NCBI GenBank assembly: GCA_913778495.1
Contig: CAJYVD010000024.1
Coordinates: 1-46,812 of the forward strand
From: an uncultured Pantoea sp.
Lineage (GTDB): Bacteria; Pseudomonadota; Gammaproteobacteria; Enterobacterales; Enterobacteriaceae
Length of the DNA stretch: 46,812 bases
Reading direction: 5' to 3'
Shown: in pieces, positions 1 to 46,812 of the stretch
Position numbering within the stretch: position 1 is the stretch's first letter
How the letters are laid out: every line of letters begins with the position of its first letter
Notes under the pieces: generated by a model
The model's input: the letters and a program-made list of their open reading frames with translations, nothing else
The model's database searches: none
Told to the model about the DNA's origin: nothing
Translations under genes and position numbers: made by a program

Positions 1-13
1 CAGCGGCGAGTGG

Positions 14-75
14 GGCTGGCGCAGGGCCGGGGAGTGCAGAGGGCGCGGCCTGGCGCCCTCTGCTCGTGCGCCGCA
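14..75. repeat. Structured intergenic repeat, left copy, with perfect 11-bp hairpin
   Basis: Positions 36-46 (GCAGAGGGCGC) and 53-63 (GCGCCCTCTGC) form a perfect 11-bp stem with a 6-nt loop. The stem is flanked by GGCTGGCGCAGGGC at 14-27 and by a GCGCCGCA block at 68-75. An inverted copy of the same arrangement lies at 46294-46354, with an identical 14-nt flank and compensatory changes in the stem. The element may continue left of the window. I do not recognise the family; there is no U-tract, so it is not an obvious terminator. Confidence 0.75.
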
Positions 76-85
76 CGGCGGGCAA

Positions 86-179
86 GGCAACTGCCATTGC
101 TATGGCGAACGAAAGATGCACCGAACCGCTGCCTGCGGCACAGGCAACTTCCATTGCCATGGCGAACGAAAGTTGCACC
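86..179. repeat. 37-bp direct repeat, two copies
   Basis: Copy A (86-122) and copy B (143-179) are each 37 nt and differ at three positions, with 20 nt between them. Copy B has near-complementary ends (GCAACTT at its start, AAGTTGC near its end) and an internal CCATGG, so each copy can form an imperfect hairpin. The pair sits between the left hairpin repeat and the 3' end of sotB. Two copies only, so not a CRISPR array. Confidence 0.8.
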
Positions 180-227
180 AAGCCTCGCGCCAGCGAAAAA
201 GCACCCAGCCGCTGCTCTGCGGCCCCA

Positions 228-1412
228 TCACCCATTGGACCGCAGCTGCGGGTAGCGGCGGAAAATCGCGATACACCAAAACAGTGCAGCGAGGCCAATA
301 AGTCCCCCTACATTCCCTACGTCCGACATGCTCAGGTGCTCACTCACCTGGTTGCCGAGCAGCGCGCCCGCGCCGATACCAATATTGTAAATGCCCGAAA
401 ACAGCGACATGGCGACATCGGTGGCATCGGGGGCCAGCGACAACACGCGCACCTGCATCGCCAGTCCGATCATCATCATCGCCATCCCCCACACAATGCA
501 CAGCAGTACAATGGCGGTGGGGCGCACGGCGGCGAACAGCAGCAAGCCCATGCTCAGGGTAATCAGCGCAATGGCGGCCAGGAGCATCGCAGACGGGAAT
601 TTATTGCCCAGCGTGCTGAACAGCAGGCTGCCAATGATACCCGCCGAACCAAACAGCAGCAGCAGCAGCGTGGTGAAGTTCTGATCGGCATTGGCGACCA
701 GCTCCATAAAGGGTTCGATATAGCTGTAAGCGGTGTAGTGTGCCGTGACTACCATGGTCACCAGAATGTACATTGCGACCAGCGCCGGACGGCGGAACAG
801 CATCGGCACGCTGCTCAGTGAGCCGGTGTGCTCGCTAGGCAGGCGCGGCAGCACGCGCAACAGCAAAATCAGCAGCACCAGCGCCGACACGCCGATCATG
901 CCAAAGGTGGTGCGCCATCCCAGATACTGACCAACAATGCGCCCAATAGGCACGCCCAGCACCATCGCCAGCGCCGTACCGGTTGCCAGCATACTGAGCG
1001 CCTGCGTTTTTTTGCCCGCCGGGGCAACGCGGATCGCCAGCGAGGCGGTGATCGACCAAAACACGGCGTGCGCCAGCGCAATGCCGATACGCGAGATCAC
1101 CAGCGAGGTAAAATCCCAGGCAAAAGCAGAAAGCACGTGGCTGGCAACAAACACCAGGAACAGCACGCCCAGCAGCAGGCGGCGCTCAACGTTGCGCGTT
1201 AATAACATCAGCGGCAGCGACAGCAGCGCCACCACCCACGCATAGATGGTCAGCATGATGCCAACGTCGGCGGTCTTCATGGAAAAGCTGGCGGCGATGT
1301 CGGAGAGCAGGCCCACCGGCACAAATTCAGTGGTGTTGAACACAAACGCGGCGATAGCCAGCAGCAGCACCCGTAGCCAGGCAGTTTTACGTGAAACAGT
1401 GATTGATTGCAT
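228..1412 (-). CDS. sotB: Sugar efflux transporter SotB (MFS, DHA1)
   Basis: 394-aa, twelve-segment major facilitator protein of the inner membrane. E. coli SotB (YdeA) is known to export L-arabinose and IPTG-like sugars by proton antiport. The N-terminal stretch around [16 protein letters not shown], the APAGK loop and the segment [20 protein letters not shown] match SotB closely. I use the ATG at 1412 because it aligns with the family start; a TTG at 1445 in the same frame would add 11 residues, and neither has a strong ribosome-binding site. A CRP-like site lies about 50 bp upstream. Confidence 0.93.
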
Positions 1413-1458
1413 GCAGTTCAAATCGGTCAGAGGGTAAGTGGGCAAAAAAGCGCCCCAG

Positions 1459-1480
1459 TTAAGTGACTTAGATCACAAAT
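1459..1480 (-). promoter_or_regulatory. Candidate CRP site upstream of sotB
   Basis: The core AGTGACTTAGATCACA reads as a CRP site with both half-sites (GTGA/TCAC) at the correct 6-bp spacing; about 15 of 22 positions fit the consensus. Its centre is about 57 bp before the sotB ATG, a reasonable activator position. CRP control of a sugar exporter is plausible, but this is a motif match only. Confidence 0.45.
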
Positions 1481-1625
1481 CCCCTCTATTGTGGCGCAAT
1501 AATAGGCGAATGGAAACTGTCAGCGGCGGATTTATTCTGTCGCTGCATCTTTGACGCAGACGGGCGGCAGAGGAAGGATAGCGTGCGGCGTAGGCAGAAA
1601 AAAGCCGCTGCTTTTAGCTGCCGTG

Positions 1626-1649
1626 GACGGCGGCACAGGGGCCGCCGTC
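1626..1649 (-). terminator. GC-rich hairpin after the small Cys/His gene
   Basis: A perfect 9-bp stem (GACGGCGGC / GCCGCCGTC) with a 6-nt loop lies 13 bp past the stop codon of the leftward gene ending at 1662. The following leftward sequence becomes U-rich only about 25 nt later, so this is a possible but not textbook terminator. Confidence 0.4.
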
Positions 1650-1661
1650 AGACCAGTATTA

Positions 1662-1919
1662 TCAGAGTTGCACCATGTGCTTTAGCGCCACGCTATGCTG
1701 GAGCGGCAGGCTTTTTTTCATGGTTACCGGACAGCAGTGCTCGCAGCCCATCGCGCCGGGATAGAATTTTCTCGCCTGCTGTATGGCGGCGGCTGGCGAG
1801 TAAAAGGTTCCCAGGAAGCGCCGTGCACGATCGGAGGGCAGAAAAGGACACCCGGTAGCATGCACAACGTGGTTATCGTTATAGCCCGCATTTTTATCGA
1901 CGTAATAATAGAGTTCCAT
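1662..1919 (-). CDS. Small hypothetical protein with Cys/His metal-site-like motif
   Basis: 85 aa, with a good ribosome-binding site (GAGGA, 7 nt before ATG). No signal peptide or membrane segment is visible. The N-terminus is aromatic (MELYYYVDKNAGYNDNH). The spacing of H17, H20 and C24 with C59, C62 and C63 (motif GCEHCCP) looks like a zinc or other metal site, although I cannot assign a family. It sits alone between sotB and ynfM, both on the same strand, in a place where E. coli carries the unrelated asr. Codon use and composition match its neighbours, so it is probably a real lineage-specific gene. Confidence 0.7.
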   Translation of the reverse strand: MELYYYVDKNAGYNDNHVVHATGCPFLPSDRARRFLGTFYSPAAAIQQARKFYPGAMGCEHCCPVTMKKSLPLQHSVALKHMVQL

Positions 1920-2082
1920 GGTGCTTCCTCATTGCTGTAAAAAAAACAAAGTCTGATTATTGTTGGAATAGCGGGAATTATAGCGAGCTAACGGCGGTTT
2001 GTTTTAATTGGTACTACGCGTTATTGCGGCAGGTGCAAAATTCAGGTCGGCGGGGCATGCACATCCCGCGCCGACCAGGCAG

Positions 2083-3330
2083 CTAAAGATGACGGCGCTG
2101 TAGACGCCAGCCCACCAACAGGGCCATCAGCAGCAGAAGGCCAATGAAAAGCGTCACGCCGGACCAGCCGTAGCGATGCCAGAACACGCCGCCAAGGGTC
2201 CCGGCCACGCTGGAACCGGCGTAGTAGCTAAACAGATAGAGAGACGAGGCCTGGCCTTTAGCGCGTCGCGCGCGCGGGCCAATCCAGCCGCTGGCAACCG
2301 AATGGGCCGCAAAGAAGCCGGCGGTAAACAGCATCATGCCGGGCAAAATAAGCCACAGTGAGGTAAACGCGGTGAGCAGCAGGCCACACAGCATGATCGC
2401 GGTGGCGCTCAGCAGAACCGGACCGCGCCCCCAGCGGCCGGTAAGGGCACCCGCTCGAGGGGAACTCCACGACCCGGTGAGATACACCACCGACAGCAGG
2501 CCGACCACCGCCTGGCTCAGCGACCAGGGCGCCGCCAGCAGACGATAGCCAATATAGTTAAACAGCGTGACAAACGCGCCCATCAGTAAAAAGCCCTCGG
2601 CAAACAGCAGCGGCAAGCCCTGATCGCGCCAGTGAAGGCGGAAGTGGATCAGCAAACTGCGCGGCCGCAGTGAGGCAGGGCGAAAATGACGCGACGGCGG
2701 TAAAATTTTCCAGAACATCACCGCACCGGCTAAGGCAAAGCAGCCGATGGCGCCAACGGCCACGCGCCACGAAAAGAAGTCGGTAAGCACGCCGCTGATT
2801 AAGCGACCGCTCATGCCGCCAATCGAGTTGCCGCTGATATACAACCCCATAGAGAACGCGATCACGCGCGGATGCATCTCCTCGCTCAGGTAGGTCATGC
2901 CCACCGCCGCTACGCCGCTCAGCGCCAGGCCCGTGAGCGCGCGCATCAGCAGAATGCCGTGCCAACTTTGCATGGTGGCGGCCACCAGCGTGCAGAGCGC
3001 GGCGAGCGTCAGACCGGTCACCATCACCGATTTGCGGCCCACCGCGTCCGATACCGGCCCGGTAATCAGCAGCGCCAGCGCCATCAGGCCGGTAGAGAGC
3101 GAGAGCGAGACGCTGCTGGCCGCCGGCGAGATGTCAAACTGCGCCGAGAGCACGGGCAAGATGGGCTGCACACAATACAGCAGCGCAAACGTGGCGAGTC
3201 CGGCGGAGAACAGGGCCAGCGTGACGCGCATAAACTGCGGCGAGCCGCGCTCGATTTTTGCGGATGTGGGGACAGCGATGTGGGTAACCGCCTGCTCTTC
3301 AAGCGGCACCGTTCGGGAAAGGCGGCTCAC
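2083..3330 (-). CDS. ynfM: MFS transporter YnfM
   Basis: 415-aa inner-membrane major facilitator protein, twelve predicted segments, strongly similar throughout to E. coli YnfM: the segments GTPQFMRVTLALFSAGLATF-like (here GSPQFMRV...), SMGLYISGNSIGGMSGRLIS and SLYLFSYYAGSSVAGTLGG are all recognisable. The substrate is not established; arabinose-type sugar or drug efflux has been suggested for the family. I choose the GTG at 3330 because GGAGG sits four bases before it; the reading frame stays open upstream to 3408, but that part runs into the ynfL promoter region. It diverges from its probable regulator ynfL, as in E. coli. Confidence 0.93.
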   Translation of the reverse strand: MSRLSRTVPLEEQAVTHIAVPTSAKIERGSPQFMRVTLALFSAGLATFALLYCVQPILPVLSAQFDISPAASSVSLSLSTGLMALALLITGPVSDAVGRKSVMVTGLTLAALCTLVAATMQSWHGILLMRALTGLALSGVAAVGMTYLSEEMHPRVIAFSMGLYISGNSIGGMSGRLISGVLTDFFSWRVAVGAIGCFALAGAVMFWKILPPSRHFRPASLRPRSLLIHFRLHWRDQGLPLLFAEGFLLMGAFVTLFNYIGYRLLAAPWSLSQAVVGLLSVVYLTGSWSSPRAGALTGRWGRGPVLLSATAIMLCGLLLTAFTSLWLILPGMMLFTAGFFAAHSVASGWIGPRARRAKGQASSLYLFSYYAGSSVAGTLGGVFWHRYGWSGVTLFIGLLLLMALLVGWRLQRRHL

Positions 3331-3402
3331 AAAACCTCCATAGGTCAAACATAATGTGCTTACTGTAGAAGCCGCCAAATAGGTTGTACAATATATTAAT
3401 AA

Positions 3403-3414
3403 TCTCAATTGAGA
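3403..3414 (+). promoter_or_regulatory. Perfect palindrome before ynfL, candidate YnfL operator
   Basis: TCTCAATTGAGA is a perfect 12-bp palindrome 10 bp before the ynfL start, in the 94-bp ynfM/ynfL divergent region. It has the T-N10-A form typical of LysR-family sites, so autorepression by YnfL is a reasonable guess. Confidence 0.4.
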
Positions 3415-3424
3415 CGTTTAAAAT

Positions 3425-4321
3425 ATGAATATCGAGCTGCGTCACCTGCGTTATTTTATTGCTGTTGCTGAGGAGCTGCATTTTGGTCGCGCCGCGGAGC
3501 GTTTGCGCATTTCTCAGCCGCCGCTTAGCCAGCAGATTCAGCAGCTGGAGCAGATCCTCGCGGCGCAGCTTTTCACTCGCACCAACCGCAGCGTCCAGCT
3601 GACGCCTGCGGGCGCTTCGTTTCTGACAGATGCGCGCGCGGTGCTGCTGCACGTCGAGCAAGCTGCGCAGCGTGCCGCGCGCATTCACAGCGGGCAGCAG
3701 GGCGAGTTGCGTATCGGTTTTACCTCGTCAGCGCCCTTCACCGGGCTGGTCTCCGATGCGCTTTACCAGTTCCGTCAGCGCTGGCCGGAGGTGCATATTC
3801 ATATGCAGGAGAACAATACGCGCCAGCAGCTTACTCCGCTGCATGAAGGTCGACTCGATTTAGGCGTGATGCGTAATACCACGCTGCCGCCCGATCTCCA
3901 GCATCGGGTACTGCTGCGTGAGCCGCTGTGTGCGGTAGTGCATCGCGCCCATGCGCTGGCGGCGGCCACCACGCTGCCGATACAGGCGCTCTCCTCTGAA
4001 CCGTTTGTGTTCTTTGATCCGCAAGGCGGTACGGCGCTACACGGCGAGATCCTCGCGCTGTTGCATCGCTATCAGATCACGCCCTTTATTACCCAAGAAG
4101 TGGGGGAAGCCATGACGATCCTCGGGTTAGTGGCGACCGGGTTGGGCGTCTCTATCTTACCGGCCTCGTTTGCACGGGCGCGCCTGCCGGAAGTGGTGTG
4201 GATCCCGCTTGAGGAACACGATGCAGTCTCGGAAGTGTGGCTGGTATGGTCGGCGGTGCGGGAACCCAGCGCCCAGCTACGCAACATGATGTCGCTGTTA
4301 CTGCCGCGCGACCTGCACTAA
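3425..4321 (+). CDS. ynfL: LysR-family regulator YnfL
   Basis: 298 aa, the usual LysR size. The winged helix-turn-helix occupies residues 1-60 (ELRHLRYFIAVAEELHFGRA, then the ISQPPLSQQIQQLE recognition helix). The co-inducer domain follows from about 90, with the family segments RIGFTSSAPF, FVFFDPQGGT and QEVGEAMTILGLVATGLGVS shared with E. coli YnfL. It is divergent from ynfM, the classical arrangement for a LysR activator and its transporter target. The effector is unknown. Confidence 0.93.
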   Translation: MNIELRHLRYFIAVAEELHFGRAAERLRISQPPLSQQIQQLEQILAAQLFTRTNRSVQLTPAGASFLTDARAVLLHVEQAAQRAARIHSGQQGELRIGFTSSAPFTGLVSDALYQFRQRWPEVHIHMQENNTRQQLTPLHEGRLDLGVMRNTTLPPDLQHRVLLREPLCAVVHRAHALAAATTLPIQALSSEPFVFFDPQGGTALHGEILALLHRYQITPFITQEVGEAMTILGLVATGLGVSILPASFARARLPEVVWIPLEEHDAVSEVWLVWSAVREPSAQLRNMMSLLLPRDLH

Positions 4322-4331
4322 GCAGACAGGA

Positions 4332-4353
4332 ATATGTGCGATAAATCACATTT
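4332..4353 (+). promoter_or_regulatory. CRP-like site upstream of mlc
   Basis: The core TGTGCGATAAATCACA has correctly spaced half-sites (TGTG / TCACA); about 17 of 22 positions fit the consensus. It lies about 90 bp before the mlc start. CRP control of mlc is known in E. coli, which supports the call. Confidence 0.6.
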
Positions 4354-4403
4354 CTAATCAAATATTTGACGCTGCCAGGAAATCTGCCCCACCATAGCGG
4401 ATC

Positions 4404-4426
4404 TTTATTTAGAAGCGCGAAAATAT
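4404..4426 (+). promoter_or_regulatory. Candidate Mlc operator (autoregulation)
   Basis: The 23-bp stretch contains TTATTT, a five-base spacer and CGCGAAAATA, matching the known form of Mlc sites (A/T-rich half, then CGCGAAA). It ends 13 bp before the mlc start codon, so binding would block transcription or early elongation. Mlc is known to repress its own gene in E. coli. Confidence 0.6.
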
Positions 4427-4439
4427 CCGGGAGCAGGGC

Positions 4440-5657
4440 GTGAATCAGGAGAGTCAGCCTGGGCATATTGACCAGATTAAACAGACCAACGCAGGCGTGG
4501 TTTACCGGCTGATTGACCAGCATGGCCCGATTTCGCGTATTGAGCTTTCCAAGCGTGCACAGCTGGCGCCCGCCAGCATTACCAAAATTGTGCGTGAGAT
4601 GTTGGACGCGCATTTGGTGCAGGAGACGGAGTTTCAGGAGCCAGGCAGTCGTGGACGTCCTGCCATCGGTCTGGTGCTGGATACCGACGCCTGGCACTAT
4701 CTCGCCATGCGTATTCAGCCAGGTCAGTTAACCCTGACGCTACGCGATCTCAGCAGCCGCGCGCTGCAAGAGGATCGCTTGCCGCTGCCGCTCGACAGTG
4801 GGCAGCCGCTGCTGCAAACCTTGCTGGAGCAGGTTAATGCGTTTTTCGTGCGTTACCAGCACAAGCTGGAGCGCCTGACAGCCATTGCCATCACGCTGCC
4901 CGGCCTGTTGCACGCGCCGTCCGGCGTGGTGCACCGCATGCCGGGCTATGATGTGCAGGATATGCCGCTGGGTGAGACGCTCTCAACGCGTACCGGGCTG
5001 CCGGTATTCGTGCAGCACGACATTTCTGCCTGGACGCTGGCCGAAGCGCTGTTTGGCGCCTCGCGCGGGGCGCAGGATGTTATCCAGATCGTGATTGACG
5101 AAACGGTGGGGGCGGGCGTCATCAGCGCCGGGCATCTGCTGCATAAAAGCGGACGTGCACTGGTGGAGATTGGCCACACGCAGATCGACCCCTACGGTGA
5201 ACAGTGCTACTGCGGCAATCATGGCTGTCTTGAAACCGTGGCCAGCATGGGCAGCTTGCTGCAACTGGCCGCGCAGCGCTTACCCTCCCAATCCGACAGC
5301 ATACTGAATCACACGCCGCTTACCGTGCAGAGTTTGTGTGACGCGGCGCAGCAGGGCGATCGCCTCGCGCGCGACGTCATCGCTGGCGTGGGACATCACA
5401 TTGGCCGCATGCTGGCCATGATGGTCAATATCTTTAATCCGCAGCGCATCCTGATTGGGTCGCCGTTAAATCACGCCGGAGAGGTGCTGTTTCCGGCGGT
5501 GATCAACACCATTCGTCAGCAGGCGCTGCCCGTCTACAGCCAGACGATCCAGCTGACGCCCACCGCGTTTGCCGATCCCGGCACGCTGGGCGCGGCGGCG
5601 CTGATCAAAGACGCGCTGTATAGCGGCACGCTGCTGGTGAAACTGCTGCAGGGCTAA
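4440..5657 (+). CDS. mlc: Global sugar-regulation repressor Mlc (ROK family)
   Basis: 405-aa ROK-family repressor. In E. coli, Mlc represses ptsG, manXYZ, malT and ptsHI and is pulled to the membrane by dephosphorylated EIICB-Glc. The helix-turn-helix is at about residues 32-56 (SRIELSKRAQLAPASITK). The ROK zinc site is intact: H246 and C256, C258, C263 in CYCGNHGC. The amphipathic C-terminal tail (LVKLLQG) needed for tetramer and EIIB binding is present. GTG start at 4440 with GGGAG upstream. Order ynfL-mlc-bioD2 is as in E. coli. Confidence 0.96.
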   Translation: MNQESQPGHIDQIKQTNAGVVYRLIDQHGPISRIELSKRAQLAPASITKIVREMLDAHLVQETEFQEPGSRGRPAIGLVLDTDAWHYLAMRIQPGQLTLTLRDLSSRALQEDRLPLPLDSGQPLLQTLLEQVNAFFVRYQHKLERLTAIAITLPGLLHAPSGVVHRMPGYDVQDMPLGETLSTRTGLPVFVQHDISAWTLAEALFGASRGAQDVIQIVIDETVGAGVISAGHLLHKSGRALVEIGHTQIDPYGEQCYCGNHGCLETVASMGSLLQLAAQRLPSQSDSILNHTPLTVQSLCDAAQQGDRLARDVIAGVGHHIGRMLAMMVNIFNPQRILIGSPLNHAGEVLFPAVINTIRQQALPVYSQTIQLTPTAFADPGTLGAAALIKDALYSGTLLVKLLQG

Positions 5658-5762
5658 CCGGCATCCCACTTAACTTTGCGCTAACGCAAGCTCTGCCGCG
5701 TTATCATTCCTTACACTGCCTTCTCAGCGCGTTGCCAAGCGCTTCACAGAAGGAGAAGTAAG

Positions 5763-6458
5763 GTGAAAACACTTTTTGTCACCGGCACCGACACGGCGGT
5801 GGGAAAGACGGTGGTCTCCCGCGCCCTGTTACAGTGTTGCGCACAGGCCGGGTTGCGTGCGGTAGGTTACAAACCCGTGGCGCGCGACGCTCAGCCTGGC
5901 GCAGAAGGGCCTCGCAGCAAAGATGCGCTGCTCCTGCTGCAATCTTCTGCGATTGATCTGCCTTATCACGCGATCAACCCTGTCGCACTGCTCGACGGCG
6001 ACAGGGGCCGCGCTCCGTCGCTGGATTACGCTTTGCTCAATCAGGGACTCACCGCGTTGCAGCACCGCGCCGATCGGGTGATTGTTGAGGGCACCGGCGG
6101 ATGGCGCTGCCTGATGAACGACAATCAGCCGCTCTCAAACTGGGTGAAGCAGGCGCAGCTGCCGGTGGTGCTGGTTGTGGGGATCAAAGAAGGGTGCATC
6201 AGTCATGCGTTACTCACGGCAGAAGCCATTGTCGCGGACGGATTACCGTTTGCCGGTTGGGTGGCGAACCGCATTAATCCCGGCCTGGCGCACTATGCGG
6301 ATATCATCGCGCGGCTAACGCAGCGGCTGCCTGGCCCGCTACTGGGGGAGTTACCCTATTTGCCGCGCGCGGAACAGCGCGACTTAACGCCTTATATCGA
6401 TATGTCGAGGTTAGCAGAGGGTCTGTGGTCGGGTACGCCGTCCGCCCCTGCGGCCTGA
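5763..6458 (+). CDS. bioD2: Dethiobiotin synthetase-like protein BioD2 (YnfK)
   Basis: 231-aa paralogue of BioD. BioD forms the ureido ring of dethiobiotin from 7,8-diaminopelargonic acid, CO2 and ATP in the cytoplasm. Walker A is GTDTAVGKT (residues 8-16), K37 of the YKPV motif is present, and the EGTGGW loop replaces the usual EGAGG. The gene next to mlc in E. coli is ynfK, whose own role is not settled; biotin synthesis normally uses the bioA-linked bioD. GTG start at 5763 with AAGGAG seven bases before it. The 105-bp gap after mlc holds a short hairpin (TTGCG/CGCAA), so it may share the mlc transcript. Confidence 0.88.
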   Translation: MKTLFVTGTDTAVGKTVVSRALLQCCAQAGLRAVGYKPVARDAQPGAEGPRSKDALLLLQSSAIDLPYHAINPVALLDGDRGRAPSLDYALLNQGLTALQHRADRVIVEGTGGWRCLMNDNQPLSNWVKQAQLPVVLVVGIKEGCISHALLTAEAIVADGLPFAGWVANRINPGLAHYADIIARLTQRLPGPLLGELPYLPRAEQRDLTPYIDMSRLAEGLWSGTPSAPAA

Positions 6459-6460
6459 GG

Positions 6461-6484
6461 CGCGGCATCGGATGTAATGCCGCG
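6461..6484. terminator. Hairpin between convergent bioD2 and osmV
   Basis: CGCGGCAT / ATGCCGCG form an 8-bp stem with an 8-nt loop, between the bioD2 stop (6458) and the osmV stop (6512). It is placed to end both transcripts but lacks a U-tract in either direction. Confidence 0.4.
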
Positions 6485-6511
6485 GCAGCCTTCCGGCCAC
6501 CGCGGTGAGTT

Positions 6512-7648
6512 TTACGGATTCAGCCTGCGGCGCGTCCGGCCTGAACTGAGGTAATCCGCGATATAATCCTGAGAGATCTCGCCGCTGTAGCGTCCCTCTT
6601 CATCGACAATCGGCATCCACACGGTGTTGTGTTCATACAGCTTCGACAGCACCACGCGCAGGTTCTCTTCCGCTTTACCGGTGACTTTGAACGTGTGCAA
6701 AATCTCCTCGCAGCGTCCGGCTGCGCCGCGTGCTTCGCGCCGTTTGACAAAGCCCAGCGGTTTACCTGCTTCATCGACCACGGTAATCGAACGCATGTCG
6801 TTGTCATCCATGGTGGCAAACGCCTCTTGCAGCGGCGTGCTGCGCTGCACGGTGATGGTGGGCTGCTGATCGGTCACGTCTCCCGCCTGAACCAAAAGCA
6901 GGCGTTTCAGCGTACGATCCTGGCCGACAAACGAACCGACGAAGTCATTGGCGGGCTGCGCCAGCAGTTCGTCCGGGCTGGCGCACTGCACGATTTTGCC
7001 CTGACCAAATACCGCAATGCGATCGCCCAGCTTCAGCGCTTCATCGATATCATGGCTCACCAGCATCACGGTCTTTTTCAGCTGGCGCTGCATGTCGAGA
7101 AACTCGTTCTGGATCACTTCGCGGTTAATCGGGTCAACGGCGCCAAAAGGTTCGTCCATGAGCAATACCGGTGGATCCGCGGCCAGCGCGCGGATCACGC
7201 CGATGCGCTGCTGCTGACCGCCGGACATCTCACGCGGGTAGCGATGCAGGAATTTAGTAGGGTCCAACGCCACCATACTCATCAGTTCGGTGGCGCGTTC
7301 GCGGCAGCGTTTCTTGTCCCAGCCCAGCATGCGCGGCACCACGGTGATGTTTTCTTCAATGGTCATGTTGGGAAACAGACCAATTTGCTGGATAACATAG
7401 CCAATGTTGCGGCGTAGGGTAACGGTATCCAGCCCGCTGGTGTCTTCACCGTTGATCAGGATTTTTCCGCTGCTGGCGGGGATCAGGCGGTTAATCATTT
7501 TCAGCGTGGTGGTTTTGCCGCAGCCTGAAGGGCCGAGCAGCACGCACATCTCGCCCGCCGGAACGTGCAGGCTAACGTTATCCACCGCATTGAACGCGGT
7601 GCCGTTTTTCTGCGTAAAGGTTTTCGTCAGGTTTTCCAGCTTTATCAT
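6512..7648 (-). CDS. osmV: Osmoprotectant ABC transporter ATPase OsmV
   Basis: 378-aa ATP-binding subunit of a glycine betaine/choline-type importer, very close to Salmonella OsmV. Walker A GPSGCGKT is at residues 39-46, followed by a Q-loop, signature MSGGQQQR and Walker B LLMDEPF. The last ~120 residues form a CBS-domain pair, typical of osmosensing OpuA/ProV-type ATPases, ending in the conserved EISQDYIADYLSSGRTRR. Its ATG overlaps the osmW stop by one base (TAATG), so the two are translationally coupled. It is the last gene of the leftward operon osmY-osmX-osmW-osmV. Confidence 0.95.
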   Translation of the reverse strand: MIKLENLTKTFTQKNGTAFNAVDNVSLHVPAGEMCVLLGPSGCGKTTTLKMINRLIPASSGKILINGEDTSGLDTVTLRRNIGYVIQQIGLFPNMTIEENITVVPRMLGWDKKRCRERATELMSMVALDPTKFLHRYPREMSGGQQQRIGVIRALAADPPVLLMDEPFGAVDPINREVIQNEFLDMQRQLKKTVMLVSHDIDEALKLGDRIAVFGQGKIVQCASPDELLAQPANDFVGSFVGQDRTLKRLLLVQAGDVTDQQPTITVQRSTPLQEAFATMDDNDMRSITVVDEAGKPLGFVKRREARGAAGRCEEILHTFKVTGKAEENLRVVLSKLYEHNTVWMPIVDEEGRYSGEISQDYIADYLSSGRTRRRLNP

Positions 7649-8295
7649 TATCGAATCCCCTTTGGAGTCAGCGCCAGCTGCAGGCGGTGCAGCAGCCAGT
7701 CAAGCACAATGGCCAGTAAACAGATCATTAAGGCGCCAGCAATCAGCATGCGCACATCGCTGCCGCTGATGCCGTCCAGTAATTGCAGGCCCAACCCGCC
7801 GGCACCGATCACCGCGGCAATCGCCATTACGCCCACGTTCATGACGACTGCGGTGCGGATGCCGCCGAAAATCACCGGCAGCGCCATCGGGATTTCCACC
7901 CAGCGCAGACGCTGCCAGAATGTCATGCCGATCCCACGGCCTGCTTCACGCAGCCCGCCCGGCAGGTTTTCCAGCGCGGTGTGGGTATTACGCACAATCG
8001 GCAGCAGCGAGTAGAGAAACACGGCGCAAATCGCTGGCAGGGCACCAATTCCCTGACCGATCAGCGAAAACACCGGGATCATCAGGCCAAACAGCGCAAT
8101 GGTGGGAATGGTCAACACAATGGTAGCGATGCCCAACACCGGGGCTGCCAGCCATTTAAACCGCACGATCAGAATGCCGAGCGGTACGCCCGCGACAATG
8201 GCACAGCCTACGGCAACCAGGACCAACCACGTGTGCTGCCAGGTCAGCGCCATCAGGGTGGGCCAGTTACTCATCATGTAATGCAGGGTATCCAT
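7648..8295 (-). CDS. osmW: Osmoprotectant ABC permease OsmW
   Basis: 215-aa inner-membrane permease with five to six hydrophobic segments and the EAGRGIGMTFWQRLRWVEIP coupling (EAA) loop of betaine-type transporters. Start ATG 8295 has a strong AAGGAGG 5 bases before it and lies only 9 bp after the osmX stop. It pairs with OsmY as the second membrane subunit and docks on OsmV. Salmonella OsmVWXY is induced by salt; osmoinduction here is inferred from homology. Confidence 0.94.
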   Translation of the reverse strand: MDTLHYMMSNWPTLMALTWQHTWLVLVAVGCAIVAGVPLGILIVRFKWLAAPVLGIATIVLTIPTIALFGLMIPVFSLIGQGIGALPAICAVFLYSLLPIVRNTHTALENLPGGLREAGRGIGMTFWQRLRWVEIPMALPVIFGGIRTAVVMNVGVMAIAAVIGAGGLGLQLLDGISGSDVRMLIAGALMICLLAIVLDWLLHRLQLALTPKGIR

Positions 8296-8304
8296 GGCGC
8301 CTCC

Positions 8305-9219
8305 TTACAGCATATGTTTCGATTGCAGGAAATCACGCGCCACCTGTTGGGGTGACTGATGATCGATATCCACGCGTTTATTCATCTCGGTGATGGCCTC
8401 ATCGGTGATCAGCGGGGTCAGTTGGTTGAGCGCGTCTTCCAGACCGGGATGGCTGGCCAACACGTCTTTTCGTACCACCGGCGTGACATTGTAACTTGGG
8501 AAGAAGTGCTTATCATCTTCCAGCACTTTGATGTCAAAGCCTTTCACCCGACCGTCGGTGGTATAAATCAGGCCCGCATCCACAAACCCGTCGCGCACGG
8601 CGTTGTACACCAAGCCGGGATCCATCTGGCGGATCTGCGGTCGGTCCAGCGGCATGTTGTAAGCCTGCTGCAGCGGTTTCAGTCCGTCTGAACGACCGGC
8701 AAACTCCAGGTCAAGGCCCAACTTCCAGTTATGATCCGGATCGGTCTTTCGCACCTGCTCAAGCTTCGCCACCAGCTGCGACAGCGTATTAATGCCTTCT
8801 TTGTCGGCGCGCGCACGCTGCATGCCAAACGCGTAGGTGTTGTTCATTGGGGCTGGCTTTAGCCACACCAGCCCGAGCTTACCGTCAAGATCGCGCACGG
8901 TTTCCCACGCCTGCTGCGAGGACATCGGCTTTTTGATGTGGTTGAAGATAATGAGCGAGGTGCCCGTGTATTCCCACGTCATGCCAATTTGCTTGTTGAT
9001 CATGGCGTTGCGGCTGATGGTAGTGGCGATGTTGGTTTTTGGGATCACCTCAAACCCTTTTTTATTGAGCCAGAGAACCGTCATCGCCGAGAGGATATGC
9101 TGTTCAGTAAAGCTCTTTGTCGCCATCACGATCGGTTCGGCGGCGGCGGCGCTCTGACTCAACGCCATCGCCGCAGTCAGCGCCAGCGCGGTGCGCTTTA
9201 TCCAGTGCAGGTTGCCCAA
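8305..9219 (-). CDS. osmX: Periplasmic osmoprotectant-binding protein OsmX
   Basis: 304-aa substrate-binding subunit. A basic N-terminus and hydrophobic stretch end in AAAA-E, a signal-peptidase I site near residue 27. The OpuAC-type fold follows, with [21 protein letters not shown] and [10 protein letters not shown] motifs of the betaine/choline-binding family. The start is a TTG at 9219 with GAGGAG 8 bases upstream; no ATG gives a complete signal peptide. It lies between the two permease genes, 18 bp after osmY, as in Salmonella. Confidence 0.93.
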
Positions 9220-9237
9220 AACGCGTACTCCTCGTAT

Positions 9238-9954
9238 TTATGCCGCAGAGTGCGGGCTAAGAAAACGTCCCAGTGCTGCCAGCAGCATGTCCAGAATCAG
9301 GGCAAACAGCGCGGTCGCCACGGCGCCCAGAATCAAGGTGGGGAAATCGTTCAGGTAAATGCCAGGAAAAATCAGTTCGCCAAAGCTACTGGCACCAATC
9401 AGGAAGGCGAGCGGGGCGGTGCCGACGTTGATGGCGGTGGCGATGCGGATGCCGGCCAACATCACCGGCAGCGCGTTGGGAATTTCAACCTGGCGCAGGC
9501 GTTGCAGCTTGGTCATGCCGATACCGTTGGCCGCTTCCAGTAACGACGGGGGCACGGCGCGCAGACCGGAATAGGTATTGCGCACAATCGGCAGCAGCGA
9601 GGCCAGAAACAGCGCAATTAGCGCTGGACGATCGCCGATGCCCACCACCACCATCGCCAGCGCGAGCACGGCGAGCGGCGGCAGCGTATTGCCAACGTTA
9701 AAAATTTGCATCACGTATTCTGCCCAGCGGCGGGCAAACGGTCGGCTGAGCAGGATGCCACTTGGAATGCCAACTAGCAGCGCAAACAGCATGGACCAAA
9801 AAACCAGATAGAGATGTTGTTGCCCGAGATAGAGCAGATCCACTTTGCGTGCGCGCAGCGTATCCAGCCCCAAGCCCCAAACCAGAAGGGCGAGCACGCC
9901 GACAATGGCCAGCAGCGCCAGCGTGGCCCGACGGGCGAGCGAAGCATTTTGCAT
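9238..9954 (-). CDS. osmY: Osmoprotectant ABC permease OsmY (second membrane subunit)
   Basis: 238-aa permease, first gene of the operon. Several membrane segments and an EAANGIGMTKLQRLRQVEIP coupling loop parallel those of OsmW. I take the ATG at 9954 because GGGAG lies 8 bases before it; the frame is open upstream to 10029 but without a ribosome-binding site. The symbol follows the Salmonella operon and must not be confused with the unrelated E. coli periplasmic protein OsmY. Confidence 0.88.
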   Translation of the reverse strand: MQNASLARRATLALLAIVGVLALLVWGLGLDTLRARKVDLLYLGQQHLYLVFWSMLFALLVGIPSGILLSRPFARRWAEYVMQIFNVGNTLPPLAVLALAMVVVGIGDRPALIALFLASLLPIVRNTYSGLRAVPPSLLEAANGIGMTKLQRLRQVEIPNALPVMLAGIRIATAINVGTAPLAFLIGASSFGELIFPGIYLNDFPTLILGAVATALFALILDMLLAALGRFLSPHSAA

Positions 9955-10344
9955 GCGGATGTCTCCCTGATGCGATAGTGCGTTTAATGTGGTTATGGTG
10001 TTCTCAGCGCGGTGGCGCTGCATCGGCATAAGCCTTGCAGACGAAAGTCCACGACGCGGCGAAATAGCCGTTTACCGGCTACAAATCGGCGATTTTTCTG
10101 CACGCGGGCAGAAAACGCGCTGCCAAAGCTATAGCAATCGGTGAAGCGGAGCGCCAGCTTTTCACGGCAAAATCAGACAGATAGAATTTGACGAAAAGTG
10201 CGCTCAGGCCGCATGAGACAAGGGAATGTCGCTCAATAAAAAAATTTCATCGAAATAAGTGACCATGTCACTTATTGAGCGCACGTGTAGAAACGCGCCG
10301 CGTTGTATTTGCGCTAGCCTTAAGGCATCAACAAAGGGAGCACT
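9955..10344. other. Divergent regulatory region, osm operon / DHA2 transporter
   Basis: 390 bp between two divergent transcription units. No coding sequence is supported. It holds the perfect inverted repeat at 10254-10276 and an outer pair GCTCAATAA (10231-10239) / TTATTGAGC (10272-10280). CGCTCAATAA recurs at 14011-14020 before the chemoreceptor gene. I could not assign promoters with confidence. Confidence 0.6.
10254..10276 (+). promoter_or_regulatory. Perfect inverted repeat, candidate operator of the DHA2 exporter
   Basis: AATAAGTGAC and GTCACTTATT are perfect 10-bp arms around CAT, 69-91 bp before the transporter start. The size and symmetry are what a TetR- or MarR-type dimer would bind, but no such regulator gene is adjacent, so the protein must be encoded elsewhere. 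Confidence 0.55.
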
Positions 10345-11805
10345 ATGACTGAAACGGCTGCGTTACCTGGCGTCCATCGCCATTGGATCCTTGCGGGCTG
10401 CATGTTGGCCATGTTTATGGCGGCGATAGAAGTCACTATTGTGGCCACGGCCATGCCGACTATCATTGCGGATCTCGGCGGTTTCTCACAGTTTGGCTGG
10501 GTGTTTTCGATCTATCTCCTCACCCAAGCCGTTAGCGTGCCGCTCTACGGGCGCCTGGCCGATATCTGGGGGCGCAAGCGCCTGCTCTTTATTGGCGTCT
10601 CGCTGTTTTTGCTGGGGTCAGTGCTGTGTGGACTGGCGCACACCATGACGTGGCTCATTTTATTCCGCGCCTTTCAAGGCTTAGGGGCCGGCGCGATTAT
10701 GCCGCTGACCAGTACCATCGTGGCTGACATCTACTCGCCGCGCGAGCGCGCCAGCGTACAGGGCTGGCTCTCGAGCGTGTGGGGGATCGCCGCCATTATT
10801 GGCCCGCTCAGCGGCGCGTGGCTGGTCCAGCATGCCGGTTGGTCGCTGATTTTCTGGGTCAATGTCCCCATTGGCCTGCTTGCCATGCTGCTGCTGGCGC
10901 GTTTTCTGCCCGAACCACCGCGTCAACGCGATGTGCATCTTAATATCACCGGAAGCTGTTGGTTAATGATCAGCGTCACCGCGCTGTTAGTGGCGCTACT
11001 GCAGGCCGAAGCGCTGGGCTATTGGCTGCTGCTGTTTCTGCTTTTGGCGCTGCTGGCCGGCTGGCGACTCAGCGTGCATGAACGACAGGCCGCCACTCCG
11101 CTGTTTCCCGTGGCGATTTGGCGCAGCAAGGCGGTTGTGGCGGGCAATGTGGGCAACCTGATTATCGGGGCCACCATGATGGGTATCAGCGCGTTTTTAC
11201 CCACGTGGATTCAGGGCATAAACGGGGGTTCGCCGCTCCAGGCGGGCAGCGCGCTGGCGATGATGTCAATCGGCTGGCCGCTGGCCAGCACGCTCAGCGG
11301 ACGCCTGATGTTAAAAAGCTCGTACCGCGTCACCGCGCAGCTGGGCGCCGCATTGCTGATCGCGGGCAGTGCGCTGCTTCTGATGTTGCGTCCTGACAGC
11401 GGCATGGTGCAGGCGGGCTTCACCGCGTTTTTGATTGGCACCGGTATGGGAATGACCAGCACCACCTTTCTGGTCTCGGTGCAAAATCACGCCCACTACG
11501 AGATTCGCGGTATCTGCACCGCCTCTATTATGTTTAGCCGGATGCTGGGTTCGGCACTGGGCACCGCGGTGATGGGTGCGGTGTTGAATCTGAATCTGGC
11601 CCAGCGGCTGCCGCAGGTTGTTGATCCCATGCAAAAGCTGATGACGCCGGAGAGCCGACAGAGTTTGTCAACGGAGACGCTACAGCACTGGACCACGCAA
11701 ATGGCGGCGTCGCTGCATTGGGTGTTTGGTGTGGCGTTGCTGATTGCGCTGATGGCGGCGGTGGTGGCCTGGCAGATGCCGCGTCAACGGCCTGAAGAGC
11801 AGTAA
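10345..11805 (+). CDS. DHA2-family multidrug efflux MFS transporter
   Basis: 486-aa, fourteen-segment major facilitator of the EmrB/QacA type, in the inner membrane. Visible signatures are motif D1 near the start (MAAIEVTIVATAMPTI), motif A (GRLADIWGRKRLL) and the proline-glycine motif C (GIAAIIGPLSGAWLV). Ribosome-binding site AGGGAG lies 5 bases before the ATG. No EmrA-like membrane-fusion partner is adjacent, so it probably works alone. The substrate cannot be told from the sequence. Confidence 0.88.
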   Translation: MTETAALPGVHRHWILAGCMLAMFMAAIEVTIVATAMPTIIADLGGFSQFGWVFSIYLLTQAVSVPLYGRLADIWGRKRLLFIGVSLFLLGSVLCGLAHTMTWLILFRAFQGLGAGAIMPLTSTIVADIYSPRERASVQGWLSSVWGIAAIIGPLSGAWLVQHAGWSLIFWVNVPIGLLAMLLLARFLPEPPRQRDVHLNITGSCWLMISVTALLVALLQAEALGYWLLLFLLLALLAGWRLSVHERQAATPLFPVAIWRSKAVVAGNVGNLIIGATMMGISAFLPTWIQGINGGSPLQAGSALAMMSIGWPLASTLSGRLMLKSSYRVTAQLGAALLIAGSALLLMLRPDSGMVQAGFTAFLIGTGMGMTSTTFLVSVQNHAHYEIRGICTASIMFSRMLGSALGTAVMGAVLNLNLAQRLPQVVDPMQKLMTPESRQSLSTETLQHWTTQMAASLHWVFGVALLIALMAAVVAWQMPRQRPEEQ

Positions 11806-11832
11806 AAAGCGGGCGACGAACGTGCCGCCCGC
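11804..11832 (-). terminator. Terminator of ynfD, probably bidirectional
   Basis: GCGGGCG (11809-11815) and CGCCCGC (11826-11832) form a stem; reading leftward it is followed at once by TTTTT (11808-11804). It lies in the 33-bp gap between the convergent DHA2 exporter and ynfD. Confidence 0.75.
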
Positions 11833-11838
11833 GGCGTA

Positions 11839-12135
11839 TTACTGCGCGGGCGCATCCTGCGAACTGCCCGCGCTGGCGGGAACAGTGCTGTCGCTGTCGC
11901 GCCCGTTTTTCTTGTAAACAATTTTCTGCGTGTCGTTTTCACAATGGCCAACGACCTGACCGCCTGCCTGATCGGCCTGATCGTTCGGCACCACATCCAG
12001 CGTGAAATCCGATTCCGCCACGCCGTTGGTGACGATTTTTTGGCTGATATCGGCTTTAACGCTGTCGCACGACGCCTGGGCCAACATCGGCAGGGCCAGC
12101 AAGGCCGCGATCATCACTGCACCACATTTTTTCAT
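11839..12135 (-). CDS. ynfD: DUF1161 exported protein YnfD
   Basis: 98-aa small exported protein. Signal peptide MKKCGAVMIAALLALPMLAQA, then the DUF1161 core CDSVKADISQKIVTNGVAES ... LDVVPND ... VVGHCENDTQKIVY, matching E. coli YnfD; a low-complexity Ser/Ala/Gln tail follows. C24 and C66 may form a disulphide. Function unknown. The ATG at 12135 has AGGAGA at proper distance; a GTG one codon earlier is possible. Confidence 0.9.
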   Translation of the reverse strand: MKKCGAVMIAALLALPMLAQASCDSVKADISQKIVTNGVAESDFTLDVVPNDQADQAGGQVVGHCENDTQKIVYKKNGRDSDSTVPASAGSSQDAPAQ

Positions 12136-12185
12136 CACACTCTCCTTGGTTCAGAATCCCTTTGAACTATAGCAGCCTGTACGGC

Positions 12186-12509
12186 TTACGGCGTGACCGG
12201 GCGGCCGGTGCGGCGATCGAGGCAGCGCAGCGTGTTGGGTTCCCAATAAGCATTGAGGTTAGAGCTGGATTCACAGGCGTCACGGGTATCAAACGCGCGG
12301 TCTGCTTTATCAAACTCTTTCTCAACGCGCGTGTTGACCTTGCCGCGCAGCATACGCGTGTCGTTCCACTGCTCTTTGCTTTGGCGCGCGGCCTCATTGC
12401 TGGTCGCGTTGTTGCCGTTTTCGATGATTAACCGATCGGTCTGCGCTGAGACCAACGGCGCCGCCAGAATTACACTTGCCACTAGCAGGGCGGAACAGAG
12501 CTTATGCAT
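12186..12509 (-). CDS. ynfB: UPF0482 exported protein YnfB
   Basis: 107 aa, signal peptide ending near LVSA-QT, then [20 protein letters not shown] and the C-terminal block [20 protein letters not shown] that is nearly identical in E. coli YnfB. Two cysteines near the end could pair. Function unknown. The ATG at 12509 is chosen because GAGGAG is 7 bases before it; the ATG at 12515 abuts that element. It lies 50 bp upstream of ynfD on the same strand, so both may be cotranscribed. Confidence 0.92.
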
Positions 12510-12639
12510 TGTCATCTCCTCAGATTAACGCCAGCGCAGCCGTTAGTCCGACTGTCACTGCAACGGCCAGCAGTATATCATCGCCGTTTCTCAGCTCACT
12601 AGCGGTGGGCGGTTTGTTTACGTTCAGGTGAGGATCACG

Positions 12640-12969
12640 ATGCTGGTGAAAACCGCGTTGCTGTTTTTTGTTACGGCGCTTGCCGAAATCGTTGGGTGCT
12701 TTCTGCCATGGCTGTGGTTGAAAAAGGGGATGAGCGCCTGGTTGTTGCTGCCTGCGGCGCTGAGCCTGGCGCTGTTTGTCTGGCTATTGACCTTGCACCC
12801 CGCGGCCAGCGGACGCGTCTATGCGGCGTATGGCGGCGTATATGTGATGACGGCGCTGCTGTGGTTACGCGTGGTTGAGGGCATCAAGCTCAGCGCATGG
12901 GACTGGGCGGGTGCGCTCATCGCGCTCTGCGGCATGGGCGTAATGGTCGTCGGCTGGGGGCGGGGATAA
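12640..12969 (+). CDS. ynfA: UPF0060 inner-membrane protein YnfA
   Basis: 109-aa four-helix membrane protein, SMR-like in size and topology. The segment [20 protein letters not shown] is shared with E. coli YnfA. Some enterobacterial homologues have been linked to efflux of toxic compounds, but the role is not settled. The ATG at 12640 has GAGG 7 bases upstream; a GTG at 12628 has no such site. It is divergent from ynfB. Confidence 0.93.
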
Positions 12970-12994
12970 GCTATCCCGCACGCGGCGGGATAGC
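12970..12994. terminator. Hairpin between convergent ynfA and ydfG
   Basis: GCTATCCCGC / GCGGGATAGC is a perfect 10-bp stem with a 5-nt loop that starts at the ynfA stop and ends 5 bp before the ydfG stop. No U-tract on either side, so a shared terminator is likely but unproven. Confidence 0.55.
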
Positions 12995-12999
12995 GGTGA

Positions 13000-13746
13000 T
13001 TAGCCTTTGTGGACTTTCAGGCCGGCGGTGGTTTGTGCCACCGGCATGATTTCCAGCGTATTGATATTGACGTGCTTGGGCAGTGTCGTTACCCAGTAAA
13101 CCGCTTCGGTAATATCCTCAGCGGTCAGCGCCGTGGTGCCTTCGTACACCGCCTCCGCGCGGCTGTCATCGCCCTTGAAGCGCACATTGGAAAACTCCGT
13201 CCCGCCGACTAAGCCGGGTTCAATGTCGGTGACACGCAGCGCGGTACCGTGCAGATCGGTACGCAGATTAAGGCTGAACTGGCGCACAAACGCTTTGGTG
13301 GCACCGTAGACATTGCCGCCCTGATAGGGCCAGCTCCCGGCAATCGACCCCATGTTAACAATATGACCGACATTGCGCGCCACCATGCCGGGCAGCACCG
13401 CGCGCGTCATGTACACCAACCCTTTATTGTTGGTGTCGATCATCGCCTCCCAATCTTCCAGGCTGGCTTTATGGGCAGGTTCAATCCCTAACGCCAATCC
13501 GGCATTGTTTACCAGCACATCAATATCGCGCCACGCAGCGGGCAGCGCCGCGAGTGCCTCATCAATGGAGGCCCGATTGCGCACATCCAGCTGCACGGTA
13601 TAGAGATTGTCGCCCAGCGCCGCTTTCAGTGCCTGCAGGCGTTCGGTGCGGCGTCCACTGGCGATCACCTTGTGGCCTTCGGCGATAAAGCGGCGCGTGA
13701 TGCTTTCGCCAAAGCCTGCGGTTGCGCCCGTTACAAAAATAATCAT
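13000..13746 (-). CDS. ydfG: NADP-dependent 3-hydroxy acid dehydrogenase YdfG
   Basis: 248-aa short-chain dehydrogenase, exactly the length of E. coli YdfG. That enzyme oxidises L-allo-threonine, serine and 3-hydroxy acids and reduces malonic semialdehyde in the cytoplasm. The Rossmann motif is GATAGFGE near residue 7 and the catalytic site is YGATK, with the Ser in MGSIAGSWPY upstream. The GAGGAG at -13 supports the ATG at 13746. In E. coli ydfG and dcp are neighbours; here a chemoreceptor, a diguanylate cyclase and guaD lie between them. Confidence 0.95.
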   Translation of the reverse strand: MIIFVTGATAGFGESITRRFIAEGHKVIASGRRTERLQALKAALGDNLYTVQLDVRNRASIDEALAALPAAWRDIDVLVNNAGLALGIEPAHKASLEDWEAMIDTNNKGLVYMTRAVLPGMVARNVGHIVNMGSIAGSWPYQGGNVYGATKAFVRQFSLNLRTDLHGTALRVTDIEPGLVGGTEFSNVRFKGDDSRAEAVYEGTTALTAEDITEAVYWVTTLPKHVNINTLEIMPVAQTTAGLKVHKG

Positions 13747-14395
13747 TTTACTGCTCCTCATACGCTTGTCCGCGTTTGTTCACCTTGTGCAGTAAACTAG
13801 CACTGAAAAGCCACGGGCGTGAAGCGTGTTGACCGGCAGGGTAAAAAAAAGCGGTCAGGCCAGCTGTTTTTCTGGTTACGAAAAAAGTAATCGTTTTCAT
13901 GGCTTTTTTATGCGAATAAAAAGCATATCAGGATGACGGCTTGCATGATTATTTCACAAGGTATAAAAATGCACATATTTAGAAAATAATAACCCGTAAG
14001 AGTTAGGTGACGCTCAATAAAATAAAAAGAGGCGCGTTTATCGGCACTTCACCATGAAACTTTAATATTTATATATTCGGTAATAATCGCTCAACAATCC
14101 ATGCTGGTAACGATAATGAGAATGTTTCTTTAATTTCAAGCTATTGATTTTTAGTAAATAATTATAATTTGACTTTGTTTCTTTGGAAAGAAAATATCGT
14201 ATATTTACGTCCTGTTAAATTGCCAGTCGTTATCTATAATTCACTTCATGCCAATAGCGCGATCAATCACACGGACGTAACGTACCCAGTTAGGGTGTTT
14301 TGTCGTCCGCTGTTTGCATCCTGATTATCAGCTTATCCACGCGGTAATTTTTTAAAAATAAAAGTGAGCTTGTTTCCACACCAGGGAAATTTTCC
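13747..14395. other. AT-rich intergenic region before the chemoreceptor
   Basis: 649 bp, clearly AT-richer than its surroundings, no supported gene. It contains CGCTCAATAA at 14011-14020 (also near 10230 and, inverted, near 10280) and a weak Fur-like GATAATGAGAATG at 14113. No clear FliA-type promoter was seen. Such AT-rich upstream DNA may attract H-NS. Confidence 0.5.
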
Positions 14396-16324
14396 ATGAA
14401 AAAAATGCTTAATAAAATAAATCTGCCAGCAAAATTCATTATGCTTGGCGTGTTTGCTCTTGTCCTTTTTGTGTTTCCAACCTATTTATTCATTAATACC
14501 GGCAACCAGATCATCAACGCGAAAGTGGTTGAACTCGACGGTATCCCGGTTGAGAAAAAGATGCTGCTGCTGCTGAACAAGATTCAGCGCCACCGTGCGG
14601 AGAGCGCCATCGCGATCTCGTTGGGCAAGCCGGATAATGCGCCGCGTCTTGAACTGGTCGATCAAGTTGCCAGGCTGGAGACGGAGATCAACGCCGAACT
14701 GCGTCAAACCGATCCCAATGCCCAACCGCTGGCGCGCATGGATAAAGTTAGCCAGGGGTGGAATGCGTTACAGGCCGATCTGAATGACAAGAAACTGTCG
14801 CTAAGCGACAGCCTCAATCGACATGCCGCCTTGATTCAGAGCCTGTTGATGGCCAATCAGGATGTGCTGGATTTCTACGGCTTGTCACTGGACAGCGATC
14901 TCGACTCTTACCAGTTAATCATCAGTATCTTTAGCCGCATGCCGCTGCTGACAGAAACGCTGGGGCAGATCCGCGCGCATGGCACGTCGCTCATTGCGCA
15001 AGGCGATGCGGCAATGACGGCCGGCATGAGCAATATGGCGTTTCGTATTGAGAACGGCAAAGTGGCGCTGGATCAGTTCAGCGGCAACATGGACAAAGTC
15101 TTCTCTATTTCACCCGAGCTGAAAACGCAGTTTGCGATGCAAAATGACGATGCCAATCAGCAGGCGCTTAAGGCGCTGGGACTGGCGGAAAACGTGTTCG
15201 TGAATAAAACTGCCACCGTTGCGCCTACAGAGTACGTGCGCGTGTTCACCGAAGCGATCAACAGCTACAGCACGTTGGGTACCCAATATGCCGATAAACT
15301 TACGCAGCTGCTCAACGCGCAAATTCAGGATCGCCGCCATTCACAATACTGGCTGCTGGCTGCGCTGTTGGCCATTGCCGCGATTGCCGTGATCTTCGCC
15401 GTGATGATTTCCCGCTCGGTGACCGGACCGATTGAAAATGCAGTGCGCACGGCGGGCAGCGTTGCCGCTGGCGATCTTACCAACGAGATCAGCGTGCAGG
15501 GCACCAATGAGACCGCCAGGCTGCTGGGCTCGCTCAAGCAGATGCAAGATCGCCTCTCTCAGCTGGTGGCGAACATTAAAGACAACGCGCTGACTATCGC
15601 GTCTTCGTCCGAGCAGATTGCCAAGGGCAATGGCCATCTCTCTGCACGCACCGAGGAGCAGGCCGCCTCGCTGGCAGAAACGGCCGCCAGCATGGAACAG
15701 ATGGCGTCAATCATCGGTCAGAATGCCGAGAATACGCAGCATGCCACCACCATGGCGGAAGCGGCGACGGACGCCTCAATGCTGAGCGGCAAGGCGATGG
15801 ATTCCGTGATGGAAACCATGAGTAAAATTCGCGGAAGTTCGGCAAAGATCGAAGAGATCACCAGCGTAATCGATAGCATCGCGTTCCAGACGAATATTCT
15901 GGCGCTCAACGCCGCTGTTGAAGCGGCGCGCGCGGGTGAATCCGGTAAAGGCTTTGCGGTGGTGGCCTCTGAAGTGCGCTCGCTGGCCCAGCGTTCCGCC
16001 ACCGCTGCGCGGGAAATCAAAGAGCTGATCGCCCAGTCGGTGAACCATGCCGAAGAGGGTCTGGCGCTGGCGAAAAACGCGGGCGATCGCGTCAAGCAGA
16101 GCGTCGAGGCCATTGAGCAAACCACGCAGCTGATTCGCGACATCTCCTCCTCATCGAAAGAGCAGAGCAGCGGGATTGCGCAGATCAATATCGCGGTTAA
16201 TCAGATGGATCAGGTTACCCAGCAAAACGCCGCGCTGGTGGAAGAGTCTGCAACCTCTGCCGGCGATCTGGCCGGACGCGCCGCCCATCTCCGCGACATG
16301 GTCGTGGTGTTTAAAACGCATTAA
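14396..16324 (+). CDS. Methyl-accepting chemotaxis protein
   Basis: 642-aa transmembrane chemoreceptor. TM1 is at about residues 12-34, followed by a long, mostly helical periplasmic sensor of about 280 residues with no Tar/Tsr ligand motif. TM2 is at 318-341, then a HAMP domain, methylation helices and the highly conserved hairpin tip around residues 490-530 ([20 protein letters not shown]). No C-terminal NWETF-type CheR/CheB tether is present (it ends VVVFKTH), so it probably relies on high-abundance receptors for adaptation. AGGGA lies 8 bases before the ATG. The ligand is unknown; the neighbour downstream is a diguanylate cyclase. Confidence 0.92.
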
Positions 16325-16332
16325 ACGCGCCA

Positions 16333-16400
16333 ATACGCGAGGGGTAACCTCGCGTATCTCTCTCTATCTGCTTAACTCAACAAGAGGAGATAGAGAGAGA
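16333..16400 (+). promoter_or_regulatory. Two adjacent RNA hairpins in the leader of the diguanylate cyclase
   Basis: Hairpin 1: ATACGCGAGG / CCTCGCGTAT (16333-16342 with 16348-16357), perfect 10 bp. Hairpin 2: TCTCTCTCTATC (16357-16368) with GATAGAGAGAGA (16389-16400), perfect 12 bp and ending 4 nt before the ATG. The GAGGAG sequence (16384-16389) falls in the loop and first stem base. Hairpin 1 could end the chemoreceptor transcript, although no U-tract follows; hairpin 2 can bury the ribosome-binding region. Confidence 0.6.
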
Positions 16401-16404
16401 CCGT

Positions 16405-17970
16405 ATGATTTTGCGCACAAAACCAGACCCGTCACTTAAGCCTTTTGGCTCCCTGTTAAAAACCATTATCTTGTCTGGCGTTTTGCTGGTGGGCGGCGTG
16501 ACCGCCGTGAGTTTCTGGACGCTGCACGAAGACTGGCAGAACACCGTCAGAGAGACACAGGAAACGGCCATCAATCTGTCGCTGGCACAGGCCCGGCAGG
16601 CTGAAGATACCTTTATCCAAACCGAGCTTTCGCTGCGCGAACTCCAGCGCGATATTGCCGCGCATCTGGACAGCGGACTGAATACCGTTGAACTGAGCGC
16701 CACCATGCGCGATTTACAGCGCAGACTGCCGCAGTTGCACGGCCTCTTTTATTACGATGCGCAAGGTAAATGGATTGCCACCTCTGCGGCGTCGATTCCC
16801 GCTCATATCAACAATTCCGATCGCGAGTATTTCGTGTTTCAGCGCACTAACCTGCGCGACAGCGTCCACATGGGGCCGGTGATCCGCAGCCGCAGCACCG
16901 GCGATTTAGTGATCCCGGTCTCGCTGCGCGTCAGCGATAGCATGAAGGGGTTTCGTGGCGTGCTGCTGGCGACGATTAACGTGGATTATTTTCGCCGTTA
17001 TTACACCTACTTTGAAATGGGCAAACAGGATGTGATGGTGCTAATGCTGGCCGACAGCACGGTACTTTATGCCCGCCCGATGCCGGACAGTTTTATAGGC
17101 ACCAATCTCTCTGCCAGTCATCTGTTTCAAACGCTGCTGCAGAAGAACAATCGCGGAGGCGGGCAGTGGACGTCCGCGATGGATGGCAAACCGCGCATTT
17201 TTGGTTTTGTGCGTCTCGATCGCTATCCGCTTATCGTGGCGGCGGGTTACGACACGCGCGATCTCTTTACCAAATGGCGCAAAACGCGTATTCAAGATGT
17301 CGCCATGAGCGGCGCGCTTATGTTGGCTACCGTACTGCTGGGGGGTTTTGTGCTGCGTCAGGCTAAGCGTACGCTTAAATACCAGTACGACCTCACCGCG
17401 CTCCGCGATGAACTGCGTCAGGCCAACCGTGCGCTGACCCGCATGGCGCATGCGGATGCGCTCACCGGATTAGCCAATCGGCGCGAATTTGACCGTTACC
17501 TGAACGAATGCCTGGATCGCGCCCGCGAACAGGGCGGTAGCGTGGGGCTGATAATGGCCGACGTGGATCATTTCAAGCAGTTCAATGATACCCATGGTCA
17601 TCTCGCGGGCGATCGGTGCCTTAAACAGCTGGCGGAACAGTTAAATCAGCTGCCGCTGCGAAAAAGCGATCTGGTGGCCCGCTACGGCGGTGAAGAATTT
17701 GCGCTGATCCTGCCCAACGCCAGTGACGCCGACGCGCTGAATATTGCCACCATGATGGTAAAACATGTCTCAGCAGCGGGCATTCATCATCCCCATGACC
17801 CGCAACAGCCTGTCACGCTGAGCGCGGGCTGCGCCAGCGTCACGCCACAGCAAGACGGCGCCGATGCCCAAACGTTGATTCACCAAGCGGACGCGGCGCT
17901 TTATCACGCCAAGCAGGCAGGGCGCAATCGGGCGGAGTTACAGCGAAGCGCAACGGACAGTCACCGTTAA
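16405..17970 (+). CDS. Membrane-bound diguanylate cyclase (dCache-GGDEF)
   Basis: 521 aa. TM1 is at about 19-39, then a periplasmic double-Cache-like sensor (about 45-295) containing YYDAQGKWIATS and NNSDREYF typical of such sensors, TM2 at about 300-319, a short coiled linker and a GGDEF domain from about 355. The active site is GGEEF (residues 428-432), and the inhibitory I-site RxxD is intact (R419-D422). It should make cyclic di-GMP from two GTP with product inhibition, in response to an unknown extracellular ligand. It begins 80 bp after the chemoreceptor stop, and the leader is strongly folded, suggesting post-transcriptional control. Confidence 0.92.
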   Translation: MILRTKPDPSLKPFGSLLKTIILSGVLLVGGVTAVSFWTLHEDWQNTVRETQETAINLSLAQARQAEDTFIQTELSLRELQRDIAAHLDSGLNTVELSATMRDLQRRLPQLHGLFYYDAQGKWIATSAASIPAHINNSDREYFVFQRTNLRDSVHMGPVIRSRSTGDLVIPVSLRVSDSMKGFRGVLLATINVDYFRRYYTYFEMGKQDVMVLMLADSTVLYARPMPDSFIGTNLSASHLFQTLLQKNNRGGGQWTSAMDGKPRIFGFVRLDRYPLIVAAGYDTRDLFTKWRKTRIQDVAMSGALMLATVLLGGFVLRQAKRTLKYQYDLTALRDELRQANRALTRMAHADALTGLANRREFDRYLNECLDRAREQGGSVGLIMADVDHFKQFNDTHGHLAGDRCLKQLAEQLNQLPLRKSDLVARYGGEEFALILPNASDADALNIATMMVKHVSAAGIHHPHDPQQPVTLSAGCASVTPQQDGADAQTLIHQADAALYHAKQAGRNRAELQRSATDSHR

Positions 17971-17995
17971 GGTGCAGTCACGCACCTTAACGGTG
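17962..17995. terminator. Long hairpin at the end of the diguanylate cyclase gene
   Basis: CACCGTTAAGGTGC (17962-17975) and GCACCTTAACGGTG (17982-17995) make a perfect 14-bp stem with a 6-nt loop. The stop codon TAA (17968-17970) lies inside the 5' arm. No U-tract follows, so it may protect the 3' end instead of terminating. Confidence 0.55.
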
Positions 17996-18195
17996 CAATA
18001 CGCCGTCGCGCATCCCCCCTTACGGCACATCCCGAACGCAAGCGGTTGCGCACACGATTCCGTTTTTTTACCTCCCTAAATTTCGCCCATCAGATTGAAA
18101 AAAGAGCATTTTTACAGCCATTATCTGGCATGTTGCTTGCACTAAGTCGCTCTACGTTCTGTGTTTTTGCTTACCTGTATATTCAAGGAACCGTT

Positions 18196-19542
18196 ATGCC
18201 GCACGCTTCAGACACGCTGCTTCGCGCCAGCTTTTTTGATTTTGACGATATCGCCAGGACGCCCGAGGAGACGCTCGCGCGGGCGCGCTTTGTGGAAGAC
18301 GGTGTGCTTCGCGTGCGCGAGGGAAAAATTGTCAGCCTCACGCCATGGCACGCGTTGCGTGACGCCATTGACGTGGAGGCGGTGACCGATCTGCGCGGCA
18401 AGCTGATTGTGCCGGGCTTTGTCGATACCCATATTCACTACCCGCAAACTGAAATGATTGGCGCGTTTGGTGAACAGCTGCTGGAATGGCTCGATCGTTA
18501 TACCTTTCCGGTCGAGAGCCAGTATCACTGCGCCACGCACGCGGCGGCGATGTCTGATTTTTTCCTGCAGCAGCTGCTGGCCAATGGCACCACCACGGCG
18601 CTGGTGTTTGGCACCGTGCATAAACAGTCGGTGGATGCACTGTTTAGCGCGGCGTCGGCGCTCAATATGCGGCTGATCGCGGGCAAGGTCATGATGGATC
18701 AAAACGCACCGGCCGCGCTGCTGGAAACGCCAGAGGAGAGCTATCAGCACAGCCGCGAGCTGATTAGGCGCTGGCACCATCACGGCCGCTTGGGGTATGC
18801 GCTTACGCCGCGCTTTGCGCCCACTTCATCGCCCGCGCTGCTGGCCAACGTTCAGCAGCTTCGCGAGGAGTTCCCTGATGTCTGGCTGCAAACCCATTTG
18901 AGCGAAAACCCGCAGGAAGTGGCGTGGGTGAAGACGCTATTTCCCGAGCACGACGGCTATCTCGATGTTTATCATCACTACAGGCTGACCGGAAAACGCA
19001 GCGTGTTTGCGCACTGCCTGCACCTCGAAGACCAAGAGTGGCAGTGCCTGCACGACACCGACTCCGCCATCGCCTTTTGCCCCACGTCAAACTTATTCCT
19101 CGGCAGCGGCTTATTCGATCTGCAGCGCTGCTGGCAGCAGCAGGTGCGCGTTGGTATGGGCACCGACGTAGGGGCGGGCACCAGCTTTAATCTGCTGGAG
19201 ACGCTGGGCGAAGCCTATAAAGTAGGGCAGCTGCAGCAATATAAACTCAGCGCCTGTGAAGCGTTCTACCATGCGACGTTAGGCGGTGCACACGCGCTGG
19301 ATCTGGCTGACAACATCGGCAACTTCAATCCGGGCAAAGAGGCCGATTTCGTGGTACTCGATCCCGCCGTCTCGCCGCTACAGCAGCTGCGCCATCAGAA
19401 CAGCAAAGATGTCTGGGAGCGGCTGTTCGTGCTGATGACGCTGGGCGACGACCGCAATATTGCGCAGACTTGGGTCAGCGGGCAGCGCGTATGGCCGCGT
19501 GCGCCGTCAGCTTGTTGCACGGCGGCGAAACTGCCAGGATAA
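18196..19542 (+). CDS. guaD: Guanine deaminase
   Basis: 448-aa amidohydrolase that converts guanine to xanthine and ammonia in the cytoplasm. Metal ligands are visible: DTHIHYPQ (H79, H81), the QTHLSENPQE and FAHCLHL histidines, and GTDVGAGTS with the catalytic Asp. The NH2-terminal GFVDTHIHYPQTEMI stretch is characteristic of bacterial GuaD. The ATG at 18196 has AAGGAA before it; the frame continues upstream without a usable start. About 2 kb downstream is hpxO, a later step of purine breakdown. Confidence 0.93.
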   Translation: MPHASDTLLRASFFDFDDIARTPEETLARARFVEDGVLRVREGKIVSLTPWHALRDAIDVEAVTDLRGKLIVPGFVDTHIHYPQTEMIGAFGEQLLEWLDRYTFPVESQYHCATHAAAMSDFFLQQLLANGTTTALVFGTVHKQSVDALFSAASALNMRLIAGKVMMDQNAPAALLETPEESYQHSRELIRRWHHHGRLGYALTPRFAPTSSPALLANVQQLREEFPDVWLQTHLSENPQEVAWVKTLFPEHDGYLDVYHHYRLTGKRSVFAHCLHLEDQEWQCLHDTDSAIAFCPTSNLFLGSGLFDLQRCWQQQVRVGMGTDVGAGTSFNLLETLGEAYKVGQLQQYKLSACEAFYHATLGGAHALDLADNIGNFNPGKEADFVVLDPAVSPLQQLRHQNSKDVWERLFVLMTLGDDRNIAQTWVSGQRVWPRAPSACCTAAKLPG

Positions 19543-19592
19543 ATACCACTGCGCCGCATCGTCTGCGGCGTGACTGATTAGCAGGAGCGAGA

Positions 19593-21641
19593 ATGAACGC
19601 ACGCGTTAACCCGTTTTTCACCGTCAGCGACTTACCTTACCAGGCGCCGCCGTTTGACCTGATCGAAGAGGCGGATTTCCTTCCCGCACTGGAAGCCGGT
19701 ATTGAAGAGAAGCGCCGCGAAGCGATCGCCATTGCGCAAAACCCCGAACCGCCGACGTTCGCCAATACTTATGAAGCCCTTGAGCGCAGCGGGCAGCTGC
19801 TGACGCGCGTGCAGCACGTGTTTTCAGCGATGACGGCAGCCAATACCAGCGCGCGCCTGCAGGAGATCGATGAGATCATTGCGCCGAAGCTCACCGCGCT
19901 GGAGGATGAAATTGTGCTCAATAGCCAGCTGTTTGCGCGCCTTGATAGCGTCTACCAGCAGCGCAGCAGCCAGTGTCCGGATGCGGAAGCGATGCGGCTG
20001 GTGGAAGTCACCTGGCAACGCTTCACGCTGCACGGCGCCAGCCTGTCTGAAGCGGAAAAACAGCAGCTGCGCATCTGTAATCAAACGTTGTCAACGCTGG
20101 GTACGCGCTTTGCGAACAAGCTTCTGGCAGCCACCCAAGCCGGCGCGTATACCGTGAGCAGCGCCGCGGCGCTGGAAGGGCTGAGTGAGGATGCGCTAAT
20201 GCAGGCCAAAGCGGCTGCCGAGGCGCGCGGCCAGCCCGATGCCTGGTTGCTCCCGCTGCAGAACACCACGCAACAACCGGCGCTGCAATCGCTGTCGGTG
20301 CGCGCAACGCGCGAGGCGCTGCTGCAAAAAGCCTTGACGCGCAGTGAGCAGGGCGACGAGAACGACACGCGGGAAACCGTGTTACTGATGGCCAGGCTAC
20401 GCGCGAAGCGGGCGCGGCTGCTGGGTTTTAACACCTATGCCGACTGGAGTCTCCAGGATCAGATGGCTAAAACGCCCACTGCAGCGCGCGCGTTTATGCG
20501 CGATATCGTTCCCGCAGCGCGGGCGCGTGCGGAGCGTGAAGCCCGCGATATCCAGGCGGTGATCGCCCGGCAACACGCGTTTTCCCTGCGAGCCTGGGAC
20601 TGGCCTTATTATGCTGAGCAAGTGCGGCGTGAAAAGTATGCGCTGGACGAGCGCCAGATACGGCCCTATTTTGCCCTGCAAAATGTGCTGGAGAAGGGGG
20701 TATTCTGGGCAGCCAGCCAGCTTTTTGGCATCCGCTTTAGCCCACGCCCGGACGTGCCGGTTTACCATCCGGATGTGCAGGTGTATGAAATTTTCGACGC
20801 GGACGATACGCCGCTGGCGCTGTTTTATGGTGATTTCTTCAAGCGCGACAACAAGAGCGGCGGCGCGTGGATGAGCAATTTTGTCGATCAAAGCACGTTA
20901 CTCGGTACCAAGCCGGTGATCTACAACGTATGCAATTATACGCAGCCGCAGCCGGGCCAACCTGCGCTGTTGAGCTGGGATGAGGTGATTACGCTGTTCC
21001 ACGAATTTGGACATACGCTGCACGGCTTGTTTGCCACCCAGCGCTATCCTTCGCTGTCGGGCACCGCCACGCCGCGCGACTTTGTGGAATTTCCTTCACA
21101 GCTCAATGAGCACTGGGCCAGTCACGAGGCGGTGTTTGCCCAGTTTGCACGCCACTACCAGACCGATGAGCCGATGCCCGCCGAACTGCGTGAAAAGATG
21201 GTGCGTGCCTCAACGTTCAATAAAGGCTACGACATGACGGAACTGCTGGCGGCGGCGCTGCTCGACCTGCAGTGGCACTCGCTCACGGCCAACGACAACC
21301 CGCAGGATGTCAGCCACTTTGAGCTGCAGGCGCTGGCGGCGGAAAATCTCGCCGTTGAGGCTATTCCGCCGCGCTATCGCTCGAGCTATTTTCGCCATAT
21401 TTGGGGCGGCGGGTATGCCGCCGGGTATTACGCCTATATCTGGACGCAGATGTTGGCAGACGACGGCTTCCAGGCGTTTGTGGAACGCGGCGGCCTCACG
21501 CGTGAAAACGGCCAACAGTTCCGCGAGCAGATTTTGTCACGAGGTAACAGCAGTGACTTGCAGCATTTATGGCTGGCGTGGCGGGGGAAAGCGCCGGATA
21601 TCGGCCCGATGTTAAAACACCGCGGGCTTGACGACGCTTAA
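19593..21641 (+). CDS. dcp: Dipeptidyl carboxypeptidase Dcp (peptidase M3)
   Basis: 682-aa zinc metallopeptidase that removes C-terminal dipeptides from peptides. The catalytic motif is HEFGH at residues 470-474, with the third zinc ligand Glu in the downstream FVEFPSQLNEHW segment; the substrate loop GGGYAAGYYAYIW is also conserved. No signal peptide, so cytoplasmic. AGGAG lies 8 bases before the ATG. It starts 50 bp after guaD and could share its transcript. Confidence 0.95.
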   Translation: MNARVNPFFTVSDLPYQAPPFDLIEEADFLPALEAGIEEKRREAIAIAQNPEPPTFANTYEALERSGQLLTRVQHVFSAMTAANTSARLQEIDEIIAPKLTALEDEIVLNSQLFARLDSVYQQRSSQCPDAEAMRLVEVTWQRFTLHGASLSEAEKQQLRICNQTLSTLGTRFANKLLAATQAGAYTVSSAAALEGLSEDALMQAKAAAEARGQPDAWLLPLQNTTQQPALQSLSVRATREALLQKALTRSEQGDENDTRETVLLMARLRAKRARLLGFNTYADWSLQDQMAKTPTAARAFMRDIVPAARARAEREARDIQAVIARQHAFSLRAWDWPYYAEQVRREKYALDERQIRPYFALQNVLEKGVFWAASQLFGIRFSPRPDVPVYHPDVQVYEIFDADDTPLALFYGDFFKRDNKSGGAWMSNFVDQSTLLGTKPVIYNVCNYTQPQPGQPALLSWDEVITLFHEFGHTLHGLFATQRYPSLSGTATPRDFVEFPSQLNEHWASHEAVFAQFARHYQTDEPMPAELREKMVRASTFNKGYDMTELLAAALLDLQWHSLTANDNPQDVSHFELQALAAENLAVEAIPPRYRSSYFRHIWGGGYAAGYYAYIWTQMLADDGFQAFVERGGLTRENGQQFREQILSRGNSSDLQHLWLAWRGKAPDIGPMLKHRGLDDA

Positions 21642-21650
21642 CGATGTTGA

Positions 21651-21676
21651 GGCAGGCGACAGCGACGTCGCCTGCC
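21651..21676. terminator. Bidirectional hairpin between dcp and hpxO
   Basis: GGCAGGCGAC / GTCGCCTGCC, perfect 10 bp with a 6-nt loop, centred in the 40-bp gap between the two convergent stop codons. T-run is short (GTCATTT) on the dcp side. Confidence 0.6.
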
Positions 21677-21681
21677 GTCAT

Positions 21682-22839
21682 TTAGCCTAACGGCCCCCCT
21701 TCAATGGTTTCGCACAGCCCAGCCAGCACGCGCTCGCCGGTCTCCTGTTTCAACTCCGCGTACCATGCCGCAGTGACCGCCGCATCTTTGCCGTGCGTGA
21801 CGTCGCAACGCTTTCTGGCTTTCAACACCAGGTCGCGGGTGCGCGCGACGCGGCGGGTTTCATACCGGCGCAACGCGTCCTCAATCCCCAGCGAGTGCGT
21901 GCTGAGCATCTGTGCCAGCACGATGGCGTCCTCCATCGCCGCGCAGCCGCCTTGACCGATGTCCGGAGTGGTGCTGTGGGCGGCGTCGCCCAACAGCGCG
22001 ATACGACCGTTAACAAATCGGCTAAAAGGCTCGATATCATGGATCTCGACCCGATTGGTGGTCTGGATATCCAGTGCAGCGATCAGCCGCTGCACCTCTG
22101 GCGCCCAACCGCTAAAGTAGCGGCTTAGATCGCTTTTTATGGTGCTGCGATCCTGGTTTAATCCCGGCGGCAGCGGGACATCAAAGAAAAAGTAAAAGCG
22201 GTTGCCTCCCACCGGCATCAGCGAGACGCGTTTGCCTTCGCCCACAAAGGTGGTCCACTGATCGGCGGGCGCGATGCGCGCGTCCAGCGTGACCAGACCA
22301 TTCCAGTTAACGTAACCGGCGTAGCGGCGCGTCACGCGCTCACCCAATACCGCCTCGCGGATCACCGAGTGCGTTCCGTCTGCCGCCACCAAAAAATCAG
22401 CGCTGACGTGGGTGCCATTTTCAAACCAGGCGGTCACGCCGTGTGCATGCTGTTCTACGCCCGCGACGCGATGCCCAAACTGGATGGCATCGCGCCCGTA
22501 ATGGTCAATCAGCAGCGCCTGCAGATCGGCGCGCGCCACGGGGCAAGGGCGTTCTCCTACCTGTTGCACCAGCGGTGCAAGGCTAAAGCGGGTCAGCGTA
22601 CTGCCGCTGAACGCATCGCGGTAAGCCACCCACGCCATATCGCCGCCCAGCGCGCGCAGTGGCGCTTTCAGACCCAGCGCGTTGAGGCACTTGACCCCGT
22701 TTGGCCAGATGGAGATGGCCGCACCCACCGGTTTCATCTCTTTCACGGCCTCGTACACCGTCGTTTCAACGCCAGCACGGCGCAGCGCAATCGCTGCGCT
22801 CATGCCGCCCATTCCCGCGCCAATAATGATTGCTTTCAT
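21682..22839 (-). CDS. hpxO: FAD-dependent urate hydroxylase HpxO
   Basis: 385-aa flavoprotein monooxygenase, close in sequence to Klebsiella HpxO, which turns urate to 5-hydroxyisourate with NADH and O2. FAD motifs: GAGMGG (residues 7-12) and GDAAHSTTPDIGQGG. Strongly shared segments include YAGYVNWNGLV, QWTTFVGEGKRVSLMPV and LVLKARKRCDVTHGKD. ATG at 22839 with AGGAGA 7 bases before it. The rest of an hpx cluster is not in this window, so this is a lone gene, facing dcp and guaD. Confidence 0.93.
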   Translation of the reverse strand: MKAIIIGAGMGGMSAAIALRRAGVETTVYEAVKEMKPVGAAISIWPNGVKCLNALGLKAPLRALGGDMAWVAYRDAFSGSTLTRFSLAPLVQQVGERPCPVARADLQALLIDHYGRDAIQFGHRVAGVEQHAHGVTAWFENGTHVSADFLVAADGTHSVIREAVLGERVTRRYAGYVNWNGLVTLDARIAPADQWTTFVGEGKRVSLMPVGGNRFYFFFDVPLPPGLNQDRSTIKSDLSRYFSGWAPEVQRLIAALDIQTTNRVEIHDIEPFSRFVNGRIALLGDAAHSTTPDIGQGGCAAMEDAIVLAQMLSTHSLGIEDALRRYETRRVARTRDLVLKARKRCDVTHGKDAAVTAAWYAELKQETGERVLAGLCETIEGGPLG

Positions 22840-23018
22840 CGCCGTCTCCTTAGTTCTTATTATGAGACTGCAAGTTTTGTACCAATCAGCGCGTACGCCG
22901 GGCTTAAACAGCAAACGCCGCGCACAGAAGGGGGAATAATGCTGAATGTGCGGTGCCGCATGGCAATCATTCCGGGAGTCGCCATACTCATGGCAAGAAA
23001 ATGATGAGGAGAGCGATC

Positions 23019-23258
23019 ATGAAGTGGATAATGGCGGTTGGCCTGCTGTTCAGTCTTTGCGTTCAGGCACAGGTGCCGTGGCGGCCCGCTGATAAACCGC
23101 CCGTGGTGCAGCTCACGCCGATTGCCGCGCGATGCGATGTCAGCGCCTGCCAGCAAAATTGCTACATTGAACAGTCGCAGTGTCAGAATCGTCAGGGGGC
23201 GGGCTGCGGCGGGCTGGCACAGATCTGCGTGCAAAACTGCACCAGCCAGTGCCGCTAA
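23019..23258 (+). CDS. Small exported cysteine-rich protein, unknown
   Basis: 79 aa. A signal peptide (MKWIMAVGLLFSLCVQA) precedes a proline-rich linker and a domain with eight cysteines at 39, 44, 48, 55, 63, 70, 74 and 78, spaced C-X4-C-X3-C-X6-C-X7-C-X6-C-X3-C-X3-C, compatible with four disulphides in the periplasm or outside the cell. GAGGAG lies 7 bases before the ATG. The stop overlaps the stop of the convergent GlpD-like gene by four bases. I recognise no family. Confidence 0.75.
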   Translation: MKWIMAVGLLFSLCVQAQVPWRPADKPPVVQLTPIAARCDVSACQQNCYIEQSQCQNRQGAGCGGLAQICVQNCTSQCR

Positions 23259-24985
23259 GGCGCAGCAAGATCCGGGTTAAGCTGCTGTAAGCCGTGCTGG
23301 CTCGCCAGACTGGCACAGGTTTCTTGCAGATGCTGCTGCGCGCGCGCGCTGTCCCACCCCTTTTCCTCGGCGAACAGCTGCGCCAATTCGGCCATGAGCG
23401 CTGAGGTCAGTTCACCGCACATGGCCAGACCGGTGCGGCGCACCAGTAGATCGGCCAGTTGGCAAACCTGTTCGTGCTGTATCAGATAACGCAGCTCCAG
23501 CGCGCTGTAGCCCGCATGATGCGTCAACGGCTGCTCGCCGTGTTGTTGAATCAATCGCAGCAGGGGCAAAGCGCGGCTGCCGTAGCGTTTAACCAGCTGC
23601 GTGACGCGCGAAAGCGGCACGCCAAACTGAAGCGAAAGCTGGGCCTGCCAACTGGGCTGCGCGGACAGGCGCGGGAAATCACGCCCGCCGCCAATCGGCA
23701 AGTCGCGGCTGAATACGCGCCGTTTCTCACCGAGCAGACGCAGCACGCGGTCTGCGGCTTCTTCACCAAATTGGCGAAAGGTGGTCCATTTGCCGCCCAC
23801 CAGGCAGAGCGTGCTCCAGGCGCGGGTGCGATTTGGCGGCAGCAGCACCAGTGAATGATTGCGCGAGATCTGTCCGCTGAGTTTAGCCTCGCTGGCGGGC
23901 AGGGGGCGCACGCCACAAAAGGTGTAAATCACGGCCGACTCCGGCACCTCAATGTGGGGAAACACGAAGCGCAGGGCGTCAATGATGTACTGCTTTTCCG
24001 CCTCTTCACACACCACGGCGTCCGGGTCGTCCACGCGAATATCCGTGGTGCCGACCAGCACATTGCCAAACCACGGATACATGATGCAGACGCGGCCTTC
24101 CTGATTCTCGAAATAGACCATTTCGCCCGCAAGCTGACTCACCAGGTCAGGGAGATTGAGGATCAGGTGTGAGCCTTTGGTGCCGCCAATCAGTTTCGCG
24201 CTGTCGCTCTCGTGCGACACCTGCTGGTTAACGCGATCGATCCATGCGCCGCTGGCATTGACCACCACGTGTGGCTGCACCGTGAACTGCTCGCCGCTGA
24301 GCGCATCGCGCAGCACCATGTTTTCACCGTCAGCATGCGCCACTTGCAGGTAATTGAGTGCCAGCGCCGAAGGGCAAGCGCGTTCGGCGTCGTCAATCAG
24401 CTCAAGGCCCAAGCGTTCAGGGGCGCTGATCCAGGCATCATAATAACTGGCGCTGTATTTCACCCAGGGTGCAAAACCCGGCCAGCGCTCGCGCGTTTCT
24501 GCTTCATTGCGCACCTGATGTTTAGGCAGCGAACCATACTGGCGGGTATACGCATCATATAAGCTTAACCCGGTCTTAATCAGCAGCACGCCGCGTCGGG
24601 AGGGCTTATCGCCCAAGCGCAGCATCTTGCGAGTGGTATTGATCAGCCCACCGCCCACGTTATCAATCGGTACGGTAGTGCGCAGCGGAAAGACATAGTG
24701 TGGGGCATTTTTCAGTAAGCGGTCGCGTTCGATAACGGCTTCCTTTACTAACCCAAACTCGCCGGTTTCCAAATAGCGTAGCCCGCCGTGGATCATGCGC
24801 GATAGCGCACCGCTGGCGGCGCTGCACCAGTCACCTTTATCCACGATAATCGCCGGAATGCCTTGTAGGGCCAGTTCCCGAAAGGTGCTAATGCCATTAA
24901 TGCCGCCGCCAACGATCAGCACAGGAATCGTTGTGCGCTGACGCAGAGCACTAAGTCGGTGTTCACGGGTTGCAGAACTTTCCAC
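23255..24985 (-). CDS. FAD-dependent glycerol-3-phosphate dehydrogenase family protein
   Basis: 576-aa GlpD-family flavoprotein. The FAD-binding motif is GGGING at 26-31, followed by the family signatures SRMIHGGLRYLE and EAVIERDRLLKNAPHYVFPL, then GTKGSHL, YPWFGNVLVGTTD and GGKWTTFR; the C-terminal GlpD cap is present. It diverges enough from canonical GlpD (longer N-terminus, INTTRKMLRL insertion) that it is probably a paralogue acting on glycerol 3-phosphate or another polyol phosphate. I use the GTG at 24985 (GGAG 6 bases before it); an in-frame TTG at 24997 is the alternative. No glp genes are adjacent. Confidence 0.85.
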   Translation of the reverse strand: MESSATREHRLSALRQRTTIPVLIVGGGINGISTFRELALQGIPAIIVDKGDWCSAASGALSRMIHGGLRYLETGEFGLVKEAVIERDRLLKNAPHYVFPLRTTVPIDNVGGGLINTTRKMLRLGDKPSRRGVLLIKTGLSLYDAYTRQYGSLPKHQVRNEAETRERWPGFAPWVKYSASYYDAWISAPERLGLELIDDAERACPSALALNYLQVAHADGENMVLRDALSGEQFTVQPHVVVNASGAWIDRVNQQVSHESDSAKLIGGTKGSHLILNLPDLVSQLAGEMVYFENQEGRVCIMYPWFGNVLVGTTDIRVDDPDAVVCEEAEKQYIIDALRFVFPHIEVPESAVIYTFCGVRPLPASEAKLSGQISRNHSLVLLPPNRTRAWSTLCLVGGKWTTFRQFGEEAADRVLRLLGEKRRVFSRDLPIGGGRDFPRLSAQPSWQAQLSLQFGVPLSRVTQLVKRYGSRALPLLRLIQQHGEQPLTHHAGYSALELRYLIQHEQVCQLADLLVRRTGLAMCGELTSALMAELAQLFAEEKGWDSARAQQHLQETCASLASQHGLQQLNPDLAAP

Positions 24986-25314
24986 AGCAATCTCCAAACA
25001 AGGTTATAAGCGGGGTCGGGGCGCCTTGTTACTCGTTGCACAGTGTGCAGCGTAAACAGATACAGTATGGCCGTAAAACCGGGGCTTCACTGAGAAAGGG
25101 TGAGCAACGGAAAAAATCCGTCTTTACGCCGTTGAGCAGGGCGGCGCGGGACCGGGCAGGACATATGCCAGGTCCGTCGTAAAATAGGAATATTTACCTT
25201 ACGCTTTATTTTCTTTCACTTTAAATTAGCGCCGACGCGCAGCAGGCAATGCTGGCGGAATAACAATCATATTAAATAATAACATTCCATTTTTTTATGG
25301 TAATGAGGATTTCG
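24986..25314. other. Intergenic region before the OsmB-like gene
   Basis: 329 bp between divergent genes. No gene is supported. The last 120 bp are AT-rich and should hold the promoter of the lipoprotein gene. A short palindrome GCACAGTGTGC is at 25038-25048. Confidence 0.5.
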
Positions 25315-25524
25315 ATGCTTTTAAAACGCAGCTGCAGTATCGCCATTGTTGCATTCATCTGTTTGTCCGTAACCGCGTGCGGCATGTCCCACCGGGGGCG
25401 TAATACCGCGATTGGTGCCGGTGTCGGTGCCGTAGGCGGCGCTGTTCTCACCGGTGGAAGTACCTTTGGCACGCTCGGTGGCGCGGCGATTGGTGGCTTG
25501 ATTGGTCATGAGGTCAGCCGTTAA
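25315..25524 (+). CDS. OsmB-like outer-membrane lipoprotein
   Basis: 69-aa lipoprotein. The lipobox is LSVTAC with C22 as the lipidated residue, followed by Gly, so sorting to the outer membrane is expected. The mature part RNTAIGAGVGAVGGAVLTGG and GTLGGAAIGGLIGHEV is a glycine-zipper domain nearly the same as E. coli OsmB. OsmB is induced by osmotic stress and stationary phase in E. coli; its function is unclear. GAGG lies 6 bases before the ATG at 25315. Confidence 0.88.
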   Translation: MLLKRSCSIAIVAFICLSVTACGMSHRGRNTAIGAGVGAVGGAVLTGGSTFGTLGGAAIGGLIGHEVSR

Positions 25525-25533
25525 GAAAACCCC

Positions 25534-25556
25534 CGTCGCGCAGTGACTGCGCGACG
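25534..25556 (+). terminator. Terminator of the OsmB-like gene
   Basis: CGTCGCGCAG / CTGCGCGACG, a perfect 10-bp stem with a TGA loop, 10 bp after the stop codon and followed by TTTC. Confidence 0.7.
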
Positions 25557-26145
25557 TTTCCCCACCAATAATTCTCTTCTTTTTTCATCCTCATCCTGCC
25601 ATTTTTCTTCGCGAATGATAATCAATGGCTCCGCACCTTGAGACCGCTGTTACGCAACAATGATTAATTATTTTAACCGCAACATAAAAGCATAATTGTT
25701 ATCGTTATTTTAATTCGTGGCGCAACCAGGCGAATATAGCGCGATGAGAATGCCAGTATGCAACGCTCTACATCATCAGAAAAAAGCCCCGCCAAAACAG
25801 TTCTAAAAAAAGCCATTAAAACAGCAGGTTGATATCGATTTTTTAGTCTTTCTAACACCAAAAAGCAGCATAAGGCTCCGCTTTTCACACAGCGCCATTT
25901 TATAAATTGTGGCTAAATATTACATTAATGCGCAATTATTAATATTTGCGCAACAATTTACCCTCAGCGCACCTTATGACATTTCTTATGTAAAGATAAT
26001 ATTAAGACAGCTCCTAATGGCATTATCCCAAATAAACGCGCACATTTATCTACCTAGCGCGGCAGGGAGTGACGCTTAAGTATTTATTGGCATTTCCAAA
26101 CATTACTGCTTTAACTGCCCGTGCATTTTATGGCCAGGAGAGACT
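25557..26145. other. AT-rich intergenic region before the glycosyltransferase
   Basis: About 590 bp with no supported gene. A short leftward open frame (25673-25888) has no ribosome-binding site and odd composition. GCGAATGATAATCAATGGC (25611-25629) matches about 14 of 19 positions of a Fur box, with no clear target. The AT-rich composition fits the accessory character of the region to the right. Confidence 0.5.
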
Positions 26146-27330
26146 ATGAAGGTAATTATTAGCGGTAAGAGTTACCCAGAAAAAAGGAATATTACGGTAA
26201 ACAACAACCACAGCTACCGCAATTTTCGCTATCTAAATAGCTGGACCTGGCTTAACGCCGCCAGGCAAAAATTTTACAAGAAGAACAAGAAATTTATTTT
26301 TAGCCCGCCCGATGTTTTGATCCCCAAAAAGGGCGCGGTGATCCACTTATTCAACGAAGTCGCTGCTACGCAGCGGCCATGGTTTTCCACCTTTGAAACG
26401 GAATTACCGCGCGTGCTTCCGGAAGCCGGTGTGCCAAAGCTTGCTAATAAAGAGCTGCATCGTCAGCTTCAGCATGTCGCCGCGCCGGCATGCAAAGCGA
26501 TTATTGCCATTTCTGAGGCCACGCGTGAGATTCAGCTCAAGCTTTTGGCGGCGTTCCCAAACGAAAAGAAACGGATTCAGCCAAAGCTGCACGTGCTGCA
26601 TCCGCCCCAGCGCGTACTGCACGATCAGGTCAGAAAAGTACAGGGCGAGCGCGTGGTATTTACCTTTGTGGGTAATGAGTTTTATCGCAAGGGCGGTGCT
26701 GAAGTGGTTCTGGCGTTTCAGGAGCTGAAAGAAGAGGGCGCACTGCCGGAAAATCGCGTGCAGGTCAATTTGGTAGGCAACCTGACGCATCAAAAAAACA
26801 TTGCGCTAAAAGATCATCAGGATGACGCCGCTTTTTACCAGCGCATTGAATCCGTGATAAAGGCGGATGGGATGTTTCGCCATTCAGCTTCGCTGCCCAA
26901 CGAAGAAGTTATTGCCTTGTTCAAGCAGACGCACGTAGGGCTGTTACCAACCTGGCAGGACACTTACGGCTTCTCGCTGCTGGAGATGCAAGCCTGTGGT
27001 TGTCCGGTGATTACCACCAACGTCCGCGCACTGCCGGAGATCAACCCTCAGACGGCGGGCTGGACAATCGCGTGTCCACTTAATGCGATGTTTGAGCTTG
27101 ATGTGAAAACAGCAGCCGACAAAGCGGCACTGCGCAGAACCATTATCGACGGGTTGAAACAGCATATTCTTAGTGTGCTGCAGGACACTGACAGCATCCG
27201 CACGCGTTCGGCGCAGTCGCTGGAGAGAATCAAGCGCGAGCACGATCCGGTGCAGTTTGCCCGCAAGCTCGACGCCATTTATGCGCTGGCAGACGGCAAA
27301 ATCAGCGAGGCGGACGCAACGCTGGCCTAA
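26146..27330 (+). CDS. Orphan GT4-family glycosyltransferase
   Basis: 394 aa, no signal peptide or membrane segment. The C-terminal half has the GT-B/GT4 donor site: FTFVGNEFYRKGG (strand and phosphate loop) and the EX7E-type TYGFSLLEMQACGCPVITTN. The N-terminal half is atypical (HLFNEVAATQRPWFSTFETE). It probably transfers a sugar from a nucleotide donor in the cytoplasm, but no lipopolysaccharide, capsule or cellulose genes are near, so the acceptor is unknown. GCCAGGAGAG lies 5 bases before the ATG. Confidence 0.82.
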   Translation: MKVIISGKSYPEKRNITVNNNHSYRNFRYLNSWTWLNAARQKFYKKNKKFIFSPPDVLIPKKGAVIHLFNEVAATQRPWFSTFETELPRVLPEAGVPKLANKELHRQLQHVAAPACKAIIAISEATREIQLKLLAAFPNEKKRIQPKLHVLHPPQRVLHDQVRKVQGERVVFTFVGNEFYRKGGAEVVLAFQELKEEGALPENRVQVNLVGNLTHQKNIALKDHQDDAAFYQRIESVIKADGMFRHSASLPNEEVIALFKQTHVGLLPTWQDTYGFSLLEMQACGCPVITTNVRALPEINPQTAGWTIACPLNAMFELDVKTAADKAALRRTIIDGLKQHILSVLQDTDSIRTRSAQSLERIKREHDPVQFARKLDAIYALADGKISEADATLA

Positions 27331-27349
27331 TCGCGCGCGAGTGCAGTTA

Positions 27350-27403
27350 AAGGCGCTTTCGACTTGTTTCAAGACGAGTCTGAAGGCGCCTTCCTTCGTT
27401 TTT
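27350..27403 (+). terminator. Terminator of the glycosyltransferase gene
   Basis: AAGGCGC (27350-27356) pairs with GCGCCTT (27386-27392), with an inner CTTG/CAAG helix, followed by a T-rich stretch ending in TTTTT. Confidence 0.55.
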
Positions 27404-27516
27404 GCCCCATGCGTCACAGATAAATTGTGACGCGACGTCACGTCCTGGCTCACGCTTTTTTAAAGTCGCTTCGCTTTTGGTCGATATTAACCTTCGTTAA
27501 TGTCAGGAGAAGCGCC

Positions 27517-27825
27517 ATGAACCTAGCCCATTTCTTCGCAGCAGGCATCCTGTCTGTTTTCCTTTTCTCCCATGCGGCGGCTAACGCTGCAACACAGAGC
27601 GGGCGCGTGATGTTTCGCGGTGAAATCCTCAATGCGCCTTGCCAGATGCACGTCAATGAGCAGAACCTGACCTCCACGTGCTTACGGGCTTCGCCCAGCA
27701 AACACGATATTTTGTCTATCACGCAGGCCGGTAGCCGGACGTACTCAAGCCGGGCCGGGAAGCTGTCTTTCACGTGGACCAACCGCAGCGAGCGCGCCGG
27801 GGTGCTGACGGTCGCCGTGCCGTAA
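27517..27825 (+). CDS. Orphan small fimbrial-like protein
   Basis: 102 aa. The signal peptide ends near AANA; the mature part starts SGRVMFRGEILNAPCQM, which is the first beta-strand and disulphide cysteine of chaperone-usher pilins. C42 and C55 are the likely pair (normal pilins have a wider spacing). It is shorter than FimA-type pilins (about 150-180 aa), so either a truncated relic or a minor exported protein. No chaperone or usher is nearby. AGGAG lies 7 bases before the ATG. Confidence 0.68.
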   Translation: MNLAHFFAAGILSVFLFSHAAANAATQSGRVMFRGEILNAPCQMHVNEQNLTSTCLRASPSKHDILSITQAGSRTYSSRAGKLSFTWTNRSERAGVLTVAVP

Positions 27826-27933
27826 GATGCGAAGCTGATAGCCATAAAGACGACATGACGCATTAGCCATGCTTGACTTTATCTGGCTCCTCGCTAGGCT
27901 GCTCGCTTTTGTATGCGCGCATAGAGGCCAAGG

Positions 27934-28908
27934 ATGGATGCGTTAAAAAAGTTTTTGGAACTGACGGAAAAAGCACTTGCGGTACTCACTAAAATTTCTT
28001 TTTTGATGGGCGGGGCGATCCTGCTTGTCTACTGTGGGCGTTACGGTGGATTCCCCGATGGCCTGTCGCTAAGCGATACGCTGCGGATATTTTTAGTGGT
28101 CACCGTGTTTTCAATGGGTACGCTGGTCGTTTACTTTTTTATGATGTGTCTCGGATTCTCAATTTTGCATCCGATTATTCTCTTGGCACGCATGACATGG
28201 ATTAAGCGGGGTTCTCATTCACTTCAGACTTGGATACGCAGAAAAAAAGCTTGGCCCCGTAATCGATCTAATTTCTCCCGTAATTATAAGCGTCAATCTT
28301 TAACTCCTTACCATCTTCGTTTTTCTAAGTTTACGCCTTGTTTTTACGCAATAGCTTTTCTGAGTGTGTTCCTTATACCGGAGATACTTCCAAACAATCA
28401 CATAAAATACCTTCAGTATTTCTGTGCATCGCTAATGCTCGGACTGGCTTATATCCTTGTGAACTGGATTCGTCAGATTGATGCTCAGATGTATATGGTG
28501 ATACCGGACGTAGAAAAACTCATGAAGAAAAGAGCGGAAAGCCGATTGATCAAAATTATTTTCCCTGCAGTCATCATTATCTATGTAACCGCAATTTATG
28601 GTCTTTTCAACGACACGGTCAATCTAACAATGGAGATACTGGGCATCCGCCACGAGCACGCAACCGTCTATGTGCAAACGCCGTGGAGCGACATTCTGCA
28701 AAAACACGGTGTTAAACGTTCGCCCGACGACAGTGTGCCTGGCCATGTGCGCTTCAACGATATGACGGTGGCGCTTTCGTCGTTTGGTAATTCGGTCACG
28801 CTCAGCGTGGGAAATGAACGCAGCAGCAGCGTCTTACGCATTCCCGCCAACGCAGTGGTGATGGATACCATGAAAGACCAGAACGCAGAGCGGCAAGCGG
28901 GGCAATAA
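27934..28908 (+). CDS. Membrane protein of unknown function
   Basis: 324 aa. Hydrophobic segments are near residues 16-34, 48-80, 134-150, 160-178 and 206-226, separated by a very basic loop (about residues 88-125, rich in Arg/Lys/Trp). After the last segment a soluble C-terminal domain of about 90 residues follows (VYVQTPWSDILQKHGVKRSP...), probably on one face of the membrane. I recognise no family. The middle is AT-richer than the flanks and uses rarer codons, which suggests recent acquisition. The start (ATG 27934) has AAGG directly before it, a weak site. Confidence 0.65.
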   Translation: MDALKKFLELTEKALAVLTKISFLMGGAILLVYCGRYGGFPDGLSLSDTLRIFLVVTVFSMGTLVVYFFMMCLGFSILHPIILLARMTWIKRGSHSLQTWIRRKKAWPRNRSNFSRNYKRQSLTPYHLRFSKFTPCFYAIAFLSVFLIPEILPNNHIKYLQYFCASLMLGLAYILVNWIRQIDAQMYMVIPDVEKLMKKRAESRLIKIIFPAVIIIYVTAIYGLFNDTVNLTMEILGIRHEHATVYVQTPWSDILQKHGVKRSPDDSVPGHVRFNDMTVALSSFGNSVTLSVGNERSSSVLRIPANAVVMDTMKDQNAERQAGQ

Positions 28909-29096
28909 ACGCAAATGCTGGCTTCATGAAAGCATGATGCCTAAAAGCGCATATAACCCAACAACAGCGGGACAGCGCATAGTGGAGTGCGTCAGCAGCG
29001 GCGAGTCGGATTAGGACGGTCGAGGTGTTAATCTGGCAGTAACGGTCGCTGCCGCCACCTGTTAAGGATAAGCAGAGAGGTAATTTATAATTATTT

Positions 29097-29858
29097 TTAC
29101 CAGAAAGGTGCGTATTTATCTGAACTGGTTAATTTGTCCCCACCTTTCTTGCCGTTACAAGTTTTACACACCGCCTGTAAATTTGTTGGATCATTGGTTC
29201 CCCCCATGTTCAGAGGGACAATGTGGTCTATCTCGATTTTAGAGGTCAAGGCATAGACACCAGTCAGATCCCGATGGCATATAGCACAATGTCCATCCTC
29301 CCTTTTTAACAATCCTTCTTTTAACCACACAGGCCAACTGCCTTGCCACCTCTTCATCACACCGTCTTTTTTAAGGTAAATTGGATAATCAATCTGCTTC
29401 ATTTTTTTTATTTCTTCAGATACGTTATGATTGAACTTACGCATCACATGTCGATCCCTGAATAAAATTGTGAATGTAGCACAAACAAGATGAACATTAA
29501 CTTCTAGCTTATAAACTTTTAACAAATAGTCGTGATAGTCATTCCCGTCGTTATTCTCGAGATATTCCTCATATTCCTCGAAATCAACATCGTAACTTTC
29601 AAACTCCTTGTAAACCTCTGGGTATATGTCAACGCCTGAATCTTTTAAAGCCTCATAAAATGTATCTATCATCCTGTAAGATATAAAATCATGAAGTAAT
29701 GTGCGTTTCCTTGGTTTTATTGATATATCTAAAACATCTTCATCCATATAAAATGCATGCTCAAAAGGCACATGGCAAACATCGCTGAAAATTTCACCTT
29801 TTATCTGTGCGGCTGCATCTAATGCGTATCTAAGTTGTGCTGATTTGAATGAGCTCAT
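29097..29858 (-). CDS. HNH endonuclease domain protein
   Basis: 253 aa. The last 65 residues form an HNH nuclease: C191-X2-C194, the DH pair at D211-H212 in KIEIDHIVPLNMGG, N226 in PTNLQAVCKTCN, and C231-X2-C234. The first ~165 residues are acidic and unrecognised (KEFESYDVDFEEYEEYLENN). Composition is AT-rich, unlike the chromosome around it. No methylase or restriction subunit is adjacent, so this may be a mobile-element or phage-defence nuclease standing alone. It lies between the membrane protein and the IS remnant. Confidence 0.8.
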   Translation of the reverse strand: MSSFKSAQLRYALDAAAQIKGEIFSDVCHVPFEHAFYMDEDVLDISIKPRKRTLLHDFISYRMIDTFYEALKDSGVDIYPEVYKEFESYDVDFEEYEEYLENNDGNDYHDYLLKVYKLEVNVHLVCATFTILFRDRHVMRKFNHNVSEEIKKMKQIDYPIYLKKDGVMKRWQGSWPVWLKEGLLKREDGHCAICHRDLTGVYALTSKIEIDHIVPLNMGGTNDPTNLQAVCKTCNGKKGGDKLTSSDKYAPFW

Positions 29859-30139
29859 TGAAATCTTCTCTTTCTTTTTAGTTAAAATCCGGATTTTATC
29901 CCAGCTTTGTTAATTTAGTGCAAAGTCAAATTGCTTGTTTAAAAGCTGAAAATTTATTAGCCATGTCCCAAAAATTTAATCCTTCGGATCCAGGTGAAAA
30001 GGCAGAGGCTGGGGTGAGTCCGGAGATCGGAAACTTTTGTACGCTTAGCGCATCATTTAACCACTTTAGCATGTAATGGATTGATTTAGTATTTGCGACT
30101 ACCGCTTTCAATTATCGCCTTAACAATTTGGCATTTAGG
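29859..30139. other. AT-rich junction between HNH gene and IS remnant
   Basis: 281 bp. A leftward open frame of 61 codons (29926-30111, TTG start) has no clear ribosome-binding site or family; I do not call it. The IS similarity stops near 30165, so this part is older host or island DNA. Confidence 0.4.
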
Positions 30140-31018
30140 TTATCTGATAAGACGAAACCCACGGCAAACGGCGTATAGTCGGCTGTAATCAACCATAAAC
30201 TCAGCAACAAAGGCGTTAGCCTCGTCAGGCGTACTGATGTCACGCAGCGTGAGGCGATCCTGCAACGTGAGATGTGCACGCTCGACGCGGCCCTTGGCAG
30301 AGCTGGTGTTGGCGCAGATGCCGGTGATGTTCAGCTCGTTCATCGCGCGACAGAACTGAGTATGACCGTCGCCGCCAGCCGCATTTTTATTGTTGATGCG
30401 AAACACGCTGGCCTTATCGCTGTAAAACGCCAGCGGCTTGCCGTGCTGCTCCAGGTAGCCGCGGGTGGCGTCAAAATAGGTGAACGTGGACTCAGATTTT
30501 ACGAAGTGGAGCTGCATCAGGCGGCTGGTTGCGTCGTCAACGTAGACCAGCAGCGTGCAGGCGGGGCCGCGTTCCTCGAACCAGCGGTGATCGCAGCCGT
30601 CGATCTGTATCAGCTCGCCGACACAGGCGCGCCGGTAGCGGGGTTGCTGAATCTTTGGGGCGCGATGCCTGCGCGGGATCCAGAGTCCTGACTGCATCAT
30701 TAGCTTGCGTACGGTCTCTTTAGACAGCGTCACGCCGTGCAGCTCGACCAGCTTCTCGCAGGTCAGCGTCGGGCCAAAATCAGCGTAGCGCTCGCGGATG
30801 ATCTGAACCGCACGTTCAGCAAGGCCAGCAGGCAGCTAATAGTTGCTGGGCTTGCCGCGCCGCCGATCAACCATGCCCAGCGGACCGTCTGAACGATAGC
30901 GCTGAAGCAGGCGACGACAATGCCTGTCGGAAATACCGAGACGCTCAGCAGCGAGATGGGTTGTCAGCCGCCGGTCGACGACGTCCTGAATAACTTTAAA
31001 CCGGTTAACTTCATTCAT
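30140..31018 (-). pseudogene. ISNCY-type transposase, broken
   Basis: The leftward frame starts MNEVNRFKVIQDVVDRRLTT at 31018 with a helix-turn-helix (LAAERLGISDRHCRRLLQRY). It is interrupted by an in-frame TAG at 30836-30838, then continues in the same frame through LPAGLAERAVQ into the integrase core: IQIDGCDHRWFEERG, LLVYVDDATSRL and SSAKGRVERAHLTLQDRL. The C-terminus is lost: after about 30185 the translation changes to unrelated residues and stops at 30140. So one nonsense mutation and a 3' truncation have inactivated it. Confidence 0.82.
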
Positions 31019-31146
31019 CGTAAAGCACTCCGAACCGTAAGCCGTCATCAGTTGCGTCCTCAGCCGGGAAACCCTGGAAAAAGGACGATAATGCGGACAT
31101 CTCAATATAGCCAGAGGCGGACATCTGAATTTAGCTGCTACAAGCA
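30165..31146 (-). mobile_element. Remnant of an ISNCY-family insertion sequence
   Basis: The upstream end, from about 31019 to 31146, carries the untranslated leader with two spaced AGATGTCCGC-like repeats (31097-31106 and 31123-31132, on the minus strand) seen at ends of such elements. The other end is missing with the 3' part of the transposase. It marks the right border of the AT-rich island. Confidence 0.65.
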
Positions 31147-31505
31147 TTGTGCGCATAATGTATATTATGTTAAATGATGTATTGCATGGTGTTCCGTTAA
31201 TGCACCAGCGACTCGCCTCTTCTCCTCCCTGTTGCCCGACCTACGGTTTTGCATCGTGTTTTCTGTCTCATTCACACAGTCAGCAACGGATTCACGTTGC
31301 CGACGCGCAGAGCGTCAATATGACCCTTGCTTTTAAAAAATGGGCGTCCCGCTTTGCCCGCGTTATTACCGCATCTTCAGCGACAGTGCCTTTCGCTACT
31401 CTCGATGCTGATGGCTTCACCGCGTTGCCGGTAATGGCCTGCGTTACGCGACCATCGCTCATCGACTACAGTTAACGCATTGTCAGTGTTGATAGCGAAA
31501 CCGTA
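31147..31505. other. Intergenic region between IS remnant and DUF1345 gene
   Basis: About 360 bp. A rightward open frame at 31149-31475 has low-quality composition and no recognisable domain, so I do not call it. A promoter for the DUF1345 gene must lie here, but I cannot place it. Confidence 0.45.
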
Positions 31506-32165
31506 ATGCGTGATGCTCTTTCCCTTCATTTGCGCGCCCGCCTGCGGCTGTTGAGCGCGGCGTGCGCGGGCGTGCTTTGTTACCTGCTATTGCCTGCCTC
31601 AATTGGCCAGCTTCAGCGATTGTTGATTGGCTGGAACGTGCTGGCGTGGCTCTACTTAGCGCTGATTTGGTTTCGCATGCTGCGCACCGCCAGCGGTGAC
31701 ATTGTCACTATTGCCCGGCAGCAGGATCAGAGCGCGACGCTGGTGTTAAGCATGGTGATTGTCGCCTGCTTAATCAGCATCGTGGCTATCTTAAGCGAAC
31801 TCTCCACGCTCAAGCAGCTTTCGGGTACGCCGCGCGCGCTGCATGTATTGCTTACCGCCAGTACGCTGGCGGTCTCATGGGCGCTACTGCCCAGCACCTT
31901 TGCGCTGCACTATGCCCATCAGCACTACCTGCAGCGCGGGCCAAACGTCACCCCGCTTCTCTTTCCAGAGAAATGTCCCAACCCCGGCTATTGGGATTTT
32001 CTCTACTTCTCCTTCACCCTCGCCGTCGCATCGCAAACCGCCGACGTGGCGACCGGCACCACGGAAATGCGCCGGTTGGTGCTGTTGCAATCGGTGATTT
32101 CATTTTTGTTTAATCTGGCGATCCTCGGCCTGTCGGTCAACGTGGCGGCGGGCCTGCTGAACTGA
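31506..32165 (+). CDS. DUF1345 inner-membrane protein
   Basis: 219 aa with five to six hydrophobic segments. The family signature is clear in the C-terminal half: HYAHQHY, then PGYWDFLYFSFTLAVASQTA and the MRRLVLLQSVISFLFNLAIL segment. Function unknown. It is followed 65 bp later by the VF530 gene, with a hairpin between. Confidence 0.88.
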   Translation: MRDALSLHLRARLRLLSAACAGVLCYLLLPASIGQLQRLLIGWNVLAWLYLALIWFRMLRTASGDIVTIARQQDQSATLVLSMVIVACLISIVAILSELSTLKQLSGTPRALHVLLTASTLAVSWALLPSTFALHYAHQHYLQRGPNVTPLLFPEKCPNPGYWDFLYFSFTLAVASQTADVATGTTEMRRLVLLQSVISFLFNLAILGLSVNVAAGLLN

Positions 32166-32178
32166 AATTTGCCGCGGC

Positions 32179-32200
32179 GGCAGCGTTCTTGTACGCTGCC
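32179..32200 (+). terminator. Hairpin after the DUF1345 gene
   Basis: GGCAGCGT / ACGCTGCC, 8-bp stem with a 6-nt loop, extendable by G-C pairs, followed by CGCCTTCTT; likely terminator. Confidence 0.55.
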
Positions 32201-32230
32201 CGCCTTCTTGATAAGTGAGACGCAATCCAC

Positions 32231-32488
32231 ATGCATGCAAACGATCCCCTGCACGGCGTGACGCTGGAAATGATGATCAACGCGCTGGTGACGCATTACG
32301 GCTGGGCTGAGATGGCCCGACGCGTAAACATCAACTGTTTTAAAAGCGATCCCAGCGTCAAATCCAGCTTGAAATTTTTACGCCGGACCCCTTGGGCGCG
32401 TTCAGAAGTGGAAGCGCTCTATCTGGAATCCCTGCGCGACGCGCCGTCGTCTGACGCGTTTAATCCCTGGACGCAGGGGCGCGATTAG
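32231..32488 (+). CDS. VF530-family putative DNA-binding protein
   Basis: 85 aa, cytoplasmic. It matches the VF530 (DUF2132) family over its whole length: [20 protein letters not shown], then [27 protein letters not shown] and VEALYL. The family has a small helical fold and is believed to bind DNA; its biological role is unknown. Confidence 0.9.
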
Positions 32489-32509
32489 CCCTACCACAAT
32501 CTCAAGCGA

Positions 32510-33061
32510 TTATTTATCGTTGGTAAACCGTCCCACAATCGTGGCACCTGCCAGCGCGTGCCCTTTCAAACGCGCGATGAGATCGTCGTGCGTCAGGCCT
32601 GCCGGTAGCTGGTTCACCGGCAGATCGGTGGCAATCAGCACAAAATTATAGTGGTGCATCCCGCTGCCCATCGGCGGACAAGGGCCGTAGTAATGCGCGG
32701 TGCCCGGGCTGTTTTTACCGCCGGTGTAGCCAGCGCCCTGCGTGAGCTCGCCCTGCGCAAAATGGTTGCGCGTCGCGGCGATGTTATACGCCACCATGTG
32801 GGTAACGCCGAGCCCCTTTGCGCCGACCGGATCGGTCATCAGCAGCGCGAAACTCTGGGTGCCTGCGGGCACGTTGGACCAGCTCAGTGCGGGCGAGACG
32901 TTCTCACCGCTACAGGCTGGATTGCCCGCTTTATTGCCGGCAAAGCGCGCGTCGAGCAGGCCGCCGTCGCGAAAATCCGGCGAATGCAGGGTAAAAGTCG
33001 GCGCGGCCAGCACGCTCCCCGGCAGCAGAGCCAGCAGCAGCGCGCGTTTAAGGTTCATCAT
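32510..33061 (-). CDS. Periplasmic PEBP/YbhB-YbcL family protein
   Basis: 183 aa. Signal peptide to about residue 19 (PGSVLA-AP), then the phosphatidylethanolamine-binding-protein fold: FTLHSPDFRDGG, the ligand-site segment DPVGAKGLGVTHMVAYNI, and YYGPCPPMGSGMHHYNFVL. Two cysteines (one in NPACSGEN, one in GPCPP) fit the YbcL pair. Bacterial members bind unknown small ligands. AGGA lies about 9 bases before the ATG at 33061. Confidence 0.88.
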   Translation of the reverse strand: MMNLKRALLLALLPGSVLAAPTFTLHSPDFRDGGLLDARFAGNKAGNPACSGENVSPALSWSNVPAGTQSFALLMTDPVGAKGLGVTHMVAYNIAATRNHFAQGELTQGAGYTGGKNSPGTAHYYGPCPPMGSGMHHYNFVLIATDLPVNQLPAGLTHDDLIARLKGHALAGATIVGRFTNDK

Positions 33062-33131
33062 CGTGGTTTTTCCTCGCTCACAGCGTGTCGTTAGAGCGTT
33101 CAGTATAGAGCCAGATTTGCCTGCGCAGCGG

Positions 33132-35237
33132 CTAGTGTGAGTAAGGCTGCCAGGCGCGCTGACGATAATCCTGATACTGCAGCTGCTCGCGCTGACGCGC
33201 CGTCGGCTGCGGCCATCCCTGTTCCGGAAAGAGATACAAGCGCATGTTATAGAGATAAAGCAGCGCCGGCAGCAGGCGCTCATCGCGGCGTGCCAGATGT
33301 TCCAGCAGCAGCAACAAAGCATCGATTTCCTCTAACAGATCGGCGTGCGGCGGTGCGTCCAGCAGTTTCAGGCGGCGTTTTAGAAACAGCGCCAGTTCGT
33401 GATACATCTGTCCGCTGTCCACCTGGTACTGCGCTAATAGCGCATGATGCCGCGCGTAAAAATCAAAACTGTTCACACCAAGCCACACTTCCGTCAGCAG
33501 CAGGCTGGCTGAACGCATATCCGATTGCGGATCGAGATGCAGGCGCGGCAAAACGACATTGACCTTGTCCAGCATCAGGCCAATAAAGCGCTGGCGTCCC
33601 AGCAGCGAAGCACGATGTCGCTCGGTCTCTTTGACAAAGCGCAGCAGCACGCGAATCCCCTGCCTCACCGCGCGCCGCGCCGTCCACGAGGGACGTTTGT
33701 TACGCAGCAATACGGTAACCGTGACGGCGATCATCACGCCTGCCAGCGAGGCAAACGCATTGTTGACCAGAAGCACCAGGTCAGGCCTAAAGTGATGCCC
33801 CAAGCCAATTAACCCCGGAATTTGGATCGCGACGCTAATGCCGATCATGTTGGTGCCCGGACGCGCAATCATGAGCGCAAGCACCAACAGACCGGGCAGA
33901 AGACAAATTATGAGCGCCTCAAACGAGGTCGCCTGCGGCAGCAGCAGTGCCACGTAAATCACGCTGATCGCAATGGCGACCAGCACGCCGCGCACAAACA
34001 GTTTCATTGAGGTCAACGGCGTGTCCAGGCTGGCAAACAGCGAGCTGAGGATCGCCGCCATCACCGTCGCCGCCGCACCGTCGCGCCAACCGGTGAGCAT
34101 CCATAACAGGCAGCTGCCAAACACGGCGGCAAAAGCCGTCAGCGCCGAGAGCCGAATCAGCCCTTTGTCATAAAAGCGGTGCGTGCGGTTGCCGCGCGCG
34201 GGCGTGGTATCGCCAGAGAGATCGCTGACCAGCGCGCCTACGCTCTGATACGCATTGGCGATGCGCACAAAATCCGCCATCCGCTCAAGCAAGCCCGTAA
34301 AGAGCATGCAGCGTTCGCTGTCGAGTTCATCGCTGCGCCACGCGGCGCGAAGCGTTTGCTGGCAGCGGCTCAGTTCGAGCTGAATGCCGCTGACGTCACC
34401 CGGCGCCTCGCCCTCGTTCAGCCAGTGAAGAAACAGACGGAAGGTCACGGCCACGCTGTCGGGAAACGCGATCTGACGCTGCGCCAGGCGCTGTAATCGC
34501 ATTTCAATCGCTGTCAGCGTCGGGATGAGATAGGACAAGTGCTGATACTGCACGCTCACCAGACGGATCAGGCGACGTGCCGCATCGCCCTCATACACGC
34601 AGTGGGTAATCAAGGTTTCAACCTGCTGCGGATTGGTGGCCATGTGCGTCAAAATCGCGTCACGCTGCGGTAACGGCGCGCTGGCGAGCAGATCGTTCAG
34701 CATCTGACGCGCGTTCAGATACCACTGGCTGATGCTCTGTTCCAGCAAGCGACGCATCGAAACCGGAAACAGCAGCGCATGCACCACGCTGCTGCATAGC
34801 GTGCCCACGGCGATTTCCTCAATGCGTGAAAGCACGGTGCTGGTGATGTTTAAGGGCGTGGTCACGTCAGGAAACCCCATGATCGCCGCGCTATAGCCCG
34901 CGAGCATAAACACATAGCTTTTTGGCGTGCGGTCATGCAGCGACAGATACAGGCACACGCTGACCCAGCCGGAAATCACCAGGCTAAACAGCAGAGGATG
35001 CGCCACCGTCAGCGGGAAGATCACGAAAATAAAGACGCCGCCCAGCAGCGTACCCATCAGGCGAAAAAGCGATTTTGAAATGGTAGATGCCGAATAAGGC
35101 TGCGAGGCGATGAACACCGTGGTGATCGCCCACGCCGGTTTATCCAGATTAAGTTCTAAAGCAAGGTAGAGTGCCAGAAAGGCGGCCAAACAGGTTTTTA
35201 CAGCAAAAACAACGGCGTTTTTTGAAAACCACGGCAT
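33132..35237 (-). CDS. FUSC-family (AaeB-like) efflux protein
   Basis: 701 aa with the duplicated FUSC plan: an N-terminal membrane block (about 8-160, with LDKPAWAITTVFIASQPYSA), a long cytoplasmic helical part, a second membrane block (about 355-515, including the typical GWRDGAAATVMAAILSSLFA) and a helical C-terminal domain. Homologues such as AaeB export aromatic carboxylic acids with an AaeA-like adaptor; no aaeA or aaeX is next to it here. The upstream 361-bp gap carries a near-consensus CRP site. Confidence 0.88.
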   Translation of the reverse strand: MPWFSKNAVVFAVKTCLAAFLALYLALELNLDKPAWAITTVFIASQPYSASTISKSLFRLMGTLLGGVFIFVIFPLTVAHPLLFSLVISGWVSVCLYLSLHDRTPKSYVFMLAGYSAAIMGFPDVTTPLNITSTVLSRIEEIAVGTLCSSVVHALLFPVSMRRLLEQSISQWYLNARQMLNDLLASAPLPQRDAILTHMATNPQQVETLITHCVYEGDAARRLIRLVSVQYQHLSYLIPTLTAIEMRLQRLAQRQIAFPDSVAVTFRLFLHWLNEGEAPGDVSGIQLELSRCQQTLRAAWRSDELDSERCMLFTGLLERMADFVRIANAYQSVGALVSDLSGDTTPARGNRTHRFYDKGLIRLSALTAFAAVFGSCLLWMLTGWRDGAAATVMAAILSSLFASLDTPLTSMKLFVRGVLVAIAISVIYVALLLPQATSFEALIICLLPGLLVLALMIARPGTNMIGISVAIQIPGLIGLGHHFRPDLVLLVNNAFASLAGVMIAVTVTVLLRNKRPSWTARRAVRQGIRVLLRFVKETERHRASLLGRQRFIGLMLDKVNVVLPRLHLDPQSDMRSASLLLTEVWLGVNSFDFYARHHALLAQYQVDSGQMYHELALFLKRRLKLLDAPPHADLLEEIDALLLLLEHLARRDERLLPALLYLYNMRLYLFPEQGWPQPTARQREQLQYQDYRQRAWQPYSH

Positions 35238-35598
35238 GAGGCGGACACGATCGCAGAGCGTTAAGTGCCGCGTATCCTGCCAGAATACGCCACGGCCTCA
35301 CGCTGACAACTGCGTCAAATTGTTTCAGCATCAAAATTAATGATTTAGCGGGACAATTACGACGGTGAGAACGGTTAAGATTCGCTAATGAAATCTGACG
35401 TACGGCGTTGGGAGAACAGCGTTTAACAGGGTTCTCAGGCCGCGCGCGCCGGCAGGGTCATCAGCTATGTAAATGTGTTGTAGATCACATTTTCTCCGCC
35501 GCATCACGGTTTTACTCCGGCTCCATAAAAAGATTTCGTGCAGCCATCCTCATGACTACGCGCCCTATCCGCTTGTAGACTATCGCTCCGCGTAGTGC
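35238..35598. other. Intergenic region upstream of the FUSC gene
   Basis: 361 bp between the FUSC start and the hipA stop, both leftward. It contains the strong CRP site at 35471-35492 and a GAGAAC/GTTCTC hairpin near 35412-35435. There is no protein gene; the length and the CRP site leave room for a small RNA. Confidence 0.55.
35471..35492. promoter_or_regulatory. Near-consensus CRP site
   Basis: The core TGTGTTGTAGATCACA with flanks AAA and TTT matches 20 of 22 positions of the CRP consensus. Its centre is 244 bp from the FUSC start, further than usual for direct control. Confidence 0.75.
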
Positions 35599-36831
35599 TC
35601 ACAGCAAACGGTCCGTTTTACGCTTTTTTGGCCGTTTAACGTCAGAGGTCAGAAACAGATTATCCGTGGCCATACTGCGGGTTAAGGACTGCGCAATCGC
35701 CTGTCGCAGCGCCGGGAATCCCTGAAACAGCTCGCTACTGTAAAGGCTATCGGTCAGGATATCGGCGAACTGCTCCATCACCTGCAGCGGCTTAACGATC
35801 TTTAACTCGCGCGCGAACTTCAGCAGCGTGTCACGGTTAGGAAATGCCTTCTGCCGGTTCAGCTTGAGCGCGAGCTGGTTGTCCGTGCTGGGATAGATTT
35901 GCGTGTTTACCACGTCATACAGCGGCGAAAGCACGGGATGTTGTCGTGTTGTATCGCTGTAAAGCAGCGAGAAGTTTTTTAAGTGCGCATCACCATTGCC
36001 GACCATGCAGCTAAATAACACGTAGCGCCAATAACGATCGACCTGTGCGTGATCGCGCGTAAACAAACTGACGATCTTCGCCCCGGTTTCGTAAGATCCG
36101 CTGTATTTGTGCTCAGCATGTCTGCCCGATAATACGCAAAAATCCTCCATCGCGAGCCGCGTGTCTTGCTGGATATCGAAGCGTTCCATAATAAACAGCT
36201 CTTTGTTATCTGAGAGCCAAAAATCCGCCACCGGCAGGCCGCAGGCGCGCGCCAGCGACATGCAGATAAATTCATTTTCCGCCAGCCGGGGAAACTCTTC
36301 ATCGCCGGTTTTTGCGATCAGATTGGGATAGAGTAAGGTTCCGCGATTTTCGGTACTTACCATGACTTTTGGCTGTACGCCAGAAATCGATGTCTGCAGC
36401 AGATATTTGTTAAGCAGATACTGAAAGGCACTCTCTTTGTGGTCCCAACGCAGCAGTTCATCCAGTTTTTCGGGCCCCGCCGGCGGCAGCGCAATGGCGC
36501 TTTTGTAGGAAAGCGCGCCGATGCCAGTCTCATGCTGAAGCGCCAGAAATAACATGTCGTTAATATTGGCGACATAGCGGCGCAGGCGCTCTGAGATATG
36601 ATAGCGCACGTAGCCTTCTGGAATGTTCATTTCAAAAATCGGCAGCAGGCGACCTGCATTATAGCTGAGACGGTTGAACGGCTGCATGGTGAGAGAAACG
36701 GCAGCTGCGTCCCCTGCTTCATAGCTGAAATTATAACTGCCGTGCTCGTATATCAACCGGCCACTGTCGGCACCGCCCATTGTGACGTCTATCGTGCGAA
36801 TGGGTTGAGCAAGTTGGTTAAGATCAATCAT
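35599..36831 (-). CDS. hipA: HipA-family serine/threonine kinase toxin
   Basis: 410 aa. HipA-type kinase toxins phosphorylate glutamyl-tRNA synthetase or related targets and stop growth. The N-terminal HipA-N domain (to about 110) is followed by the kinase core: ISGVQPKVMV (flexible P-loop with the autophosphorylated Ser region), GNGDAHLKNFS with catalytic D281 and N286, and SPLYDVVNT with metal-binding D306. All key residues appear intact, so it is probably active. It overlaps the end of the antitoxin gene by 8 bp. Confidence 0.9.
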   Translation of the reverse strand: MIDLNQLAQPIRTIDVTMGGADSGRLIYEHGSYNFSYEAGDAAAVSLTMQPFNRLSYNAGRLLPIFEMNIPEGYVRYHISERLRRYVANINDMLFLALQHETGIGALSYKSAIALPPAGPEKLDELLRWDHKESAFQYLLNKYLLQTSISGVQPKVMVSTENRGTLLYPNLIAKTGDEEFPRLAENEFICMSLARACGLPVADFWLSDNKELFIMERFDIQQDTRLAMEDFCVLSGRHAEHKYSGSYETGAKIVSLFTRDHAQVDRYWRYVLFSCMVGNGDAHLKNFSLLYSDTTRQHPVLSPLYDVVNTQIYPSTDNQLALKLNRQKAFPNRDTLLKFARELKIVKPLQVMEQFADILTDSLYSSELFQGFPALRQAIAQSLTRSMATDNLFLTSDVKRPKKRKTDRLL

Positions 36832-37075
36832 CGTTAAACAGCGCCTCCAGCTGATCCCACTGTGGTAGGCCAAGGGGGTGCACCGTAAGCTGTAGCTCAA
36901 GTGCCGTTAAATAGAGCGTGAGCGCTTTTAACGATCCGCTGTACTGTCCATTCTCGATCTGTGAAATCACGCTGCGATTCACGCCTGCCTGGCTGGCCGC
37001 TATCGCTTGGGTCCAGCCCTTGGCTTTACGTGTTTGCTGACAGGTCGCGCCGATAGCTTGCATGCCTGATAACAT
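36824..37075 (-). CDS. hipB: HipB-like antitoxin (XRE helix-turn-helix)
   Basis: 83 aa. The helix-turn-helix covers about residues 12-60 (RKAKGWTQAIAASQAGVNRS, SQIENGQYSGS). HipB proteins bind and hold HipA inactive and repress the operon. ATG at 37075 has GAGG 5 bases upstream; a GTG just before it is the alternative. The first gene of the pair, as is normal; operators are directly upstream. Confidence 0.9.
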   Translation of the reverse strand: MLSGMQAIGATCQQTRKAKGWTQAIAASQAGVNRSVISQIENGQYSGSLKALTLYLTALELQLTVHPLGLPQWDQLEALFNDD

Positions 37076-37088
37076 CACGCCCTCATTT

Positions 37089-37106
37089 TGTTGTTATATA
37101 GCAACA
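37089..37106 (-). promoter_or_regulatory. hipBA operator 1
   Basis: TGTTGTTATATAGCAACA is an 18-bp near-palindrome (one mismatched pair) 14 bp before the hipB start. Probably bound by HipB. Confidence 0.7.
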
Positions 37107-37127
37107 TAAACGCTATTAAACGTCATT

Positions 37128-37145
37128 TGTTATTATATAGCAACA
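37128..37145 (-). promoter_or_regulatory. hipBA operator 2
   Basis: TGTTATTATATAGCAACA differs from operator 1 at one position. The centres are 39 bp apart, which would let two HipB dimers cooperate or bend the DNA between them. It is also 117 bp before curA. Confidence 0.7.
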
Positions 37146-37261
37146 AAATGGTGGCTTTTTTCAGGCTTGTCCGAATTCCACTTTCGCTATTCGTGTAACA
37201 AATCCAGACGGCGTGAAGTTGACTACACTTGCTTCTTCATACGACGTACGGAGGTAACACG

Positions 37262-38293
37262 ATGACGCAATCGCCCAAGACAAATAAAGCCTGGCTACTG
37301 GCTTCACGCCCGAAAGGCGAACCGGTTAACGAGAACTTTCGCCTGGTGGAGCAGCCTATTCCCGAGGTGAAAGACGGTGAGATGCTGCTGCGTACCGTGT
37401 ATTTGTCGCTTGATCCCTACATGCGTGGACGCATGGACGACAGCAAATCCTACGCTGCGCCCGCTGAGCTCGATAAACCCATGGTGGGCGGCACGGTGTG
37501 TCAGGTGGAAGCGTCAAAGCATCCGGACTTCAAGACCGGTGATTGGGTGTTGTCGGCCAGCGGCTGGCAGAGCTATGCCCTGTCGGATGGCAAAGAGGTG
37601 AGCAAACTCGGCAGCCTCGCACATCCCTCATGGGCGCTGGGTATTCTCGGTATGCCGGGCTTTACCGCCTATATGGGTCTGATGGATATCGGCCAGCCTA
37701 AAGAGGGCGAAACCTTGGTGGTGGCCGCGGCGACCGGACCGGTGGGCGCAACCGTCGGTCAACTGGGCAAGCTGCACGGCTGCCGCGTCGTGGGCGTGGC
37801 GGGCGGAGAAGAAAAGTGCCGCTACGCCATTGAAAAGCTCGGATTCTCGGCGTGTCTCGATCACCACCGTGAGGATTTTGCCGAGCAGCTTGCCGCGGCG
37901 TGCCCGGACGGCATCGATATCTACTATGAAAACGTGGGCGGCAAAGTGTTCGATGCGGTCTTCCCGCTGCTCAATACTGCTGCGCGCGTGCCCATTTGTG
38001 GTCTGGTCTCCTCCTACAACAGCGACGACAGTTTGCCTGAAGGACCGGATCGCACGCCTTGGCTGCTGGGCGGCCTGCTGAAACGCCGCATTCGGATGCA
38101 AGGGTTTATCATTTTCCAGGATTATGGCGATCGCTACCCAGAATTCCTCAAAGCGATGACGCCGCTGGTGGAGCAAGAGAAAATCCACTACCGCGAGCAT
38201 ATGATCGAAGGGCTGGAAAACGCGCCGCAGGCGTTTTTCGATATGCTGAAAGGCAAAAACTTCGGCAAAACAGTGGTGAAAGTCAGCGATTAA
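37262..38293 (+). CDS. curA: NADPH-dependent curcumin/alkenal reductase CurA
   Basis: 343-aa medium-chain reductase of the leukotriene B4 dehydrogenase type. E. coli CurA (YncB) reduces curcumin and other alpha,beta-unsaturated ketones with NADPH. The nucleotide site is AATGPVGATVGQLGKLHGCR, and YLSLDPYMRGRM and GVAGGEEKC are family marks. No zinc ligands, as expected. GGAGG lies 7 bases before the ATG at 37262. A stem GGGAGGGCC/GGCCTTCCC follows the stop. Confidence 0.92.
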   Translation: MTQSPKTNKAWLLASRPKGEPVNENFRLVEQPIPEVKDGEMLLRTVYLSLDPYMRGRMDDSKSYAAPAELDKPMVGGTVCQVEASKHPDFKTGDWVLSASGWQSYALSDGKEVSKLGSLAHPSWALGILGMPGFTAYMGLMDIGQPKEGETLVVAAATGPVGATVGQLGKLHGCRVVGVAGGEEKCRYAIEKLGFSACLDHHREDFAEQLAAACPDGIDIYYENVGGKVFDAVFPLLNTAARVPICGLVSSYNSDDSLPEGPDRTPWLLGGLLKRRIRMQGFIIFQDYGDRYPEFLKAMTPLVEQEKIHYREHMIEGLENAPQAFFDMLKGKNFGKTVVKVSD

Positions 38294-38442
38294 CGCGGCG
38301 GGAGGGCCAGCGGCCTTCCCCATTACACGGGTGCATGCCTGTGTGAAAAATTGATACAAAATAATCAGTTGCGGATGGCAATAACGGTTAAGTCATCCGC
38401 GTCTTCTCTCTGCTAACCTTTGCCTCCCAATCAGGAGGTTCC

Positions 38443-39183
38443 ATGCAATCATTCATCGATATTTTTACTTCGCATAAAAGCGAGCGCAGTTTTACCGACC
38501 AGCCTGTAGACGACGCGGCGCTGGACCGCATTATTGAGGCCGCTTACCGCGCGCCCACCTCGGTGAACTCCCAGCAGGTTTCTCTTGTGGTGACACGTGA
38601 TGCCGCAAAACGCGCCGAGATTGCGCAGATTGCCGGTGGACAACCGTGGATTGCCAAAGGCGCGGTGTTTATCACGCTGGTCCTGGATATGCATAAATCT
38701 CGCGTGGCAATGGACGCAATCGATCAGCAGCAGGTCGCGCAGCAGAGTATCGAAAGCATCGTTTCCGGTGCCACAGACGTCGGCATCGCGCTGGGCAGCA
38801 TTATGGCCGTTGCGCGCTCGGAAGGTTTGGGCATTGTGCCGATTGGCGGTATCCGCCGCGATCCGCAGGCGATGATCGCCTTGTTGGACCTGCCAGAATA
38901 TACCTTCCCGGTGGCGGGCGTGGTGATCGGTCACGTAGACCAGCCGGCGGCGCAAAAGCCGCGTCTGCCGATGCCGACTTTCCGTCATGAAGAGCGTTAT
39001 CAACAAGCGGGTCTGGCGCAGCACATTGCGGATTACAATGCCGAAATGGTGCAGCACTGGAAAACCATCGGACGCAGCGACGGCGAGAGCTGGAGTGAAA
39101 GCGTCAGCGGCTATTACAGCAAAATCTATTTCCCGGACGTGCTGCCCGCGCTGAAAAAACAGGGTTTTGGTAACGACAAGTAA
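38443..39183 (+). CDS. NfsA/FRP-type NADPH nitroreductase
   Basis: 246-aa FMN-binding nitroreductase. The FMN phosphate-site arginines are in SERSFTDQPV, and the YRAPTSVNSQQVSLVV and GIVPIGGIRRDP segments are typical of NfsA/FRP enzymes. It probably reduces nitro-compounds or quinones by NADPH in the cytoplasm. AGGAGG lies 5 bases before the ATG. Along with curA it forms a pair of electrophile-detoxifying reductases, though each has its own leader. Confidence 0.87.
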   Translation: MQSFIDIFTSHKSERSFTDQPVDDAALDRIIEAAYRAPTSVNSQQVSLVVTRDAAKRAEIAQIAGGQPWIAKGAVFITLVLDMHKSRVAMDAIDQQQVAQQSIESIVSGATDVGIALGSIMAVARSEGLGIVPIGGIRRDPQAMIALLDLPEYTFPVAGVVIGHVDQPAAQKPRLPMPTFRHEERYQQAGLAQHIADYNAEMVQHWKTIGRSDGESWSESVSGYYSKIYFPDVLPALKKQGFGNDK

Positions 39184-39189
39184 GACGTT

Positions 39190-39211
39190 CCCCGCGCCTG
39201 TCCGCGCGGGG
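39190..39211. terminator. Hairpin between nitroreductase and rluF
   Basis: CCCCGCGC / GCGCGGGG, 8-bp GC stem with a 6-nt loop in the 38-bp gap between convergent stops. Confidence 0.55.
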
Positions 39212-39221
39212 CCGTGGTCCG

Positions 39222-40103
39222 CTAGCGGCCTTTCTTCTTGCGGCCTGGCTGCGTGAAGCGCTGGCGCCCCGTCGGTTTTCCGGCGGGTTTTTCTCCACCG
39301 CGTGGCGCACTGCCCGCGGTTTTTTTCGCGGCGCTGGCCGGTTTCTTTTTTACCTGCGCTTTCTGCGTTTTTTGATCTTCTGACGAAGAGTCCTCAATCA
39401 GGTTAAACAGCGCAATAAGCTCATCATCGGTGAGATCGCGCCACTCGCCCAGTGGAATGCCTTTGAGGCTAACGTTCATAATCCGCGTGCGTTCCAGCTT
39501 GGTCACTTCATAGCCGAAATGCTTGGTCATGCGGCGAATTTGGCGGTTCAAGCCCTGCACCAGGATAATGCGAAACACAAAGGTGGACTCTTTTTTCACT
39601 TTGCATTTTTTTGTGACGGTGCCCAGCATCGGCACCCCGCCCGCCATACCTGCGATAAACTCGTCGGTGATCGGTTTATCGACCGTCACCACGTACTCTT
39701 TTTCATGGTTATTGCCAGCACGCAGAATTTTGTTCACCAGATCGCCGTGATTGGTGAGGAAAATCAGCCCCTGAGAGTCTTTATCCAGGCGTCCAATCGG
39801 GAACACGCGTTTGCTGTGATTCACGAAATCACCGATATTGTCGCGCTCGCCCTCTTCCATGGTGGTGACGATCCCCACCGGTTTATTCAGGGCGATCAGC
39901 ACCAGATCTTCTTCGTTACGCGGTTCAATCAGCTGGCCGTTAACCTTTACCTCATCCCCCGCGAACACCTGCGCACCGACGCTGGCCCGTTTTCCATTGA
40001 TAAAAACATTGCCCTGTTCGATATAACGATCGGCATCACGGCGCGAGCAGATTCCGCTCTCGCTGATGTATTTGTTCAGGCGCGTGGATGAGTTTGGCAG
40101 CAT
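39222..40103 (-). CDS. rluF: 23S rRNA pseudouridine(2604) synthase RluF
   Basis: 293 aa. An S4 RNA-binding domain ([20 protein letters not shown]) is followed by the RsuA-family catalytic domain with the active Asp in [20 protein letters not shown]. The Lys/Ala/Pro-rich tail ends [12 protein letters not shown] as in E. coli RluF. It modifies U2604 in 23S rRNA (and U35 in tRNA-Tyr in E. coli). GGAGG lies 4 bases before the ATG at 40103. Confidence 0.95.
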
Positions 40104-40259
40104 GGTTCCTCCGAAAAAAAACGGACTATACAACAAGCCAAAAGGATTGGTAAGCCGCCGTGCACTCGCTGTACAGATAGCGAGCCAGGCTTGAACTTGT
40201 GACCTAACGGGCGATCGGCGACAATCGGCGCCCGGTTTTTGGCTATCACAGGGTTCCTC

Positions 40260-40997
40260 ATGTTTACACCGCTTTTCACCGCCGCGCGGGTCTTCTGCGC
40301 ACGTTTATGGCCACATCCTCTGCCCGTTGGCAAAAAGCAGCGGGTGATTGCCAGCGTGGGGACCGGTTTAGGATTACTGATCACCAGTTTGGTCAGCCAT
40401 GCGCTGCTGGGCGAAGTGAATCTGTGGTTTGTAGCGCCGATGGGCGCCTCGGCGGTGCTGCTATTTGGTTTACCCAGCAGCCCGCTGGCTCAGCCGTGGT
40501 CCATTATTGGCGGCAATACGGTGGCCGCCGCGATTGGCGTTACCGTTGCTCAATGGGTATCGGATCCGGCCGTCGCATGTGGCGTCGCCGCTGGCCTGGC
40601 CATGTTGGCGATGTTTCAACTGCGTTGTTTGCATCCCCCCAGCGGCGCAATTGCGCTCACGGCAGTGTTAGGCGGCGACGGCGTGCAGCAGTTGGGTTAT
40701 CACTTCATTGTGGCGCCGGTATTGATCAATTCACTGTGCCTGGCCCTGCTGGCGCTGCTGTTTAACCCCCTCGCCGGGCGGCGTTACCCTCACCCGCTTG
40801 CGAATGAGAGCCAACCACAACCTATCGCGCTGGCGACGCCGATCACGCGCGATGATCTTCATCAGGCGCTGGAAAGCGGCGAGTTGCTGGATATTGATGA
40901 AGCGGATGTGCAGCAGTTGCTGCAGCGCGCTGAGACGATTGCGCTGCGCCGTCTACAGCAACCCGCGTCCGCTAGCGTGTCTAAACGGCGAAGCTGA
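40260..40997 (+). CDS. HPP-family inner-membrane protein
   Basis: 245 aa with four membrane segments and the family signature [16 protein letters not shown]. Other marks are [20 protein letters not shown] and [10 protein letters not shown]. The C-terminal ~50 residues ([20 protein letters not shown]) are a short soluble piece where longer members carry CBS domains. Cyanobacterial and plant relatives move nitrite; the role here is unknown. Its last 17 bp overlap the 3' end of the convergent metallophosphoesterase gene. Confidence 0.85.
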
Positions 40998-41898
40998 TGC
41001 TAGCTTCGCCGCCAAATCCCTGCATAGTCACCCGATCTTCGCTGATTTCTACCACGGCAAACGGCACCGTATCGGGGCCGTTCAGCATCCCTTTGAGCGT
41101 GAAAAAGCCTGTTTGGCCTCTCATTGCACGGTTGCCTTTGTGGTCATGTCCTGCAAAACAACATGGTATGTTGTAACTAGTAACGAGATCAACTAACACG
41201 TTGCTGTTCATTAGGTTGTGCCGCGTCAGGGGCGCGAGCGGATAATGCCCAAAAACGACAACGCGCTCGCCGCAGCGCTGCGCCTGCTGAAACTGCTGTT
41301 CTATCCAGGCCAGCTGCTGCTGCCCGACCGCCCCATTCCACGGCTCGGCCTGCGGCTGTTCCTGTAGGCGCAGTGCGTGTAATAAGGTCTCGGCCTGGTA
41401 GCGGTCATCGCCGTTAAGCGCGTTGCAGTAGAGGCTGACGTCATTGCCGTCATAAATCACAAAACGCCAGCCCGGCAGACGAAACGCGTAGTAGCATTTG
41501 GGCAGCGCGGCGCGATCGGCCAACAACGTGCCGAGCGCTAACGCGTCATGGTTGCCCAGCACTATCGCATGCGGATGAATAAGCCGCGCATAGAGCGGCA
41601 ACACGCTGGCGTAATCCGCGGCGTGGCGATCGACGATATCCCCCAACGTCACCACAAAATCTAGCGGCTGTTGATTGAAGGCAGCGATCGCCTGCGGCAG
41701 CTTTTGCAGCGCATGGCGGTAATAGAGTTGCTGCGCGACATCAGCGTCCACGTCGGCATATTGCGGATCGGTCATCAGACCAAAGCGCAAGGTCGTGCTA
41801 TTGCGTAGCGTGCGCCCCACCGCTGGCGGCGTGAATAGCGCGGCGGCCTCGCCCAGCAGCGCACGCTGGGTGGCGCTCAGTGCACAGGGATAATCCAT
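40981..41898 (-). CDS. ADPRibase-Mn/CDP-alcohol phosphohydrolase-like metallophosphoesterase
   Basis: 305 aa, no signal peptide. The calcineurin-like dimetal site is complete: D44 in MTDPQYAD, GD87IVD, GNHD 115-118, H218 in FGHYPL and the GHDH at 250-253. The surroundings (FGLMTDPQYAD, YYRHALQKLPQAI, CFAGHDHKG) resemble ADPRibase-Mn enzymes that cleave ADP-ribose and CDP-alcohols, more than GpdQ or UgpQ. It is the last gene of an ABC operon, 12 bp after a permease, so it probably cleaves the imported substrate in the cytoplasm. The start ATG 41898 has GAGGAG 8 bases before it. Confidence 0.85.
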   Translation of the reverse strand: MDYPCALSATQRALLGEAAALFTPPAVGRTLRNSTTLRFGLMTDPQYADVDADVAQQLYYRHALQKLPQAIAAFNQQPLDFVVTLGDIVDRHAADYASVLPLYARLIHPHAIVLGNHDALALGTLLADRAALPKCYYAFRLPGWRFVIYDGNDVSLYCNALNGDDRYQAETLLHALRLQEQPQAEPWNGAVGQQQLAWIEQQFQQAQRCGERVVVFGHYPLAPLTRHNLMNSNVLVDLVTSYNIPCCFAGHDHKGNRAMRGQTGFFTLKGMLNGPDTVPFAVVEISEDRVTMQGFGGEASISFAV

Positions 41899-41910
41899 CA
41901 CCTTCTCTCC

Positions 41911-42729
41911 TCAACGAATACCGGCTCGCATAAAGGACTGCACAAACTGGCGCTGGAACAGCAGAAACAGCACCAGCAGCGGCAGCGTGGTCATCAAGGT
42001 TCCGGCACCAATCAGCGCCCACTGCACGCCCTGCTCCGGCGCGGAAAAGAGCTGTAGGCCAACGGTCAGTGGCCGCACATTGACCGAGTCGGCGATGACG
42101 AGCGGCCAAAGAAAATCGTTCCAGTGAAAGCTTATCGAGACCAACACAAAGGCCATATAGGTCGGCTTTGCCAGCGGCACGTAGAGCTTCCGCAGGATAT
42201 AGAGGCGGCTGGCCCCTTCCATCACTGCCGCCTCTTCCAGCACGCGCGGTATTCCCTTGAAGGTTTGCCTTAACAGGAAGATGGCAAAAGCGGAGGCGAA
42301 GTACGGCAGCGCAATACCGGTCAGGGTGTCGCGCAGGCCGAGTGCGCTGATGGTTTTATAATTATTGAGGATCAGCACGTCAGGGCTGATCATTAGCTGC
42401 AGCAAGATCAGGGCAAACAGCACGCCGCCGAATTTCAGTTCATACCGCACCAGCGCATAAGCCGCCAGCGTAGCGAGAACCAGCTGCACTACCACAATCA
42501 TCAGCACCAGCAGCGTGGTGTTGATGAAGTAGCGCGCGAACGGCGCGGCGTGCCAGGCCGCAACAAAATTATCCAGCGTCAGCGGTGAGAACAGTTCAAA
42601 GTGACCCTGCTGCGCGGTTGGATGAATGGCGACCCAGATGGCCGTAAGAATGGGCAAACACCACAGCAGCGCCGCCAGCCAGAGCGTTATGTTAAGCGCC
42701 AGGCGGCCCGGCGAAAACGGCGTGTTCAT
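41911..42729 (-). CDS. UgpE/MalG-like ABC permease
   Basis: 272-aa inner-membrane permease with about six segments and the EAA coupling loop EEAAVMEGASRLYILRKLYV. The class is the carbohydrate/glycerol-phosphate family (MalG, UgpE). Its ATG overlaps the stop of the other permease by four bases (ATGA), so the pair is translated together. Confidence 0.9.
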   Translation of the reverse strand: MNTPFSPGRLALNITLWLAALLWCLPILTAIWVAIHPTAQQGHFELFSPLTLDNFVAAWHAAPFARYFINTTLLVLMIVVVQLVLATLAAYALVRYELKFGGVLFALILLQLMISPDVLILNNYKTISALGLRDTLTGIALPYFASAFAIFLLRQTFKGIPRVLEEAAVMEGASRLYILRKLYVPLAKPTYMAFVLVSISFHWNDFLWPLVIADSVNVRPLTVGLQLFSAPEQGVQWALIGAGTLMTTLPLLVLFLLFQRQFVQSFMRAGIR

Positions 42730-43634
42730 TGATAGTGCGCTCGCTTATCCAGAAGTTTGAATTTCAACAGCGCAACCGCGGCCAGGATCACCAGTAGCAC
42801 CACCGTCATGGCCGCCGCCGCAGGCAGGTTCCAATAGCTAAACGCGGTGCGGTAAATGTAAAACAGCAACAGACTGGTGCTGTTATCGGGCCCGCCGTTG
42901 GTTAGCGCAATGACCTGATCGACAATGCGAAAGGCGTTCATCGCGGCGTTAATCAGGACAAACAGCGTGGTCGGCATCAGCAGCGGCCACTGCACGCGGC
43001 GGAAAAAGTACAGGCGCGAGGCCCCCTCAATGGTCGCCGCCTCGCCTAAGCGCGGATCGATTTGCTGCAGTGCGGCAAGATAGAAGATCATAAAAAAGCC
43101 CGCTTCTCGCCAAATCGACACCGCCATCAGGCTATAGAGCGCCGTGTCCGGCTCACCCAGCCAGTTCACTGCCGGCAGCGAAAACAGCGCAAGGCACTTA
43201 TTGAGCAGCCCAAGCTGCGGCGTATAGAAAAACAGCCAAAGATTGGCGATGGCGATCATCGGCAGCAGTGAGGGAATAAAAAACGCCGCGCGCAGCAGCG
43301 CGGTGCCGCGCAGGCGTTGATTGACCGCCAGCGCCATCAGGAGCGCCAGCATCACGGCCAGCGGCACCGTGATCAGCGCATAGCGCAGCGTATTCCACAG
43401 CGATTGAATGAAGATATCGTCATCCAGCAGCGCCGCGTAGTTATCCAGCCCGACAAAATGGGCGGGATGCGTCGCGCGCGACGCGCTGAACAGGCTTTCC
43501 CACAGGGTGGCGACCGCCGGGTAGTGCGTGAACAGCAGCAAAAAACTCATTGCCGGCAGCAACAGCAGATACCCGTAGATCTGCGCGGACATGACGCGTG
43601 TCCGCGCTGGACGTAAAGCCAGTGTGCGCATCAC
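42726..43634 (-). CDS. UgpA/MalF-like ABC permease
   Basis: 302-aa permease; six segments, EAA loop GEAATIEGASRLYFFRRVQW. It has the longer N-terminus and periplasmic loop expected of the UgpA type. It overlaps the binding-protein gene by four bases and the next permease by four. Confidence 0.9.
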   Translation of the reverse strand: MMRTLALRPARTRVMSAQIYGYLLLLPAMSFLLLFTHYPAVATLWESLFSASRATHPAHFVGLDNYAALLDDDIFIQSLWNTLRYALITVPLAVMLALLMALAVNQRLRGTALLRAAFFIPSLLPMIAIANLWLFFYTPQLGLLNKCLALFSLPAVNWLGEPDTALYSLMAVSIWREAGFFMIFYLAALQQIDPRLGEAATIEGASRLYFFRRVQWPLLMPTTLFVLINAAMNAFRIVDQVIALTNGGPDNSTSLLLFYIYRTAFSYWNLPAAAAMTVVLLVILAAVALLKFKLLDKRAHYQ

Positions 43635-44905
43635 TGATAGGGTTTCAACAGGCGGTCGGCTTGTTTCTGCGCGCTTTCCAGCGCCTCAGCCGGGGTTTTA
43701 CTCTGGGTGACGGCGGCTTCAATGGCGTGATTCAACGTTTCCTGAATCTGCACGCTGTTATAGGTGGAGAGTTCGGGTTGCGCATACTTTAGCTGCTCAC
43801 GTGCCACCAACGCCTGGGGAACCGCTTTGACGTAGTCTTTCATCGCGGGCGTTTCCCATGCCCCAGGCGACGTTGCCACATAGCCCGTGGCAATACTCCA
43901 GCGCGCAGCTTGTTCCGGCGAGGTCACCCAGCGAATAAAGGCCATGGCCGCTTTTTGCTGCGCCGGCGAGGCGCTACTGAACACATACAGATTACCGCCG
44001 CCGGTGGGACTTCCGCGCTGGGTTTTCTCCGGCAGCATTGCGACGCCGAACGGGAATTTTGCATTCTCACGCACGTTGGCCAAATTCCCGGTGGTGGTGA
44101 CCATCATGGCGGTTTTGCCGTTAATAAAGTCCTGTGGCGTGGTGCCCCATGCCACCGCGCCCTTCGGCGACACCTGCTCTTTTTGCCCCAGATCGCTCAG
44201 CCACTGCAGCGTTTCAACGTTGGCTGGCGTATTAAAGGTGACCGCCGTGCCTTTGCCGTTATCAAGATGACCGCCGTTGGTGGCCGCCAGCCCCTGGAAA
44301 TTCCAGTAGCCGTTTGGCGTTGAGGGAATTTCAATCCCCCACTGCGTCACGCCGCTGGCGTCCTTGAGCGTTAATTTTTTGCCAAAATCCACCACTTGCT
44401 GCCACGTCGCGGGTGGTGTGTCGCCGTTTAAGCCCGCTTTATCAAAGGCCTGCTTGTTCCAATACAGCACCACGGTCGAGCGCTGAAACGGCACGCCCCA
44501 TATTTTGCCATTGATGGGACGCAGAAAGGCCGGATAGAACCCTTTCAGCCACGCCTTGCCCGCGTCATCGTTCGCTAAATCGCTGGCGGCGACAATCGCG
44601 CCAGCATCCATGAGCGAATAGGCTTCGATATCCCCCATCACCGCTATCTGCGGCGCATTACCGCCGCGAAATGCGGTTAACGCCTTGGTGACCGTGGTGG
44701 CGTAATCACCGGTGTAAACCGGCTGAATATGCACATCGGGATGCGTACGTTCGAAGTCGGAGACCAGCGATTCCACGGTGTGGCTCACTTTGCCGCCGAC
44801 CGCAATCGGGTAGTACATCTGAAGCGTGACCGACTCAGCGGCACAGGCCGCGGTCGCAGACAACAGCAAAGCACAAGCCAGGCGTGAATAGCGAATTGCA
44901 GACAT
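43631..44905 (-). CDS. UgpB-like periplasmic substrate-binding protein
   Basis: 424 aa. A signal peptide (MSAIRYSRLACALLLSATAACA-AE) precedes an extracellular solute-binding protein of family 1. Features are YPIAVGGKVSHTVESLVSDF, NAPQIAVMGDIEAYSLMDAG, WGVPFQRSTVVLYWNKQAF and a C-terminal KTPAEALESAQKQADRLL. YPIAVGGK and the F-x-R-STVVLYWN motif agree with UgpB-type proteins that hold glycerol phosphate or its diesters. ATG at 44905 with AAGGAA 6 bases upstream. Confidence 0.9.
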   Translation of the reverse strand: MSAIRYSRLACALLLSATAACAAESVTLQMYYPIAVGGKVSHTVESLVSDFERTHPDVHIQPVYTGDYATTVTKALTAFRGGNAPQIAVMGDIEAYSLMDAGAIVAASDLANDDAGKAWLKGFYPAFLRPINGKIWGVPFQRSTVVLYWNKQAFDKAGLNGDTPPATWQQVVDFGKKLTLKDASGVTQWGIEIPSTPNGYWNFQGLAATNGGHLDNGKGTAVTFNTPANVETLQWLSDLGQKEQVSPKGAVAWGTTPQDFINGKTAMMVTTTGNLANVRENAKFPFGVAMLPEKTQRGSPTGGGNLYVFSSASPAQQKAAMAFIRWVTSPEQAARWSIATGYVATSPGAWETPAMKDYVKAVPQALVAREQLKYAQPELSTYNSVQIQETLNHAIEAAVTQSKTPAEALESAQKQADRLLKPYQ

Positions 44906-44931
44906 GCGTTTTCCTTGGGCAAAAACAACAG

Positions 44932-46035
44932 TTAAACAGCGTATTTTTTTTCGTTGTCGGTCAGTCTCTGCTCGGCCGCGGCGCAGCGCTGCCCGCTGCG
45001 GCTGGAGAACAGGTATTGGCGCGCAGCGGACCACTGCAGGCCGACCGATTCCCCTTCGTTAAAACGTTGCAGACCGGGGATTTTTACAATCAGGGGCGCC
45101 GTCATCGCCGGAAGCTGGCAGGCCAGCAGCGTGTCCGCGCCCATATATTCATAACTGATCGCCCGCGCGACCAGCGCCGATGAGGTTGGCGCGGTGACGT
45201 CGATATCCTCTGCGCGCAGGCCGAGGCTGAGCGATTCTGCGCAGGGATACGTCACCACCGGAGCCGCGAGCGTACTGAGATAATGGTTCTCGCCGCGCGC
45301 CTGAAGCGGCAGGATGTTCATCGGTGGCGCACCGATGAATTGGGCGGCGAAAAGGCTGGCGGGCTGGTGATAGAGCGCCTCCGGCGTGCCGATTTGCTCT
45401 ATTTTTCCGGCGTTGAGCAGAATGATGCTGTCCGCCATGCTCATGGCTTCAGTTTGGTCGTGCGTCACGTAGATTAAGGTGAGGCCCAGTTTCTTTTGCA
45501 GCGCGCGAATGTCACGGCGCATGCTCTGGCGCAGGCGCGCATCGAGGTTCGACAGCGGCTCATCCATCAGGCACAGCCTGTGGTTAGCAATCACCGCCCT
45601 TCCCAGCGCCACGCGCTGTTGCTGACCGCCCGACAGTTGCGACGGTAAACGCTCAAGCAGGTTATCCAACTCCAGCAGGCTGCTGACATCGTGCAGGCGT
45701 GCTCCGAAGGTCTGCTTGTCCTCGCCGCGCGCTTTCAGGCCAAACAGCAGATTTTCCCGCACGTTGAGATGAGGAAACAGCGCGTAAGATTGAAACACCA
45801 TTGAGAGCTTGCGCTGTGACGGCGGCAGATGCGTGACGTCCTGCTGCTGCAGCTGAATCTGCCCTTCATCCGCGCTTTCCAATCCGGCAATGGTGCGCAA
45901 CAGCGTGGTTTTGCCACATCCCGATGGCCCGAGCAGAGCCACAAAGTTGCCGGGTTCAACGGTGAAGCTGATGTCGTTCAGGGCAAGGTAATCACCCCAG
46001 GTTTTTTTGATGTGATGAAGCGAAAGAGCGCTCAT
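44932..46035 (-). CDS. UgpC/MalK-like ABC transporter ATPase
   Basis: 367 aa, first gene of the operon. Walker A GPSGCGKT (36-43), Q-loop MVFQSYALFPH, signature LSGGQQQR, Walker B CLMDEPLSNLD and H-loop VTHDQTEAM are all present. The C-terminal TOBE/OB regulatory domain of MalK/UgpC ATPases spans about 235-350. Having the ATPase first differs from ugpBAECQ in E. coli. A Pho box lies 48-87 bp before its start. Confidence 0.92.
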   Translation of the reverse strand: MSALSLHHIKKTWGDYLALNDISFTVEPGNFVALLGPSGCGKTTLLRTIAGLESADEGQIQLQQQDVTHLPPSQRKLSMVFQSYALFPHLNVRENLLFGLKARGEDKQTFGARLHDVSSLLELDNLLERLPSQLSGGQQQRVALGRAVIANHRLCLMDEPLSNLDARLRQSMRRDIRALQKKLGLTLIYVTHDQTEAMSMADSIILLNAGKIEQIGTPEALYHQPASLFAAQFIGAPPMNILPLQARGENHYLSTLAAPVVTYPCAESLSLGLRAEDIDVTAPTSSALVARAISYEYMGADTLLACQLPAMTAPLIVKIPGLQRFNEGESVGLQWSAARQYLFSSRSGQRCAAAEQRLTDNEKKYAV

Positions 46036-46066
46036 GCCGCCACGGTCCTGAAATCAGAATGGCGGT

Positions 46067-46072
46067 AAGCTA
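46067..46072 (-). promoter_or_regulatory. Candidate -10 hexamer of the ABC/phosphoesterase operon
   Basis: On the minus strand TAGCTT lies 10 nt after the last Pho repeat and about 31 nt before the ATPase ATG. This is the spacing of PhoB-activated promoters, where the Pho box replaces the -35 element. Confidence 0.5.
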
Positions 46073-46082
46073 GCGCAGCGGG

Positions 46083-46122
46083 ATGAAGGTTTTATGGCAG
46101 CGTGATGACGGGAGGATGACCT
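46083..46122 (-). promoter_or_regulatory. Pho box: four repeats at 11-bp period
   Basis: Read on the minus strand, AGGTCAT, CCGTCAT, CTGCCAT and CCTTCAT occur in a row, each separated by four bases (CCTC, CACG, AAAA). PhoB binds 7-bp CTGTCAT-like units at exactly 11-bp period. All four units end in CAT and the third (CTGCCAT) differs from the consensus at one base. Confidence 0.75.
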
Positions 46123-46140
46123 TGAGCGAGGTTGGGCGCT

Positions 46141-46192
46141 GGCGGGAGTCCGGCCCGCCAGGCCAGTGGTTGTGAGCGGGGTCCGGCCGCTC
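46141..46192. repeat. Tandem pair of covarying hairpins with GTCCGG centre
   Basis: Unit 1 (46141-46159) has arms GGCGGG/CCCGCC; unit 2 (46174-46192) has arms GAGCGG/CCGCTC. The middle (A/G)GTCCGG is kept. Three stem pairs differ between the units and all three are changed on both arms. The stems extend outward by one or two further pairs. Confidence 0.7.
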
Positions 46193-46293
46193 ATGCCGGT
46201 TTGTGTTGCGCGGGCTTGCGCGTTGGCCGCTGCGCTGGCCTGGCCCTGAGCAGGTTCCGCCCGCTAACCGCACGGCAGTTTCAGCCGCACCGC

Positions 46294-46354
46294 TGCGGCG
46301 TACGGGCAAAGGGCCGATGGCGCGGCCCTTTGCAATCCGCGCCCTGCGCCAGCC
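46294..46354. repeat. Structured intergenic repeat, right copy (inverted to the left copy)
   Basis: GCAAAGGGCCG (46306-46316) and CGGCCCTTTGC (46323-46333) form a perfect 11-bp stem with a 6-nt loop. GCCCTGCGCCAGCC (46341-46354) is the exact complement of 14-27. Compared with the left copy, three stem pairs have changed, each on both arms. Confidence 0.75.
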
Positions 46355-46387
46355 TGCGCTGTTCCCTCACTCCGCCGCGCCAGCCTC

Positions 46388-46805
46388 ACGGACCGCGCGG
46401 ATTCGCCATCCCTGGCTCATTCCGCACTCTCAGCGGCATCCATGCCGCTTCGTCCTGGCCGTCACGCTCCATTCGGCGCTCCGGATGGCGCTCACAAACC
46501 TCGCCTGTGGGAATCTTTTCTTTTTTTTGGCTGGTGTTGTCTGGAAGGCTGTAAGCGGGTCAGTAAAGACAACGGCTGGCTTAAAAAGACAGAAGACAAA
46601 AGGTAAAAACTTTTTAGAAAGCAATGCGGCTTGGCTGTTACTTAAAAATCTTACCGCCACGCGGTCGCTGCGAAAAACATAAAAAACCCACAGCGAGGTT
46701 TGGTAGCGCCATCCCCACTCGCTGAACGAGTGAGGGCTTCCAGGGCGAGCGGCATGGATGCCGCGAGAGGCGGCGTTGAGCAGGAGCGAATCGACGCCGG
46801 TCCGT
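46388..46805. repeat. Inverted repeat with ~120-bp arms around an AT-rich core
   Basis: Left arm 46388-46511, right arm 46687-46805. Matching blocks: ACGGACCG (46388-46395 against 46798-46805), GCGGCATCCATGCCGC (46433-46448 against 46749-46764, identical) and a 29/28-nt block GGATGGCGCT...TGTGGG (46483-46511 against 46687-46714). The core 46512-46686 is AT-rich with a GTTGTCT/AGACAAC pair. No protein is supported inside. The repeat may extend beyond the window. Confidence 0.7.
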
Positions 46806-46812
46806 CAGGAAG

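Follow-up and report, generated by a model that had tools for sequence, protein, structure and literature searches.

In a Pantoea-like bacterium, a packed run of five minus-strand open reading frames (ORFs; 46035-40981 in the ORF listing of the window, i.e., the entire 46,812-nt stretch of DNA analyzed here) probably encodes an importer for (glycero)phosphodiesters under Pho control, together with a diesterase that is interchangeable, forming a Ugp-like second phosphorus-scavenging operon. From the observed genes, repeats, conservation, enzyme-importer linkage, and family assignments, we infer PhoB binding, a cytoplasmic enzyme, its substrate, and its reaction. Under low phosphate, PhoB would bind the four tandem units and activate the operon; the binding protein would take a phosphodiester, most likely a glycerophosphodiester or similar small diester, from the periplasm; the ABC complex would import it; and the cytoplasmic dimetal enzyme would break one P-O bond to yield a phosphomonoester (e.g., glycerol phosphate) and an alcohol. 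The importer would belong to a wider proteobacterial family in which the last enzyme has been swapped among unrelated diesterase folds. Soil and plant surfaces hold a large pool of organic phosphorus in the form of phosphodiesters.

The ORFs and family models agree with the original prediction of five packed leftward genes for a Ugp-like ABC importer and a dimetal phosphoesterase (Table 1). The top models for the four importer proteins were UgpA, UgpB, UgpC, and UgpE, yet all four scores fell under the curated cut-offs, so that by these models the proteins are not assigned to Ugp proper. The N-terminus of the binding protein appeared signal-like by eye, and its closest matches in the PDB were UgpB structures (4aq4, E 5.9e-47). 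A GTG is located one codon ahead of the phosphoesterase ORF, at 41901.

Table 1. Coordinates of the operon genes and promoter elements in the window.
Feature	Coordinates	Strand	Evidence
ABC ATPase, MalK/UgpC-like, TOBE domain	44932..46035	-	PF00005, PF08402; UgpC model 374 bits vs cut-off 432
Substrate-binding protein, UgpB-like	43631..44905	-	PF13416, PF01547; UgpB model 203 bits vs cut-off 411
Permease A, UgpA-like	42726..43634	-	PF00528; UgpA model 152 bits vs cut-off 335
Permease B, UgpE-like	41911..42729	-	PF00528; UgpE model 124 bits vs cut-off 297
ADPRibase-Mn-like dimetal phosphoesterase	40981..41898	-	PF00149; best PDB match 2nxf
Four Pho units, 11-bp period	46083..46122 (46122-46116, 46111-46105, 46100-46094, 46089-46083)	-	22/28 vs CTGTCAT
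-10-like TAGCTT	46067..46072	-	10 nt past last Pho unit

Elsewhere, the genome contains a complete canonical ugpBAECQ operon (L039) that ends in a GDPD gene and has separate Pho boxes (23/28). The suggestion that the phosphoesterase takes the place of UgpQ was rejected for this cell because of this operon, and the five-gene operon is therefore a second, parallel system. Both resemble each other as Pho-boxed importers of the CUT1 kind with a (here predicted) cytoplasmic diesterase; however, the order in the window is ATPase-binding protein-permease-permease-enzyme rather than B-A-E-C-Q, the last enzyme is an ADPRibase-Mn-like dimetal phosphoesterase rather than a terminal GDPD, and the proteins are ~29-42% identical to the genome's own ugp proteins. 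The departure from the ugpBAECQ order and the nature of the last gene had both been anticipated, and PF00149, the 2nxf match, and the ORF order agree with them.

The promoter carries four 7-bp Pho units (AGGTCAT, CCGTCAT, CTGCCAT, and CCTTCAT) at a period of exactly 11 bp, scored against the consensus CTGTCAT and not with a weight matrix. The four-unit score of 22/28 was the highest of all window positions on both strands, the best non-overlapping site reaching 18/28; among 20,000 dinucleotide-shuffled versions of the 150 bp upstream, none attained it (maximum, 20). The predicted units and spacing are thus borne out by the sequence and the shuffle test; the hexamer that follows, TAGCTT, fits the -10 consensus weakly (TAnnnT) and was absent from the sites reported by a sigma-70 scan. 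The tandem 11-bp units by which Pho regulon membership was judged are present, and Pho-box control of the Ugp-like importer is supported at the level of sequence. The string GCTAGCTTAC was found in 15 of 28 operon promoters. The idea that the Pho boxes belong to the repeat lying upstream was rejected, since the assembly contains a single copy of the 100-bp promoter stretch vs 62 matches for 46150-46640.

The original prediction would have been refuted by orthologous operons lacking the 11-bp repeats; by the four-unit test (P<=0.02; 150 bp, 400 shuffles each), the repeats were found in 25/28 operon promoters and not in the other three (L049, L055, and L058), and the three-unit test was passed by 20/28 and failed by eight. 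Among upstream regions of neighboring genes used as controls, which were run with 250 bp and 100 shuffles, the four-unit test gave P<=0.02 in 1/51. As for the five-gene order, proposed as something to look for in other genomes, 24 of 25 enzyme-bearing genomes, the window's own included, have the enzyme gene immediately after the four importer genes. In the 25th genome (G294), the enzyme gene lies on another contig than the importer and is accompanied by separate Pho-like repeats (four units 19/28, P 0.002); no significant Pho-like repeats were found at the importer promoter. The surroundings of a second enzyme copy in G002 were left out of the counts, and one relative, Pantoea sp. Mb-10, came from a search of genome contigs. 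Solitary enzyme homologs in other families had three-unit Pho-like repeats (P<=0.02) in three of seven cases examined. Of eight enzyme-bearing genomes from outside the family, only G890 also had the binding protein (E<=1e-60); one of the eight (G750) was considered without its wider surroundings. A megablast search against E. coli gave no match.

For the importer's relatives in other Proteobacteria, binding-protein matches came from 29 genomes; nine were already covered or had unfetched surroundings, and 20 regions from 19 genomes were taken. Three-unit Pho-like repeats (P<=0.02) were present in 9/20 of these related importers and in 1/82 controls, and a GlpR-like regulator was encoded in 9/20 of the fetched regions, the GlpR model being the top match for all four regulators tested. 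In a tree of 21 related systems, from which L051 was excluded (contig end), a GpdQ-type enzyme is present in five and an EEP-type enzyme in two, and the remaining 14 were labeled as without an adjacent enzyme; an EEP-type enzyme is also present in L137. At L104, a distant metallophosphoesterase match adjoins the ATPase gene. One neighboring enzyme is GpdQ itself (PDB 2dxl/2dxn, E 1.6e-186), which is a glycerophosphodiesterase (PMC4528799). Among the original GpdQ-type and EEP-type examples, the Pho-like repeats pass for L115 only. This GpdQ operon, from a relative in the Enterobacteriaceae (G060), shares with the window a UgpB-like importer, upstream Pho-like repeats (16/21, P 0.005), and a dimetal metallophosphoesterase; however, it is ordered permease-permease-GpdQ-ATPase-binding protein, and its binding protein is 35% identical to that of the window.

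The ligand pocket was mapped on Phaeobacter UgpB using published residues (PMC12718374), all nine of which fit a single numbering offset; statements on pocket and active site derive from aligned sequences and from residue numbers given in the literature. Five of the nine are identical (Tyr64, Ser143, Trp188, Gly303, and Tyr342), two are conservative (Glu88 to Asp and Ser266 to Thr), and two are changed (Trp191 to Glu and Arg393 to Gln). Thus, the phosphate-binding residues of UgpB are mostly retained (Tyr64, Ser143, and Tyr342, with Thr for Ser266), whereas two glycerol contacts are altered, the glycerol-hydroxyl contact Arg393 and the glycerol clamp Trp191, in 29/29 rows of the clade. Because of these two changes, glycerol may be recognized differently than in UgpB. 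The UgpB of Mycobacterium tuberculosis, which binds glycerophosphocholine, similarly has Asp (its Asp102) for Glu88 (PMC12718374) but, unlike the window protein with its Gln, retains the Arg.

The two substitutions, both fixed in the clade, would also fit a phosphodiester cargo free of glycerol, such as a dinucleotide, a 2',3'-cyclic nucleotide, or a sugar phosphodiester resembling agrocinopine or xanthosan, and such a cargo would suit a plant-associated bacterium. A close UgpB relative binds the dinucleotide U3G (PMC12718374), and 2',3'-cAMP is the least Arg43-dependent substrate of the ADPRibase-Mn-like family, with the efficiency of the human R43A enzyme on this diester falling 200-fold (PMC4334965). 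Bacterial uptake and cleavage are known for xanthosan, a sugar phosphodiester; however, the proteins involved, XanT (a TonB-dependent transporter) and XanP (a 2H phosphoesterase), belong to other families (PMC12807533). The GlpR-like regulators and GpdQ next to related importers suggest glycerol phosphates instead, and a glycerol-free cargo is considered unlikely.

The closest PDB match of the enzyme was 2nxf, the zebrafish ADPRibase-Mn (PMC3407115), aligned at E 4e-19 over two parts of the query (38-94 and 184-299). The motifs DPQ, GDxxD, GNHD, GHYP, and GHDH were all found in 29/30 rows, the remaining row (L050) being cut by a broken frame. By homology and by the dimetal motif with D-x-Q, the enzyme therefore groups with the ADPRibase-Mn-like family, sharing with the vertebrate ADP-ribose/CDP-alcohol diphosphatases the fold family and the motifs D-x-Q, GDxxD, GNHD, and GHxH. 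It differs from them in that its gene is within a Pho-type import operon and in its s2s3 loop, which has 10 residues vs 14 in 2nxf and no counterpart of Phe37, the loop residue that determines ADP-ribose preference. It also differs at what we take to be the position of the catalytic Arg43, placed via the 2nxf alignment and residue numbering, where the window enzyme has Leu and the 30 rows comprise 18 Leu, 11 Arg, and one Cys. Arg43 has been termed invariant for the family (PMC4334965), a description that the window protein does not fit. By sequence, the enzyme is not a GpdQ/SpdA-type phosphodiesterase either: the SpdA model scored 32.7 bits vs a cut-off of 400, and GpdQ structures were missing among its eight PDB matches at E<=1. 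It is probably cytoplasmic, because no signal sequence was seen by eye.

The 2nxf match and the conserved dimetal motifs would be expected if the enzyme were a true ADP-ribose/CDP-alcohol diphosphatase and the cargo a nucleotide-alcohol or ADP-ribose (CDP-glycerol, CDP-choline, or ADP-ribose). The loop, four residues shorter at Phe37, and the change of Arg43 to Leu argue against such substrates and for a plain phosphodiester; R43A in the human enzyme all but abolishes pyrophosphate hydrolysis, lowering efficiency on ADP-ribose and CDP-choline ~20,000-25,000-fold (PMC4334965), and UgpB entries are the nearest PDB matches of the binding protein. ADP-ribose and CDP-alcohols are thus disfavored as substrates, and this cargo appears very improbable. 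Among the substrates originally named, ADP-ribose and CDP-glycerol lose ground on these residues; a glycerophosphodiester or other plain phosphodiester is our best guess from comparative evidence. There is also little to recommend a plain glycerol-3-phosphate importer (a Ugp paralog) with a loosely associated phosphatase, which would agree with the top models but not with their sub-threshold scores, the ugpBAECQ operon already in the genome, the altered pocket, or the tight linkage of the enzyme.

A literature search, with subscription papers largely outside its scope, found no published description of the five-gene operon and no paper on GpdQ with an ABC transporter, and the available sections of the LPP-1 plasmid paper (PMC3505739) do not mention the operon. 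Before work on the human enzyme, only the rat and zebrafish ADPRibase-Mn-like enzymes had been studied (PMC4334965). More tentatively, and with considerable doubt, the operon may be one of a widespread group of Pho-/GlpR-linked phosphodiester importers in which the cytoplasmic diesterase slot has been swapped among unrelated folds (ADPRibase-Mn, GpdQ, and EEP types, with GDPD in the Ugp cousin); pocket and enzyme of the present clade might then have shifted jointly to a phosphodiester other than a standard glycerophosphodiester, and the bacterial ADPRibase-Mn branch might serve phosphorus scavenging, not ADP-ribose turnover. If the proposed function is correct, it would provide a physiological role in bacteria for ADPRibase-Mn-like enzymes, which until now have been studied in vertebrates, as well as an operon context (importer plus Pho-like repeats) for GpdQ. 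It would also reveal a phosphorus-scavenging importer in which unrelated folds can take the place of the last enzyme, a pattern by which the cargo could be predicted from the neighboring enzymes.

The operon lies on contig C24 of a 4.09-Mb assembly, and its anatomy and control sites are well supported. Its importer proteins were best matched by the named models UgpC, UgpB, UgpA, and UgpE, every one below its cut-off, and its closest named relative was from Pantoea sp. Mb-10 (88% identity for the enzyme, 95–97% for the other proteins), which marks the host as Pantoea-like. Gene positions and family matches uphold the Ugp-like importer with a phosphoesterase of the original prediction, but not its view that the enzyme occupies the place of UgpQ: elsewhere in the same genome, a ugpB (874 bits against a cut-off of 411) is followed by ugpA, ugpE, ugpC, and a GDPD gene, which makes the operon an additional system that accompanies ugp rather than a ugp with UgpQ replaced. 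It functions in the manner of Ugp, yet the curated cut-offs, the gene order, and the last enzyme each place it outside that system.

Features of the operon and its upstream region
Feature	Position	Strand or direction	Content or basis
Four 7-bp Pho units	starts 46122, 46111, 46100, 46089	minus	sequence
Operon, five packed genes	46035 to 40981	leftward	ATPase, binding protein, two permeases, calcineurin-like phosphoesterase
Interspersed repeat	46150-46640		just upstream of the Pho promoter
TwoAYGGAY RNA motif (RF01731)	46388-46457	minus	within the repeat; 50.1 bits, gathering 43

The Pho box is described as 18 nt, with two 7-nt repeats and a 4-nt gap, or, in a later redefinition, as two 11-nt units, and CTGTCAT is given as the E. 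coli motif (PMC4415409). When tandem 7-bp units at an 11-bp period were scored against this motif (maximum 28 for four units, 21 for three), the highest four-unit value on both strands of the window, 22/28, fell at the operon promoter and was reached by 0/20,000 shuffles; TAGCTT follows 10 nt after the last unit, and the periodic units and -10-like hexamer noted in the original prediction are both present. This promoter is single-copy in its assembly, and that of the canonical ugpB scored 23/28 by the same measure. The 11-bp repeats expected in orthologous operons were found in most: among 28 operon promoters (26 distinct sequences, 400 shuffles each), 25 reached P ≤ 0.02 by the four-unit score and 20 by the three-unit score, against one of 51 control regions 5′ of neighbouring ORFs by either measure, at slightly different settings. 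The interspersed repeat has 62 matches in the assembly including itself, seven of which (itself included) are at least ~350 bp at ≥82% identity; many matches lie at contig ends, and shorter ones on contig C23 recur ~74 bp apart.

The enzyme gene was present in 16/60 relatives and in 12/295 genomes of the family, three of which overlap the former set, giving 25 family genomes with our own included. In 24 of these it comes immediately after the importer's four genes, the five-gene order that the original prediction had proposed to look for. In G020 the frame of the enzyme gene is broken; G012 has a contig end within this gene, and its binding-protein gene is spread over two frames. Named plasmid records with the enzyme gene numbered 28, of which 25 were from Pantoea (one spanning only 41% of the enzyme query); the gene order was the same in all four Pantoea records inspected, with differing flanks, and three of the four carried replicon type rep_cluster_1232. 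In some Pantoea the operon resides on large rep_cluster_1232 plasmids (loci L021, L024, and L020), and in other genomes on contigs >4 Mb; pEA320 has been named LPP-1 (PMC5817063).

Genome G294 has the two parts on separate contigs, the four importer genes on C103 and the enzyme gene on C78. The detached gene carries Pho-like repeats of its own, with a four-unit score of 19/28 (P 0.002), and none were significant at the importer promoter. Retention of the enzyme, with such repeats, after its displacement is the strongest single pointer, a hint, to a function shared with the importer. The ORF before it on the same strand resembles, by eye, a glutamine-dependent NAD synthetase, a neighbour that might point to NAD or ADP-ribose metabolism. 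Solitary enzyme genes elsewhere passed the Pho test in 3/7 cases. The enzyme gene occurred in 2/369 genomes of a class sample (our own and G614, where the gene is split in frame) and in 12/398 of a phylum sample; of the eight of these 12 outside the family, only one also had the binding protein.

The binding protein itself (E ≤ 1e-60) was found in 29/398 genomes of the phylum sample, and the surroundings of 20 regions from 19 of these were compared. The order ATPase, binding protein, permease, permease was seen in 19/20; the other, L115 (G060, 2168-7134), runs permease, permease, GpdQ, ATPase, binding protein, with Pho-like repeats upstream. Its enzyme matched the GpdQ structures 2dxl/2dxn over 274/274 residues, 2dxn being named GpdQ (PMC4528799). 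G1015 carries a back-to-back pair of related importer systems, and a GpdQ-type enzyme accompanies one of them. A GlpR-like regulator adjoins 9/20 regions, and the GlpR model was the top match, below its cut-off, for all four regulators tested. Three-unit Pho-like repeats reached P ≤ 0.02 in 9/20 regions vs 1/82 controls. On the binding-protein tree (midpoint-rooted; the branch to our own UgpB is very long), the ADPRibase-Mn type formed one side of a single branch (support 100/100). The last enzyme of the 21 related systems on this tree was GpdQ-type in five and EEP-type in two, a third EEP-type case directly following the second permease in G614 (L137); an adjoining recognised diesterase was absent from most (14/21), and among the GpdQ- and EEP-type systems tested for Pho repeats at 0.02, L115 alone passed.

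Nine pocket residues of Phaeobacter UgpB have been published (PMC12718374), and a single numbering offset fitted all nine in the alignment of chain 9lff. The window protein is identical at Tyr64, Ser143, Trp188, Gly303, and Tyr342, with the substitutions Ser266→Thr, Glu88→Asp, Trp191→Glu, and Arg393→Gln; the last two occur in 29/29 rows of the ADPRibase-Mn-type clade, and the remaining pocket states in 28/28 full rows. Outside the clade, L097 shares the Glu at the Trp191 position; among aligned rows, Gln at the Arg393 position is confined to the clade. From this pattern, the phosphate end of the pocket looks conserved and the glycerol end altered, and the Arg393 loss speaks against simple glycerol recognition.

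The best solved relative of the enzyme was 2nxf (E 4e-19), which is the zebrafish ADPRibase-Mn (PMC3407115) and aligned as two separate stretches, at query residues 38-94 and 184-299; all five dimetal motifs were present in 29/30 aligned rows. Homology places the enzyme in the ADPRibase-Mn-like group, although it lacks Arg43, reported to be invariant in that group. Its loop from the first motif to the conserved YYR has 10 residues (14 in 2nxf; across the 30 rows, 10 in 24 and eight in six) and, in the alignment to 2nxf, no counterpart of Phe37, which sets the preference of the human enzyme for ADP-ribose (PMC4334965). The Arg43 position is Leu in 18 rows, Arg in 11, and Cys in one; human R43A is reported to lose efficiency ~20,000-fold on ADP-ribose, 25,000-fold on CDP-choline, but 200-fold on 2′,3′-cAMP (PMC4334965). 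The shorter loop, the absent Phe37 counterpart, the Leu at the Arg43 position, and these human data favour a plain diester as substrate, a reading tempered by the presence of both Arg and Leu among enzymes of the same operon. By eye, the enzyme is without a signal sequence; the Microvirga and L129 homologues begin with a Tat-like sequence.

Rare co-occurrence of enzyme and binding protein outside the family, few adjacent diesterases in the related systems, few Pho passes among the GpdQ- and EEP-type systems and the solitary enzyme genes, and the Arg393 loss count against the overall reading. Of the original proposal, the UgpQ replacement is set aside by the ugp operon with its GDPD gene; what stands as likely is the general role of the operon, to import a phosphodiester under Pho control and cleave it.
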